Source: Rarobacter incanus
GTDB taxonomy: Bacteria > Actinomycetota > Actinomycetes > Actinomycetales > Cellulomonadaceae
Length of the DNA: 64,000 nucleotides
Assembly: GCF_006715765.1 (NCBI RefSeq)
Contig: NZ_VFNV01000001.1
Location: 806,001-870,000, forward strand
Direction: 5' to 3'
Shown: one piece after another, positions 1-64,000 of the stretch
Layout of the letters: each line of letters opens with the position of its first letter
How positions within the stretch are numbered: the first letter of the stretch is position 1
The notes under the pieces: model-generated
Database searches by the model: none
What the model was told of the DNA's origin: nothing
Seen by the model: only the letters and a program-made list of their open reading frames with translations
Translations under genes and position numbers: made by a program

Positions 1-19
1 GATTTTCCGAAGATCACCG

Positions 20-922
20 TCACCGCCGTCGCTGGCAGCGCGGGCAGATGTGCGAGGATCGGCCGCCGACTACAATCCGCCGGATCGGGGTGCCGCACCG
101 CGGGCACGGCTCCCCCGTGCGCCCGTAGGCCTGCAAACTCCTGCTGAAGTACCCCGATTCGCCGTTCACGTTGACGTACAGGGCGTCGAAACTGGTGCCG
201 CCAACCTCGAGCGCGGCCGCCATGACCGCCGCTGCGCTTTCCAGCACAAGCCTCATTTTTTCGGACGAGATCTGCCTCGCACTTTGCGCCGGATGCACCC
301 GAGCGCGCCACAGCGCCTCATCAGCGTAGATATTGCCGATACCGGAGACGGTCTGCTGCCCCAAAAGCAGCGACTTGATCGCGGATGACCGCGTGCGCAG
401 CGACCCGGCTACCGCGTCAATATCGAAGTGCGGGTCGAGTATGTCGCGGGCGATGTGGCTGACCCTTCGCGGGATCAGCGCCGCACCGGTGCCGGCGCCG
501 GCCGCCAAGTGATCGCTCGTTCCGATCACATCGTCGACCACGAGGTAGCCGAAGGTGCGCTGATCGATGAAGTCGAGTTCGGTGCGGCTCGCGCCGCTGC
601 CCAGCAGCATTGTTACCCGGGCGTGCGGATGGAGGGGGCGGGCCTCGTTCTCAAAAAATCGAAACTGACCGCTCATGCCCAGGTGAGCGACCAAGGCAAC
701 GGGCGCGGATCCGTCTTTCCTGGCGGTCATCCACAAGAACTTGCCCCGCCGCGCCACCTCACACAATGTCGATCCGACCAGCCGGTCGCGGAATTCTTGC
801 GCGCCGCCAACCTGGTGCCTGATCGAGTAATCGCGCAAAATCGCGACGTCAAGAACCGTGTTGCCCACGACCCGCGGTGCAAGGCCCCGGCGAACCGACT
901 CGACTTCCGGGAGCTCAGGCAC
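20..922 (-). CDS. mutM: Formamidopyrimidine-DNA glycosylase (Fpg/MutM)
   Basis: Base-excision repair enzyme that removes 8-oxoguanine and formamidopyrimidines and cleaves abasic sites. The protein (300 aa) opens V-PELPEVE, the family signature in which the proline after the initiator is the catalytic nucleophile, so the GTG at 922 is a confident start even though the frame stays open upstream. The helix-two-turn-helix region (QTVSGIGNIYADEALW) and a C-terminal zinc finger (CPRC...CPRC) are both present, so all catalytic and DNA-binding parts are intact. The start overlaps the end of rnc by 8 bp, showing translational coupling in a yceD-rpmF-rnc-mutM operon. Length is normal for the family. 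Confidence 0.95.
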   Translation of the reverse strand: MPELPEVESVRRGLAPRVVGNTVLDVAILRDYSIRHQVGGAQEFRDRLVGSTLCEVARRGKFLWMTARKDGSAPVALVAHLGMSGQFRFFENEARPLHPHARVTMLLGSGASRTELDFIDQRTFGYLVVDDVIGTSDHLAAGAGTGAALIPRRVSHIARDILDPHFDIDAVAGSLRTRSSAIKSLLLGQQTVSGIGNIYADEALWRARVHPAQSARQISSEKMRLVLESAAAVMAAALEVGGTSFDALYVNVNGESGYFSRSLQAYGRTGEPCPRCGTPIRRIVVGGRSSHICPRCQRRR

Positions 923-1694
923 CCGTGGTTGTCGCGTCCGCGGATGCCGCATCGCCGCCCTGTCGGCGTTGCAGTTCCTTGTAGGCGGCCTCGGCGGCGG
1001 CCTGCTCCGCGTGCTTCTTGGCGCTGCCGACTCCCGTGCCGTAAATCTCTTTGTCGATGCGGATAACGGCCGTGAACTCGCGCGCGTGGTCCGGGCCGAT
1101 GCCCTCCACGCAGTAGTGCGGCGCCGTTCCGAATCGTTCGGCGACGGCCTCTTGCAAGGAAGTCTTCCAGTCGAGGCCGGCACCCAGGTGCGCCGCCTGG
1201 TCGATGAGCGGATCGACCAGCGCCAGGACCACCCGCCGCGATTCATCCAACCCGTGGCAAAGGTAGGTGGCGCCCAAAAGCGCTTCGACGGTGTCCGACA
1301 GTATCGAATCCTTATCGCCGCCGCCGGAGGCCGCCTCCCCCCTGCCCAGCAGGATGTATTCGCCCAGACCGATGGAGCGGGCCACCGTCGCGAGCGCGCG
1401 CTGCGAAACGGTCGCCGCGCGCATCCGCGCCAGGTCGCCTTCAGGCAGGTCTGGGAAGCGCCGGTAGAGGCGTTCCGTGACCACCAGCCCCAAAACGGTA
1501 TCGCCCAGGAACTCTAGGCGTTCGTTGGTGGGGATACCGCCCGCTTCGTGCGCGAAGGAACGGTGGGTCAGAGCCAACACGACAAGCTCGGGGTCGATGG
1601 TGACCCCGAGCTTGTCGTATAGACGGGCAATCGCTCCCTGATCCAGCTGCGCTGCCTGGGAGCGTTGACCGCGATGATTGTTGCGACCAGTCAC
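915..1694 (-). CDS. rnc: Ribonuclease III
   Basis: Double-strand-specific endoribonuclease that matures rRNA and turns over mRNA. The family signature NERLEFLGDTVLGL lies about 60 residues in and carries the acidic metal ligands. A dsRNA-binding domain occupies the last ~75 residues (DWKTSLQEA to AAAEAAYKEL). I chose the GTG at 1694, which gives 259 aa, because the frame upstream merely runs through rpmF; no strong ribosome-binding site supports any single start. It lies 11 bp after rpmF and overlaps mutM. The pre-16S and pre-23S stems found in this window's rRNA operon are the expected substrates. Confidence 0.93.
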   Translation of the reverse strand: MTGRNNHRGQRSQAAQLDQGAIARLYDKLGVTIDPELVVLALTHRSFAHEAGGIPTNERLEFLGDTVLGLVVTERLYRRFPDLPEGDLARMRAATVSQRALATVARSIGLGEYILLGRGEAASGGGDKDSILSDTVEALLGATYLCHGLDESRRVVLALVDPLIDQAAHLGAGLDWKTSLQEAVAERFGTAPHYCVEGIGPDHAREFTAVIRIDKEIYGTGVGSAKKHAEQAAAEAAYKELQRRQGGDAASADATTTGA

Positions 1695-1705
1695 GCCAAA
1701 ACTGC

Positions 1706-1897
1706 TCAGGCGTGCTCGCTGCGCAGCGCCTCGACGTACTGGCGACCCTTGTAGGTGCCGCAAGTCGGGCAGGCCACGTGGGACTGCTTCGGCGACTTGC
1801 ACTGCGGGCACGTCGCGAGGCTCACAGCAGTTGCCTTCCATTGCGAACGGCGCGCACGGGTGTTGCTGCGCGACATCTTGCGCTTGGGAACAGCCAC
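1706..1897 (-). CDS. rpmF: 50S ribosomal protein L32
   Basis: Small ribosomal protein of the large subunit, 63 aa. It starts [14 protein letters not shown], the standard L32 N-terminus, from a GTG preceded by an AGAGAG ribosome-binding site. Four cysteines in two CxxC pairs (CPQC...CPTC) show the zinc-binding form. It is packed 2 bp after yceD and 11 bp before rnc, the usual bacterial yceD-rpmF pairing. Confidence 0.96.
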
Positions 1898-1899
1898 AG

Positions 1900-2433
1900 C
1901 TAGCTCTCTTTCGTCTCGTCGGCGTTCTTCGCTTCTCGAAGAACGTCCTGCAACACGGCCCATCGCGAATCGATGGACTCATGCTGGTGGTCTGGATCGT
2001 CGGCTAAACGAAAGCCACATTCGGGGCACAGCCCCATGCAGTCCGCCTGACACAACGGTTGAAATGGTAATGCAGTTACCAGCGAATCTCGAATTAGCGG
2101 CTCCAGATCGATAAGGTCGTGGTCGATGGCGTACACCTCGTCCTCGTCCTCATCGCCGGCGTCCGCGGCCGCCTGCGCGCGCTGCGGATACGCGAACAAA
2201 CCCGAAAAAAGGACCAGTAGGTCATCTTCGATGTCTGCAAGGCACCGCACGCACTCGCCCGTGGCCCGAGCTTGCGCTGATCCCGTCACCAGGATTCCTT
2301 CCAGGACCGACTCGACGCGCATGCGCGCCGCGATGCTGGTCCCCGCAGGAATCGCGATGACGCTCGTCCCCCACTGCTCCGAATTGGTGAAGCGACGTTC
2401 AACCTCAATCATTTCGCCGGGGCGGCGCGGCAA
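1900..2433 (-). CDS. yceD: YceD/DUF177 family protein (23S rRNA accumulation protein)
   Basis: Conserved partner of rpmF; family members are needed for normal 23S rRNA accumulation. The protein has a C-x2-C pair ([14 protein letters not shown]) in the middle and the C-terminal cysteine cluster [14 protein letters not shown], then a DSRWAVL motif typical of the family. The listed start is a TTG at 2433, the first canonical codon. However, the in-frame codons just upstream read FTFNTREL, which matches the conserved family N-terminus (F-[VT]-[FI]-[ND]-TREL). Only ACG or ATT codons are available there before a stop at 2488-2490, and an AGGAG sits 8 bases before the ACG at 2457. True initiation is therefore probably upstream of 2433; see findings. 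Confidence 0.85.
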
Positions 2434-2578
2434 CTCACGGGTATTGAACGTGAACGTGCCACTGTCTCCTAGTGAAATGTCAAAGCCTCACTCTTCATCA
2501 ACCGCAACCGGCGGAACGGGGCACTCGTCGATAAACGTGAGCCGACCAAACATCATACCGCAGGCGCGCCCCAATCCG

Positions 2579-3802
2579 CTACCCGCGGCGACGGCGCAGG
2601 GTGCGCCGTGCGCGCCTGGTCACCTCGCGCAACAGCGCACGGTTGCTGACCCGTTCGAGCGGTGGCTCCGCCGCGGCGCGGGCAAACTCATCGGCCTGTT
2701 CGGCAGGCCCGCTTTCGCTGCGCCGATCTAAATCCTGCATCTCGTGGATGACCAGCGGCGCCAATGCCGCGGTCGCGACATCGATCGGTATTACCTGCGC
2801 GCTTTGGGCCACGGGCCCGCGCGCCACGAGCGGCCGGGCAAGCGCATCCAAGTCGCCCACCACGCGCACCGACATGCCCTTGATTTCCGCCACCTGACGA
2901 GCGGCGCGCGCGATCATGACGTCCATGGCCCATGCTGGAACCCCAATGCGCGGTTCGTCGGGGGCCGGCACGCGGTTTCCCAGGATCGCGTGCACCACCC
3001 GCTTGCGGTGGACCTCGATGAACGAATCCCAGCGCAGATCCTCTTCCTTCATGACTTCGCGATTGAGCGCCCTGATCAATTCAGCTTCGGGCAGCGTCAT
3101 GGACCGATTGTGATCGCGACCGGAAAGTTCCATTTCGCCGAGGGTGTTTTCGCGCAGGCCCAGCATCTGCTCGAACGCGCGAAACACGCGGAGGCGATCG
3201 CCCGGATCCAAGACAATGAGCGTGACGTTGTCGGACCCAACCACGGACGCCCACTTCTCGACCTGCATCGCCAGATTCGTGCGCTGCGCAAATAATGACG
3301 CGTTGGGCCCGTCGGGATCGGCAAGCACTTCCCGGGACCATTCATCGATATTCTTGCGCACCCCGCTCTTGAGCCGTTGCTGCCACGCGGAACGCAATAC
3401 CGAGGCTTGATTCCGCAGGGTAAATACAACGTGCGCCGGCCTGCCGGCTTCCGCGACCATTCTTTCCACGGTTGCAGCAGGCAGCTCCGCAAAGAACTCA
3501 TGACTAATAAAAACGCGGTCGCAGGCGGCCGACCTGATTTCCGAGGCAAGTTTGTCCCAGTGCTTTCGACCGGGAACGGCCGCCGCCTTATCCCCGCTGC
3601 TCCACCCGCGCGGGCGCTTGCTCAGAGCAAAAGAGGCATGGGAATGGTTGATTCTTTGTCCGGGGTAAAGCACCCCTTGGTCCAGCAGCTCGGGACGCTT
3701 GCCCGCGGCAGCCCGCTGCACCGCGGTCGTTGCCGATTTGGGCATCCCGACGTGGATCAACAGCGATCCGGCAGGAATTGGCGGAAGGGTTTGAGTAGAC
3801 AC
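2579..3802 (-). CDS. Sulfotransferase-family protein (paralogue 1)
   Basis: Predicted PAPS-dependent sulfotransferase-like protein, 407 aa. Near the N-terminus, LLIHVGMPKSATTAVQ matches the 5'-phosphosulfate-binding loop of the family, here with Ala where most have Gly (PKSGTT). Around residue 130, VVFTLRNQASVLRSAWQ fits the 3'-phosphate-binding strand and helix (R..S). The extreme C-terminus is strongly basic (RRARRTLRRRRG). It is clearly paralogous to the product of 59963-61273 throughout: HVGMPKS, SHEFF/SHEYF, FTLRNQ/FTIRNQ, AWQQRLKSG/AWQEYLKSG, LSGRDHNRSMT/LSGRQENRSMT. The acceptor is unknown. It lies between the SepIVA-like gene and yceD, where no such gene is expected. The start is a GTG without a clear ribosome-binding site. 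Confidence 0.8.
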   Translation of the reverse strand: MSTQTLPPIPAGSLLIHVGMPKSATTAVQRAAAGKRPELLDQGVLYPGQRINHSHASFALSKRPRGWSSGDKAAAVPGRKHWDKLASEIRSAACDRVFISHEFFAELPAATVERMVAEAGRPAHVVFTLRNQASVLRSAWQQRLKSGVRKNIDEWSREVLADPDGPNASLFAQRTNLAMQVEKWASVVGSDNVTLIVLDPGDRLRVFRAFEQMLGLRENTLGEMELSGRDHNRSMTLPEAELIRALNREVMKEEDLRWDSFIEVHRKRVVHAILGNRVPAPDEPRIGVPAWAMDVMIARAARQVAEIKGMSVRVVGDLDALARPLVARGPVAQSAQVIPIDVATAALAPLVIHEMQDLDRRSESGPAEQADEFARAAAEPPLERVSNRALLREVTRRARRTLRRRRG

Positions 3803-3939
3803 TGCGGAATTCCGATCGGTTCTTCGGTTACGTATACAGCCCCCCGCTATTCAATTGTGTGGTTGGTTATCAACCGCGAAATAGTCTACAAAGAAATGCG
3901 CGTCTTGGCACAAGATAGGGTCTCACCGCGACATGATCG
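3803..3939. promoter_or_regulatory. AT-richer promoter region upstream of sulfotransferase 1
   Basis: This 137-bp gap between the SepIVA-like gene and the sulfotransferase is visibly richer in A and T than the surrounding DNA. On the minus strand it contains TTGATA and several TA-rich hexamers (TAGACT, TATACG), but no single pair has ideal spacing. It probably holds the sulfotransferase promoter. No terminator-like hairpin is evident. Confidence 0.4.
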
Positions 3940-4491
3940 TCACGAATTGTCGAGCATTGTCGCGAGCTTTGCGCGACCCGCCTGCACCTGGGTCAAAACC
4001 CGGCCCAGGTCGATCTCAAAATCCGCGAGCCTGCGATCACAATAGTCATCCGCCTCGTGGCGCAGCCGGTCCGCGACCTCCTGCGCCTGCCGCTCGATCT
4101 CCTCCGCCCGCGCCTGCGCGGCCACCATGATCTGGTGCTTGGCAACCATCTCTTCGGCCTCCTCTCGCGCCTGGGCTAGGATGCGCTGCGCCTGGTTGTT
4201 GGCCGCGTTCAGCGCCTCGTCCGCGTCCGAAAGCACCCGGTCGGCGTGTGTCAGCTGACCCGGCAGCGCCTCGTAGATCGCATCGACGAGGTTCAGCGCA
4301 TCGGTCTTATTGACCAACACCGATGACGACATAGGCATCGCCCGGGACCGCTCAATCAGATCCGTCAGCGCGTCGAGCAAGGCAGGCAGACCCCGCTGCG
4401 CACCATCATCGCCGTCCTCCTGGCCGGTAGACGCCTGCACGGCCCGCCCCTTGCCTACAGATTCCTCATTGAGGGCATTCGACATATTCAT
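3940..4491 (-). CDS. sepIVA: DivIVA-like coiled-coil protein, SepIVA-type
   Basis: Predicted cytoplasmic coiled-coil protein of 183 aa. From about residue 65 it contains a DivIVA-like start (VLVNKTDALNLVDAIYEALPGQL), then a long charged helix (QAQRILAQAREEAEEMV...ARAEEIERQAQEVADRLRHEADDYCDRRLADFE). Genes of this type lie between yceD and coaD in actinobacteria; the mycobacterial member SepIVA works in septation and cell-envelope growth. The name rests on this architecture and position. The first ATG (4491) overlaps the coaD stop as ATGA. The second ATG (4485) has a better-placed GAGGA ribosome-binding site and may be the true start. The N-terminal ~45 residues are low-complexity and not conserved-looking. 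Confidence 0.75.
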   Translation of the reverse strand: MNMSNALNEESVGKGRAVQASTGQEDGDDGAQRGLPALLDALTDLIERSRAMPMSSSVLVNKTDALNLVDAIYEALPGQLTHADRVLSDADEALNAANNQAQRILAQAREEAEEMVAKHQIMVAAQARAEEIERQAQEVADRLRHEADDYCDRRLADFEIDLGRVLTQVQAGRAKLATMLDNS

Positions 4492-5024
4492 TCCTCACTC
4501 GTGTCGATGTTCGGCGCGCTGGTTGCCGCCCCCGCGCCACGGGACCCGCCGGGAAACAGCGCGGCCATGACCGCGGCCGCGACCTCCGGGGTAACCAGCC
4601 CGCCGATCTCGCCGCCATGCCTGGCGACGTCCTTGACCAAAGACGAAGCCACGTGCCCCAATCCGCCGTCGGCCGGCAAGAACAGCGTCTCGACGCCGGT
4701 CAGGTGCCGGTTCATCGCCGCCATTGGAAGCTCATCGTCCAGGTCCGATCCCGACCGCAGCCCCTTGACGATGACGTCTGCGCCCTTTTCCGCGCAAAAC
4801 GCCGCGAGCAGTCCCGGCACCTCCGAAACCGTCGCACCATCGATACCCGCCACCGCGAGCGCGGCCAGGCGCAAGCGTTCGTCGAGTGGCAGCAGCGCAG
4901 ACTTCGCGGCATTGCGTCCCACGGCCACGATGACCGTGTCGAAAATACCGGCGGCGCGGCGGACAACGTCCAGGTGCCCCACGGTGATGGGATCGAAGGA
5001 TCCGGGAAATACAGCCACACTCAC
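4488..5024 (-). CDS. coaD: Phosphopantetheine adenylyltransferase
   Basis: Catalyses ATP + 4'-phosphopantetheine to dephospho-CoA, the penultimate step of CoA synthesis. Key motifs are present: AVFPGSFDPITVGHLD with the GHxx nucleotidyltransferase signature, VIVKGLRSGSDLDDELPMAAMNR, and the SSLVKDVA helix near the end. I chose the GTG at 5024 (VSVAVFPGSFD) because a TACGTT hexamer sits exactly 6 bases upstream, consistent with a leaderless transcript; no Shine-Dalgarno is seen. At 178 aa it is slightly longer than the usual ~160 because of a Gly/Ala-rich tail. Its stop overlaps the following SepIVA-like gene. Confidence 0.94.
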   Translation of the reverse strand: MSVAVFPGSFDPITVGHLDVVRRAAGIFDTVIVAVGRNAAKSALLPLDERLRLAALAVAGIDGATVSEVPGLLAAFCAEKGADVIVKGLRSGSDLDDELPMAAMNRHLTGVETLFLPADGGLGHVASSLVKDVARHGGEIGGLVTPEVAAAVMAALFPGGSRGAGAATSAPNIDTSEE

Positions 5025-5030
5025 CCAACC

Positions 5031-5036
5031 AACGTA
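5031..5036 (-). promoter_or_regulatory. Putative leaderless -10 element of coaD
   Basis: TACGTT on the minus strand ends 6 bases before the coaD GTG. This spacing would place the transcription start at or next to the start codon. The same arrangement recurs at several genes in the window. Confidence 0.5.
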
Positions 5037-5103
5037 GACCACCACAATGTGCATTCCCCGGTGACACCCGCCGGTTGCGCGAATTCGTAGAAGAATGAGG
5101 GGC

Positions 5104-5841
5104 ATGACCGATCCGCATGGCATCGAGCGCCTGCATGCACGCGCCGATTTCGACGATATATATGAACGAGTCCTGGTCCCTAGCTTCCCGGCCCACGAAT
5201 TAGAGCAGCCGGAATCCCTGTGGCAACAAATCGCCGCCGGCGGCCTGCATGCGTTCGCCGCGCGCGGGGCGGGCGGCCGGTTCGACTCGGTGGTGATGGT
5301 GGCAGACCACGCGCCGGTCGCGCTTGTGCTCTACCTGGCCATCGACCCAACGGGGCGCGGATCGGGAACCGGCAGCCGCCTGATACGCTTCGCCACCGAT
5401 TTCGCCGCGCGCGATTTGCGCGCCGATTACGTTCTTGCGGAAGTCGAAAGCCCTGCGCGCCACGGCCCGCACCCGACGTACGGCGATCCGCGCGCGCGGC
5501 TGCGGTTCTATGCGAGGCAGGGTATGCGCCTGCTCGACGCGCCCTACTTTCAACCCGGCATCGGCCCGGGCGCCCCGCGGGTTCCCGCGCTCCTGCTCGG
5601 TCTGCTTGCGGCCAAAGACGCCGTGCGCACCGATGCGGGGGTCTTGGCGCCCCCGCTGGCCGCCTTCATGCGGTCGTACCTAGTCGCAAGCGAAGGAAGG
5701 CTCGGCGACGATGGCGCAACGGTGCGGCTGCTCGCGGCCCTGGATCGGCCGGTTGTAAGGACGCTGCCCGCAAACGACTACCGGGAAGTGGCGCACGGCG
5801 ACCTCGTCGGTGAGGCCGAAACCCACGCGCCCGCGCCATAA
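5104..5841 (+). CDS. GNAT-like acetyltransferase
   Basis: Predicted N-acyltransferase of about 245 aa. The central region resembles the GNAT acetyl-CoA site: a hydrophobic beta strand (VALVLYLAI) followed by DPTGRGSGTGSRLIRF, matching the Q/R-x-x-G-x-G/A pyrophosphate-binding loop and helix. Later RFYARQGMRLLDAPYFQPG resembles the conserved C-terminal FY...GF-type segment. The substrate is unknown. It is divergent from coaD with about 70 bp between starts. The ATG at 5104 follows GAGGGG closely; an in-frame ATG at 5095 is the alternative. Codon use is like its neighbours. Confidence 0.72.
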   Translation: MTDPHGIERLHARADFDDIYERVLVPSFPAHELEQPESLWQQIAAGGLHAFAARGAGGRFDSVVMVADHAPVALVLYLAIDPTGRGSGTGSRLIRFATDFAARDLRADYVLAEVESPARHGPHPTYGDPRARLRFYARQGMRLLDAPYFQPGIGPGAPRVPALLLGLLAAKDAVRTDAGVLAPPLAAFMRSYLVASEGRLGDDGATVRLLAALDRPVVRTLPANDYREVAHGDLVGEAETHAPAP

Positions 5842-5902
5842 AATGTAGGTGCGTTTATCCCCGCGGGGTACTAATCACAACCGTCCTGGTAAGGAAATTG
5901 GA

Positions 5903-6472
5903 ATGACAAAAGTAATGATCATCGTCGGATCGGTGCGCCCCGGACGCATCGGCCTACCCATCGCGCGGTGGGTCAACGAAATCGCCGAGAACGACGGCCG
6001 CTTCGAGATCGATTTCGCGGATCTGGCCGACATTGCCCTGCCGCTGATGGACGAACCCAAGCACCCGCGCCTGCGGCAATACGAACACGAGCACACGATC
6101 GCATGGTCAAAGCGCGTCGCAGCCGCGGATGCATTCATCCTGGTCACCCCGGAATACAATCACTCGTTCTCGCCCGCGATCAAGAACGCGCTCGACTATC
6201 TTTCGGTCGAATGGAATCGCAAGCCGGTTGCATTCGTAGCGTACGGCGGCGTTTCGGGTGGAACCCGCGGGGTCGTCGCGTTGGCGGAGGTGCTGGCGTG
6301 CCTGGGGATGGTCAAGACTCACGCCAACGTGGAACTGCACCTGGCAATGACGAAGGTCACCGACGGCGCTTTTGCCGGGGACGAGCGCCAAGCCGCGGGC
6401 GTCAAGGCCATTTTGGACGAGTTCTCTCAGCTCGCACCCGCGCTCGCCGAACTGCGAGCCGAAGCCAAGTAG
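5903..6472 (+). CDS. NADPH-dependent FMN reductase family protein
   Basis: Flavodoxin-fold oxidoreductase of 189 aa. MIIVGSVRPGRIGLPIARWV gives the FMN phosphate-binding loop. TPEYNHSFSPAIKNALDYL is the family signature that contacts the isoalloxazine ring, and VAYGGVSGGTRG follows. Related proteins reduce FMN, quinones or azo compounds with NAD(P)H; the physiological acceptor is not evident here. Start chosen at the ATG with AAGGA nine bases upstream; the frame is open further upstream without a good site. It stands between a GNAT gene and the convergent rsmD. Confidence 0.87.
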   Translation: MTKVMIIVGSVRPGRIGLPIARWVNEIAENDGRFEIDFADLADIALPLMDEPKHPRLRQYEHEHTIAWSKRVAAADAFILVTPEYNHSFSPAIKNALDYLSVEWNRKPVAFVAYGGVSGGTRGVVALAEVLACLGMVKTHANVELHLAMTKVTDGAFAGDERQAAGVKAILDEFSQLAPALAELRAEAK

Positions 6473-6500
6473 AGCCCCATCGGCGCGGGCCCCGGACACC

Positions 6501-7076
6501 CTAATCGGCGTGCGCGGGGTCCGCCGCGGGGATCTCCGCGATGTGCATGGTAGTTGTGCCGTATTCGCGCATTCGCAGCGCGTTCCACGCCTGCGGCCAC
6601 GCCGGGGCCGGCGAGTGGCCGTCGCGCTCGACGACGACGATTCCGTCCGCCGCTATCGCGCCGTCCAGGGCGCCCAGCAGCGCGTTGACCTGGGCGGCCG
6701 AAACGTCGTACGGCGGGTCGATGAAGACCAGATCCCACTTGCGCGGCGGCGGGGTCGCGGCGAACGATTCGGCCCGCTGCTGGGCCACAAGGGTAAGGTC
6801 CTGGACTCCCAGCGCGGACGCGTTGGCGGCAATCAGCCTCGCCGCCGCGGGCGAAGATTCCACGAGCGTTGCCGCCCGCGCTCCCCTGCTCAACGCCTCG
6901 AACCCCAAGGCCCCGGACCCGGCATAGAGGTCCAGGACGTTTGCATCCGCGATCGCACCCCAGTGCTCCAGGACGCCGAACAGGGATTCTCGCACCCGCT
7001 CCGAAGTCGGGCGGGTTCCCTTCGGGGGCACCTTGATGATGCGCCCCGACAGGCGACCGGCAACGATTCTGCTCAC
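6501..7076 (-). CDS. rsmD: 16S rRNA (guanine966-N2)-methyltransferase RsmD
   Basis: Methylates G966 of 16S rRNA. It begins MSRIVAGRLSGRIIKVP followed by GTRPTSERVRESLFGVLEHW, a strong RsmD signature. LDLYAGSGALGFEALSRGA is the SAM-binding motif and FIDPPYD is the catalytic N-methyltransferase motif (DPPY). Length of 191 aa is standard. The GTG start has TACGGT six bases upstream and no Shine-Dalgarno, so it is probably translated from a leaderless mRNA. In many actinobacteria rsmD is next to coaD; here two enzymes separate them. Confidence 0.94.
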   Translation of the reverse strand: MSRIVAGRLSGRIIKVPPKGTRPTSERVRESLFGVLEHWGAIADANVLDLYAGSGALGFEALSRGARAATLVESSPAAARLIAANASALGVQDLTLVAQQRAESFAATPPPRKWDLVFIDPPYDVSAAQVNALLGALDGAIAADGIVVVERDGHSPAPAWPQAWNALRMREYGTTTMHIAEIPAADPAHAD

Positions 7077-7094
7077 GCACCAACCGTAGCCGGA

Positions 7095-9368
7095 TCAGGC
7101 CCGTTCGATGAATTCGGCGCGGCCGGCCAGCATCTCCGCGATCGCGGCCGCGAGGGCGCGGTGCCCCTCCAACGTCGGATCGTTCTGCACAATCGCGCGC
7201 GCGTCCGCGCGGGCTTGGGCGATGATTTGCGCATCGTCGATGACCCGCAGCGAGCGCAGCGACGAGGCGTACCCGGCCTGCGACTGCCCCAGCACGTCGC
7301 CCTCCCTGCGCAACGTAACGTCCACGTTCGCCAGCTCGAACCCGTCGTCGCTCGCGGCGACCGCGGCTATTCGCTTGCCGGCGGGGCTATCCGGCGCCAC
7401 CGGGGAAACTAGCAGGCAGATGCCGGGCGCCTGACCGCGCCCCACCCGTCCGCGCAGTTGGTGCAACTGCGAGATCCCGAACCGGTCGGCGTCCATGACG
7501 ACCATGATGGTCGCCTCCGGCACGTCGATCCCCACCTCGATGACGGTGGTGCTGACAACGACATCGATGGATCCGGCGGCGAGAGCCGCCATGATTGCGT
7601 CCTTTTCATCGCCGTTCATTCGCCCGTGCAGCGCCGCGATCCGCACGCCGGCAAGCGCCGGCAGTGCACCCAGGTACTGCACCATTTGCTCGACGCTGTG
7701 CAGGTCGCGGGGGGCCTCGTCCGCAATATCGCTTTGCTGGTCGGGTTGATCCTGCTCGCCGCTATCGACCGCTTCGCCCGGGTCGATCCGCGGGCACACC
7801 ACGAACCCGCGCCGCCCCTGGCGGATCTCGTCGGCCAATCGTTGCCACGTCCGTTCCATCCAACGGGGCCTCCGCTCGTCGACCACGAACGTGGCCCGGT
7901 CGTGGCTGCGCGCCGGGGTGCCGCGCAGCACGGACACCTCCAGGTCGCCGAAGACGGTCATCGCCACCGTGCGCGGAATCGGCGTTGCGGTCATCACGAG
8001 CGTGTGCGGGACGGTTTCCCCCCTGGCACGCAGGGCGTCGCGTTGATCCACCCCGAATCGGTGCTGCTCGTCAACCACCACCAGCCCAAGATCGGCGAAG
8101 TGCACCTGGTCGCCCAGGAGCGCGTGGGTGCCCACCACGATCCCGGCCTGACCGCTCGCGATGTCCAGCAGGGCCTTCTTGCGCGCCGCCGCCCCGAGCG
8201 ATCCCGTCAGCAGCGTCACGCGGGTGGCGGGCTCCGGTGCCATCAGCGTTCCGCCGCGCGCCAGATCCCCCATCAGCGATCCTATCGACGCCGCGTGCTG
8301 AGCCGCCAGCACCTCCGTGGGGGCGAGCAGTGCCGCCTGCCCGCCTGCGTCCACGACTTGCAGCATCGCGCGCAGCGCGACCACGGTCTTTCCAGCCCCG
8401 ACGTCCCCCTGCAGCAATCGAAGCATGGGTGTGGTGCCGGCGATGTCCGCGGCGAGGGTGCCACCGACCTCAAGCTGGCCGCTGGTGAGGGGAAAGGGCA
8501 GCTGATCGTCGAACGCGTCGAGCAGCCGGCCCGGCCGCAGGTGCCGCGCGATGGCCTTATGGGAGCGAATGTCGGCCCGCCGACGCGCCAGCTCGGCCTG
8601 CAAGATGAAAGCCTCTTCGAATTTGGCGCGCCGTTGCCCCGCGTTCTTCTGCGCGAAGTTGCGCGGTTGGTGGATCAAACGGTACCCCTGCGCCAGCGAA
8701 ACCAGGTTGCGTTCCTTGCGCACTGCGGCGGGGATCGGGTCGGCGTCGTCGAGCTCGGGCATCTGGCCGACAACGTCCCGCACGATGTGCGAGATTGCCC
8801 GGCTCGTCACCTTGCCCTTACCGCGGTAAACGGTGATGAGGTCGCTTGCCTGGGCGATGCGTTCGTTGCTGTACTCGGTGTCTTCGTCCAGCAGTTCCCA
8901 GTCGGGGCTGGTGAGTTGGACCATGTTGCGATACATCTTGGTCGGCCCCGTGAAGAGCCCCAATGCACCCGGCCGCAGCAATCTTTCCCAGTCCCGCGCC
9001 ATGTAGGCGGACCCCGTGAACAGTGAAACCGCAAGCCTGCCGCCGCGGTCATCGCGCAGCATGACCGAGATGACGATCATCCGACCGTCCGCCGCGCGCC
9101 GAGAGGTGAAGGTATCGACGTGCGCGATGACGGTGACTTCCTCGCCGGGAACGATCGCCGCCAGGTCGGTGGGAACGCTGCGATCCAGGTAGCGGCGCGG
9201 GGTGTGCGCCAGCAGGTCGCGAACCGTCACGATGCCCATGGAGCGCAAACCCTTGAGGCCCTGCGCGATGGTGGCAGCGCGTTGCTGCTGCGCCGGGGTG
9301 GTCGCGTCGGGCACGCGCACAATCGAGGTGACGACCCTGTCGAGGAACGGCGTCGGGTCACTCGCCAC
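7095..9368 (-). CDS. recG: ATP-dependent DNA helicase RecG
   Basis: Branch-migrating helicase that remodels stalled replication forks and recombination intermediates. The N-terminal wedge/OB domain (about residues 60-165) includes TPRRYLDRS. Helicase motifs follow in order: LLQGDVGAGKTVVA (Walker A), VVDEQHRFG (DEQH box), VMTATPIPRT (motif III), STTVIEVGIDVPEAT and QLHQLRGRVGRG (motif VI). Length of 757 aa is slightly above E. coli RecG because of an acidic insert (near DSGEQDQPDQQSD). The GTG start overlaps the preceding DAK gene by 11 bp. Confidence 0.95.
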   Translation of the reverse strand: MASDPTPFLDRVVTSIVRVPDATTPAQQQRAATIAQGLKGLRSMGIVTVRDLLAHTPRRYLDRSVPTDLAAIVPGEEVTVIAHVDTFTSRRAADGRMIVISVMLRDDRGGRLAVSLFTGSAYMARDWERLLRPGALGLFTGPTKMYRNMVQLTSPDWELLDEDTEYSNERIAQASDLITVYRGKGKVTSRAISHIVRDVVGQMPELDDADPIPAAVRKERNLVSLAQGYRLIHQPRNFAQKNAGQRRAKFEEAFILQAELARRRADIRSHKAIARHLRPGRLLDAFDDQLPFPLTSGQLEVGGTLAADIAGTTPMLRLLQGDVGAGKTVVALRAMLQVVDAGGQAALLAPTEVLAAQHAASIGSLMGDLARGGTLMAPEPATRVTLLTGSLGAAARKKALLDIASGQAGIVVGTHALLGDQVHFADLGLVVVDEQHRFGVDQRDALRARGETVPHTLVMTATPIPRTVAMTVFGDLEVSVLRGTPARSHDRATFVVDERRPRWMERTWQRLADEIRQGRRGFVVCPRIDPGEAVDSGEQDQPDQQSDIADEAPRDLHSVEQMVQYLGALPALAGVRIAALHGRMNGDEKDAIMAALAAGSIDVVVSTTVIEVGIDVPEATIMVVMDADRFGISQLHQLRGRVGRGQAPGICLLVSPVAPDSPAGKRIAAVAASDDGFELANVDVTLRREGDVLGQSQAGYASSLRSLRVIDDAQIIAQARADARAIVQNDPTLEGHRALAAAIAEMLAGRAEFIERA

Positions 9369-10971
9369 TTGCGCGCTCCTGCCCGCCGGGCGCCTCGTCG
9401 TCCCATCCGCGGATCACGACAGCCGTCGCCGTGTTTCCGGGATTTCCCGTGGGAATCTGGATGATGTCAGCCGCTTCATCAAGGACGAGCGCCCCCCGCC
9501 CCGCGCTTCGCGCCCACCCATCGTCGTAGGCCTCGATGACCAGGTCGCTGCCGGTGACCGGCATCGCTGGGCGCGCGGTCAGCGGCGCGGTGCCCGCGGC
9601 CATCCGCTCCAGGGCGTGATGCGCCGAACCGAGTGGGAGATGGGCGACGTGGGGAACGGCGGTAATCAATGCGGCGAGGCCAGCATCGTGGCCGCGCGAG
9701 CACGAGACCACCCGCGCATCGCGCGACCCGGCGCGGGTGCGCGCCGCGGAAATCGTTTGCCTGGAAACGCGCGCATCGCCGATGAGCACCAGGCAGCTTG
9801 GCGCGTCGATGTCCCCTATGGCGCGTGCCAGGTCCGCGGTATCTATTGCCGGTCCGCCGGGGGGCTCCCACAGCCCGATCCCGCCCGCGGCGGCGATGTG
9901 GGCAAGGAACCCGGGCGAACGCGTGACGCCCACCCACGCCCAATCCCTATTCGTCCACAGGGGGTCTAGCGAGTGACACACGAACTGCGCGGGCGCCCAC
10001 CCGGTCATCGCCCGCGCAACCGCGGCGGGGTCATCGGTGTGAATGTGCACCCGCGCCTGGTCCGTGACGGCAAGATCGTCGGAGGGAGAAACGACGAGGA
10101 CGGAGTCGCCCAAGTCTCCCAATGCAGCCCGCAGATCCGCGAGCTCCTGGCGGGTGCGATGGCGGTCGGCGCCGACCAGGCACATCACTTCGAATGCGGC
10201 ATCGCCGCGATGGGCGGTGTCGTGGGGAGCGATGCAGCCGGCTTCCCCGTGCGCATGCATGTGGTCGCCGCGCGCGGCGTCGTCCCCGGTGACGCCCCAC
10301 GCCTCGGCGCGCAGGTCCAGGCGGATGTCGGGGCAGGGTTCGCCCGCCACCGCCGCGCGCAGCGCGGCTAGCAGCAGCAGCATCCCGGCGGCGCCCGAAT
10401 CGACCACCCGCGCCCGCTGCAACGCATCAAGTTCGTTGGCCCCCCCGGCAATCGCTTGGCGTGCGGCGGCCACGGCGGCGTCGACAAGGCGCGCCGCGCT
10501 GGCGGCGTCGCTGGCGCTGGCGCCCGCATCCGCCGACGACCGCGCGGCGCCCGCTGCCGCCTTCGCCGCGGTGAGGATGGTTCCGGGCGCAGGGTGCGAC
10601 ACGGCGGCAGACGCACATGCGGATCCCTGCTCCAGGCCGCGCGCGATTTGCGGCGCCCCAAGCTCATCGGGCGCGCCGCCGCGAACGCCCAAGGAGAACC
10701 CGCGCAAGAATTCGCACAGTATGACCCCCGAATTTCCGCGGGCGCCGATCATGGCGCCCCGGCACAGCGCCGCAAGCGTTTCGTCTCGGTTCCCGTCCGC
10801 CGGCATCGCTTCGATGCCGTGCGCGAGGGTCCTGGTCATGTTCGTTCCCGTATCCGAATCCGATACGGGGAACACGTTTGCCCGGTTCAGGGGACCGGCA
10901 TTGGCCTCGATAAGCGCGTGGGCGTACTGCGCCCATTGCCGCACGACGGCGCCAGCAGGTCCACCATGCAC
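9358..10971 (-). CDS. DAK2-domain protein, fatty-acid-kinase-like (FakA/YloV family)
   Basis: A 537-aa protein with an N-terminal DhaL/DAK2 domain: VFPVSDSDTGTNMTRTL binds the nucleotide-metal site, and GARGNSGVILCEFLRGF is the second family motif. The middle and C-terminal parts fit the FakA-type fatty-acid-kinase scaffold (DLGDSVLVVSP...VHIHTDDP). In Firmicutes FakA phosphorylates fatty acids carried by FakB; no FakB-type DegV gene is visible here, so the substrate is uncertain. The GTG at 10971 has an ideal AGGAGG eight bases upstream. It forms an overlapping pair with recG, an arrangement common in actinobacteria. Confidence 0.83.
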   Translation of the reverse strand: MHGGPAGAVVRQWAQYAHALIEANAGPLNRANVFPVSDSDTGTNMTRTLAHGIEAMPADGNRDETLAALCRGAMIGARGNSGVILCEFLRGFSLGVRGGAPDELGAPQIARGLEQGSACASAAVSHPAPGTILTAAKAAAGAARSSADAGASASDAASAARLVDAAVAAARQAIAGGANELDALQRARVVDSGAAGMLLLLAALRAAVAGEPCPDIRLDLRAEAWGVTGDDAARGDHMHAHGEAGCIAPHDTAHRGDAAFEVMCLVGADRHRTRQELADLRAALGDLGDSVLVVSPSDDLAVTDQARVHIHTDDPAAVARAMTGWAPAQFVCHSLDPLWTNRDWAWVGVTRSPGFLAHIAAAGGIGLWEPPGGPAIDTADLARAIGDIDAPSCLVLIGDARVSRQTISAARTRAGSRDARVVSCSRGHDAGLAALITAVPHVAHLPLGSAHHALERMAAGTAPLTARPAMPVTGSDLVIEAYDDGWARSAGRGALVLDEAADIIQIPTGNPGNTATAVVIRGWDDEAPGGQERASGE

Positions 10972-11297
10972 GGTGCCAACCTCCTGCTCGTCCCCTCGCG
11001 GCCCACGGCGGGCCGCCTCCTTCTACACGTATACCGTATCGCGCCCGGTTGAAGCGCTCCTGGCAACGAGCCCGGTCCGCGCGCGCTGGATCCGCCGCCG
11101 CTTCGCACATTTGTCGCCTACCCGGCGTGCGCGCCAGCCACCCCGCTTTGATTTTTCCTTCCCCCATGCCGTATTCTGTTGTGGTTGCCCGAACCGTATC
11201 CGGGCCGTCGGCACTGACATCAACCGGTCATGCCGACGACAGACCTTCATTCCGCAGGTGTTTTTGAGCGCCTGCGCACAGATATACAGGAGTTAAC
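10972..11297. promoter_or_regulatory. Divergent intergenic region between the DAK gene and rpmB
   Basis: This 326-bp region separates the minus-strand DAK-recG unit from plus-strand rpmB. On the plus strand TTGATT (11148-11153) and TATTCT (11172-11177) are separated by 18 bases and make a credible rpmB promoter. On the minus side only the AGGAGG of the DAK gene and a loose TATACG hexamer are seen. No ORF or RNA gene is recognisable. Confidence 0.5.
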
Positions 11298-11489
11298 GTG
11301 GCTGCCAACTGCGACGTCTGCGGCAAGAGCCCCAGCTTCGGGTACAGCGTCTCGCACTCCCACGTGCGCACCAAGCGCCGGTGGAACCCGAACATTCAGC
11401 GTGTGCGGGCAGTTGTGAACGGAACCCCCAAGCGAGTCAACGCATGCACTTCATGCCTCAAGGCGAACAAGGTGACGCGCGCTATCTGA
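11298..11489 (+). CDS. rpmB: 50S ribosomal protein L28, zinc-binding form
   Basis: Large-subunit ribosomal protein, 63 aa. It begins [22 protein letters not shown] and ends [14 protein letters not shown]. The two CxxC pairs identify the zinc-containing paralogue. The GTG start has a clear CAGGAG ribosome-binding site six bases upstream. It is a single-gene unit followed by a strong hairpin terminator. In many actinobacteria the rpmB copy next to recG and the DAK gene is this cysteine-containing form. Confidence 0.96.
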
Positions 11490-11510
11490 GCGAATCCCTA
11501 GTATGCCTTC

Positions 11511-11555
11511 CGAAAGAGGGGGCGCAGAGACGACAGTCTCCGCGCCCCCTCTTTC
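11511..11555 (+). terminator. Rho-independent terminator after rpmB
   Basis: CGAAAGAGGGGGCGC pairs with GCGCCCCCTCTTTCG, extended by GAGA/TCTC around a small loop. It begins 21 bases after the rpmB stop. There is no long U tract after it. Confidence 0.8.
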
Positions 11556-11613
11556 GTACCCGCCTAAGATTTTGCGCCCACTAGAGATGCGCGCCCGCTG
11601 GGAACCGGCTGGC

Positions 11614-11671
11614 TGCACAAAAGACGGTGATGCGCGGCGCGTTCCCGAACCGGAAGGCACCGCGCATCACC
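11614..11671 (-). terminator. Terminator after ilvE
   Basis: GGTGATGCGCGG (11626-11637) and CCGCGCATCACC (11660-11671) form a perfect 12-bp stem. Read on the minus strand, the stem is followed by GTCTTTTGTG, a short U-rich tract, which fits termination of the ilvE transcript. Confidence 0.7.
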
Positions 11672-11708
11672 GACCACAATCAGTCCGCGCCGCAAGTCAC
11701 AGCAATGG

Positions 11709-12824
11709 TCACGCCAGACGCGTCAGCCAACCGTAACGGTCCTCGACCTTTCCGGTCTGGATACCCGTCAATTCCTCGCGCAGAGCCATGGTGAGCTCGC
11801 CCGCGGCGCCACCGGAGACTACCTCATCGAAGTTCACGCCCTTGAACCGACCAATCGGGGTGATGACCGCCGCAGTCCCGCACGCGAAGACCTCGCTGAC
11901 GGACCCGTCCCGCAGGCCCGCGAGCAGCTCCGCCAGAGAAATACGCCGTTCGACGACCTCGTGCCCGCGGTCGCGGGCCAACTGCAGGATCGAAGAACGC
12001 GTCACGCCCTCCAAGATCGTTCCCGTCAGTTCGGGCGTTTCGACGGTTCCATCGGACCGCACGACGAAAAGGTTCATGCCGCCGAGTTCCTCGAGGTACG
12101 TGTCGGTGACGTCGTCGAGGAATGCAACCTGCTCGCAACCTTGCTCGTAGGCTTCGATCTGCGGCAGCAGGCTCGCCGCATAGTTGCCACCGCACTTTGC
12201 AGACCCCGTCCCGCCCTTGCCGGCGCGGTGATAGTCCTGCGCTATCCATATCGACACGGGCTTGACGCCATCCGCGAAGTAGGAGCCGACCGGCGACGCG
12301 ATTACCAAATACTCAACCTCGTGGCTGGACCTTACGCCCAGGAAGGATTCGGATGCGTACATGAACGGCCGTAGGTAAAGGCTGAATCCATCCGCGGACG
12401 GAACCCATTCGATGTCTTTGCGCACCAACGCCGCAAGCGACCCGATGAAGTCATCGGTGCTCAACTCCGGCAGGGCCAAACGCTTGGCGGATCGTTGGAA
12501 CCGTGCGGCGTTCGCCTCCGGCCTGAAAGTCCAGATCGAACCGTCAGCGTGCCTATATGCCTTGAGGCCCTCGAATATCTCTTGCGCGTAGTGCAGCACC
12601 GCGGCCGCGGGGTCCAGCGCGAGCGGGCCGTACTCCACAACGCGCCGGTCCTGCCATCCGGAGTCCTTGCGCCAGGTGATCCGGCTCATGTGGTCGGTGA
12701 AGACCGTCCCAAAGCGGGGTGCCGCCAATTCCGCGGCGCGTTCCCCCGGCGGCGTGGGGTTACTAGTGGGGTACACCTCGAATGCCTCGACTAGGCCATC
12801 GAGGTCTTGCACGTTCTTACTCAT
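11709..12824 (-). CDS. ilvE: Branched-chain amino acid aminotransferase
   Basis: PLP enzyme that makes valine, leucine and isoleucine from their 2-oxo acids. Family features: YAQEIFEGLKAYRHADGSIWTFRPEANA, LYLRPFMYASESFLGV, and SAKCGGNYAASLLPQ, whose Lys binds PLP. EELGGMNLFVV is the C-terminal family motif. Length of 371 aa is typical of the longer actinobacterial type. The ATG at 12824 has AAAGG seven bases upstream; upstream ATGs lack a site. It lies downstream of leuB on the same strand, 126 bp away, followed by its own terminator. Confidence 0.95.
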   Translation of the reverse strand: MSKNVQDLDGLVEAFEVYPTSNPTPPGERAAELAAPRFGTVFTDHMSRITWRKDSGWQDRRVVEYGPLALDPAAAVLHYAQEIFEGLKAYRHADGSIWTFRPEANAARFQRSAKRLALPELSTDDFIGSLAALVRKDIEWVPSADGFSLYLRPFMYASESFLGVRSSHEVEYLVIASPVGSYFADGVKPVSIWIAQDYHRAGKGGTGSAKCGGNYAASLLPQIEAYEQGCEQVAFLDDVTDTYLEELGGMNLFVVRSDGTVETPELTGTILEGVTRSSILQLARDRGHEVVERRISLAELLAGLRDGSVSEVFACGTAAVITPIGRFKGVNFDEVVSGGAAGELTMALREELTGIQTGKVEDRYGWLTRLA

Positions 12825-12950
12825 TTTCTGGCCTTTCACCATGTGTCGGCGCATCGCGACAATGCACCGTCTACGACTTTACTGGTGAAGGCGACCGAGG
12901 GTGAAACCCTGCTGGCGTGCGGCGCCGGTGGCCATGCCACCGCGCCTGAC

Positions 12951-13994
12951 CTAACCGTTCAGGCGCGCGACCAGGTCGGATCCGACCTCGGTCGTTGAGC
13001 GCACTCGGTCGCCTCGCTCCGCCAGGTCGGCCGCGATCGCGGCTTCGACGCGGGCGGCCTCGTCCACCAGCCCAAGGTGGTCGAGCAGCAGCTTCACCGA
13101 CGCGACGGTTGCGGTCGGGTCTGCCTTGCCGGTTCCGGCGATGTCCGGCGCGGAACCGTGCACGGGTTCAAACATGGACGGCGCGGTGCGGTCGGCGTTG
13201 ATGTTCGCCGAGGCAGCCAGCCCGATTCCGCCGACGATCGCGGCGGCCTGATCCGTGAGGATGTCACCGAACAGGTTGTCGGTGACGATCACGTCGAACC
13301 GAGACGGGTTCGTCGTGAGGAAAATTGTTGCCGCGTCCACGTGCAGGTAGTCCGTGGTCACGTCGGGGAATTCCGCATTCACCCGCTCGACGGTGCGGCG
13401 CCACAGGTGGCCCGCGTTCACCAGCACGTTGTGCTTGTGGACGAGCGTCAGGTGCTTGCGCTCGCGCGCCGCTGCGCGCGAGAATGCGTCGCGCACGACC
13501 CGCTCCACGCCGAACGCGGTATTGACCGAAACCTCGTTCGCCACTTCGTGCGGTGTTCCCACCCGGATGGCGCCGCCGTTGCCCACGTAGGGGCCTTCGG
13601 TGCCCTCGCGGACCACGACAAAGTCGATGTTTCCCGGGTTTGCCAGCGGCGAGGTCACGCCCTGGTACAGCTTCGCGGGGCGCAGGTTGACGTACTGGTC
13701 GAGACTGAACCGCAGCTTGAGCAGAAGGCCACGCTCCAAGACGCCCGAGGGAACGCTCGGATCGCCGATAGCCCCCAGGAGGATTGCGTCGTGCCCGCGG
13801 ATCGCTTCCAGATCCCCGTCGGTGAGGGTTTCGCCCGTGCGGTGCCACCGCGCGGCGCCCAGGTCGAACGTCGTCGGGTCGATCCGCACGTCGGTGCCTG
13901 CGACGGCGGCCTCCAGGACACGCAGCCCCTGTTCCACAACCTCGATACCGATTCCGTCACCAGGGATTACTGCCAGTTTGATGCTGCGAGTCAT
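12951..13994 (-). CDS. leuB: 3-isopropylmalate dehydrogenase
   Basis: Oxidative decarboxylation step of leucine synthesis. The protein (347 aa) opens with [19 protein letters not shown]; the adenine-binding loop region [18 protein letters not shown] is present, as is the metal and substrate region [16 protein letters not shown]. The sequence is of the shorter actinobacterial LeuB type. Start chosen at MTRSIKLAV, the conserved N-terminus. Other leucine genes (leuA, leuCD) are not in the window. It lies between a VOC protein gene and ilvE, all on the minus strand. Confidence 0.94.
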
Positions 13995-14049
13995 ATCAAT
14001 GATTCTAGACCTCATACCGCCCACCGGACACACTCGTCTCACATTGTGG

Positions 14050-14439
14050 CTATGCGCCTATGATGGAGAACCTATTGCCCTCGGGATCCGACAGCTCGGC
14101 CCAGGCGGCCTCGTCCCCCTCCCCCGTCTTCACGACGGTCGCGCCCAATTCCACGATGCGCCCGACCTCGGCGTCGAAATCCTGCGGGTCTTGCGGCGAA
14201 AACTCGATCGCCAACGCCACCCCGACCCCGGCCGCATTGGGCGCGCGGAAGAACTCGATGCGCGGCGGCAGCTTACGCGTAAGGTTCCGCACGGCAAGTT
14301 CCAAGGTACCCGGCGGCACCAAGACAACGCCGTCCTCCGATTCGCTCAGGACCTCCCACACCAGCGCATCCGCCCACCAACGCCCCAGCTTTTGCGGGTC
14401 CAACGCGCCGACCGAAATTGAATGCCACCGCAACGACAT
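14050..14439 (-). CDS. VOC-family (glyoxalase-like) protein
   Basis: Small 129-aa protein of the vicinal-oxygen-chelate fold. It opens [30 protein letters not shown], a typical VOC start, contains [20 protein letters not shown], and ends [15 protein letters not shown], the usual DPEGN motif. Members bind small ligands, confer resistance or act on thiols; the specific role cannot be told. An ideal GAGGAGG ribosome-binding site precedes the ATG at 14439, which fixes the start against a longer upstream frame. Confidence 0.85.
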
Positions 14440-14503
14440 GCCGTCCTCCTCGTAATAAATGCTTGCCTCTATCGTCACACGGATTCGTGCGCGCCTGCCG
14501 CCA

Positions 14504-15343
14504 TCAGGCACCGCCAACCCACGCATCGAGGACGCGCGCCACCGCATCGTCATCGTTGGATCCGGCGTAGTGCATGGCGCGCGCCAGCACGTCCGGATGA
14601 GCCCTACCCACCGCGAAGGATCGCCCCGCCCATTCCAGCATCGGTATGTCCGCCGGCATATCGCCGAATGCCCAAACCCGCTCGCGCGGGATAGCGCGGG
14701 CCGTGCACCACCTCGCCAACCCGACCGCCTTGGTCACCCCGGGCGGATAGAGCTCCACCAGATGGGGCACCCCAGAATCAGCGAACTGCGCGCCATCCCC
14801 CGCGGCGGCGCGCACCCGCCGCCGCAGCGCGTCGGGGCTCATCCGTGGGTGTCGCACCAGAATCTTCGCGGCGCCGTTCGCGCGCTCTGCGGCCAGTTCC
14901 ACTCGCCCCCGCGGCACATCGTCACGCCCCACAACCGAGCCGGTGGGTGAGGAAAGCACGGGGAACTCGTCATCGAAAACTGGACCGCTCGGCCATTCCG
15001 CCCCAATCAACACGCCGGGCAGGTCCCGGCGCAGCCTCGATGCGATCCGCACGAGCGCGTCATGCGCAAATCCGCGGGATTCGCTGACGCGGAATCCTCC
15101 GCGATCGGCCACCGCCACGCAGGCACCGCCCAGGCAAATCACCGACGCTCCCTGCGGGACCACGGGGGCGATATCGGTAAGCCACCGCAGCGGTCGCGCG
15201 GTCACGCACACCGTTTCGATGCCCGCCGCCGCCGCCCGCGCCAGGACCGCCCGCGTGAACGCGGAGATTGAACCGTCCGAACGCAGCAGGGTGCCGTCCA
15301 GGTCCGTGGCCACCACGCGCGGTTTGGCCGTTGCGCACTCCAT
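14504..15343 (-). CDS. HAD-superfamily (Cof-type) phosphatase
   Basis: Cytoplasmic phosphatase of 279 aa. The catalytic motif VVATDLDGTLLRSDGSIS carries the two aspartates. VCVTARPLRW matches motif II, AAKILVRH is in the cap, KAVGLARW gives the motif III lysine, and VWAFGDMPADIPMLEWAG matches motif IV. The C2B cap places it in the Cof group, which usually act on sugar phosphates or FMN/PLP. It is divergent from ppk2, whose start is 80 bp away. Confidence 0.88.
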   Translation of the reverse strand: MECATAKPRVVATDLDGTLLRSDGSISAFTRAVLARAAAAGIETVCVTARPLRWLTDIAPVVPQGASVICLGGACVAVADRGGFRVSESRGFAHDALVRIASRLRRDLPGVLIGAEWPSGPVFDDEFPVLSSPTGSVVGRDDVPRGRVELAAERANGAAKILVRHPRMSPDALRRRVRAAAGDGAQFADSGVPHLVELYPPGVTKAVGLARWCTARAIPRERVWAFGDMPADIPMLEWAGRSFAVGRAHPDVLARAMHYAGSNDDDAVARVLDAWVGGA

Positions 15344-15411
15344 CGCCCCATCATTGATCCTCGCGGGCGAGGTCGCAAGCCTGCGCCCGCGCCGCCGGCA
15401 CTGCCCGGCGG

Positions 15412-15417
15412 TACGCT
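15412..15417 (+). promoter_or_regulatory. Putative leaderless -10 element of ppk2
   Basis: TACGCT ends six bases before the ppk2 ATG, with no Shine-Dalgarno between them, as expected for a leaderless transcript. Confidence 0.5.
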
Positions 15418-15423
15418 CGGACC

Positions 15424-16227
15424 ATGGCTGATGAATTCCCCAAGCGGATCTATGAAAAGGAGCTGCTGAGGCTCCAGGCGCGGCTTGTCGACATGCAGGC
15501 CTGGGTGCAGGCGAGCGGCGCCCGCATCATCGTCATCTTCGAGGGCCGGGACGCCGCGGGTAAGGGATCGACGATCGCGCGCGTCTCGCAGTATCTCAAT
15601 CCCCGCGTCACCCGCACGGTCGCGCTGCCCACCCCCACGGACCGCGAGCGCACCCAGTGGTACTTCCAACGCTACGTGGCGCACCTTCCCGCCGCCGGTG
15701 AAATCGTGCTCATGGACAGGTCCTGGTACAACCGCGCGGGCGTCGAGAGGGTCATGGGTTACTGCACGGAACAGGAGTATCAGCGATTCTTGCGGCAGGC
15801 CCCCGTCTTCGAACGGATGCTGGTCGAGGACGGCATAATGGTGTTCAAGTACTGGTTCTCCATCTCGGATGTGGAGCAGGAACGCCGATTCGCCTCACGC
15901 AACAACGACCCGATGCGTCGCTGGAAGCTATCCCCCAACGACGTTTCCTCCATCACCAAGTGGCAGGATTATTCGCGCGCAAAGGACGCCATGATCGCGC
16001 ACACCGACATACCTGAGGCGCGTTGGTTTGAGGTCGACAACGAGGACAAGAGGCGCGGGCGGCTCAACATGATCGCGCACCTGCTCGACCACGTCCCCTA
16101 CGAATTGGTCGAGCGCGATCCCATCGCCATACCTCCCAGGCCCAAACTCGGCGACTACCAACGCCCGCCGCGCGACCAGCTCAACTATGTTCCCGACTAT
16201 GCGGCGACACTGCTCGCTAAGGATTAG
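15424..16227 (+). CDS. ppk2: Polyphosphate kinase 2 (PPK2)
   Basis: Phosphotransferase between polyphosphate and nucleoside phosphates. The 267-aa protein has Walker A FEGRDAAGKGS at about residue 40, Walker B MDRSWYNRAGVERVMG near residue 100, and the lid/helix region RRFASRNNDPMRRWKLSP. YWFSISDVEQ and DNEDKRRGRLNMIAHLL are family-typical. The single-domain size fits class I or III enzymes, which mostly make NTP or NDP from polyphosphate; which direction dominates cannot be told. Convergent with a hydrolase gene 31 bp away. Confidence 0.93.
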   Translation: MADEFPKRIYEKELLRLQARLVDMQAWVQASGARIIVIFEGRDAAGKGSTIARVSQYLNPRVTRTVALPTPTDRERTQWYFQRYVAHLPAAGEIVLMDRSWYNRAGVERVMGYCTEQEYQRFLRQAPVFERMLVEDGIMVFKYWFSISDVEQERRFASRNNDPMRRWKLSPNDVSSITKWQDYSRAKDAMIAHTDIPEARWFEVDNEDKRRGRLNMIAHLLDHVPYELVERDPIAIPPRPKLGDYQRPPRDQLNYVPDYAATLLAKD

Positions 16228-16258
16228 TTAAGGGATCGTAGATTTCCGACGAGGCCCG

Positions 16259-17101
16259 CTACCCCCGCGCAGCGCATGCGAGGAGGAATTCGGTCATCTG
16301 CGAGAGGTTCCGTGCCCCTGCCTTGGAACTGAGATCGAACTGGTATTCGTGACCGGTGCGCGGTCGCGCGGAACGCGAAAAGAACAGCGCGCTCACCTCG
16401 ACCCCGTGCTCGGTCAGCTTGGCCGCGAGCGCCTTCGACTGCGGCGTCAGATCATCGTTGTTTCCCGCTGAGATGAAAGTCGGCGGGAAGTCGCCCGAAA
16501 CGTTGCCAAGGACCGATTCGCGCGCAAACGCGCTCCTCTCGTCATCGGCCCACTGCGCGGTGCCGCAGTATGCGGTCACCATATCGCGGACGACGGCCGC
16601 GAACGACCCCGTGGCTTCTCGCATCATCCGCGCATCGTAGACGCCGCACTGCAGAGCCGTGGCCACGGGACGCGCGCCGGCGGTGTGCAGGTTCCGGGTG
16701 ATGCGTGATGTGCCAAGCTCTTCGGAGTAGGAGGCATCGACCAGTGCGAGCGCTGCCTGCGCGGCGATATTCGCCCCGGCGGAATCTCCGCCAAGTATGA
16801 GTTTGTCCGGTGCGAGGCGGAACTCGTCCTTCTTCGCGGCAATAAAGGCGATTGCCTCCAGCATTTCGCGCACCGGGGTGGGGTACAACGCCTCGGGGGC
16901 CAACGTGTAGTCGAAACCAACCACGTTGAAGCCTGCCCGCGCCAACTCGGCGAAGTACCCGCCGATGTCAACCTTGCTGCCGCCGATCCATCCCCCACCG
17001 TGCGCCCACACTATCGTCGGGCCGCCAGGAGGTCCGGGATACACATCGAGCAACTGCGCTGACGCCGCCCCGTATCGAATGTCTTGGTGCACGTCATCCA
17101 T
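16259..17101 (-). CDS. Alpha/beta hydrolase, HSL-type esterase
   Basis: Predicted cytoplasmic carboxylesterase of 280 aa. WAHGGGWIGGS is the oxyanion-hole motif (HGGGW) of the hormone-sensitive-lipase group. LILGGDSAGANIAAQ holds the nucleophilic serine (GDSAG). The likely acid is in SAGNNDDLTPQ and the likely base histidine in TGHEYQFDL near the end. No signal peptide is seen. The substrate is unknown. It stands 162 bp from the end of ilvC on the same strand. Confidence 0.86.
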   Translation of the reverse strand: MDDVHQDIRYGAASAQLLDVYPGPPGGPTIVWAHGGGWIGGSKVDIGGYFAELARAGFNVVGFDYTLAPEALYPTPVREMLEAIAFIAAKKDEFRLAPDKLILGGDSAGANIAAQAALALVDASYSEELGTSRITRNLHTAGARPVATALQCGVYDARMMREATGSFAAVVRDMVTAYCGTAQWADDERSAFARESVLGNVSGDFPPTFISAGNNDDLTPQSKALAAKLTEHGVEVSALFFSRSARPRTGHEYQFDLSSKAGARNLSQMTEFLLACAARG

Positions 17102-17155
17102 TGTCGCGCGCCGCGCCGCCGAGTCGCTGCCCGGCGCGCCCGACGCGAACGCCGA

Positions 17156-17191
17156 GGGGCCGCCGCCCGCATGTCTGCGAACGGCGGCCCC
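17156..17191. terminator. Possible hairpin after ilvC
   Basis: GGGGCCGCCG (17156-17165) and CGGCGGCCCC (17182-17191) form a 10-bp GC-rich stem downstream of ilvC on the minus strand. No U tract follows, so its role as a terminator is uncertain. Confidence 0.4.
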
Positions 17192-17263
17192 GGGGACTCA
17201 CGTGACTGAGAGGCGCGGATGCCGCTAAGGCTCAGCGCGCGGCCCGACAGCGCGGGTCGTGCC

Positions 17264-18852
<1,589 letters not shown>

Positions 18853-18869
18853 CTTGCGTTACCTTCCGC

Positions 18870-20690
18870 TCACTCTTCGCGATCCCACGCGGGCGAGATG
18901 CCGCGGGCGTATTGGATATCGTCGTTGCTTACCCCGGCGGCGACCATCGGCCACACCATGGCATCGCGCGAAACGTTGAAGTCTATGACAACCGGCTGAT
19001 CGTTGATTTCTTGCGCTCGCTTGATCGTCGCGTCGACATCGGATGCGTGCTCGACGCGCAGGCCGGCGCATCCGTATGCTGCGGCCAGCTTCACAAAGTC
19101 GGGGATGCGACGAGTCCCGTGCCCCGTGTGCAAGTCCGTGTTGGAATACCGCTTGTCGTAGAAAAGAGTCTGCCACTGCCGCACCATGCCCAGCGACGAA
19201 TTGTTGATGAGCGCTACCTTGATCGGTATTTCATTTATCACGCAGGTCGCTAGTTCTTGGTTTGTCATCTGGAAACATCCGTCGCCATCGATCGCCCAGA
19301 CTTCGCGGTCCGGTTCGCCTACCTTGGCGCCCATCGCCGCGGGGATGGAGAAGCCCATGGTGCCCAGCCCACCGGAGTTGATCCAGGTGTTCGGCCGTTC
19401 GTAGCGGATGAACTGGGACGCCCACATCTGGTGCTGCCCCACCCCGGCCACGTAAATGGCGTCGGGTCCGGCCAACTGGCCCAGCCTCTCTATAACGTGC
19501 TGCGGCGCGAGCAGCCCGTCCGCGGTTGGCGTGTAACCCAGCGGGTAGGTTTCCCGCCAGTCGTCGATCTGCCGCCACCACGCACCCAGGTCTGGTTTGC
19601 CGTGCAGCTCGTGCTCACGGGCCAGTTCGGGAAGCAGATCCGTGATGACTTCCTTGAGGTCGCCGACGATCGGCACATCGACCTCGCGGTTCTTGCCGAT
19701 CTCCGCGGGGTCAATGTCCGCGTGAATGATGGCCGCCCGCGGCGCGAAGCTGGAAAGCTTGCCCGTAACTCGGTCATCGAACCGAGCACCGAGCGCAACG
19801 ACCAAGTCGGCCTTTTGCAGCGCGGCGACTGCGGCGACCGTGCCGTGCATGCCGGGCATGCCGAGGTTCTGCGGGTGGGAATCGGGCAGCGCCCCGCGTG
19901 CCATGAGGGTGGTCACAACCGCCGCACCGGACTCGTCGGTGAGCTTGCGTAGCACCTGCGACGCACCCGAGCGGATGATGCCTCCGCCGACGTACAAGAC
20001 GGGGCGTTTCGCCGCCGCGAGCAACCTCGCGGCCTCGCGGATCTGCTTTCCGTGGGGCTTGGTGACGGGCCGGTACCCCGGAAGCACGAGTTCGTTGGGC
20101 CAGGAAAACTTGGTCGTGGCCTGCAACGCCGATTTGGCCACGTCGACCAGGACCGGTCCCGGGCGTCCCGTCGCGGCAATGTGGAATGCCTCGGCGATAA
20201 CGCGGGGGATGTCGGCTGCGTCCGTCACAAGGAAGTTGTGCTTGGTGACCGGAAGAGTTATGCCAACAATGTCCGCTTCCTGAAACGCGTCGGTACCGAT
20301 CATGGAGGCGCCGACCTGCCCGGTGATAGCGACCATGGGGATCGAGTCCATGTTCGCGTCGGCGAGCGGCGTGACCAGGTTAGTGGCGCCGGGTCCCGAT
20401 GTCGCTATGGTGACCCCGACGCGTCCGGTTGCGTGCGCGTACCCCGAAGCTGCGTGGCCGCCTGCTTGCTCGTGTCGCACCAGTATGTGCCGCAGCTTGG
20501 TGGAATCCATCAGCGGGTCGTACGCGGGAAGAATTGCCCCGCCCGGCAATCCGAAGATCACGTCCGTGCCGGTGGCCTCGATCGATTTGATGAGCGATTG
20601 TGCGCCGGTCATTTCCTGCGGGCGCACTGAATCCGCTACCGTCGCGGCGCTCGGCCCTGGCCTCGCGTTTGCGGATGCGGTGTTTGTCAT
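18870..20690 (-). CDS. ilvB: Acetolactate synthase large (catalytic) subunit
   Basis: ThDP- and FAD-dependent enzyme that makes acetolactate or acetohydroxybutyrate. Features in order: [32 protein letters not shown] with the conserved region leading to the catalytic Glu ([15 protein letters not shown]), the FAD domain, and the ThDP motif [33 protein letters not shown]. Length is 606 aa with a 25-residue low-complexity N-terminal extension. The ATG at 20690 is preceded by AGGAGCAGGAC. A leader peptide and attenuator lie 170-290 bp upstream. Confidence 0.97.
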
Positions 20691-20861
20691 GTCCTGCTCC
20701 TGGTTCTCACGTTTGCTATGCCACGGCACCGGCCGGTCCCGGCGGATACTCGCCGACCCCAGCGAGCCGATCTGGTGATCGATCGCGGCACCGAATGCAA
20801 GGTGTCTTGTGAACAACCCCTGTCACGGTCCTGCAAAGGGTGGCGCAGTATTCGTGACATG

Positions 20862-20900
20862 AAAAAACCCCTCGTTCCCGGTGGGGAGTATTCGAGGGGT
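20862..20900 (-). terminator. Attenuator terminator of ilvBNC
   Basis: On the minus strand CCCCTCG pairs with CGAGGGG around a loop and is followed by TTTTTTC, a canonical intrinsic terminator. It lies between the Val/Leu leader peptide and ilvB. An alternative pairing, GAGCGCGCAG (within the end of the leader peptide) with CTGCGCGCTC (just upstream of the terminator stem), gives a 10-bp competing hairpin that could act as the antiterminator. Confidence 0.88.
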
Positions 20901-20932
20901 GAGCGCGCAGTCGGTGACCTGAATCGGCAGCC

Positions 20933-20977
20933 TCAGGCTGCGCGCTCAGTAACTACTAGTAGTACGACCGTCTGCAT
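20933..20977 (-). CDS. ilvBNC leader peptide (attenuation peptide)
   Basis: A 14-residue ORF reading MQTVVLLVVTERAA. Six of its residues are branched-chain amino acids: a run of Val-Val-Leu-Leu-Val-Val encoded by GTC GTA CTA CTA GTA GTT, with rare CTA and GTA codons. Its stop overlaps a small hairpin (GCAGCC-TGA-GGCTGC). Ribosome stalling at these codons when Val or Leu is scarce would favour the antiterminator and allow transcription of ilvBNC. The ATG is only 8 bases after a TATGCT hexamer, so the mRNA may start almost at this codon. Confidence 0.88.
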   Translation of the reverse strand: MQTVVLLVVTERAA

Positions 20978-21181
20978 GGTCACCAAGCATACGGCAAAGC
21001 TCGATGAAAGTCATATCCGCCTGCGACCCTAAGCGACCGGTCCCCGCAGAAAGACCGTGTGCGCGGCCCGCGCCGCTCGATCGCGCGCATCGCAACCCGC
21101 CCAGAATGCGGGACCGCGTAACGATCGCACCACATCCACATCGCCCCACCTTGGCCTTCGCTCCACCGCAACCGGTGCGTC
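20978..21181. other. Upstream region of ilvBNC, no gene
   Basis: Apart from the -10 candidate near its left end, these ~200 bp between the ilv leader and the stop of the secreted-protein gene hold no recognisable ORF, RNA gene or strong inverted repeat. Confidence 0.5.
20986..20991 (-). promoter_or_regulatory. Putative -10 element of the ilvBNC operon
   Basis: TATGCT on the minus strand lies 8 bases before the leader-peptide ATG. No convincing -35 is present at 17 bases. The spacing implies a near-leaderless mRNA that begins at the leader peptide. Confidence 0.5.
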
Positions 21182-22477
21182 CTACCGACGCGCGACCCTT
21201 GTCGTTGCCCTAGATTTGGCAACGGCGCTCGCATACCCCGCACGCTTCCACGTGATGCGCACGCGGACGGTCGCGCCTGCTTGCGGCGCGCGCAACTTCA
21301 GGGCGCGCTTTGTCGCTCCGGGGATTTTCTTTCCGTTCGCATACCACTGGTAGCTCACAGACGCCTTCTTCACCTTCGCGTGCACGGCCCGCAGCGTGCG
21401 CCCGACCCGCGCCGCGCCGCGCACCTTTGGACGCGACACCTTTCCCAGGCTTCGCGCCGCCAGGTATTGGCTCGCCGACTGCGTTGCGGTCGTGAACTTC
21501 GCCCCGCGCCCCGTCACCTCAACGACCAAATGCTTACCCCGCGCCCCGGTCGGTACGCGGTAGCTGGCGGACGTCGCCTTCTTGATCCGCTTCCCGTTCA
21601 GCAGCCACCGATAGGTCAACGTGACACCGCTGGGCCAGGTGCTGACGTCCGCACGCGCAACCGCTCCGGCGCGAGGTGTCTTTGCCCATTGCACCGAGGT
21701 CGGCACCAGCGTGCGCGGCTTTGAGCACTTATTTGCCTGCGATCGCGCGGTGTGCCCATAGGAGCGCGAACCATTCGGCACCGAGGCGGTGATCTCGAGC
21801 CGCGTCGAGGTCACGACGACCTGACGCCCGGATGCGGCGATCATGAAGCCGCATTCCAGCCCCACTCCTCCGCCCATCGGGGTGGACCAGCTCCCGTATC
21901 CGGTCACCGACTCCCGACCCGCTGCCATGAGGACAACACCGTCCTGATTCACCAGGCGCGCCGCGATCCACGGCTTCTTGGCAGACTCAGCGAAGGAATA
22001 GCCGTAGGCACCCATCCAGCTGTAATTCCACCCGCGGTCGGTTCCCTTCCGGCGCGACCACGTGACGGGGAAGGCTTCCACGGAATTCACGGGGTTAGTA
22101 AGCTTCGGAACGAGCACCAAGCGCGCCGTCGCTTGCGCCTCCGGATCGGTGACCGTTATGCGATGCGCGTCCGGGTCGGTCCGATCGCATTGTGCCCGAT
22201 ACTCACCGGACTCCGCGGCGCAAACGTAGTAGGTGCCGGGGCTAAACCCGAAGTGGACCTCCCCTAGCGCATCGGCCCAGTTGTTCATGCAAAACGATGC
22301 GGTTTCATCCGCGAAGTCACTGGGGCTGCAATACACGACCACGAGCACGCCGGCCGCATGCGCTCCGCCCAGATCCACTACCGCGTTGTATTCAGATGCA
22401 AGCGCCCGCGGAACGCTCACGCCGCCGATCACGGTGAGCACGGCGGCCAGCAATCCCGCTAGTGAGTTTCGCAACAT
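21182..22477 (-). CDS. Secreted protein with C-terminal Ig-like repeats
   Basis: Uncharacterised exported protein of 431 aa. Starting at the ATG at 22477 it has a clear signal peptide (LAGLLAAVLTVIGG core, cleavage probably after ALA). The middle ~230 residues hold several cysteines (CSPSDF, SFCMNNW, YYVCAAE, QCDRTD) that could form disulfides. The last ~150 residues contain two related modules built around LTYRWLLNGKRIKKATSASY and VSYQWYANGKKIPGATKRAL, a repeat seen in many actinobacterial surface proteins. There is no LPxTG or membrane anchor. An ATG at 22600 in the same frame is possible but would bury the signal peptide. Confidence 0.75.
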   Translation of the reverse strand: MLRNSLAGLLAAVLTVIGGVSVPRALASEYNAVVDLGGAHAAGVLVVVYCSPSDFADETASFCMNNWADALGEVHFGFSPGTYYVCAAESGEYRAQCDRTDPDAHRITVTDPEAQATARLVLVPKLTNPVNSVEAFPVTWSRRKGTDRGWNYSWMGAYGYSFAESAKKPWIAARLVNQDGVVLMAAGRESVTGYGSWSTPMGGGVGLECGFMIAASGRQVVVTSTRLEITASVPNGSRSYGHTARSQANKCSKPRTLVPTSVQWAKTPRAGAVARADVSTWPSGVTLTYRWLLNGKRIKKATSASYRVPTGARGKHLVVEVTGRGAKFTTATQSASQYLAARSLGKVSRPKVRGAARVGRTLRAVHAKVKKASVSYQWYANGKKIPGATKRALKLRAPQAGATVRVRITWKRAGYASAVAKSRATTRVARR

Positions 22478-22777
22478 CCCAAGAATCGTAGCAAGTCGGC
22501 ATATTTCGCGCCCGATCACCTCGCCTTCGCCGAACCCGATTGGCCCCAACCCACCAAATCCCCGGATCGCAACGATGTCGCGCCGCGCTTTCGCACCCAT
22601 CGCGTGACGAGGAACATAATATGGTCACAAAGTCTGGATAATTGGGCCTCACGGGCAATGCGGACACTTCGCGCAAATGGGACCAATTTCCCAAATACTG
22701 CGGCTTGTTATTGGGAACGATAGGTCCATGCCTTCGATAGGCATAACTGATTGCCTGCTTCAAACACGGAGGATTCC
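22478..22777. promoter_or_regulatory. Divergent promoter region
   Basis: 300 bp between two divergent genes for exported or membrane proteins. On the minus strand TATTAT (22616-22621) is a good -10 candidate for the secreted-protein gene. On the plus strand TTGGGA and GATAGGCAT-type sequences lie 40-70 bp before the membrane-protein gene, with a small inverted repeat (ATGCC...GGCAT). No RNA gene is seen. Confidence 0.4.
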
Positions 22778-23344
22778 ATGGACCGCAAATCGCTTGACAA
22801 ACTCATATCCGCGACCGGCGCCGTTCTCGCCTTGGTTCTTTTGCTCGGCGGCGCGCTGCTGGTGTGGGCCGGTCAATTCGTTGACGCCCAGGTCGGAAGC
22901 CAGCTTTCGGCGCAAGACATCACGATGCCGCAGGGCGAGGCGATCTCTAAACTGGCGAACGAAAGCGACCGCGCCGCGCTTGAGCCGTACGCGGGCCAAA
23001 AACTCGACGGTCCGCAACAGGCGAAGGCCTTCGCCGACCACTACATCCTGGCGCACATGAATGCCGCATCGGATGGCCGCACCTACGAAGAGGTCAGCGG
23101 CGAATACACCAAGTTGAGCGCCGAAGAGAAGGCCACCGACGAGGGCAAGGCGCTCGGAGACCTGCGCCAGACGCTGTTCATGGGCAACACGTTGCGTGGC
23201 ACCCTGCTGACCGCATACGCATTCGGAACCATCGGCCAGATCGCGCTCATTGCCGCGGGCGTCGCGTTCGCGGGCGCGGTCGTGCTCGGTGCTCTCTCAT
23301 TCCTTGGCTTCCGGCACGCCCGGGTTGCCGCACCGACCGCCTAA
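22778..23344 (+). CDS. Uncharacterised two-helix membrane protein
   Basis: 188-aa protein with two predicted transmembrane segments, near residues 13-33 (GAVLALVLLLGGALLVWAG) and 148-178 (AYAFGTIGQIALIAAGVAF then AVVLGALSFLGF). The ~110-residue loop between them is hydrophilic and rich in Ala/Glu/Asp/Lys (SQLSAQDITMPQGEAISKL...VSGEYTKLSAEEKATDEGK) and is most likely extracytoplasmic. Similar small proteins occur in many actinobacteria without known function. A strong CGGAGG ribosome-binding site precedes the ATG. A very long hairpin follows the gene. Confidence 0.7.
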   Translation: MDRKSLDKLISATGAVLALVLLLGGALLVWAGQFVDAQVGSQLSAQDITMPQGEAISKLANESDRAALEPYAGQKLDGPQQAKAFADHYILAHMNAASDGRTYEEVSGEYTKLSAEEKATDEGKALGDLRQTLFMGNTLRGTLLTAYAFGTIGQIALIAAGVAFAGAVVLGALSFLGFRHARVAAPTA

Positions 23345-23362
23345 CCAGGCCTCCCGGTCACA

Positions 23363-23415
23363 GCGAGAAGGCTCTTTGCCGCCCGGAACACCCGGGCGGC
23401 AAAGAGCCTTCTCGC
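23363..23415. terminator. 24-bp perfect hairpin between convergent genes
   Basis: The 24 bases 23363-23386 are exactly complementary to 23392-23415 with a 5-base loop (AACAC). It begins 19 bases after the membrane-protein stop and lies between it and a convergent GNAT gene, so it probably terminates transcription from both sides. No U tract is present on either strand. Confidence 0.8.
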
Positions 23416-23474
23416 GCGCGGGCCGCGGTACGGCCACGCTGCCGAGTTGTCTTTACGCGGGCGGCGGGCGCGCG

Positions 23475-24062
23475 CTACGCCCCGGCGTGCGTTCTCGGTG
23501 TGTAGATGCTGCGGGAGGCGTCGAATTCGTCAGCGAGCAGCGACATCACGGTGGCATTCGTATAGCTCTCGCCATCGCGGGCATAGTCCCGCAAGGTTCC
23601 TTCCTCTTGGAACCCATACGATTCGTAGAGTTCCTTGGCGCGGGGATTGAGCGCCAGAACAACCAATCCCACGCGGTGCAGGCCATACCCGTGCGGGTGC
23701 GGAGCAAACGCCAACTCCAGCAGGCGGAACACGGCCTCGCGCCCGTAGCCACGTCCCCGGTGCCCGGGCAGCATCGACATTCGCATGTCAGCCCGCCCCG
23801 CAAACTCGTCCATCTGCGTGAACACGGCGTGCCCGATCAGATCATCGCAGTTCGGCGTCGTGATGGCGAAGTCGACACGATCTGCGCGTTGCCGCAGCCG
23901 CTTGGTCCAGTCATCGAAGGCTTCCCTGGACCCGGCCGGGACCAACCCGGTCAGGCGCGAGGTGACCGGATCGTGCGCGGCGTCCCACAATGCGTCATGG
24001 TCCCGGTCGGTGAGCGGGCGCAGACACACCAACTCGCCGACAGCGACCATTCCCTCGCTCAC
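23475..24062 (-). CDS. GNAT-family acetyltransferase (RimJ/RimL-like)
   Basis: 195-aa N-acetyltransferase. GELVCLRPLTDRDHDALWD at the start, MSMLPGHRGRGYGREAVFRLLELAF (acetyl-CoA pyrophosphate loop R-G-x-G-x-G/A), and VGLVVLALNPRAKELYESYGFQEEGTLRDYARDGE are typical of the RimJ/RimL branch. The target amine is unknown. Its GTG start overlaps the gatB stop by one base (an ATG at 24050 is the alternative), so it may be translated with gatCAB. Confidence 0.86.
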   Translation of the reverse strand: MSEGMVAVGELVCLRPLTDRDHDALWDAAHDPVTSRLTGLVPAGSREAFDDWTKRLRQRADRVDFAITTPNCDDLIGHAVFTQMDEFAGRADMRMSMLPGHRGRGYGREAVFRLLELAFAPHPHGYGLHRVGLVVLALNPRAKELYESYGFQEEGTLRDYARDGESYTNATVMSLLADEFDASRSIYTPRTHAGA

Positions 24063-25567
24063 TACGCGTTCACCCGCTCCATTACGAGCTGCCGCGCGCG
24101 CCCGGCGTCGGCCTGCCCCTTCGTGGCCTTCATGACGGCACCGATGATAGCTCCGATCGGCCCCATGTTGCCGCCACGAATCTTCTCCACGATGTCAGGT
24201 TGTGCGGCAAGCGTTTCGTCGATCACCCGGAGCAACAGCGAATCGTCCGAGACGACCTCGAGCCCCCGCGCCGCCACGACCGCGGCCGGCCCGCCCTCAC
24301 CGGACAGCACACCCGCGATCACCTGCCGGGCCAGCTTGTCATTGATCTTTCCTGCATCAATGAGTTCTTGCAGTTCGACGACCTGTTGCGGACTGATCGC
24401 TAGGTCGCCTAGCGCCAGATCCTGTTCCTTCGCGAGGCGGGCCAACTCACCCATCCACCACTTGCGGGCCGCGGCCGGTGTCGTGCCGGCCGCGACGGTC
24501 GACTCGATGAGGTCCAGGGCCCCCGCGTTGATAACGTCGCGCATCTCGGGGTCGGAATACCCCCAATCTGTTTGCAACCGCCGGCGCCGCGCGGCGGGCA
24601 GTTCGGGCAGCGATTCGCGAATCTGCTCAACCCACTGGCGGCTGGGGCTGACCGGAGCCAGGTCGGGCTCCGGGAAGTACCGGTAGTCCTCAGCGTCCGA
24701 TTTTGGGCGCCCTGACGATGTTTCGCCCGTGTCCTCGTGCCAGTGTCGGGTTTCCTGGATGACCTTCTCGCCGGCGTCAAGGATCGCTGCCTGCCGCGAG
24801 ACCTCGTAACGGACGGCTCGCTCGATCGAACGGAAGGAGTTGACGTTCTTCGTCTCGGAGCGCACGCCGAGTGGGGATTGCGGCGTCGGCCGCAACGACA
24901 GGTTGATGTCCGCGCGGACGTTGCCCTGCTCCATTTTCGCCTCGGACACTTCCAGCGCCCGGAAAATGTCACGCAGCGTCTGCACGTAAGCGCGGGCCAC
25001 CTCCGGTGCGCGCGCCCCGGCGCCCTCAATGGGCCGGGTCACGATCTCGACCAGCGGGATGCCCGCTCGGTTGTAGTCAACCAGCGAGTAGGTCGCGCCG
25101 TGAATGCGGCCACCGTCCCCGCCCACGTGGGTGTTCTTTCCCGCGTCTTCCTCCATGTGCGCGCGCTCAATGTCCACCCGGAAGATCGTGCCGTCTTCCA
25201 GTTCCACGTCCAGGTAGCCGTCGAACGCAATGGGCTCGTCGTACTGCGAGATCTGGTAGTTCTTCGGGACGTCTGGATAGAAATAGTTCTTGCGAGCGAA
25301 CCGGCACGTTTCAGCGATCGTGCAGTTGAGCGCCAACCCAATTTTGATGGCGTACTCGACGGCCTGCGCGTTTACTACTGGAAGAGATCCGGGCAGCCCC
25401 AGCGACACCGGTGTCGTTTCGGAGTTTGGTCGTGCCCCGAAGCTCCCCTCCGCCGGGCAGAACATCTTGGTGCGCGTCCCCAACTCGACGTGCACCTCGA
25501 TCCCCAAAACCGGATCATACGACGCGATGGCCTCGTCATAATCGACTAAATCAACGACCTTCGACAT
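24062..25567 (-). CDS. gatB: Asp-tRNA(Asn)/Glu-tRNA(Gln) amidotransferase subunit B
   Basis: tRNA-binding kinase subunit of GatCAB, which converts Glu-tRNA(Gln) and Asp-tRNA(Asn) to the correct amides. [20 protein letters not shown] and [19 protein letters not shown] are GatB signatures, and [16 protein letters not shown] follows. The C-terminal YqeY-like tail domain (about residues 350-500) includes [21 protein letters not shown]-like sequence. Length of 501 aa is normal. It directly follows gatA. Confidence 0.96.
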
Positions 25568-27082
25568 TTACTTACCCTCCAACGCTGGGGCCTTGGCCAG
25601 GAGCGGTCCGCCCCACGAATCCTCGAGTAGCACTTCAAGCGCCGCACCGACGCGATACAGCCGATCGTCTGCCTTGACCGGCGCAAGAATCTGGAACCCA
25701 ACCGGAAGACCGTCATCCGACAGCCCCGATGGCAGAGACATGCCGGGCACTCCTGCCAGATTCGCTGGGATCGTCGCGACGTCGTTCAGGTACATCGCGA
25801 GCGGGTCGTCGAGTTTCTCACCGAATTTGAACGCTGTCGTCGGCGCGGTGGGCGACACCAAGACGTCAACGTCGCCAAACGCGGCCAGGAAATCGCGCTG
25901 AATGAGCGTGCGCACCTTCTGCGCGCTCCCGTAGTAGGCATCGTAGTATCCGGCCGACAACGCATACGTCCCCAGAATGATCCGGCGCTTGACCTCATCG
26001 CCAAACCCGGCGCCACGAGTCGCCGCCATCACGCGTTCTGCGGTAACGGGGCCGGATTCCGGTTCAACCCGCAGCCCAAAGCGCATCCCGTCAAACTTCG
26101 CAAGGTTGCTGGATGCTTCCGAGGGCATGATGAGGTAATACGCGCTCAGCGCGAGCGGGAAGTTCGGGCAGGATACCTCTCGAATCTCGGCGCCGGCCGT
26201 GCGCAACAGGTCCAACGCTTGGTTGAAGGACGAGGCCACCCCGTCCTGGTAGCCCTCGCCCGTCAGCTCCTTGACGACACCGATGCGCACCCCGCGCAGG
26301 TCACCCGCAGCGCCGCTGCGCGCCGCTGCGACCAGCTCACCCACGGGGGCATCTAGCGAGGTCGAATCACGGTGGTCGTACCCGCCGATCACTTCGTGCA
26401 GGAGCGCGGAGTCCAAAACCGTCCGCGTGACCGGACCTGCCTGGTCCAAAGAGCTTGCCATCGCAATCAGACCGTAACGTGAAACGCCGCCGTAGGTCGG
26501 CTTGACGCCAACGGTCCCGGTTACGGATGCCGGCTGCCTAATCGACCCGCCGGTATCGGTTCCAATCGCCAGCGGAGCCTCGTACGCGCCGACAGCCGCC
26601 GCGGAACCACCACCCGAGCCGCCGGGAATCCTGTCCAGGTCCCATGGGTTGCGAGTATTGCCGTAGGCGGAGTGCTCTGTCGAAGACCCCATTGCGAACT
26701 CATCGAGATTCGTCTTGCCGAGGATCGGCAGCCCGGCAGCCTTGATCTTCTCGACTATCGTCGCGTCGTACGGGGGGACCCAATTCTCCAAGATCTTCGA
26801 TCCCGCGGTGGTCTGGATGCCGTCCGTCACGACGATGTCCTTGACCGCGATCGGCACGCCCGCAAGCGGCCCCAGCACCTCTCCCGCGGCGCGCCGCGCG
26901 TCGGCGTCCGCCGCCTGCTGCATCGCCGCCTCGGCGCTCACCGTGATGAATGCGTTCAATTGCGGCTCGACCAGTTCGATCCGGTCCAGGTGCGCACGCG
27001 TCAACTCGACGCTAGAGACCTCACCCGAAGCGAACAGCGCGCCTTGGTCTGCGGCTGATAGCCGCACGACATCGTTGCTCAT
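25568..27082 (-). CDS. gatA: Asp-tRNA(Asn)/Glu-tRNA(Gln) amidotransferase subunit A
   Basis: Amidase-signature subunit that releases ammonia from glutamine or asparagine. [20 protein letters not shown] supplies the catalytic Lys, [13 protein letters not shown] the cis-Ser, and [13 protein letters not shown] the nucleophilic Ser. I chose the ATG at 27082, which has GAGGAG five bases upstream; the GTG at 27088 overlaps the gatC stop. Length of 504 aa is typical. Confidence 0.96.
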
Positions 27083-27084
27083 GC

Positions 27085-27378
27085 TCACTCCTCACCAAGG
27101 ATCTGCGGAACCAAGAACCGGTCATCCTGGCTCGCGGGTGCCCCGCTGAGCGCCTGCTCCACGGTGAGCGGGCGCTCCGGCACATCCGGGCGGAATACGT
27201 TCGAGATGGGCAGTGGGTGGCTGGTCGCCGGAACATCGGCGGGAACTGCGCTGACTTGCGCTACCGACTCCACGATGACGTCGAGGTCACCAGCCAACTT
27301 CGCTATTGCTTCGGGACTGAGTTCAATTCGAGCCAGGGCCGCGACGCGCGCGACCTCATCTACAGAAATGGAGGACAT
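27085..27378 (-). CDS. gatC: Asp-tRNA(Asn)/Glu-tRNA(Gln) amidotransferase subunit C
   Basis: Small 97-aa subunit that stabilises GatA-Gat[38 protein letters not shown] and [30 protein letters not shown] are family-typical, the latter being the extended strand that wraps GatA. The frame stays open upstream through the 5S rRNA, but that is not coding. A TAGAAT hexamer ends 7 bases before the ATG, pointing to a leaderless transcript. Confidence 0.95.
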
Positions 27379-27385
27379 GCATACG

Positions 27386-27391
27386 ATTCTA
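27386..27391 (-). promoter_or_regulatory. Putative leaderless -10 element of gatCAB
   Basis: TAGAAT on the minus strand is 7 bases from the gatC ATG, with no Shine-Dalgarno in between. Confidence 0.5.
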
Positions 27392-27579
27392 CGATGCCTA
27401 CCCCGCGTCGCCTGCCATCGGTTGGCTGTGGTGCGGTGTGTGGTGCGTGTTGCACCGGTGCGGGCTGTGGCGCTGGTTGCGTTGCGTCGGTGCCATAGTC
27501 GCCCGTGTTGTGGTGCGGCGGCCCGTGTTATGCCGACACGTGTTGCGCGGGTGGGTGGTGTGTTTTGTTGTGGGATGCG

Positions 27580-27610
27580 CGAAGGCCCACCAGTGTGTGG
27601 TGGGCCTTCG
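27580..27610 (-). terminator. Hairpin after the 5S rRNA gene
   Basis: CGAAGGCCCACCA (27580-27592) and TGGTGGGCCTTCG (27598-27610) make a perfect 13-bp stem with a 5-base loop, ~10 bp past the 5S 3' end. On the minus strand it is followed by C- and A-rich sequence rather than a U tract. Confidence 0.75.
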
Positions 27611-27620
27611 TGTTTGGTTA

Positions 27621-27737
27621 GTGTTCGGCGGTGTCCTGCTCTCCCACCCCTAGGGGCAGTACCATCGGCGCTGAAGGGCTTAGCTTCCGGGTTCGGAATG
27701 GGGCCGGGCGTTTCCCCTTCGCTATGACCGCCGTAAC
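27621..27737 (-). rRNA. rrf: 5S ribosomal RNA
   Basis: About 117 nt. On the minus strand it begins GTTACGGCGGTCATAGCG and contains the conserved CGCCCGGCCCCATTCCGAAC and GGGTGGGAGAGCAGG segments; the two ends pair (GGCGGT with ACCGCC). Ends are placed to within a few bases. It is the last gene of the rRNA operon. Confidence 0.93.
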
Positions 27738-27794
27738 ATTTGTCAGAGTGTAGCAAACCATGTTTGTGTTTGGTTTGGTGGTTCTCTGGGAACC

Positions 27795-27807
27795 GTATAG
27801 TGGACGC
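27795..27807. repeat. 3' arm of the pre-23S processing stem
   Basis: GTATAGTGGACGC on the plus strand is exactly complementary to GCGTCCACTATAC at 31007-31019, on the far side of the 23S gene. Together they form a 13-bp stem that loops out the 23S precursor, the usual RNase III target. Confidence 0.75.
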
Positions 27808-27824
27808 TTACGTTTGTTTTGTGT

Positions 27825-30943
<3,119 letters not shown>

Positions 30944-31006
30944 CAAAACCAAGAAAACAACAACAAAACATGTCATCAAACTCGATCACACAAAAACAAG
31001 ATGCTC

Positions 31007-31019
31007 GCGTCCACTATAC
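31007..31019. repeat. 5' arm of the pre-23S processing stem
   Basis: GCGTCCACTATAC, exact reverse complement of 27795-27807. It lies about 65 bases upstream of the 23S 5' end in the transcript. Confidence 0.75.
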
Positions 31020-31122
31020 AGTTCTCAAACAACCAACGAACCAACCAGCCCCACCCCCAAAAACAAAGGAAGCAAGACCAACACGCCGCCAAGAAACAAC
31101 CACACGTGATTGCCTCAGGACC

Positions 31123-31133
31123 CAATAGTGTGT
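31123..31133. repeat. 3' arm of the pre-16S processing stem
   Basis: CAATAGTGTGT on the plus strand is exactly complementary to ACACACTATTG at 33006-33016 upstream of 16S. The pair would enclose the 16S precursor. Confidence 0.65.
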
Positions 31134-31316
31134 CCACACCATCACCACACCACCCAAGCACCCTCCACAACCCCCACCAAAATGAGGACCGGTACTAGAA
31201 ACTCGAACAACGCGATAACAGCAATAGTTGATGTTCCACCCAATGAGCAACTACCCCGGCACACACTCGGCACCGAAAGATAGCCACCACCCCAAAAACC
31301 GGGGCGATCAAAAGCT

Positions 31317-32840
<1,524 letters not shown>

Positions 32841-33005
32841 AAAACAAATCGCCACACCCACAGGTGTAACAACAATACGAAGGAACCAAAGCTCCAAAAA
32901 ACCCAACACCCCAAAAAGAGCGCCAGGACAAACAAAAGACAATCAAACAACCAAACCACCACAAAAGCAGCCCAGCCATCCAACCATCATGGCATCAACT
33001 ATCAA

Positions 33006-33016
33006 ACACACTATTG
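33006..33016. repeat. 5' arm of the pre-16S processing stem
   Basis: ACACACTATTG, exact reverse complement of 31123-31133, about 166 bases before the 16S 5' end. It adjoins GTTTGAGAACT, a boxA-like leader motif shared with the spacer. Confidence 0.65.
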
Positions 33017-33090
33017 AGTTCTCAAACAACCACCACACCCACAACCAACCAGAACCAAACAGTCCCAACCAGCCACGAGGCAACCTAACA

Positions 33091-33119
33091 ACCCTACCCC
33101 ACCAACCCCACCCAGTCAA
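33091..33119 (-). promoter_or_regulatory. rRNA operon promoter
   Basis: On the minus strand TTGACT (33114-33119), a 17-base spacer, and TAGGGT (33091-33096), close to the actinobacterial SigA consensus (TTGACA-N17-TAnnnT). Transcription would start about 240 bases before mature 16S. Confidence 0.75.
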
Positions 33120-33432
33120 ACCACCAGGCAAAACCAGCAAGAACAGGGCGCCACAAAGCACGAAGCTCAAAGAGTGACTTCCCCCGGGTCCGGCCAAGAC
33201 CAGCAAACCCAGTTCGCAAGTCCCGTCCGCGTCTCCCTGTCGGGGCAACGAGATAAAACATTACGCCCATGTCTCGGTTCAAGTCAAATCCGGTGGCACC
33301 GCTACGGAAACGCTGTGGTTGCAAGTGTCGGGAGCGCGCTCGATCCGCACGTCCCGCCGCCCGATCGTGTGACGCGCGACACGTCGAAGGGCGCGGCCAG
33401 CGAAGCCGCCAGGGCGCGCTACGCGGTTCCGA

Positions 33433-35862
<2,430 letters not shown>

Positions 35863-35865
35863 TCA

Positions 35866-35871
35866 ATAATG
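35866..35871 (-). promoter_or_regulatory. Putative leaderless -10 element of ligA
   Basis: CATTAT on the minus strand is six bases from the ligA ATG; no Shine-Dalgarno is present. Confidence 0.4.
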
Positions 35872-35927
35872 CCAAGTATTGCCGCCGACGGTGACTTGCG
35901 GCGGCCCGAAAGGTTGCGGCCCGGCCT

Positions 35928-37576
35928 TCATCCTCGGGTCGGTTCACCCGTGCGCAGGTGCGAGCGGGCGGCCGCGACCGCGGGAGCGAGGTCTTCGAAG
36001 AGGTGGTTCGGGTGCCGCAGAGCTGCCACCGCGCCCACCCGCGTCATTACTTGCCGGTGGGCTGGTTTGATGCCCTTGATGAACACGGTGACATTCCGGC
36101 GTTCCAGATCGCTCACCAGTTCGGCCAGCGTGTGCGCACCCGTGGCGTCGATGTGTTGCAGGTGGGATAGGCGCAGGATCACGATCTCGACACCGCGCTG
36201 CTGCTGAACCCTTTGCACGACGCGATCGGCAACACCGAAGAACAGGGAGCCGTCCAGCCTAAAGATGGCGATCCTCTCGTCCCCGGGCTGCGCCTCGCCG
36301 GGGATTTCCTGGCGGTGGACGCCGCACGATCTACTCAGCGCGCGCAGTGCGAAGAACGCCGCTACCGCAACGCCGATTCCGACGGCGACTATCAGGTCGA
36401 AGCTCACCGTGACGACCGCCGTCACGATGAAAACTGTGGCAGCCGAACGCGTCGAAGTGACCACCTGGCGCAACGCGCCCACGTCTATCATTTTGACGGC
36501 CGTGACCATCAGGACACCGCTGAGTGCAGCGAGCGGAATACCCGAAACAAGGTTCGAGGCCAGGTAGACGACGGCGATGAGCGCGATCGCATGAACGATG
36601 GCCGCGGCGCGCGTGCGCGCACCTGCCCGAACGTTCACCGCGGTGCGAGCGATAGCACCGGTTGCGGGCATGCCGCCAAACAGGCCCGAAGCGATCGAGG
36701 CGAGCCCCTGCCCGACTAACTCACGATCGGCGTTGAACGGTCCTGTGTCGGCCATCGACGCGGCAACCCTGCCGGACAGAAGAGATTCGATCGCCGCCAG
36801 GGCCGCCACCGCGAGAATGGGACCGGCCAGGTCGCCCAGCATTGACAGGCTCAGTGCCGGCAGGTGGGGCGCTGGCAGGGAACTGGGCAGTTCCCCGATC
36901 GATTGCACCGGTACCCGGGCGAGCATGACCGCGCCGCTGACAACGACGATGGCCACGAACGAGGCCGGAATCGCCCTGCTGACCAGGCGGCTGGCCAGCA
37001 TGAGCGCCACGGTCGCCGCAACGACGGCGAGCGGAATGAGCGCGTCGGGCCAATTCGCCGCCAGCGCGGCCTGCACGGCCGCGACCGCCGCATTCGTCGA
37101 ATGCGGAAGCGAGGAACTCACACCCAGTGCGGTCGGGACCTGCTGCAAGAAAATGATGATCGCGATGCCGGCCGTGAATCCCTCGATGACCGGCCACGGA
37201 ATGTACGAGATTGTGCGGCCGAGCCGCAACAGGCCGGCAGCGCACACCACGACCCCGGCGAGCAAAGAAACCACCACCACCGCGCTCACACCGTGCTGCG
37301 CCACGACCGGCGCCAGGACGACGACCATGGCTCCCGTGGGGCCGGACACCTGCACGTTCGAACCGCCGAAGACCGCGGCAACGATGCCGGCAACGATCGC
37401 GGTGACCAGGCCGGCCGCCGCCCCCACCCCAGCGCTGACGCCAAAGGCCAGGGCCAATGGCAAGGCGACGATGCCAACGGTGATACCCGCGACCAGATCC
37501 ACCCGCCACGTTTTCGGCAAGGCCCGGTAATCCGCCGCCCCCGGCGCCAGGTCCGCGACCGCGGACCACACGCGGC

Positions 37577-37580
<4 letters not shown>
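35928..37580 (-). CDS. SulP-family anion transporter with STAS domain
   Basis: Inner-membrane anion permease of 550 aa. About residues 25-410 are highly hydrophobic with 10 or more membrane segments and contain the SulP signatures LVAGITVGIVALPLALAFGVSAGVGAAAGL and SGPTGAMVVVLAPVV. The last ~120 residues are a STAS domain (ERIAIFRLDGSLFFGVADRVVQ...HLQHIDATGAHTLAELVSDL). Bacterial members move sulfate, bicarbonate or dicarboxylates; the substrate here is not fixed by sequence. Its start overlaps the ArsR gene by 4 bp (ATGA), so the regulator probably controls it. Confidence 0.9.
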
Positions 37581-39546
<1,966 letters not shown>

Positions 39547-39586
39547 CCGCAGGCGCCGAGCGCCGATAGGCCCCGGGAATCGCGCG

Positions 39587-39622
39587 GGTGGGGTCCCTTC
39601 GATAACTCGAAGGGACCCCACC
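39587..39622 (+). terminator. Terminator after gdhA
   Basis: A perfect 16-bp stem (GGTGGGGTCCCTTCGA with its complement) closes on a TAAC loop, 40 bases after the gdhA stop and just before the convergent MetE-like gene. It can serve both strands. No U tract follows. Confidence 0.82.
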
Positions 39623-39650
39623 GACCTCATCGGTGCCGGGCACGACCGAT

Positions 39651-40667
39651 CTACGAGTCGGCGCGGTCCGAAAGTTCCGCCGCGACGTCAACAAGCGTGG
39701 ACAACTGCGCGCCAACTTCTTCCGCGGTGGTCGCTAGCGCCAGATCCTTGGCGATGAGTCCGGTGTTGGCCAGTTGCGCACCCGTGAGGCCGACTGCGCG
39801 CCAAGGGCGCCACAGCAGGTCGGCCGTCGCGGACACCGGGGCGCCCGCGCACTGCGAACGAGCGGGCGCCGAGACCGCCCACCACAGCCGGATACCGCTT
39901 TCAACGGCTTGCGCGATCATTTCCCAACGCCGGGCGTCGTATCGACCTGCATTGAGGCCGACGGCCATGCCGCCCACCTCGCAAACCGTTTCGATGCCAG
40001 CGACCACGGGCCCCAAATTCACGACAACGTCAGCGCCGATCCGATCCCGCACTATCGCCAGTACCGCGCGAATAACCTCCCGCGGCACCCGCCGGATCCT
40101 CGACATCCCCGAGAAGTTGGGGATGGTGCCGGCCATGGCGGCTCCCAGCATCGATTCATCCATAACGAGCGTCAGGGCGTCGATCCCGGGCGCGTATTCG
40201 CGCAGCGAATCGATGTGCAAGGCGATCCCCTCCGCGAGGGAATGCGCCACGGCCTCAATTGCCGCAAAGTCGCTGACGGCCAGGTCCCCTCGTCCCAAAT
40301 ACAAGCGGCTCGCAAGGGTTACCGGCCCCGTTGCGGCCACCGAGAACCGGCCCCGATATCCCGCGAGCGCGATGATCGTCGCCTCGCGTTGGCGCTCCAC
40401 CTCCCGCATGGCCGCGCGCACATCGCGGCCCGGGCGATCCGCCATCTTCCACCCGTGCGGCCCCAGCTCGGTGGGGAGTTGGTCCAAGAGCGCGCAGGCG
40501 CGCGCCGTGCTCGCAACGTTCGCCGGCCCCGTTCCGCGCAATTGGGCTTCGAACGGGATTCCGATGCCCTGCCCGGCGCGGCCGCGGCTGAGATCATCGA
40601 GAATGCGCAGCTGGGCGGCCAGCGGATCCGTCCCCCACAGCGGGCCGGTGCCCGTCAATGCGATCAT
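39651..40667 (-). CDS. MetE-like (UROD/MetE superfamily) protein
   Basis: 338-aa protein related to the C-terminal half of cobalamin-independent methionine synthase. [21 protein letters not shown] at the start, [33 protein letters not shown] and [23 protein letters not shown] follow the barrel pattern of that superfamily. The zinc-ligand set of true MetE (HxC...C) is not evident, so methionine synthase activity is doubtful. A gene of this kind lies between mnmA and ligA in mycobacteria too. Its start overlaps the mnmA stop by 4 bp, hinting at a role linked to sulfur or tRNA modification. Confidence 0.7.
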
Positions 40668-41779
40668 CGCGAGCGGTGGGCGCCGACGACCGTCCCCTGC
40701 GCCAGGACCCGCGTGCCGTCGTAGAACACCAGCGATTGCCCCGGCGCGACCCCGCGCAAGGACGCATCGGTGAGGCGCGCGATCAGTCCGTCTTTCGACG
40801 TCGCACGCACCAATGCGTTCACCGGCTCGCCGTGGGCGCGCACCTGCACCTGCCCGGTGATTCCGTCGGCGGCCGCCGCGGCGAGGTCTGCATCGAACCA
40901 GCAGGCCCTATCGCATTCGATGGTGTCGACGGTCAGTAGCTCGGCCGGACCGACGATCACTTGTCCGCGCGCGGGTTGCGTGGCCACGACGTAGCGGGGT
41001 TTGCCGTCCGGCGCGGGGCGGCCCAGGTTGAGCCCCTTGCGCTGGCCGATGGTGTAGGCGTACGCGCCCTGGTGCGTACCGACCACGTTGCCATCGGTAT
41101 CGACAATTTCCCCCGGTTGCTCACCGAGCCGCTCGCGCAAGAACCCCCCGGTGTCACCGTCGGCGACGAAGCAAATGTCGTATGAATCGGGCTTGTTCGA
41201 AACTGATAGGCCCCGGCGGGCGGCCTCGGCGCGCACCTCGTCCTTCGATGCGAACCCGCCGAGCGGGAAAATGGCTCGCTCCAAGTGCCGCGGACCCATG
41301 ACCGCCAGCACGTACGACTGGTCCTTAGCGGTGTTGGGCGAACGGTGGAGTTCGCGCACGACCCGTCCCGCGGAATCCTCAATCATTTCAACGCGCGCGT
41401 AGTGCCCCGTTGCCACGGCGTCGAATCCAAGCGCGCTCGCCCGTTCCAACAGCGCTTCGAACTTGATGAACTCGTTGCATCTCACGCAAGGATTCGGGGT
41501 GCGCCCCGCCGCATACTCGCTCAGGAAGTCCGCGACGACGGTTTCTTCGAATTCCTCCGACAGGTCCCACACGTAGTACGGAATACCGATGATGTCCGCG
41601 GCCCGACGGGCGTCCGAGGCGTCCTCGATCGAACAGCAGCCGCGCGATCCGGTGCGGAACTGGTTGCGGCTGCGGCTTAGCGCCATGTGGACACCCACAA
41701 CGTCGTGTCCGGCCTCCACCGCCAGCGCCGCCGCCACGGCCGAATCGACGCCGCCGGACATTGCCGCCAAGACCCTCAC
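40664..41779 (-). CDS. mnmA: tRNA-specific 2-thiouridylase MnmA
   Basis: Makes s2U at the wobble position of tRNA(Lys/Glu/Gln) using sulfur from a cysteine desulfurase. The PP-loop ATPase motif [17 protein letters not shown] opens the 371-aa protein. The catalytic cysteines are in [12 protein letters not shown] and [19 protein letters not shown] and QRKGLNLG are family-typical. It overlaps iscS by 4 bp upstream and the MetE-like gene by 4 bp downstream, consistent with coordinated sulfur transfer. Confidence 0.95.
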
Positions 41780-42975
41780 GCCACCGTCTCCTTCTTCATT
41801 CGCCCGACCTGCCCGGCCCGCCGGGCGCGTTCGATCGCCCCGGGCAGCACGGCCAGGAGGCCATCGATATCATCCTTCGTTGAGGCGCATCCGAGCGAGA
41901 ATCGCAACGCGCCGCGGGCCTCGTCCTCGCTCAGCCCCATCGCCATGAGGACGTGCGATGGCTGCGGCACCCCGGCCTGGCACGCGGAACCGGTGGACGC
42001 CGAGACCCCGCTGGAATCGAGCGCGAAGAGCAGCGAATCGCCCTCGCATCCGTCAAATGTGAAAAGCGCGTTCCCAGACAATCGCCGGGTGGCATCGACC
42101 CGCGGATCAACACCACGCAGGTGAGCGTGGGGAATCTCGGCAAGAACGCGGTCGATGAGGTAGTCACGGATCTGGCGCTGCCGCGTGACCTGCGATTCCC
42201 GCCCGGCCGCCGCCTGCTCGAGGGCCGCCGCAAACCCGGCGATGGCGGGAGCATCCAGGGTCCCCGATCGCACGGCGCGCTCCTGACCGCCGCCGGACAT
42301 GATCTCGACGAGCGGAAAGTCGCGGGTTGCGACCAGTGCGCCGACGCCGATGGGGCCACCGACCTTGTGCGCGGCTATCGTCATGGCGCCCAACTGCGTC
42401 TTCCCAAAATCGATGGGACACAAGCCGAGCGCTTGGACCGCATCGCTGTGCGAGGCCACCGCGCGTGCGCGGCATTCGGCAGCGATTTCAGCGATGGGTG
42501 AGATTGTCCCCACTTCGTTGTTTACCCACATCAATGAGGCGATCGCGACCCGGCCATCCGCTTCGTCGAGCACCCTGGCCAGGTCCCCCGCGTCCGTGCC
42601 GCCGTCGCCGCTGACCGGCACGTAACGCACCTGCGCACCCGCGTAGGTGGCGAGCCAGCGCGCGGAGTCCAGGACGGCGTGGTGTTCCGCCTCCCCCACC
42701 ACGACCACGTCCCTGCGCGGCTGAGCGAAGAAAGCTCCCTTGACCGCCAGGTTGTCCGCCTCGGTGCCCCCCGCGGTGAAGATGACCTCCGATGGACGAG
42801 CGCCGACAATCGCGGCAATGCGCTCGCGCGATTCCTCAACGATTCGGCGGGCTACGCGGCCGCGAGCGTGCTGTGAGGATGCGTTGGCGCCGCGGCGGGC
42901 GGCATCGGCGTATGCGGCTAGGGCCTCCTGCGTCATGGGAGTCGTCGCCGCGTGGTCAAGGTAGATGTCAGTCAT
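41776..42975 (-). CDS. iscS: Cysteine desulfurase (IscS/NifS family)
   Basis: PLP enzyme that mobilises sulfur from cysteine as a persulfide. [16 protein letters not shown] starts the 399-aa protein; [36 protein letters not shown] and [16 protein letters not shown] (PLP Lys) are conserved. The active cysteine is in [19 protein letters not shown], so it is of the class I type. I chose the ATG at 42975 ([13 protein letters not shown]); the upstream extension is not conserved. It is the likely sulfur donor for MnmA next door. Confidence 0.94.
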
Positions 42976-43018
42976 GGCTGGCTTTCTGTACGGGGGCAGC
43001 ACACCACCGGAACCAACA

Positions 43019-44002
43019 TCACTTGGCGGCGCGATATTCCCTGATCCGCTGCGCCGCCTGCGGCAGGACCGCGGCCAGGTCGCCCACCACGGCGAAATCG
43101 CAGATGTCGAACAGCGGCGTCTCCGCGTCGACGTTCACCGCCACGATCGTCTGCGCCGCCTGCATGCCACCGCGGTGGTGCGGCGCGCCGGAAATGCCTG
43201 CGCCGATGTAGACGAGCGGGGCGACCGTCACACCGGTCTGTCCGATTTGCGCGTCGTGATCCACCCAGCCCTCATCGACGGCGTCCCGGGTGGCGCCGAC
43301 GGCCGCACCCAGCGCGTCCGCCAGGGTATTGATCGGCCCAAAGTCACCTTCCGTTCCGCGCCCGCCGGCGACCACGTAGGCGGCCTCGCTGAGCGTCGGA
43401 CGCGAGGCGTCGCCGGCCGGGTGCACACTGCGCCTGGTGGTCGTGACGGCCGCTGCGCGGGCGGGAGCTTTGACGCTCAGCGACACCACGTTGAGGTTCG
43501 CCGCGTCCCCCGGGGCAGCCTGGATGGAATTGGCGCGCACGGTGATGACCGCGACGTCGGTTGTGAAGGCGGAATAGATGTCCCAGGTGCCCGCAAAAAC
43601 TCGTTTGAAGGCAAGCAGGTTGCCGGCTTCGTCGAGTTGCGGCTGCGCGTCCGCGACCAGGCCCGCCCCCAGCTCCTGCGCCGCGAGCGCGGCAATCTCG
43701 CGGTTGGCGAAGGTGGTCGTTGTCAGGGCCAGATCCGCACCGACATGCCGCACGCCGGCAGCGAAACCGTGTGCGGCCGCCGGGGTGATTGTGAAGGGCA
43801 CGTCGCTTTCCACCTCGACAAGCGTAGTCACGCCGTAGCGGGCCAACTCGTCTTTGGCCTTAGGCGTGAGTTCGCCGCCTGCCACGGCCGCAACGCCTCC
43901 CAGCCCACGGGCCAGGGTGATCACCTCAAGGTCGGCCGGGCGAATCCGGTCGTTCGCCGCATCGATGAGAACCGCAACGGTTCGCTTACCATGGTTCGTC
44001 AT
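43019..44002 (-). CDS. etfA: Electron transfer flavoprotein alpha subunit
   Basis: FAD-binding subunit of ETF, which carries electrons from acyl-CoA and other dehydrogenases. The 327-aa protein contains the C-terminal FAD signature GQTGVTVAPLVYIGAGISGAPHHRGGMQAAQTIVAVNVDAETPLFDICDFAVVGD in segments, with RGTEGDFGPINTLADALGAAVG just before. It follows etfB by 22 bp. In mycobacteria the same pair lies next to iscS and mnmA. No ETF-quinone oxidoreductase gene is seen in the window. Confidence 0.94.
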   Translation of the reverse strand: MTNHGKRTVAVLIDAANDRIRPADLEVITLARGLGGVAAVAGGELTPKAKDELARYGVTTLVEVESDVPFTITPAAAHGFAAGVRHVGADLALTTTTFANREIAALAAQELGAGLVADAQPQLDEAGNLLAFKRVFAGTWDIYSAFTTDVAVITVRANSIQAAPGDAANLNVVSLSVKAPARAAAVTTTRRSVHPAGDASRPTLSEAAYVVAGGRGTEGDFGPINTLADALGAAVGATRDAVDEGWVDHDAQIGQTGVTVAPLVYIGAGISGAPHHRGGMQAAQTIVAVNVDAETPLFDICDFAVVGDLAAVLPQAAQRIREYRAAK

Positions 44003-44024
44003 TTGTGTCTTTTCCGTTCGCCCG

Positions 44025-44828
44025 TCACACCAAGCCGCGTGAGATCAAAAAGTCCGCCAACGCAGTTCCGCCGTCGCCGTCGTCAACGTGAATGACGACC
44101 GGCGCCTTGGGCTCCCGGGGCTGGGCGCTGATCACCCGCGTGCCGGCGGCACCGGCGCCAACTTCCAGGTCGCCAACGCCCAGGTCCGCGAGGGACAGCG
44201 TGTCGATTGCCTTGGTGCGGGCGGCAATAATCGATGAGAAATTTGGGTACCGCGGGGCGGCTATGTGGTCGTTGACGGATACGACGACGGGCAGCGGTGC
44301 GCTCTGAAACTCCGATACGCCATCGAGTTCGCGTTCGATCGAGGCGACGCCGCCATCGACGGTGAGTTCGCGGGCTATCAGCAACTGCGGCCAGTCGAGG
44401 TTCGCAGCGAGCAACGATGGCACCACCGAACCCAGCGAGTCCAGGGCCGCCATGCCAGTAATGACGATATCGACCGGCTCGTCCTGGGCCAGGCGCCCGA
44501 CCGCGGCGGATAGGACCGCGGCCGTCGAAAAGTAGTCGGAGCCCGCAATCGCGTCGTCTACCACGTGCACCGCGTTGTCGACCCCAAGTTGGTAGGCCTT
44601 GCGCAAGGCCAGTTCGGCGTCCGCCGGGCCGACGGTGAGCGCGATGACCTGGTGATCCGTCCGTTCCCCGGGTGCTGCTTCAACGAGCCTGAGAGCGGCT
44701 TCGACGGCCACCTCATCGAGTTCGTTGAGGGTTCCGTCCGTTGAACTGCGCACGACGACGCCGTCGGGGTCGAATCGTCGATCGGATTGAATGTCGGGGA
44801 CATATTTCACCGGCACCACTACGCGCAT
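44025..44828 (-). CDS. etfB: Electron transfer flavoprotein beta subunit
   Basis: AMP-binding partner of EtfA, 267 aa. MRVVVPVKYVPDIQSDRRFDPDG and TLNELDEVAVEAALRLVEA are typical, and the ETF-beta signature region lies in ARELTVDGGVASIERELDGVSEFQSAPLPVVVSVNDHIAAPRYPNF. The ATG at 44828 has AAGGAG eight bases upstream. A 24-base inverted repeat sits directly before that ribosome-binding site and could control expression. Confidence 0.94.
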   Translation of the reverse strand: MRVVVPVKYVPDIQSDRRFDPDGVVVRSSTDGTLNELDEVAVEAALRLVEAAPGERTDHQVIALTVGPADAELALRKAYQLGVDNAVHVVDDAIAGSDYFSTAAVLSAAVGRLAQDEPVDIVITGMAALDSLGSVVPSLLAANLDWPQLLIARELTVDGGVASIERELDGVSEFQSAPLPVVVSVNDHIAAPRYPNFSSIIAARTKAIDTLSLADLGVGDLEVGAGAAGTRVISAQPREPKAPVVIHVDDGDGGTALADFLISRGLV

Positions 44829-44842
44829 ACTCAAAACTCCTT

Positions 44843-44866
44843 GGGGTATCAAAGAAACGATACCCC
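44843..44866. promoter_or_regulatory. Inverted repeat in the etfB leader
   Basis: GGGGTATC-aaagaaac-GATACCCC, a perfect 8-bp inverted repeat with an 8-base spacer between divergent etfB and glgX. Its left arm directly abuts the etfB Shine-Dalgarno, so it could act as an RNA hairpin or as an operator. Confidence 0.55.
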
Positions 44867-44937
44867 TTTCGGGTACAGGTCATGACATTTCACCCCGTAT
44901 CGACAGGTCCGGTGCCGAAATGCGAGACAATAGGCGC

Positions 44938-47169
44938 ATGGCTGGCCAAGTTGTAAAGACACATGATCGTTTCCCCCCGCTCGGCGTCCGTCTGGTGGAC
45001 AGCGGTGTCGAGGTTGCGGTGGTCGCCGCGCACGCCACGAAGGTGGAATTCTGCGCGCTGACCGTCACGCCCGAGGGCCTGCGCGAGGCTCGCTACGAAC
45101 TTGACCACTACGACTGGGGGGTTTTCAGCGGGCACATTCCCGGCATCAAGGCCGGGCAACGATACGGTTTTCGCGTCCACGGTCCGTGGGATCCCGCGAG
45201 CGGTCTGCGCCACAATCCCGCGAAGCTCCTGATTGACCCCTATGCCCGGGGTTTCGTTGGCGAATTACGCAACGTTCCTCAAACACGCGATTTTGTTACC
45301 ACGGACGATGGCCCCGCAGACGATCCTTACGGCCCCCCGGATCCGCGCGACGACGCGGAATTTGTCCCGCACAGCGTCGTCGTCGAGCCGCTCGCACCGC
45401 ACCCGGACGTCCACCGTCCGCGGGTTGCGTGGGCGGACACCATTATCTATGAGGCACACGTCAAGGGTCTGACGCATTCGCTGCCCGACGTTCCACCCGA
45501 ATTGCGCGGCACGTACGCCGGCGTTGCGCACCCGGCCGTGATCAACCACTTGAAGTCACTGGGTGTGACGACCCTGGAACTCCTGCCGATACACGCCTCT
45601 GCGTCGGAGACTCATCTCGACGGACTTGGCCTAAGTAACTATTGGGGATACAACACACTCGGGTTCTTTGCGCCGCACGCGGCGTACGCAACCGCCGCCG
45701 CGCAGGCGGCCGGGCCGACCGCCGTCCTCGACGAGGTTCGCGGCATGGTCCACATCCTCCACGAAGCGGGCATCGAGGTCGTGCTGGACGTCGTCTACAA
45801 CCACACGTGCGAGGGCGGGGTCGACGGTCCCACTATCGGATGGCGCGGCCTGGACAACCGCTCCTACTATTTGCACGACGGCGGCTCACCCGTGCGGTAC
45901 GCGGACGTCACGGGAACGGGTAACTCGTTGGATTTCCGGCGTCCGCGGGTGATTCAAATGGCGCTGGATTCGCTGCGCTACTGGGTCACGGAGGTCGGTG
46001 TGGACGGTTTTCGTTTCGACCTAGCCGTCACGCTGGCGCGCGGCAACGACGGTTTCGACCGTTTCCACCCCTTCCTGGTCGCGCTGCAAACCGATCCGGT
46101 TCTGCGCAGCGTCAAGCTGATCGCCGAACCGTGGGATGTCGGCCCGGGCGGCTGGCGCACGGGCCAGTTCCCCTCACCTTTCGCCGAGTGGAACGACCGA
46201 TTCCGCGATGCCATGCGGGGGTTTTGGGTACACGACCTGGGCTCGCTCGTGCACGGCGGCCCGGCCTCGAGCTTCCGTGAATTGGCAACGCGCCTGGCCG
46301 GCTCGGCCGATCTCTTTGGCATGTCGGACCCGCCGCTGCTGCGCGGCCCCGTCGCGTCCGTCAATTACGTCACCGCCCACGACGGATTCACGATGGCGGA
46401 CGTGGTCAGCTACAACGAAAAGCACAACGAGGCCAACGGCGAGGAAAACCGCGACGGGACCAGCAACAATGTCTCGTGGAACCACGGTGTCGAGGGGCCC
46501 ATCGCCGTCGATACGACCGCCGACAATGGGGTCAACGCGGCCGCCATGCGCCGCAAGTCCCTGCGGAATCTGTGGGGCATGTTGATGCTGTCGGCGGGTA
46601 CCCCCATGATCACCGCCGGGGACGAGTTCGGGCGGACGCAGAAGGGAAACAACAACGCCTATTGCCAGGACAGCGACATCTCGTGGATCGACTGGAACCT
46701 GGCGCAGTGGCAACGTGATCTGCTGGCTCACGTCAGGTTCCTGGGCCGTTTGCGGACGCAACACGCCGTCCTCAAGGTTGATGATTTCTTCCTCGGCGCG
46801 CCGCGGCCCAATGAGGCGCCGGAGAAGGTCGACCTGAGTTGGTTTTCTTCTCAGGCGGAACCGTTGACCCATCAGGATTGGCACGATCCCGCGCTGCGTT
46901 GCCTGCAAATGCTGCGCCGCGGATCTGACGCCGACGCCCATGTGCTCCTGGTCGTCAATGGCGAGTTGGACGACCGAAAGGTGGTCATAGCCGGAGCCCC
47001 CGTCACAGAGCGATCGTGGCAGTTGGCGTGGGATTCGGCCGCCGAAGTGCCCCTGGAGGACCCCGCCGCGGGCCCGCAACGGCGCGGCGGCGACAAGGTC
47101 AAGGTGGCGGGATTCTCGATACAGGTGTACCTGGCGCACCCGCCAGCGACTCAACTCGAGCAGCGTTAG
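44938..47169 (+). CDS. glgX: Glycogen debranching enzyme GlgX
   Basis: Isoamylase-type hydrolase (GH13_11) that removes alpha-1,6 branches during glycogen breakdown. The 743-aa protein has an N-terminal CBM48-like domain (about 10-120) and a catalytic barrel with VLDVVYNHTCEG, VDGFRFDLAVTL (nucleophile Asp), LIAEPWDVG (acid Glu) and VNYVTAHDGFTMADVVSYNEKHNEANGE in segments. WAWP-type loops and GDEFGRTQKGNNNAYCQD are typical of GlgX. Start at the ATG at 44938 (MAGQVVK); an ATG six codons upstream is possible. Divergent from etfB. Confidence 0.95.
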   Translation: MAGQVVKTHDRFPPLGVRLVDSGVEVAVVAAHATKVEFCALTVTPEGLREARYELDHYDWGVFSGHIPGIKAGQRYGFRVHGPWDPASGLRHNPAKLLIDPYARGFVGELRNVPQTRDFVTTDDGPADDPYGPPDPRDDAEFVPHSVVVEPLAPHPDVHRPRVAWADTIIYEAHVKGLTHSLPDVPPELRGTYAGVAHPAVINHLKSLGVTTLELLPIHASASETHLDGLGLSNYWGYNTLGFFAPHAAYATAAAQAAGPTAVLDEVRGMVHILHEAGIEVVLDVVYNHTCEGGVDGPTIGWRGLDNRSYYLHDGGSPVRYADVTGTGNSLDFRRPRVIQMALDSLRYWVTEVGVDGFRFDLAVTLARGNDGFDRFHPFLVALQTDPVLRSVKLIAEPWDVGPGGWRTGQFPSPFAEWNDRFRDAMRGFWVHDLGSLVHGGPASSFRELATRLAGSADLFGMSDPPLLRGPVASVNYVTAHDGFTMADVVSYNEKHNEANGEENRDGTSNNVSWNHGVEGPIAVDTTADNGVNAAAMRRKSLRNLWGMLMLSAGTPMITAGDEFGRTQKGNNNAYCQDSDISWIDWNLAQWQRDLLAHVRFLGRLRTQHAVLKVDDFFLGAPRPNEAPEKVDLSWFSSQAEPLTHQDWHDPALRCLQMLRRGSDADAHVLLVVNGELDDRKVVIAGAPVTERSWQLAWDSAAEVPLEDPAAGPQRRGGDKVKVAGFSIQVYLAHPPATQLEQR

Positions 47170-47179
47170 GGGTTCTTCC

Positions 47180-47926
47180 GTGTGCGGACGATACGCGGAT
47201 TTCAAGGCGAGCGACGAGTTGGCCGCGCTTTTCGCCGTCGACCCCGCGTGGATATCCGAGAGTGCGGCCGCGCATCGGCCGAATTGGAACGTTGCGCCGA
47301 CCCGCGACGTGCGGGTCGTGGTGTCGGGCCCGGCCGACGACCCCGGTGCGGTTTCCGGGTCCAGTTCGCCGGCGCCGATGTACGTGCGCCGGCTCAACAC
47401 AGCGCGCTGGGGGCTGGTTCCCGCATGGTCGGCGGATCTGTCGATCGGCGCGCGCATGATCAACGCGCGGGCCGAAACGGTCGCGACGAAGAGGAGCTTC
47501 AAGGCCGCTGCCAACAAACGGCGCTGCATCATCCCGGCGGATGCGTACTACGAGTGGCAAAGGCGCGAAGGGGGGAAGGTTCCGTTCGCGATCGCCCCGG
47601 CGGGGGCTGCTGTCTTCGCGTTCGCCGGGCTCTACGAGTTCTGGTCGCCGCGCGGCGGCGGCCCCGCGATCGCGACCTGCACCATCATCACCACCGCGGC
47701 CGCCGGCGACCTGGCACGCATCCACGATCGGCGCCCCGTGATGCTCGCAGGCGGCGACTACGGGCGATGGCTCGACCCCACCCGCGCCTTTCTCGACGTC
47801 GAGCCCCTGTTGCACACCCCGCAGCCCCCAGTTCGCTCCTGGCGGGTAAGCCCGCTGGTCGGCAACGTTCGCAACAACGGACCCGAACTCCTGCGCCCGG
47901 ATCCGCCGCTCGCGCGCGACCATTAG
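47180..47926 (+). CDS. SRAP-domain protein (YedK/HMCES family)
   Basis: DNA-abasic-site sensor that forms a covalent crosslink through its N-terminal cysteine. The GTG-initiated protein reads MCGRYADF, where Cys2 becomes the catalytic residue after Met removal. WNVAPTRDVRVV, ARWGLVPAWSAD, MINARAETVATKRSF, RCIIPADAYYEWQR (catalytic Glu) and the TIITTAA...IHDRRPVML (His) segment complete the site. Length of 248 aa is typical. It starts 11 bp after glgX, probably co-transcribed, and converges with the cyclase gene with a 4-bp overlap of stops. Confidence 0.93.
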   Translation: MCGRYADFKASDELAALFAVDPAWISESAAAHRPNWNVAPTRDVRVVVSGPADDPGAVSGSSSPAPMYVRRLNTARWGLVPAWSADLSIGARMINARAETVATKRSFKAAANKRRCIIPADAYYEWQRREGGKVPFAIAPAGAAVFAFAGLYEFWSPRGGGPAIATCTIITTAAAGDLARIHDRRPVMLAGGDYGRWLDPTRAFLDVEPLLHTPQPPVRSWRVSPLVGNVRNNGPELLRPDPPLARDH

Positions 47927-48987
47927 GCGCCGGTGCGGTCCAACTCCCAGGGCGTGATGAGTCCCAACCCGGTCACCGACTTCGGTTCGTGGCGGACCGT
48001 CGTGAATTTTCCGAACGGCCGCAATGCGGTGACGGTGGCCTCGTCGATATAGACCCGGCCGGGCTGGGCGATGGACACCAACCGCGACGCGAGGTTCACC
48101 GAGGGACCAAACACATCTCCGAATCGGGACAGCACCCTGCCCCAAACAAGGGAGATGCGAACCGCCATCGGCTCATCCGACACGGCCGTACCGTGCGCCG
48201 ACCAGTAGTCCCGCAACGCGAGCGCAATGTTCGCGCCCTCGCGCGCGTCGTCCGCGATGAACAAGAACGCGTCCCCGATGGTCTTGACAACGCGCCCCCC
48301 GTTGGCGGTGATCAGGTTGCGGGTCACGGATTCGAAGGTTTGTACCAGATCGGCCAGTTCGCTGGCCCGCAGGTGGGTCGTGCGCTCCGTGAACTGGACT
48401 ATGTCAATGAACCCGACGGCCCGCGGCAGCGGCAATTCGACCTCGCTCGCGTCGAGTTGCGCCGCCCCGCCCCGCGTGTCCGAAAACTCCACGGAGTACC
48501 GCTGCGCCCACGCGGCAAATTGCAGGCGCCAGGCGTGGACGACCTGGGTTTGCAGGACGTGAACCAGGGCGGGCAGGTTCCTGACCACCTCCAGGCGGGC
48601 GGCGCTGCCCGGTATGTCGTTTTGGCGCGCAACATGATCGACGAGCGCCTCGATCTGCCACAACGCCAGGCGATCCATGGTGTGGCCCACGGATCTGACC
48701 AGGGTGCTGACCGTCGGCTCGTCCCACTGATGGGCGCACGCAGCGGCGGATATCTCCGCGATGGCCTGCGCATCCAGTTCCGTGAACCCCACCAGATCCG
48801 GCGCCTCGACGGGGAGGCCAAGGGCGTGCCAGTAATTATCCACAAAGCTCTGGTCAACGCCCGTTTCGGCCGCCAGTTCCGCGGCATTCAGGCTCGGCGC
48901 TTGACCGACGATAGCCTGCGCTATGTCGCGGGGTGAAAGCGGCTGCGAATGGGCCGTGTCGTCCTCGGTATTAGGGTTTGCTGCCAC
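47923..48987 (-). CDS. Class III adenylate cyclase
   Basis: Cytoplasmic cAMP synthase of about 354 aa without membrane segments. The C-terminal catalytic domain has all key residues: metal Asp in GFIDIVQFT and IGDAFLF, adenine-selecting Lys in VVKTIGD and Asp in FGDVFGPSVNLASRL, with the transition-state Asn and Arg in the same segment. The first ~190 residues are an all-helical domain like the regulatory half of Mycobacterium Rv1264. The GTG at 48987 has TACACT seven bases upstream, as for a leaderless mRNA; a GTG two codons earlier is also possible. It is divergent from nothing and follows birA on the minus strand. Confidence 0.9.
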   Translation of the reverse strand: MAANPNTEDDTAHSQPLSPRDIAQAIVGQAPSLNAAELAAETGVDQSFVDNYWHALGLPVEAPDLVGFTELDAQAIAEISAAACAHQWDEPTVSTLVRSVGHTMDRLALWQIEALVDHVARQNDIPGSAARLEVVRNLPALVHVLQTQVVHAWRLQFAAWAQRYSVEFSDTRGGAAQLDASEVELPLPRAVGFIDIVQFTERTTHLRASELADLVQTFESVTRNLITANGGRVVKTIGDAFLFIADDAREGANIALALRDYWSAHGTAVSDEPMAVRISLVWGRVLSRFGDVFGPSVNLASRLVSIAQPGRVYIDEATVTALRPFGKFTTVRHEPKSVTGLGLITPWELDRTGA

Positions 48988-49029
48988 ACCCACGAGTGTA
49001 GGGCAAACCCGCGACGTTAGTGACCTGCG

Positions 49030-49899
49030 TCACGTTGCCCGTGCTGAGAGCGAGGATTTCTTGGGGTGTTCGGCGGGGCGCACGTGGACAACGTCGCCCT
49101 CGGTGACGGCCACGATTTCGCCGTTGTCGCATTTCAGGACGAGTTCCCCGTCGCTCGCGAGGCCCACGGCCGTGCCGGTCAGGACATCGCCGCTGCCGCG
49201 CTCAACCCGGATCCGCATGCCGATGGTCACCATGGCACCCAGGATCCGATCCGCTTGCTCCCGATCCGCCCCCGCGGCGGCGGCACGCAGGATCGCTAGC
49301 AACCGCCCCGCGATCTGCCCCGCGAGTTCGCACCGGGAGGGGACGGCGGTTCCCGGTTCTGCGGCCAGGAGCAGCGACGTCGCATCGGGGGTGGGCAGTT
49401 GGGCCGCGCGAATCGTGGTATTCAGTCCCACGCCGATCACCGCCCTGCCCGCACCCGGCGCGGGCACGCGCTGCGCCAAAAGGCCCGCGACCTTGCGCCA
49501 CCGCGCGGGTTCGCCGCTGCCGACGGAAAGCAGAATGTCGTTCGGCCACTTGATGGCGGGACGCAGCCCCCGCACCGCGGCGATCGTGTCATAGACGGCC
49601 AGACCCGCCAACAAAGGCGCGCGGCGCAAAACGTTTTCGGGGGCATCTACCAGCACCGACATAGTCAGCGCGGCTCCGGCCGGCGTCACCCATGCCCGCC
49701 CGAGACGACCGCGCCCGCCCACCTGGTGATGGGCAACCACGACGCTGCCGTGCCCCCACGTTTCGCGGTCGGCGGCGCGCGCCGCCAGGTAGCTGTTCGT
49801 GGAATCCACGGATTCCAATACCTCGACGCGCCCCGCGCGGTACCCGTGCGCGAGAATTGTCCTGCGAATCTGGTCCGCGTCGAGGTCGTTAGATGGCAT
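49030..49899 (-). CDS. birA: Biotin--[acetyl-CoA-carboxylase] ligase (class I)
   Basis: Attaches biotin to carrier proteins, here most likely the C-terminal domain of the carboxylase at 54159-55970. [25 protein letters not shown] (biotin/AMP loop), AIKWPNDIL and IGVGLNTT are conserved, followed by the C-terminal SH3-like domain. There is no N-terminal DNA-binding domain, so this is a monofunctional enzyme and not a repressor. The ATG at 49899 follows GATGGG. It is divergent from accD. Confidence 0.94.
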
Positions 49900-50002
49900 C
49901 CCATCACGATAGTGCTCGCGGTCGCCGCAATTGTAGTGGCGCGCCAATCAATGAAACGTCCCTTGTGAGGGAATCGATAGAGCCACAACGCCGCGCAGCG
50001 TT

Positions 50003-50008
50003 TAGGCT
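50003..50008 (+). promoter_or_regulatory. Putative leaderless -10 element of accD
   Basis: TAGGCT ends seven bases before the accD GTG, with no ribosome-binding site between them. No clear -35 is present. Confidence 0.5.
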
Positions 50009-50015
50009 CGTACCT

Positions 50016-51620
50016 GTGACAGATTCCTCACCGGCACATCGCGCCAGCACGACCACGACCAGCGCCAAGATAGACGATCTGCGGTCTCGTCTCGCGGACC
50101 TCACGGCGGAACGCGAAAACCACGCGCAGGCGAAGCAACATGCCCGTGGCAAAAAATCCGCGCGCGAACGGATCACCCAATTGCTGGACGATGGTTCGTT
50201 CGTGGAGATGGATGCCTTCGCCTCCCATCGCGCGACCAGGTTCGGCATGGGCGCCAAGGTCGCCCCCGGCGATGGCGTTGTCGTGGGGCACGGCACGATC
50301 GACGGCCGCCAGGTGTGCGTGTATTCGCAGGACTTCACGGTCTTTGGTGGATCGCTGGGCGAAGTGCACGGGCAAAAGATCACCAAGGTCATGGATCTGG
50401 CGCTGCGCACGGGCGTGCCGCTCATCGGCATATCGGATGGCGGCGGCGCCCGCATCCAAGAGGGCGTGGCGGCGCTGACGCAGTTCGCAGAGATCTTTCG
50501 CCGCAACGTCGCCGCTTCGGGGGTCATCCCCCAGATCTCGTTGATCCTTGGCCCCTCGGCCGGCGGGGCGGTGTATTCCCCGGCGCTCACCGACGTGATC
50601 GTCATGGCGGACGGCACGTCCAACATGTTCATCACCGGTCCCGACGTGATACGCGCGGTGACCGGCGAGGACGTCGGATTCGAGGAACTCGGCGGAGCTC
50701 AGACCCACAACGAGCGGTCGGGCGTGGCGCACTACCTGGCCGCCGACGAGGACGATGCATTCGAGTACGTGCACCACCTCCTGACGTTCTTGCCGCAAAA
50801 CAACCTGTCGGATCCTCCCGTGTATCCGTTCGATCCCGCGGAAGCGGCGACGCAGGCCGACGAGGCCCTCAACACCCTGATCCCGGACTCCATATCGCAG
50901 CCCTACGACATGCGGACCCTGATCGAGACCGTAGTCGATGACGCGGAATTCCTTGAGATTCAACCGCTTTTCGCTCCGAACGTGCTGATCGGGTACGGGC
51001 GGGTCGAAGGCCATTCCGTGGGCATCGTCGCGAACCAGCCCCTGTCCATGGCGGGGACCTTGGACATCAACGCGGCGGAGAAGGCGGCACGCTTTGTCCG
51101 CACGTGCGACGCCTTCAACATCCCCATCCTCACGCTCGTAGACGTGCCGGGTTTCCTGCCGGGAACCGATCAGGAATGGAACGGGATCATTCGCCGCGGC
51201 GCGAAGCTCATCTACGCGTATGCAGAAGCAACGGTCCCACTGGTGACCGTGATCACGCGCAAGGCCTACGGCGGCGCCTACATCGTGATGGGGTCCAAGC
51301 AACTCGGTGCCGACATCAACCTGGCGTGGCCGACCGCTCAGATCGCGGTGATGGGAGCCGCGGGGGCGGTCAACATCTTGCAGCGCCGGGCCCTGAGCGA
51401 GGTGGCGGCGGCAGGCGGCGACGTCGAATCCGCCCGCGCCAACCTCATCGAGGAATACGAAGAAGAGGTCGTCAACCCCTGGGATGCCGCCGCGCGCGGG
51501 TACATCGACGGGGTGATCGAGCCGAAGCAAACACGCATGGAAATCACCCGGGCGCTGCGCGCATTGCGCACCAAACGCGGCACGCTACCCCCGAAAAAAC
51601 ATGGGAACATTCCACTATGA
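50016..51620 (+). CDS. accD: Acyl-CoA carboxylase beta (carboxyltransferase) subunit
   Basis: Transfers carboxyl from carboxybiotin to acetyl- or propionyl-CoA. The 534-aa protein has the crotonase-like carboxyltransferase halves: [24 protein letters not shown] with [12 protein letters not shown], and later [34 protein letters not shown] in segments with [19 protein letters not shown]. It most resembles the AccD5-type beta subunit. GTG start chosen from a leaderless-type TAGGCT. The stop overlaps the next gene as ATGA, and the accD-X-accE order implies a single unit. Confidence 0.94.
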
Positions 51621-52159
51621 GCGAGTTTGAAAACCCCGAGAACGCCAACCCGGACGGCGGCGAGAACCCGGCCGACGACGCGCCGCTTGCCGTCGACGCG
51701 ACCGGATTGCACGCGCTCGTGGACCAGTTGGCGGGTGCCCTGCACGACTACGTGGACACCGCCGTCGGCGTGCGTTCGGAATTCGACGCCAACACGGCAG
51801 ACGACGACCCCCGGGTCGAGGCCGCGGAACGGGCCGTCGAACGGTGCAATACCGCATTCGATTCCCGGTTCGAAAAGGCGCTGGGCATGGTTTGCGCGCA
51901 CACCGGGTTTGCCGACGACGATGACGACGAGGAGGACGATTCCGACGACGTGGACGAGGAGTCCGTCATCCTGGAGCTCACGTTCGGCCCCGCCACCCGC
52001 GGCGCCGACACGGCGACCATGGGCATCATTCAAGAAGCAATGGAACGGCTCGATGCGATGGCCCGCGAGTTGGCCACGGAATTCGAGCACCGCGGTGTCA
52101 CGATCTCTCACTGGTCCTGCGTGCACGAGATGTACATCGATGACGAGGATGACGAATGA
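51617..52159 (+). CDS. Uncharacterised acidic protein between accD and accE
   Basis: 180-aa soluble protein, no recognised domain. Residues around 98-115 are almost all Asp/Glu ([16 protein letters not shown]). A predicted helical part ([24 protein letters not shown]) precedes it, and a conserved-looking second half ([42 protein letters not shown]...[13 protein letters not shown]) follows. Both ends overlap neighbours by 4 bp (ATGA), so it is translationally coupled to accD and accE. This suggests a partner or regulator of the carboxylase, but function is unknown. Confidence 0.75.
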
Positions 52160-52404
52160 GCGAATCACCCTTCGCCGATGTCAGGATTCTCAGCGGTCAG
52201 CCGACCGAGGATGAGGTCGTTGCGCTAATCGCCGGGCTGGCGGCCGCGGCGCTGGCCGTGGAACCCGAACCCGAGGAGGTGACCCGCCCGCGCGTGCGGT
52301 GGCGCGACCCGGGCCGCGGATTGCGCCTCAGCCCCCTGGGGCGCAAGGGCGGCCGCGGGCCCGATGAGTGGCGTTGGTCGCTGCGGAGCATGCAGAACTG
52401 GTAG
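52156..52404 (+). CDS. accE: Acyl-CoA carboxylase epsilon subunit
   Basis: Small 82-aa accessory subunit that improves assembly or activity of actinobacterial carboxylases. ILSGQPTEDEVVALIAGLAAA at the start is the family helix, and the C-terminus with WRDPGRGLRLSP and GPDEWRWSLR matches the epsilon-subunit pattern (W...P...LR...GP..WR.S). Position directly after accD strengthens the call. It overlaps the acidic-protein gene by 4 bp. Confidence 0.85.
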   Translation: MSESPFADVRILSGQPTEDEVVALIAGLAAAALAVEPEPEEVTRPRVRWRDPGRGLRLSPLGRKGGRGPDEWRWSLRSMQNW

Positions 52405-52420
52405 ATGCGGGCCTTGTCGG

Positions 52421-53101
52421 TCACATGCCGAGCACCCGCGCACCGTACTTCAGGAAGATGGTTGCGGTGATCACGGTGAGCAGCACGACGGTGACGAGGG
52501 TGTCGAGGTTCATGCGCAACGCCGCACGGGCCCTTTCGTGCCACCGCGCGCTGAGGTAGAAATTGTTGTCGCGCAGGTTGACGTGCAAGAGCGTCATGAA
52601 CACCGCCGTCGTGCCGAAGGTAATGACCAGGCACCAGGGGCACAGTGCGTGGATAACGAAGCTCGACTGGTAGAACAGCCAGTAGGCGAAGGTCAGGCCC
52701 AGCAGGTAGATCACCTGCGCGCTGAGCATGAACCATCGCGGAAATCTTACCCCCGCCAGGCTGGCGACCGCGATCGTTATCACAACGGGTTCGCACGCCA
52801 AGCCCAAGAAGGAATTGGGGAACCCAAATAGTTGGGCCTGATCGGATAGCGCAACCGTTCCGCAACTCAGAACCGAGTTGATGTCGCATGCCAGCACGGC
52901 GTCAGGAGTGGCGGCGAGCACCACCGCGTCGATCGAAAGGACGAATGCCGCGAGCAATGACAGCGCCGCCGACGCCAGCATCGTCCCGAACAGGTACCCA
53001 TTCGAGTGGCGGAATCCGCGCAGCGGGATGCTTGCGAGCCCCCCTGCTCCGATTGCAGAATCCTCGGTCGGCACGTCAGCAACGACTTCGTTGGTAGTCA
53101 C
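52421..53101 (-). CDS. VKOR-family disulfide-generating membrane protein
   Basis: Vitamin-K-epoxide-reductase-like enzyme that reoxidises periplasmic thiol oxidases and passes electrons to quinone. The 226-aa protein has four or five membrane helices. The active cysteines appear as CDINSVLSCG in the first loop and CPWC (HALCPWCLVITFG) on the next helix. The ~30-residue N-terminus is hydrophilic. I start at the GTG at 53101 behind AAAGGG; an ATG about 50 bp upstream is an alternative. No thioredoxin-like partner gene is in the window. A terminator-like hairpin lies in its upstream region. Confidence 0.88.
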   Translation of the reverse strand: MTTNEVVADVPTEDSAIGAGGLASIPLRGFRHSNGYLFGTMLASAALSLLAAFVLSIDAVVLAATPDAVLACDINSVLSCGTVALSDQAQLFGFPNSFLGLACEPVVITIAVASLAGVRFPRWFMLSAQVIYLLGLTFAYWLFYQSSFVIHALCPWCLVITFGTTAVFMTLLHVNLRDNNFYLSARWHERARAALRMNLDTLVTVVLLTVITATIFLKYGARVLGM

Positions 53102-53229
53102 AGGTGGCCCTTTCGGTTGCTCGTTCAACCACAATAGTGCCTGGGAAAAAACGGTCATGTCGGGACATACGTCCCCAATAGGAAAGGCGCGCGCGGCGCG
53201 GCCGGGATCCAGCGGGCGAAAAAGATGAC

Positions 53230-53271
53230 GGGCGCGTCGGCGTGAGGAGGGGGTTACACGCCGACGCGCCC
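53230..53271 (-). terminator. Hairpin with U-rich tail upstream of the VKOR gene
   Basis: GGGCGCGTCGGCGTG (53230-53244) and CACGCCGACGCGCCC (53257-53271) form a perfect 15-bp stem. On the minus strand it is followed by GTCATCTTTTTCG, so it reads as an intrinsic terminator directed at the VKOR gene, about 125 bases before its start. It could attenuate that gene or end a transcript coming from upstream. Confidence 0.6.
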
Positions 53272-53405
53272 GAGCACGACGAGCCGAGTTCTCGATCCCA
53301 GGAGGCACGGCTACAACAATCAGTATCGGCCCCAATTACGGTCCACCGGGTGGGCCCATCGTCCCTGCGATCCCGGCGCGCACCGCGCGCCGCGCGCGGG
53401 TGGGT

Positions 53406-53411
53406 TAGGCT
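53406..53411 (+). promoter_or_regulatory. Putative leaderless -10 element of maf
   Basis: TAGGCT ends six bases before the maf GTG, the same element and spacing class as accD. Confidence 0.5.
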
Positions 53412-53417
53412 TCGGCC

Positions 53418-54029
53418 GTGGTCGAGTTCATTTTGGCATCAGCATCCCCCGCCCGCCTTGCGCTGCTGCGCGCCGCCGGGATCGCACCGATAGTCCACGT
53501 TTCCGGCGTCGATGAGGATGCCGTACTGAGTTCCTTGGCGGACGCAGACCCCACGGCCGACGCAGCTACCCAGGTCCTCACTCTCAGTGAACACAAGGCC
53601 GCCGATGTTGCGCGTTTTCACGCCGGGGCGCTGGTAGTCGGGTGCGACTCCATGCTCGAAGTGGGCGGGGACGTCGTCGGCAAACCGCGCACGCCCCACG
53701 TCGCGATTCGCCGATGGCGCGACATGCGGGGCAAGACCGGCACGCTGCACACGGGACACTCGATTGTCGGTCCGGACGGCGCCACGCTGAGCCGAACCGC
53801 CTCCACCCTGATTCGGTTCGCCAACCCCAGCGATGACGAGATAGCCGCCTACGTTGCCACGGGCGAACCGCTCGGTGTCGCGGGCGGATTCACCATAGAC
53901 GGCAAGGGCGGTGCGTTCATAGACGCGATTGAGGGAGACCACCACAACGTCGTAGGTATCAGCATCCCGCTATTGCGGACAATGACGGCGCAGATCGGGA
54001 TAAAGTGGACGCAACTGTGGGCCGACTAG
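53418..54029 (+). CDS. maf: Maf-family nucleotide pyrophosphatase
   Basis: House-cleaning NTP pyrophosphatase, 203 aa. FILASASPARLALLRAAGI is the Maf N-terminus. VVGCDSMLE, GKPRTP, STLIRFANP and GEPLGVAGGFTIDGKGGAFIDAIEGDHHNVVGISIPLL are the conserved active-site segments. In mycobacteria maf also lies inside the accD-accE-accA3 cluster. GTG start fixed by the conserved N-terminus and a TAGGCT six bases upstream. Confidence 0.93.
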   Translation: MVEFILASASPARLALLRAAGIAPIVHVSGVDEDAVLSSLADADPTADAATQVLTLSEHKAADVARFHAGALVVGCDSMLEVGGDVVGKPRTPHVAIRRWRDMRGKTGTLHTGHSIVGPDGATLSRTASTLIRFANPSDDEIAAYVATGEPLGVAGGFTIDGKGGAFIDAIEGDHHNVVGISIPLLRTMTAQIGIKWTQLWAD

Positions 54030-54046
54030 GCCACCTTCCACAAACC

Positions 54047-54067
54047 GTTTGTAGGTTACCTACAAAC
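54047..54067. promoter_or_regulatory. 21-bp palindrome upstream of the biotin carboxylase gene
   Basis: GTTTGTAGGT-T-ACCTACAAAC is a perfect palindrome (10-bp arms, one central base) between maf and the carboxylase alpha gene, about 90 bp before its start and 80 bp before the putative -10. It has the form of an operator for a dimeric repressor. It does not match the IdeR/DtxR box, and BirA here lacks a DNA-binding domain. Owner unknown. Confidence 0.6.
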
Positions 54068-54158
54068 AATCGGGCACCCCATTGAGGTAGCAAGCAAAAC
54101 TGCCCACCCCCACCTATGTCCGCCTGCGCACACTAAGCCGCGCGCGATAGATTAAGCC

Positions 54159-55970
54159 GTGACTTCATTGCAAACCGCGCCCGCGTCGCCCAAGCGAACG
54201 ATCACGAAGATCCTTGTAGCCAACCGCGGCGAGATTGCGGTGCGGGTCATCCGCGCCTGCCGCGACAGCGGCATCGGTTCGGTCGCCATCTACGCGGATT
54301 CGGACCGCGATGCGCTCCACGTCAACCTCGCCGACGAAGCGTTTTCTCTCGAGGGCGAACGCGCCACCGACACGTACCTGGACATTGCGAAGATCATCGC
54401 GATCGCTCGCCGATCGCAGGCGGACGCGGTGCACCCCGGTTACGGATTCCTGGCAGAAAACGCCGAATTCGCGCGAGCCGTCATCGACGCCGGGATGACC
54501 TGGATCGGCCCCAGCCCTGCCGCGATCGAGGCTCTCGGCGACAAGGTTTCCGCGCGCCACATCGCGCTTTCAGCGGGTGCGCCACTGGCACCGGGCACCG
54601 CGGACCCGATCACGGATGCGGCCCAGCTCCACGATTTCGTACGCGAGTACGGCCTCCCCGTTGCCATCAAGGCCGCGTTCGGCGGGGGCGGTCGCGGCAT
54701 CAAGGTGGCCCGCAGTGAAGAAGAAATCGACGAGCTGTACGAATCCGCGGTGCGCGAGGCCGTCGCCTCGTTCGGCCGCGGCGAGTGCTTCCTCGAACGT
54801 TTCTTGGACAAACCGCGCCACGTCGAAACGCAGTGCCTCGCCGATGAGTTCGGCACGGTCGTGGTCGTCTCGACGCGCGACTGCTCGTTGCAGCGGCGGC
54901 ACCAAAAGCTAGTCGAAGAGGCTCCCGCGCCGTTTGTCACCGCAGATCAGCACGCCCAATTGGTCAGCGCATCGCAGGCAATCCTGAAAAAGGCCGGATA
55001 CGTTGGAGCGGGCACCTGCGAGTTCCTGATCGGCGCGGACGGGATGATCTCGTTCTTGGAGGTCAATACGCGCCTCCAGGTCGAGCACCCGGTCTCCGAG
55101 GAGATCACCGGAATCGACCTGGTGCGCGAGCAAATTCGCATCGCCGCCGGTGAACCGCTCGGCTACACGGCGGTCGCCCCCCGCGGGCACTCGATCGAGT
55201 TCCGCATCAACGGCGAGGACCCCGCCAAGGGGTTCATCCCGACGCCCGGAACAATCACGGAATTGGTCTTCCCGCAGGGGCCTGGCGTGCGCATCGATTC
55301 CGGGGTCCGGCAGGGCGATGTCATCTCCGGCTCGTTCGATTCGATGCTGGCGAAGGTCATCATCACCGGCGCCGACCGCAAGCAGGCGCTCGCCCGCGCG
55401 CGCCGTGCGCTCCGGGAAATGACTGTCTGCGGCATCCCAACCGTGCTGCCTTTCCACCAGGCCGTGCTCGAGTCGCCCGCGTTCGCTCCACCGGGGGACG
55501 AACCCTTCACCATCTACACGTCGTGGATCGAGGACGAGTTCTCCGCCCACCTGCGCGACCTGGCCCAGGCGGAGCCCTCATTCGCGCAAGACGACGCGCC
55601 CTCGTCCCCCTCGACCGAGCGAGTGGTCGTCGAAGTCGGGGGCAAGCGGCTCGAGGTTGTCATCCCGGCGGGGCTCGGCTTTGGTGGCGGCGCGCGCCCG
55701 GCGCACCACAAGCGGGCGGCCCCCCGCCGGTCGGCCGCCGCGAAGGCCGCCAGCTCCAACGCGCTCGCCTCGCCGATGCAGGGAACTATCGTGAAGGTTG
55801 CGGCGCGCGATGGAGACGCGGTCGCCGAGGGCGACCTGATCGTCGTCCTCGAGGCAATGAAGATGGAACAGCCCTTGGTCGCGCACCGCGCCGGGAAGAT
55901 CAAGAATCTCGCGGCCACCGTCGGCGAGCAGGTGACCGCAGGCACCCCCATTTGCGAGATAGTCGACTAG
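54159..55970 (+). CDS. accC: Acyl-CoA carboxylase alpha subunit (biotin carboxylase + carrier)
   Basis: ATP-dependent biotin carboxylase fused to the biotin carrier domain, 603 aa (AccA3/AccBC type). [34 protein letters not shown], the glycine-rich ATP loop [13 protein letters not shown], and [20 protein letters not shown] are conserved. The C-terminal lipoyl-like domain holds the biotinylated Lys in [12 protein letters not shown] Ser/Ala-rich linker separates the two. GTG start with TAGATT five bases upstream. A perfect palindrome lies between maf and this gene. It should work with the accD and accE products. Confidence 0.95.
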
Positions 55971-55972
55971 AA

Positions 55973-56488
55973 ATGGGCGACGACCAGCGGCCGAGCCACA
56001 ATCCCGGTGACGGATGGGTTTCGTGCCGCTGCGGGCACCAACACTGGGGGCTGCACGGGGCGGCGGGGCTGTTCGTGATCCGTCGCCGCGAAGAGCACAT
56101 CGATGTTCTCTTGCAGCACCGTGCGGCGTGGAGCCACCAGGGCGGCACCTGGGGTGTGCCAGGCGGCGCGGTGGCCACGGGTGAGACGCCATTGCAGGGC
56201 GCACTGCGCGAGGCACGCGAGGAGGCCGGCGTGATTCAAGGCGATGTGCAGGTGATCGGCGGACTCGTCCTTGATCACACAGATTGGCGGTATTCGACGT
56301 TTCTTGCGGTGGTTCGCCCCGGGCGCGACATCGCTGCCGTCGCCACCGACGCGGAAAGCCAGGAAATGCGGTGGACCCCGTTGGCGCGCGTGGCATCGCT
56401 GCCGCTACTGCCCGCCTTCGCGGAACAGCTGCCGCTCTACCGCGCCGCTCTGCGCCGAGCTTTGGGAAGATCGCTCCTGCCGCGATAG
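55973..56488 (+). CDS. Nudix hydrolase
   Basis: 171-aa hydrolase of nucleoside-diphosphate-linked compounds. The Nudix box is GGAVATGETPLQGALREAREEAGV, fitting G-x5-E-x7-RE-U-x-EE-x-G-U in order. The N-terminus carries a small cysteine/histidine stretch (VSCRCGHQHWGLHGAAG). It begins 2 bp after the carboxylase stop, so it is likely co-transcribed. The specific substrate is unknown. Confidence 0.89.
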   Translation: MGDDQRPSHNPGDGWVSCRCGHQHWGLHGAAGLFVIRRREEHIDVLLQHRAAWSHQGGTWGVPGGAVATGETPLQGALREAREEAGVIQGDVQVIGGLVLDHTDWRYSTFLAVVRPGRDIAAVATDAESQEMRWTPLARVASLPLLPAFAEQLPLYRAALRRALGRSLLPR

Positions 56489-56502
56489 CCGCCCCGCGGT
56501 TT

Positions 56503-57180
56503 CTACACCAGGATCGCCGCGGTGCTCGTGGTGCCGATCCGCGTGGCACCCGCCTCTATCATGGCGATTGCGTCGTCGCGCGTGCGGATCGAACCGGCGG
56601 CCTTGATTCCCATCGCACCCGCAACCGTCTGCGCGATGAGGCGCACCGCGTGGGTCGTCGCGCCGCCGGCGCGGTGGAATCCCGTCGAGGTCTTCACCAT
56701 GTCGGCCCCCGCAGCCGCGACGGCATGGCAGGCACGGACTATCTCCTGATCCGTCAGGATGGCCGTTTCGATGATCGCTTTGACCAGGGGCATTGGCAAG
56801 CCCTGGTCGGCGGCCGCTTCCGCCAGCGCCAATCGAACGATCTCGATCCCATCGCAGACCCTGCCCCACTCGCCGGCCTTCGCCGCCCCGAGGTTGATGA
56901 CGACGTCGATTTCCTGTGCCCCGTTGCGCATGGCGGTCACCGCCTCGACGGCCTTGACCTGCGCTGAATGGGCACCGCTTGGGAACCCGCACACGGTCAC
57001 GAGCGTGGGCCCAGGGCTGGGCAGGTGCGCGCGTTCCAGGCGCGAGGGCGAGATGCACACTCCGCGCACGCCGTAGGCGCTGGCGAGTTCGATCGCTCGC
57101 TGCGCATCGGCCGCGGTAGCCGCGGGTTGCAACTCGGTGTGCTCAATGTATGCCGCGAGGTCGTGGGCGTTTGCCGCCAT
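56503..57180 (-). CDS. deoC: Deoxyribose-phosphate aldolase
   Basis: Cleaves deoxyribose-5-phosphate to acetaldehyde and glyceraldehyde-3-phosphate in nucleoside salvage. The 225-aa class I aldolase has IEHTELQPAATAADAQ, EIDVVINLGAAKAG, KAIIETAILTDQE, and the Schiff-base Lys in ADMVKTSTGF, with GIKAAGSIRTRDDA near the end. Start at the ATG at 57180; a TAGGAT hexamer lies about 75 bp upstream. Convergent with the Nudix gene. Confidence 0.94.
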   Translation of the reverse strand: MAANAHDLAAYIEHTELQPAATAADAQRAIELASAYGVRGVCISPSRLERAHLPSPGPTLVTVCGFPSGAHSAQVKAVEAVTAMRNGAQEIDVVINLGAAKAGEWGRVCDGIEIVRLALAEAAADQGLPMPLVKAIIETAILTDQEIVRACHAVAAAGADMVKTSTGFHRAGGATTHAVRLIAQTVAGAMGIKAAGSIRTRDDAIAMIEAGATRIGTTSTAAILV

Positions 57181-57285
57181 GAAACGAGCTCCTCGTCGTA
57201 AGCGCATGCGTTTAGGGCATGTGTGACCGGTGCGTGGCGGTGCCGCCGCTTGTCATATCCTACCCAACGATGCGGACTTCACACT

Positions 57286-58188
57286 CTATGTTCGCGGTAA
57301 CACAAGCCACGTCAGATGCGACCACCCTCCGAAGAGTTCTCGCGCAAGGGTCGGGCCCGCGAGCGCGTCCCAAGTCGTTGCGAAGATGCGACCCGCCGCC
57401 GGCTCGAAGACGAGCGGGCCGCGAAAGGGATCGCTGGCGGGCGCCAGCAGAACGGCGTGGCGGGGCACGGCCGATCCGTATCCGTCGCGCGAGTCGCCAC
57501 CGGCGTAGGCAATGACGGGTTTGCTCCTGCTCACCGCCCTCTCGATCGCGCGCCCCGCCCGCTCGCGCGCGGACGCGTCGAGATCGTTGACCATGCGGCT
57601 GCAATAGCGGCGCCCCGGGGTGCTGGCAACGCGGGCCGCGTCCCACGGCGCTACTCCCCACGCGTGCGGCCAGACCCGCACGGGTCCACGCTTGGTGGCC
57701 GCTCGCGCCAGATGCGCCACGGCCGCGGACCACCTTTGCGAACCTGACTCGCGGGCCCGTTCGGCCAGCGCGCCCCGCCCGGATGCGAACGACGGTTCAC
57801 CGCGCCCGGTGGCGATCCAGGCGGCGAACACCGGATTGGTGGTGAGCATCAGCACGGCAAGGCAGGTGGGAACGCACGAGCGCTGATCCGGTTGGATCAG
57901 GTCGATGCCTGCGAAAGTCGCGGGGCCCGGGGCGAAAGTCGGGCGCACAGTGGACCGCTTTGCCCCGCCTCCCGCGCCAGCCGCGGCGTCCAATGCCTCC
58001 ATCTGTTCCTGAGTCAGACCCGCCGCGCGCCCGATCGCGGCAAGGGTTTCGTGCGATTTGGTCGCCACGACCGTCGGCTCGGTCAGCGGGTACGCGCGCG
58101 GCGTCACCCCGAATGCGTCGAGCAGGGCCGTCAGTTGCGCTCCCGGCCTTGCGGATTGTTCCGGCCTTGTCACCGCCGCCGCTTCCAC
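57286..58188 (-). CDS. Putative papain-fold cysteine-peptidase-like protein
   Basis: Uncharacterised 300-aa protein with no signal peptide. The middle reads IQPDQRSCVPTCLAVLMLTTNP: a Gln five or so residues before Cys and a following helix fit the oxyanion/nucleophile strand of papain-like (C39/transglutaminase-like) folds. Later PRHAVLLAPASD followed by LVFEPAAGRIF fits the His-bearing strand and the acidic residue (usually DP..G). This is an inference from pattern only. It overlaps the upstream Rrf2 gene; the GTG at 58173 (GTGA overlap) is an equally good start. No known neighbour gives its role. Confidence 0.6.
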   Translation of the reverse strand: MEAAAVTRPEQSARPGAQLTALLDAFGVTPRAYPLTEPTVVATKSHETLAAIGRAAGLTQEQMEALDAAAGAGGGAKRSTVRPTFAPGPATFAGIDLIQPDQRSCVPTCLAVLMLTTNPVFAAWIATGRGEPSFASGRGALAERARESGSQRWSAAVAHLARAATKRGPVRVWPHAWGVAPWDAARVASTPGRRYCSRMVNDLDASARERAGRAIERAVSRSKPVIAYAGGDSRDGYGSAVPRHAVLLAPASDPFRGPLVFEPAAGRIFATTWDALAGPTLARELFGGWSHLTWLVLPRT

Positions 58189-58625
58189 GCGTCATCGGTG
58201 AGCATCGCGGTGACCGCGGGCGGTATCTCACCGGCGGCAACGTCGGCGATCGTCGTTTGTTCCAACACCGCCCGCATGGCGGCCCGCACCGCAACCCACA
58301 CGGTCGTCAGCGCGGTCGCGGCGCCCTGGTAGGCCACGTCCTCCCGCGGCAGCCCCCTGACGGCCGCAAGCGGCCCATCCACCGCTCGCACCACATCCGC
58401 TATCGAGATGCGGTCGGCAGGCACTCCGAATGCGTAACCTCCGAATCTGCCGCGCTGGGAAACGACCAACCCGTCGCGCTTCAAATCCCGCATGATCGAT
58501 TCCAGGAATTTCGCTGGAATGTCCTGCGCCTCGGCTATCTGCGGGCCGGTGACGGAGTCGCCACCGCGCGTCGCCAACTCGACGAGCGCCCGCACGGCGT
58601 AGTCAACTCTGGCTGTGATCTGCAT
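58170..58625 (-). CDS. Rrf2-family transcriptional regulator without cluster cysteines
   Basis: Winged-helix regulator of 151 aa. MQITARVDYAVRALVELA is the Rrf2 start, QIAEAQDIPAKFLESIMRDLKRDGLVVSQRGRFGGYAFGVP is the helix-turn-helix and wing. The three cysteines that bind [2Fe-2S] in IscR are absent (region LAAVRGLPREDVAYQGAATAL has none). CymR, another Rrf2 protein lacking a cluster, controls sulfur metabolism in Firmicutes; location beside sulfate-activation genes makes a similar role plausible. GGGGG precedes the ATG. Confidence 0.88.
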   Translation of the reverse strand: MQITARVDYAVRALVELATRGGDSVTGPQIAEAQDIPAKFLESIMRDLKRDGLVVSQRGRFGGYAFGVPADRISIADVVRAVDGPLAAVRGLPREDVAYQGAATALTTVWVAVRAAMRAVLEQTTIADVAAGEIPPAVTAMLTDDAWKRRR

Positions 58626-58677
58626 ATTTCCCCCGTATCAATGTGCCGACAGCGAGTCCTCGCAAAGCGGCGCACGC

Positions 58678-59901
58678 CTACCCCACATGCATTTTCGCAG
58701 ATACGGCCGCCATCACTGAATCGACAGCCGTCTCAACGTCCATGCGCGAGGTGTCCACGACGACGTCCGCGTCGAGCGGAACTTCATACGGCGACGATAT
58801 TCCGGTGAAGTCTGCGATCTCTCCGGCTCGCGCCCTGGCGTAGAGTCCCTTGCGGTCGCGCTCCTCGCACACCTCCAGCGGCGTGGCAACGTGCACGAGC
58901 ACGTACGAGCCCACCCGTTCGGCGCGTTCGCGGACCTGCGCCCTAGCCGCCGCGAAGGGCGCGATGGGCGCAAGGATGGCCACCCCCTTCACCCGCGACA
59001 CCGCCGTGGCGACGTAGCCGAGCCTTTCGACATTGAGATCCCGCGACGCCCGATCGAATCCGAGCCCGGCGGTGAGCATCTGACGCGCCTCATCGCCATC
59101 GATCAGCACCGAACTGACGCCGTCGTGTTCGAGCCGCGACGCCAACGCCTTGGCCACCGTCGATTTACCGGACCCCGAAAGGCCCGAGAACAGCACGACG
59201 CATCCCCGCGCCGCGCGCCTGCTGCGAGAGCCGATCCACCCGTCAACAACGGCGCCAGGCGCTTGTTGGCAAGTCCAAGCGCCCAGCGTTCCCTTGACCG
59301 CGCGGACGGGTGCGGCGAGCAAACGCGCGAGCGTCGACTCTATGGTGTGCGCGGTCCCGTCCGCGCCGACGACCTTGACCAGGTCCCCGCGAGCGCGAAT
59401 GAAATCGGGCACGGTGACCACAGAGCCCACAAGCTCACCATCGTCCACCGCTCGCTGCAGGCAAAGCGCGAGCCGGTCTCCCCGCTCCGCATTATCGGTG
59501 TCCCTAGAAACGGGCACGACCCACACGGGCGGCGCCGCTGCGTCCTGGAAGGCGGCGAGGTCGCGGTAGGTGGGGAATCCATCGACGACGACGATGGGGC
59601 GGTGCGAGGCCGCGGCCAGCGCACCCGCATCGGGCGACCAAGCGGATACGCCGATCGCTGCCGGAACCGGCCGTCGGATCATTTCCACGGAGCCCACCGC
59701 GCCGTATCCCGGGGAACCCGGCCGAATTCCGCCCGCGGCTAAAGCGACCCGCGCAAAGGGCGTGTTCTCGGGATCACATAAAACCAGGCATTCCTCCCTG
59801 GCGTTCGCGAGACGCAAATCTTGGGGACGCACGAAACCCAAAACAGCCGCCTCGATCAAGTCGACTTCGGACCACGACACCACTAACTCGCGATTATGCA
59901 C
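58678..59901 (-). CDS. cysC: APS kinase with an extra divergent N-terminal domain
   Basis: Makes PAPS from APS and ATP. The C-terminal ~190 residues are a complete APS kinase: VVLFSGLSGSGKSTVAKAL (Walker A), LIDGDEARQMLTAGLGFDRASRDLNVERLGYVA, and RKGLYARARAGEIADFTGISSPYE. The first ~215 residues resemble a decayed ATP-sulfurylase-like module (NRELVVSW..., HRPIVVVDGFPTYRD) but lack the catalytic HxxH and QxRN motifs, so sulfurylase activity is unlikely; CysDN supplies it. GTG start behind AGAGG. Divergent from the sulfotransferase, with only ~60 bp between starts. Confidence 0.87.
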   Translation of the reverse strand: MHNRELVVSWSEVDLIEAAVLGFVRPQDLRLANAREECLVLCDPENTPFARVALAAGGIRPGSPGYGAVGSVEMIRRPVPAAIGVSAWSPDAGALAAASHRPIVVVDGFPTYRDLAAFQDAAAPPVWVVPVSRDTDNAERGDRLALCLQRAVDDGELVGSVVTVPDFIRARGDLVKVVGADGTAHTIESTLARLLAAPVRAVKGTLGAWTCQQAPGAVVDGWIGSRSRRAARGCVVLFSGLSGSGKSTVAKALASRLEHDGVSSVLIDGDEARQMLTAGLGFDRASRDLNVERLGYVATAVSRVKGVAILAPIAPFAAARAQVRERAERVGSYVLVHVATPLEVCEERDRKGLYARARAGEIADFTGISSPYEVPLDADVVVDTSRMDVETAVDSVMAAVSAKMHVG

Positions 59902-59962
59902 AGTAACCTCTCAGGACGCCGGTGCGGAAATACCAATAGAAATGCGGTACGGTCTTTAATTG

Positions 59963-61273
59963 ATGACAAAGGAACAGTTTACCGAGACACGACCGAAACT
60001 CGCGCCGATACCGCCGGAAAGCGTCCTTCTTCACGTCGGAATGCCCAAGAGCGGCACCACCGCCATCCAGTTCTCGGCGGCGAAGTTACGGCCCGAGTTG
60101 TTGCAGCACGGCGTGCGGTATCCCGGCACCGGGCACAATCATTCACTGGCCTCCTTCGCGGTGGCACGAAAGCGGCGCGGGTGGCAAAGCGGCGCGGGAC
60201 GGTTGCCCATTGTACCAATGGAACACTGGAATTCCTTGGTCACCGAGATATCCGAAGACCCCGGAAATCGCATATTCGTATCGCATGAGTATTTCGCCGA
60301 AAGGTCAATAGACGTTGGCAGTAAAATTGTCAGCGATATACCCCGAGGCGTGCACGTCGTATTCACGATCAGGAATCAACCCTCGCTGCTCAGTTCCGCG
60401 TGGCAGGAATATCTAAAATCGGGTGCGACCGAAACAATAGATGAATGGCTGGAAATCGTCCTCAACGGTGCACCACATAAACACGGATATCCCAGTTTTG
60501 CGCGCCGCTCAAATCTCAGTGAAAATGTTAGTAAGTGGGCTGCACTGGTGGGCCCCGAAAACGTCACCGTCGTGGTTCTAGACAAGAAGGACCGCGGCCT
60601 GCTGAACAGGTCGTTCGAACAGCTCCTCGCCTTGCCGCAGGGATTCTTCGAGCGGGCCAAGCTGAGCGGCCGGCAAGAGAACCGATCGATGACGCGCATC
60701 GAAGCGGATCTTGTGCGCGCTGCTAATAGCCGCATAGTTGAGACGCCCGGACTCGACTGGGCAACATTTCGCGATTTCCACAAATTCGGCGCCGTGTTCT
60801 CACTCTTGCGGGACCGCGTTCCCCCCAAGGATGAATCGCGCATCATGCCCGACCGCTGGGCGCTCGAACTCATGGCACAGCGCGCGCGTGAGCACGCGCT
60901 GCAAATAGAGTCCTTAGGGGTCACCGTTGTCGGCGACCTCGCAAACGTGTACGCCCTCCCACACGATTCCGGCGTGCGGCAGCCGCCAACCACAAATGTC
61001 CCCATAGATTTGGCGGCGCAGGTGGAATTCGGCGCGTTCGTTGCCGCCCAAAAGTGGCGCGCAAAGCAGGCGCTGAGTGGAAAGGACTTCGCGCGATTCG
61101 AACCGTTGGCCACCGCGACTCGTTCCGCCGGGTCCCAGGCGGCATCCACGGACGAAATGCAGATCGCGCTTACGCAGGCACTGGGCGGGGTCCCGACTTT
61201 GGCCCTGGGTCGCTACCTCGCATCTCGTGCAGTGCGGTCGGCTACTCGAAGACTGCGCCGACGGGTTCGCTAG
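59963..61273 (+). CDS. Sulfotransferase-family protein (paralogue 2)
   Basis: Predicted PAPS-dependent sulfotransferase, 436 aa, paralogous to 2579-3802. VLLHVGMPKSGTTAIQ at residues 21-36 is a standard 5'-phosphosulfate loop. VVFTIRNQPSLLSSAWQEYLKSG around residue 130 fits the 3'-phosphate site, and KLSGRQENRSMTRIEADLVRAAN is shared with the paralogue. The C-terminus is basic (TRRLRRRVR). Codons around 60290-60540 are richer in A and T than the neighbours, hinting at transfer. It lies between cysC and cysQ, so donor synthesis and PAP removal are encoded alongside. Acceptor unknown; no signal peptide. Confidence 0.84.
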   Translation: MTKEQFTETRPKLAPIPPESVLLHVGMPKSGTTAIQFSAAKLRPELLQHGVRYPGTGHNHSLASFAVARKRRGWQSGAGRLPIVPMEHWNSLVTEISEDPGNRIFVSHEYFAERSIDVGSKIVSDIPRGVHVVFTIRNQPSLLSSAWQEYLKSGATETIDEWLEIVLNGAPHKHGYPSFARRSNLSENVSKWAALVGPENVTVVVLDKKDRGLLNRSFEQLLALPQGFFERAKLSGRQENRSMTRIEADLVRAANSRIVETPGLDWATFRDFHKFGAVFSLLRDRVPPKDESRIMPDRWALELMAQRAREHALQIESLGVTVVGDLANVYALPHDSGVRQPPTTNVPIDLAAQVEFGAFVAAQKWRAKQALSGKDFARFEPLATATRSAGSQAASTDEMQIALTQALGGVPTLALGRYLASRAVRSATRRLRRRVR

Positions 61274-61330
61274 CCGCAGCGAACTCGCGGCAACGACTCA
61301 CCTTGACTACCGATTCGGGAATGTATCTCA

Positions 61331-62113
61331 ATGAATGACCATGAACTCGCGTCAGACCTGGCATTGCAGGCGGGCGGCGCGCTGCTCGAACTGCGCGACC
61401 GGATCGGCGACGGTGCCTACGATCCCGCGCGGCTTCGCGCGCAGGCCGACCGCGCCGCCCAAAGCGTGTTGGCCGCGGCACTGGCGCGCCACGCGCCCGG
61501 CGATGCGGTCCTTTCGGAGGAAGCCGCCGATGACCGCTCCCGCCTCTCGCGCGATCGCGTCTGGATCATCGACCCCCTCGACGGAACGCGGGAGTATTCG
61601 ACAAGAACGGACGGGGCGTGGCGCGACGACTGGGCCGTGCACGTCGCTCTGTGGACGCGCGGTGGCGGTTTGACGGCTGGCGCCGTCGCCGAACCCGCCC
61701 GCGAGCGGCTGTTCAGCACCGCCTGCGATCCCGTCGCCCGCCTAGCACCCAAGACTCCCCTCCGCATCGCAGTGAGCCGCTCGCACCCCAGCGACTTTGT
61801 CCGCGCGGTGCTGGGCGAACTCGATGCGATTCCCGTTGCCATGGGATCCGCGGGCGTCAAGGCCATGGCGGTTGTCGACGGCACGGTCGACGCCTACGTG
61901 CACGCGGGCGGCCAATACCAGTGGGACTCCGCCGCGCCGGTGGCCGTCGCGCGTCACTGCGGGATGTTCACATCGCGGATCGATGGCGCGCCGATCGAAT
62001 ATAACCGCGAAGATCTATCAGTTCCGGATCTCATCGTGTGTCATCCGGACATTCAAGAAAGCGTGCAAGCGGCCGTAGCCCGCACGCTCAATGGGAAAGG
62101 GAAGCTTCCGTGA
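61331..62113 (+). CDS. cysQ: 3'(2'),5'-bisphosphate nucleotidase (PAP phosphatase)
   Basis: Converts PAP, the by-product of PAPS-dependent sulfotransfer, to AMP. The 260-aa protein is of the inositol-monophosphatase superfamily: LSEEAADD, VWIIDPLDGTREYSTR (metal-binding DPLDGT) and YQWDSAAPVAVARHCG (WD motif) are all present. Its stop overlaps the cysD start (GTGA). Its presence next to a sulfotransferase fits removal of inhibitory PAP. Confidence 0.92.
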   Translation: MNDHELASDLALQAGGALLELRDRIGDGAYDPARLRAQADRAAQSVLAAALARHAPGDAVLSEEAADDRSRLSRDRVWIIDPLDGTREYSTRTDGAWRDDWAVHVALWTRGGGLTAGAVAEPARERLFSTACDPVARLAPKTPLRIAVSRSHPSDFVRAVLGELDAIPVAMGSAGVKAMAVVDGTVDAYVHAGGQYQWDSAAPVAVARHCGMFTSRIDGAPIEYNREDLSVPDLIVCHPDIQESVQAAVARTLNGKGKLP

Positions 62114-63012
62114 CCGCACGAATACTCGACCAGTGGAAGACACTGGAATCCGAGAGCATTCACATCATCCGGGAGGTCGCTGCGGAAATGCAGCGACCCT
62201 GCCTGCTGTTCTCCGGGGGCAAGGACTCCATCGTCATGCTCTGGCTGGCCGTCAAGGCGTTTGCCCCGGCCCGCGTGCCCTTCCCGGTCATGCACATCGA
62301 CACGGGCCTGAATTTTCCCGAGGTTTTGGAGTTTCGCGACTCCCTGGTCTCCGACCTGGGAGTTGAACTCATCGTCGCGTCAGTTCCCGACGCGATCGAA
62401 CGCGGGCTGGTGAGGGAGGATTCGAGCGGGTCCAGGAATCGGATCCAGACCCCGGTCCTGCTGGAAGCGACCGAGCAGCACGGATTCGATGCCCTGTTCG
62501 GCGGCGCGCGCCGCGATGAGGAAAAGGCCCGTGCCAAAGAGCGAGTGTTTTCGTTCCGCGACGACTTTGGCCAGTGGGATCCGAAGAATCAGCGCCCGGA
62601 GCTGTGGAGCCTCTACAACGGTCGCGTGAGCCCGGGGGAACACATCCGCGTGTTCCCGCTCTCGAACTGGACGGAACTCGACATCTGGAACTACATCGAG
62701 GCGCAGAACATCCCGATCCCGTCGCTCTACTTGGCGCACGAACGCGAGGTCGTGGACCGGCAGGGAATGCTCTACGCAGTCGGCGATTTCATTGAATTGC
62801 GCGATGGCGAATCATCGAGCATCCGCACCGTTCGGTATCGGACCATGGGTGACGCCAATCTCACCGCCGCGGTCGAGTCGGACGCGGATACGGTCGCGAA
62901 GGTTGTCGAAGAGATCGAGACGGTGCGCCTAACGGAGCGGGGCGCGACCCGTGGGGACGACAAAGTGTCCGAAACGTCCATGGAAGACCGCAAGCGCGAA
63001 GGATATTTCTAA
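62110..63012 (+). CDS. cysD: Sulfate adenylyltransferase subunit 2
   Basis: Catalytic subunit of ATP sulfurylase: sulfate + ATP to APS. The PP-loop [18 protein letters not shown] is at about residue 30; [17 protein letters not shown] and [26 protein letters not shown] follow. KREGYF is the conserved C-terminus. Length of 300 aa is standard. GTG start overlaps cysQ by 4 bp, and cysN begins 2 bp after its stop. Confidence 0.96.
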
Positions 63013-63014
63013 AC

Positions 63015-64000
63015 ATGGCTGACTTACTTCGGTTCGCTACGGCGGGCTCGGTTGACGACGGCAAGAGCACTCTCATCGGACGCCTCTTGTTCGATTCCAA
63101 GGGGCTTTTCACCGATCAGCTCGAAGACGTCGAGCGCATCTCTAAGCGACGCGGCAACGATTACGTTGACCTTTCGCTGCTTACCGATGGATTGCGGGCG
63201 GAACGCGAACAGGGCATCACGATCGACGTCGCCTACAGGTACTTCGCGACCCCGCGCCGCAAATTCATCATCGCCGACACCCCCGGCCACGTGCAGTACA
63301 CCAGGAACATGGTCACGGGCGCGTCCACCGCGGATGTGGCCCTGATCCTCATCGATGCGCGCCACGGTGTCACGGAGCAATCGCGGCGCCACGCGTTCCT
63401 TGCCACGCTGCTTGGGGTATCGCACATTGTCTTGTGCGTGAACAAGATGGACTTAGTGCAGTGGTCACAGGATCGCTTCGATGAGATATGCGACGAGTTC
63501 CGCGAATTCGCGGCAAAGCTCACCATCCGCGACTTGACGTTCATTCCGGTCTCGGCGTTACTCGGCGATAACGTGGTGGAACGATCCGCGAACACCCCGT
63601 GGTTCGCGGGCGCCACGCTCCTGTCCTACCTCGAAAACGTCCACGTGGGGTCCGATCGCAATCTGGTCGACGTCCGCTTCCCGGTGCAATATGTCATCCG
63701 GCCGCAAACTGCCAGCCACCCGGATTACCGGGGCTACGCGGGGATGCTGGCCAGCGGAATTGTCCGCGTCGGCGACCCGGTCAGGGTCCTGCCGAGCGGC
63801 CTCGAAACCACCGTCACCGCGATTGACGGCCCCGACGGTCCGCTCACGGAGGCGTTCCCACCCATGTCCGTGACCATTCGGCTGGAAGAAGACATCGACA
63901 TTTCCCGCGGCGACATGTTGGTCCGCCCCCGTAACGTGCCTCATTCATCGCAGGACATCGAGGCGATGGTGTGCTGGATGGACGACAGCGCGGAACTGGT
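63015..64000 (+). CDS. cysN: Sulfate adenylyltransferase subunit 1 (GTPase), partial
   Basis: GTPase subunit that drives APS formation by CysD; the window ends inside the gene after about 328 codons. [20 protein letters not shown] (P-loop), [28 protein letters not shown] (switch II) and VNKMDLV are the translation-factor-type GTPase motifs. The following beta-barrel domain is under way at the edge. A CysC domain might be fused downstream in some species, but here cysC is separate upstream. The ATG is 2 bp after cysD. Confidence 0.95.

Follow-up and report, generated by a model that had tools for sequence, protein, structure and literature searches.

The ilvBNC operon of Rarobacter incanus is preceded by a leaderless, translation-coupled branched-chain transcription attenuator of the ilvL kind of actinobacteria, a reading to which we give a probability of roughly 85%. 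In the window, i.e. the whole stretch of 64,000 nucleotides that was analysed, a sequence check places the complete feature on the minus strand (Table 1): a Val/Leu-rich ORF stands at the transcript start as judged from the promoter position, an intrinsic terminator with a U tract follows before ilvB, and the three genes of the operon lie downstream. Leaderless ilvB attenuation is already known, and the R. incanus locus joins it. The textbook switch does not fit here, because the two hairpins of the leader, P1 and the terminator, stand end to end and have no strand in common.

Table 1. Features of the ilvBNC leader region in the window and of the related leader at citramalate synthase.
Feature	Position	Strand	Basis and remarks
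-35 element ATGACT	21009..21014	-	sequence; 17 nt from -10; [GA]TGAC[AT] in 88/88 family leaders
-10 element TATGCT (TAnnnT)	20986..20991	-	sequence; 8 nt before ATG; TAnnnT in 88/88
predicted transcription start	20977..20980	-	inferred from -10 position; 0-3 nt before/at leader ATG; leaderless in mapped relatives
leader peptide ORF MQTVVLLVVTERAA	20933..20977	-	14 codons; ATG at 20977, TGA 20935-20933
P1 5' arm TGAGCGCGCAG	20938..20948	-	covariation; inside end of leader ORF
P1 3' arm CTGCGCGCTCA	20900..20910	-	covariation; exact complement of TGAGCGCGCAG
terminator 5' arm ACCCCTCG	20893..20900	-	covariation; abuts P1
terminator 3' arm CGAGGGGT	20867..20874	-	covariation
U tract (T6)	20862..20867	-	sequence
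ilvB, acetolactate synthase large subunit	18870..20690	-	NCBIfam NF005860, 1115 bits; likely ATG start 20690, GGAG upstream
ilvN, acetolactate synthase small subunit	18328..18852	-	NCBIfam NF008864
ilvC, ketol-acid reductoisomerase	17264..18292	-	NCBIfam NF004017
leader ORF MSGEIIIRERA	L197:1349-1384 = G000:C1:2326463-2326498		directly before citramalate synthase

Promoter, leader peptide and codons

The original prediction of an ilvBNC attenuator whose leader peptide is nearly leaderless finds good support in a comparison within the family Cellulomonadaceae, where the same leader was found at 88 of 90 ilvB loci. All 88 leaders carry a [GA]TGAC[AT] -35 element that is followed after 17 or 18 nt by a TAnnnT -10 element and after a further 6-8 nt by the start codon; 76 of them use GTG and 12 use ATG. 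The TATGCT that had been pointed out 8 bases before the ATG is indeed present and is accompanied by ATGACT 17 nt further upstream; TAnnnT is also the -10 motif of mapped S. lividans promoters. A scan for sigma-70 consensus promoters gave no match, because actinobacterial TAnnnT promoters lie outside that consensus. Since the predicted transcript start lies no more than 3 nt from the ATG, ribosomes would have to begin directly at the 5' end, in the absence of a Shine-Dalgarno site. This consequence is not new, because leaderlessness has been mapped in S. lividans, reported in C. glutamicum and named in a title from 2000 (see below). The leader ATG and the ilvB ATG are 287 nt apart. In the stretch examined of another genome of the same genus (L003), an ilvB leader was not recognisable.

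The six-residue branched-chain run expected in the short ORF is found as VVLLVV in MQTVVLLVVTERAA and is encoded by GTC GTA CTA CTA GTA GTT. Four of these six positions are filled by GTA and CTA, which are the least used synonymous codons or close to it and account for only 4.5% of the Val codons and 3.3% of the Leu codons, respectively, in the genes of the window, and GTA makes up 82% of the Val codons in the family leaders. The GTA conservation may be owed in part to a weak 5' hairpin, hence the codon bias alone is no proof. A 5' hairpin of the family leaders (GUGC..ACGA/UCGU..GUAC) was considered as a structural element and set aside; it does not overlap P1 and is unformed in the window. 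Generally, the leader codons match the gene that follows, with Val/Leu/Ile in front of ilvB, Ile-Ile in front of citramalate synthase and Leu-Leu-Leu in front of leuS.

These observations bear on the explanation that the locus contains a fixed partial terminator, or is controlled by a protein or small molecule rather than by leader translation, the ORF being kept for another reason. Codon changes in the S. coelicolor ilvB leader, reported to be without effect as cited in PMC1262725, agree with this explanation and count against the attenuator that we favour; moreover, no classical switch is visible at the locus. It is difficult to reconcile with leader codons that match the pathway at ilvB, citramalate synthase and leuS alike, with the conservation of rare codons and with the loss of the response upon codon changes in C. 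glutamicum and M. tuberculosis (PMC11857589, PMC13236596). Furthermore, an Rfam scan gave no relevant riboswitch or T-box family and only two weak, unrelated matches. We regard control by such other means as very improbable.

The hairpin pair and its geometry

P1 and the terminator are both real. The fold of the leader reaches -51.7 kcal/mol (z -3.3), which none of 200 dinucleotide shuffles equalled, and in the alignment of 54 leaders from many families 89.7% of the cells of the two helices are paired. In this alignment, both sides of a pair were changed in 66 cells, compared to 24 in shuffles, with 0 of 500 shuffles reaching 66; these counts should not be read as probabilities because the sequences are related. 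Sliding the 3' partners by only 1-3 columns resulted in a sharp loss of pairing. The family-only alignment gave the same picture, with 29 double changes versus a shuffle maximum of 11. Because it is conserved and covarying, the leader structure is not due to chance.

A covariance model built from the 54 leaders recognised the ilvB leader of its own genome with E 1.3e-20, by far the best match there, and matched 129 of 148 genomes and 75 of 82 genera sampled across the class, counted by model match and not by the gene context of each match. One family with small genomes (f29, 1.2-2.2 Mb) was almost entirely without a match; the R. incanus genome has a size of 2.49 Mb. A second place in the window, upstream of a VKOR-family gene (53219-53284, minus strand), scored 27 bits with the ilvB leader model; there, GGGCGCGTCGGCGTG and CACGCCGACGCGCCC form a strong hairpin that is followed by a T-rich tail. 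It was rejected as an ilvB-type leader, since it reads as an ordinary GC-rich terminator.

The original prediction also named an intrinsic terminator with six U and a mutually exclusive antiterminator. The terminator was recovered with the arms ACCCCTCG and CGAGGGGT and the TTTTTT behind them. The proposed antiterminator arms, GAGCGCGCAG at 20947-20938 and CTGCGCGCTC at 20910-20901, are perfectly complementary to each other, but they do not exclude the terminator: the helices are adjacent with at most one base in common (A20900), one folded structure accommodates both, and the terminator arms have no alternative partner above chance. Among 86 family leaders, the linker between P1 and the terminator, with helices extended as far as pairing goes, measures -1 in 44, 0 in 19, +1 in 11, +2 in 10 and +4 in 2 cases, the latter being doubtful terminator calls. 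Thus, the strand exchange that characterises a classical trp-type attenuator was not found, as the linker lies between -1 and +2 in 84 of 86. Outside the family the same range holds for 49 of 58 leaders, in a search that permitted -6 to +12, and it is kept in nearly all leaders even though the span of P1 varies from about 24 to 67 nt. The Mycolicibacterium ilvB leader L168 differs from most of the class by a P1 that overlaps the terminator by 4 nt, and such overlap may be a derived feature of the Mycobacteriales.

In a classical trp-type arrangement, P1 would serve for protection or pausing, and upon ribosome stalling a terminator arm would pair with an antiterminator distinct from P1. The published C. 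glutamicum model with three hairpins and a 3-nt overlap between antiterminator and terminator is in line with this arrangement, as is the 4-nt overlap in L168, and many family members have a UGAGG at the stop codon with which the CCUCG of the terminator could pair. However, this last pairing has only chance energy and is absent in the sister leader L002, hence it was discarded. Another candidate, the pairing of a CTC codon with the terminator 3' arm (CUUCUCG:CGAGGGG), is frequent in the family and absent from both the window leader and L002; it was likewise rejected. When duplex energies of the terminator arms with the upstream leader were compared with dinucleotide shuffles, nothing above chance was detected (mean z +0.38 for the 5' arm and +0.12 for the 3' arm), which argues against a hidden partner. 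Together with the folding results below, this makes a trp-type switch unlikely in our view.

Ribosome position and proposed antitermination

The effect of translation was evaluated in a folding model in which the nucleotides covered by the ribosome were removed and its front edge was assumed to lie 13 nt from the first A-site base. The probability of the terminator is about 1 for every ribosome position, which also speaks against the trp-type arrangement. In contrast, P1 of the window leader can form with the A site as far along as the CTA of residue 7, but not one codon further; its probability falls from 1.0 to 0.05 between this CTA and the next GTA. Therefore, at the level of equilibrium pairing, the ribosome sharply controls P1 and not the terminator. 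A ribosome at the two final codons of the run, GTA and GTT, would cover part of P1, which counts against our preferred explanation.

The combination of ribosome control of P1, codons matched to the pathway and a constant abutment leads us to propose that P1 is the element that has to be absent for termination. With ample Val-tRNA and Leu-tRNA, the ribosome would reach the stop codon and mask the P1 5' arm, so that the terminator could form and transcription would end. If charged Val or Leu tRNA is scarce, the ribosome would be held at GTC GTA CTA CTA, P1 would fold ahead of it and the polymerase would continue into ilvBNC. Because P1 does not overlap the terminator, we suggest that it antiterminates by abutment and not by strand exchange: where P1 ends the terminator begins, so that no unpaired RNA would be left to pass through the exit channel, and the lower, last pairs of the terminator could not close inside the RNA polymerase while P1 stands. 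This abutment step, taken across the whole class as an abutting antiterminator hairpin driven by leaderless translation and working without strand exchange in the ilvB, citramalate synthase and leuS leaders, is tentative, and we would put it somewhat below even odds; the higher probability given at the outset applies to the leaderless attenuator as such.

Two experimental results count against abutment, namely the S. coelicolor codon changes mentioned above, reported to be without effect, and a start-codon change in C. glutamicum. Changing the leader ATG in C. glutamicum lowered expression by 80% (PMC11857589), whereas a free, antiterminating P1 predicts high expression without translation; it must be mentioned that this change also alters the first bases of the transcript. 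Alternatively, P1 could do no more than make transcription pause so that polymerase and ribosome stay in step, and a pausing role has been proposed for hairpin H1 in C. glutamicum. However, the expected pause site, 10-12 nt past P1, falls into the variable loop of the terminator, and antitermination would be left unexplained, which makes a role in pausing alone rather improbable.

Related leaders and known systems

In other families, the covariance model gave secondary matches ahead of citramalate synthase, with Ile codons, and ahead of leuS, with Leu-Leu-Leu codons, and the linker between P1 and the terminator measures -1 to +3 nt at these leaders. The Ile-codon leaders (L171-L174, L176-L181, L183-L186, L188-L190, L192, L194, L195) stem from other actinobacterial families and precede citramalate-synthase-like genes; their hairpins abut, and most of them show a promoter-like hexamer shortly ahead of the start. 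The motif DTTLRDG was present at 20 of 26 examined loci of the citramalate synthase type, and two tested proteins scored 650 and 622 bits to TIGR00977. R. incanus itself has such a leader. Upstream of its citramalate synthase (G000:C1:2326615) we found GTGAGCGGTGAAATCATTATTCGCGAGCGCGCCTGA with the ORF MSGEIIIRERA, in which three codons are for Ile, and behind it an abutting hairpin pair and T7; judged from its sequence, this leader appears to be the isoleucine version of the ilvB switch in the same genome. Our literature search gave no description of a citramalate synthase leader, which does not exclude that one exists. The leuS leaders, found at three loci (L175, L191, L196), encode Leu-Leu-Leu, for example in MRTGLLLTEPR, and have the matching hairpin pair. 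Leaders of this type had been predicted for Streptomyces in 2005, and in S. lividans their leaderless start has been mapped (PMC8079986). The citramalate synthase and leuS leaders thus extend the codon logic to three genes. The ilvB locus clearly exemplifies a switch that the majority of the class uses, antibiotic producers among them, and the mycobacterial form operates in tuberculosis bacteria. The end-to-end geometry of the hairpins across the class, which we did not find described in the literature, may be new.

In the trp, leu and ilv attenuators of E. coli, control of an intrinsic terminator is exerted through ribosomal translation of a leader peptide, and rare codons are involved. These systems have a Shine-Dalgarno site and exchange strands between antiterminator and terminator, unlike the leader described here.

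Leaderless ilvB attenuation is known from C. glutamicum and further Corynebacterium species, Streptomyces and Mycobacterium, and the leaders were predicted in 2005 (PMC1262725). The closest counterpart is ilvBNC of C. glutamicum (Morbach 2000; Ryabchenko 2025, PMC11857589; ilvB-II motif, Narunsky 2023, PMC10272879), which has the same operon and branched-chain codons; its transcription starts one nt from the leader start codon, as PMC11857589 states citing Morbach 2000, whose title already mentions that the leader peptide is formed in the absence of a ribosome binding site. The leader is 292 nt long compared to 287 nt here, and in both cases P1 overlaps the end of the ORF and the terminator carries a U tract. 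The two differ in that the C. glutamicum antiterminator and terminator have 3 nt in common and a third hairpin overlaps, whereas here at most 1 nt is common.

The S. lividans leaders ilvL (MRTRILVLGKRVG) and leuL2 resemble the present ones in the leaderless start, experimentally mapped for the ilvB equivalent, the nTGACn/TAnnnT promoter, the hairpin, the U tract and the genes served (PMC8079986). They were described there by RNA-seq, in an account in which we found no analysis of hairpin geometry.

Changes of codons or terminator alter expression in C. glutamicum and M. tuberculosis (PMC11857589, PMC13236596). The M. tuberculosis ilvB1 leader (PMC13236596) shares the GTA codon, the terminator and the proposed logic with the R. 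incanus leader: stalling at its sensor codons LVVI favours the antiterminator, which is masked once the ribosome has reached the stop codon. Abutment would fit this published logic, save for the shared strands, as the M. tuberculosis antiterminator and terminator are described as mutually exclusive folds and its Mycolicibacterium relative shows the overlap mentioned above. The conserved end-to-end geometry questions the mechanism of the published 'mutually exclusive' switch.
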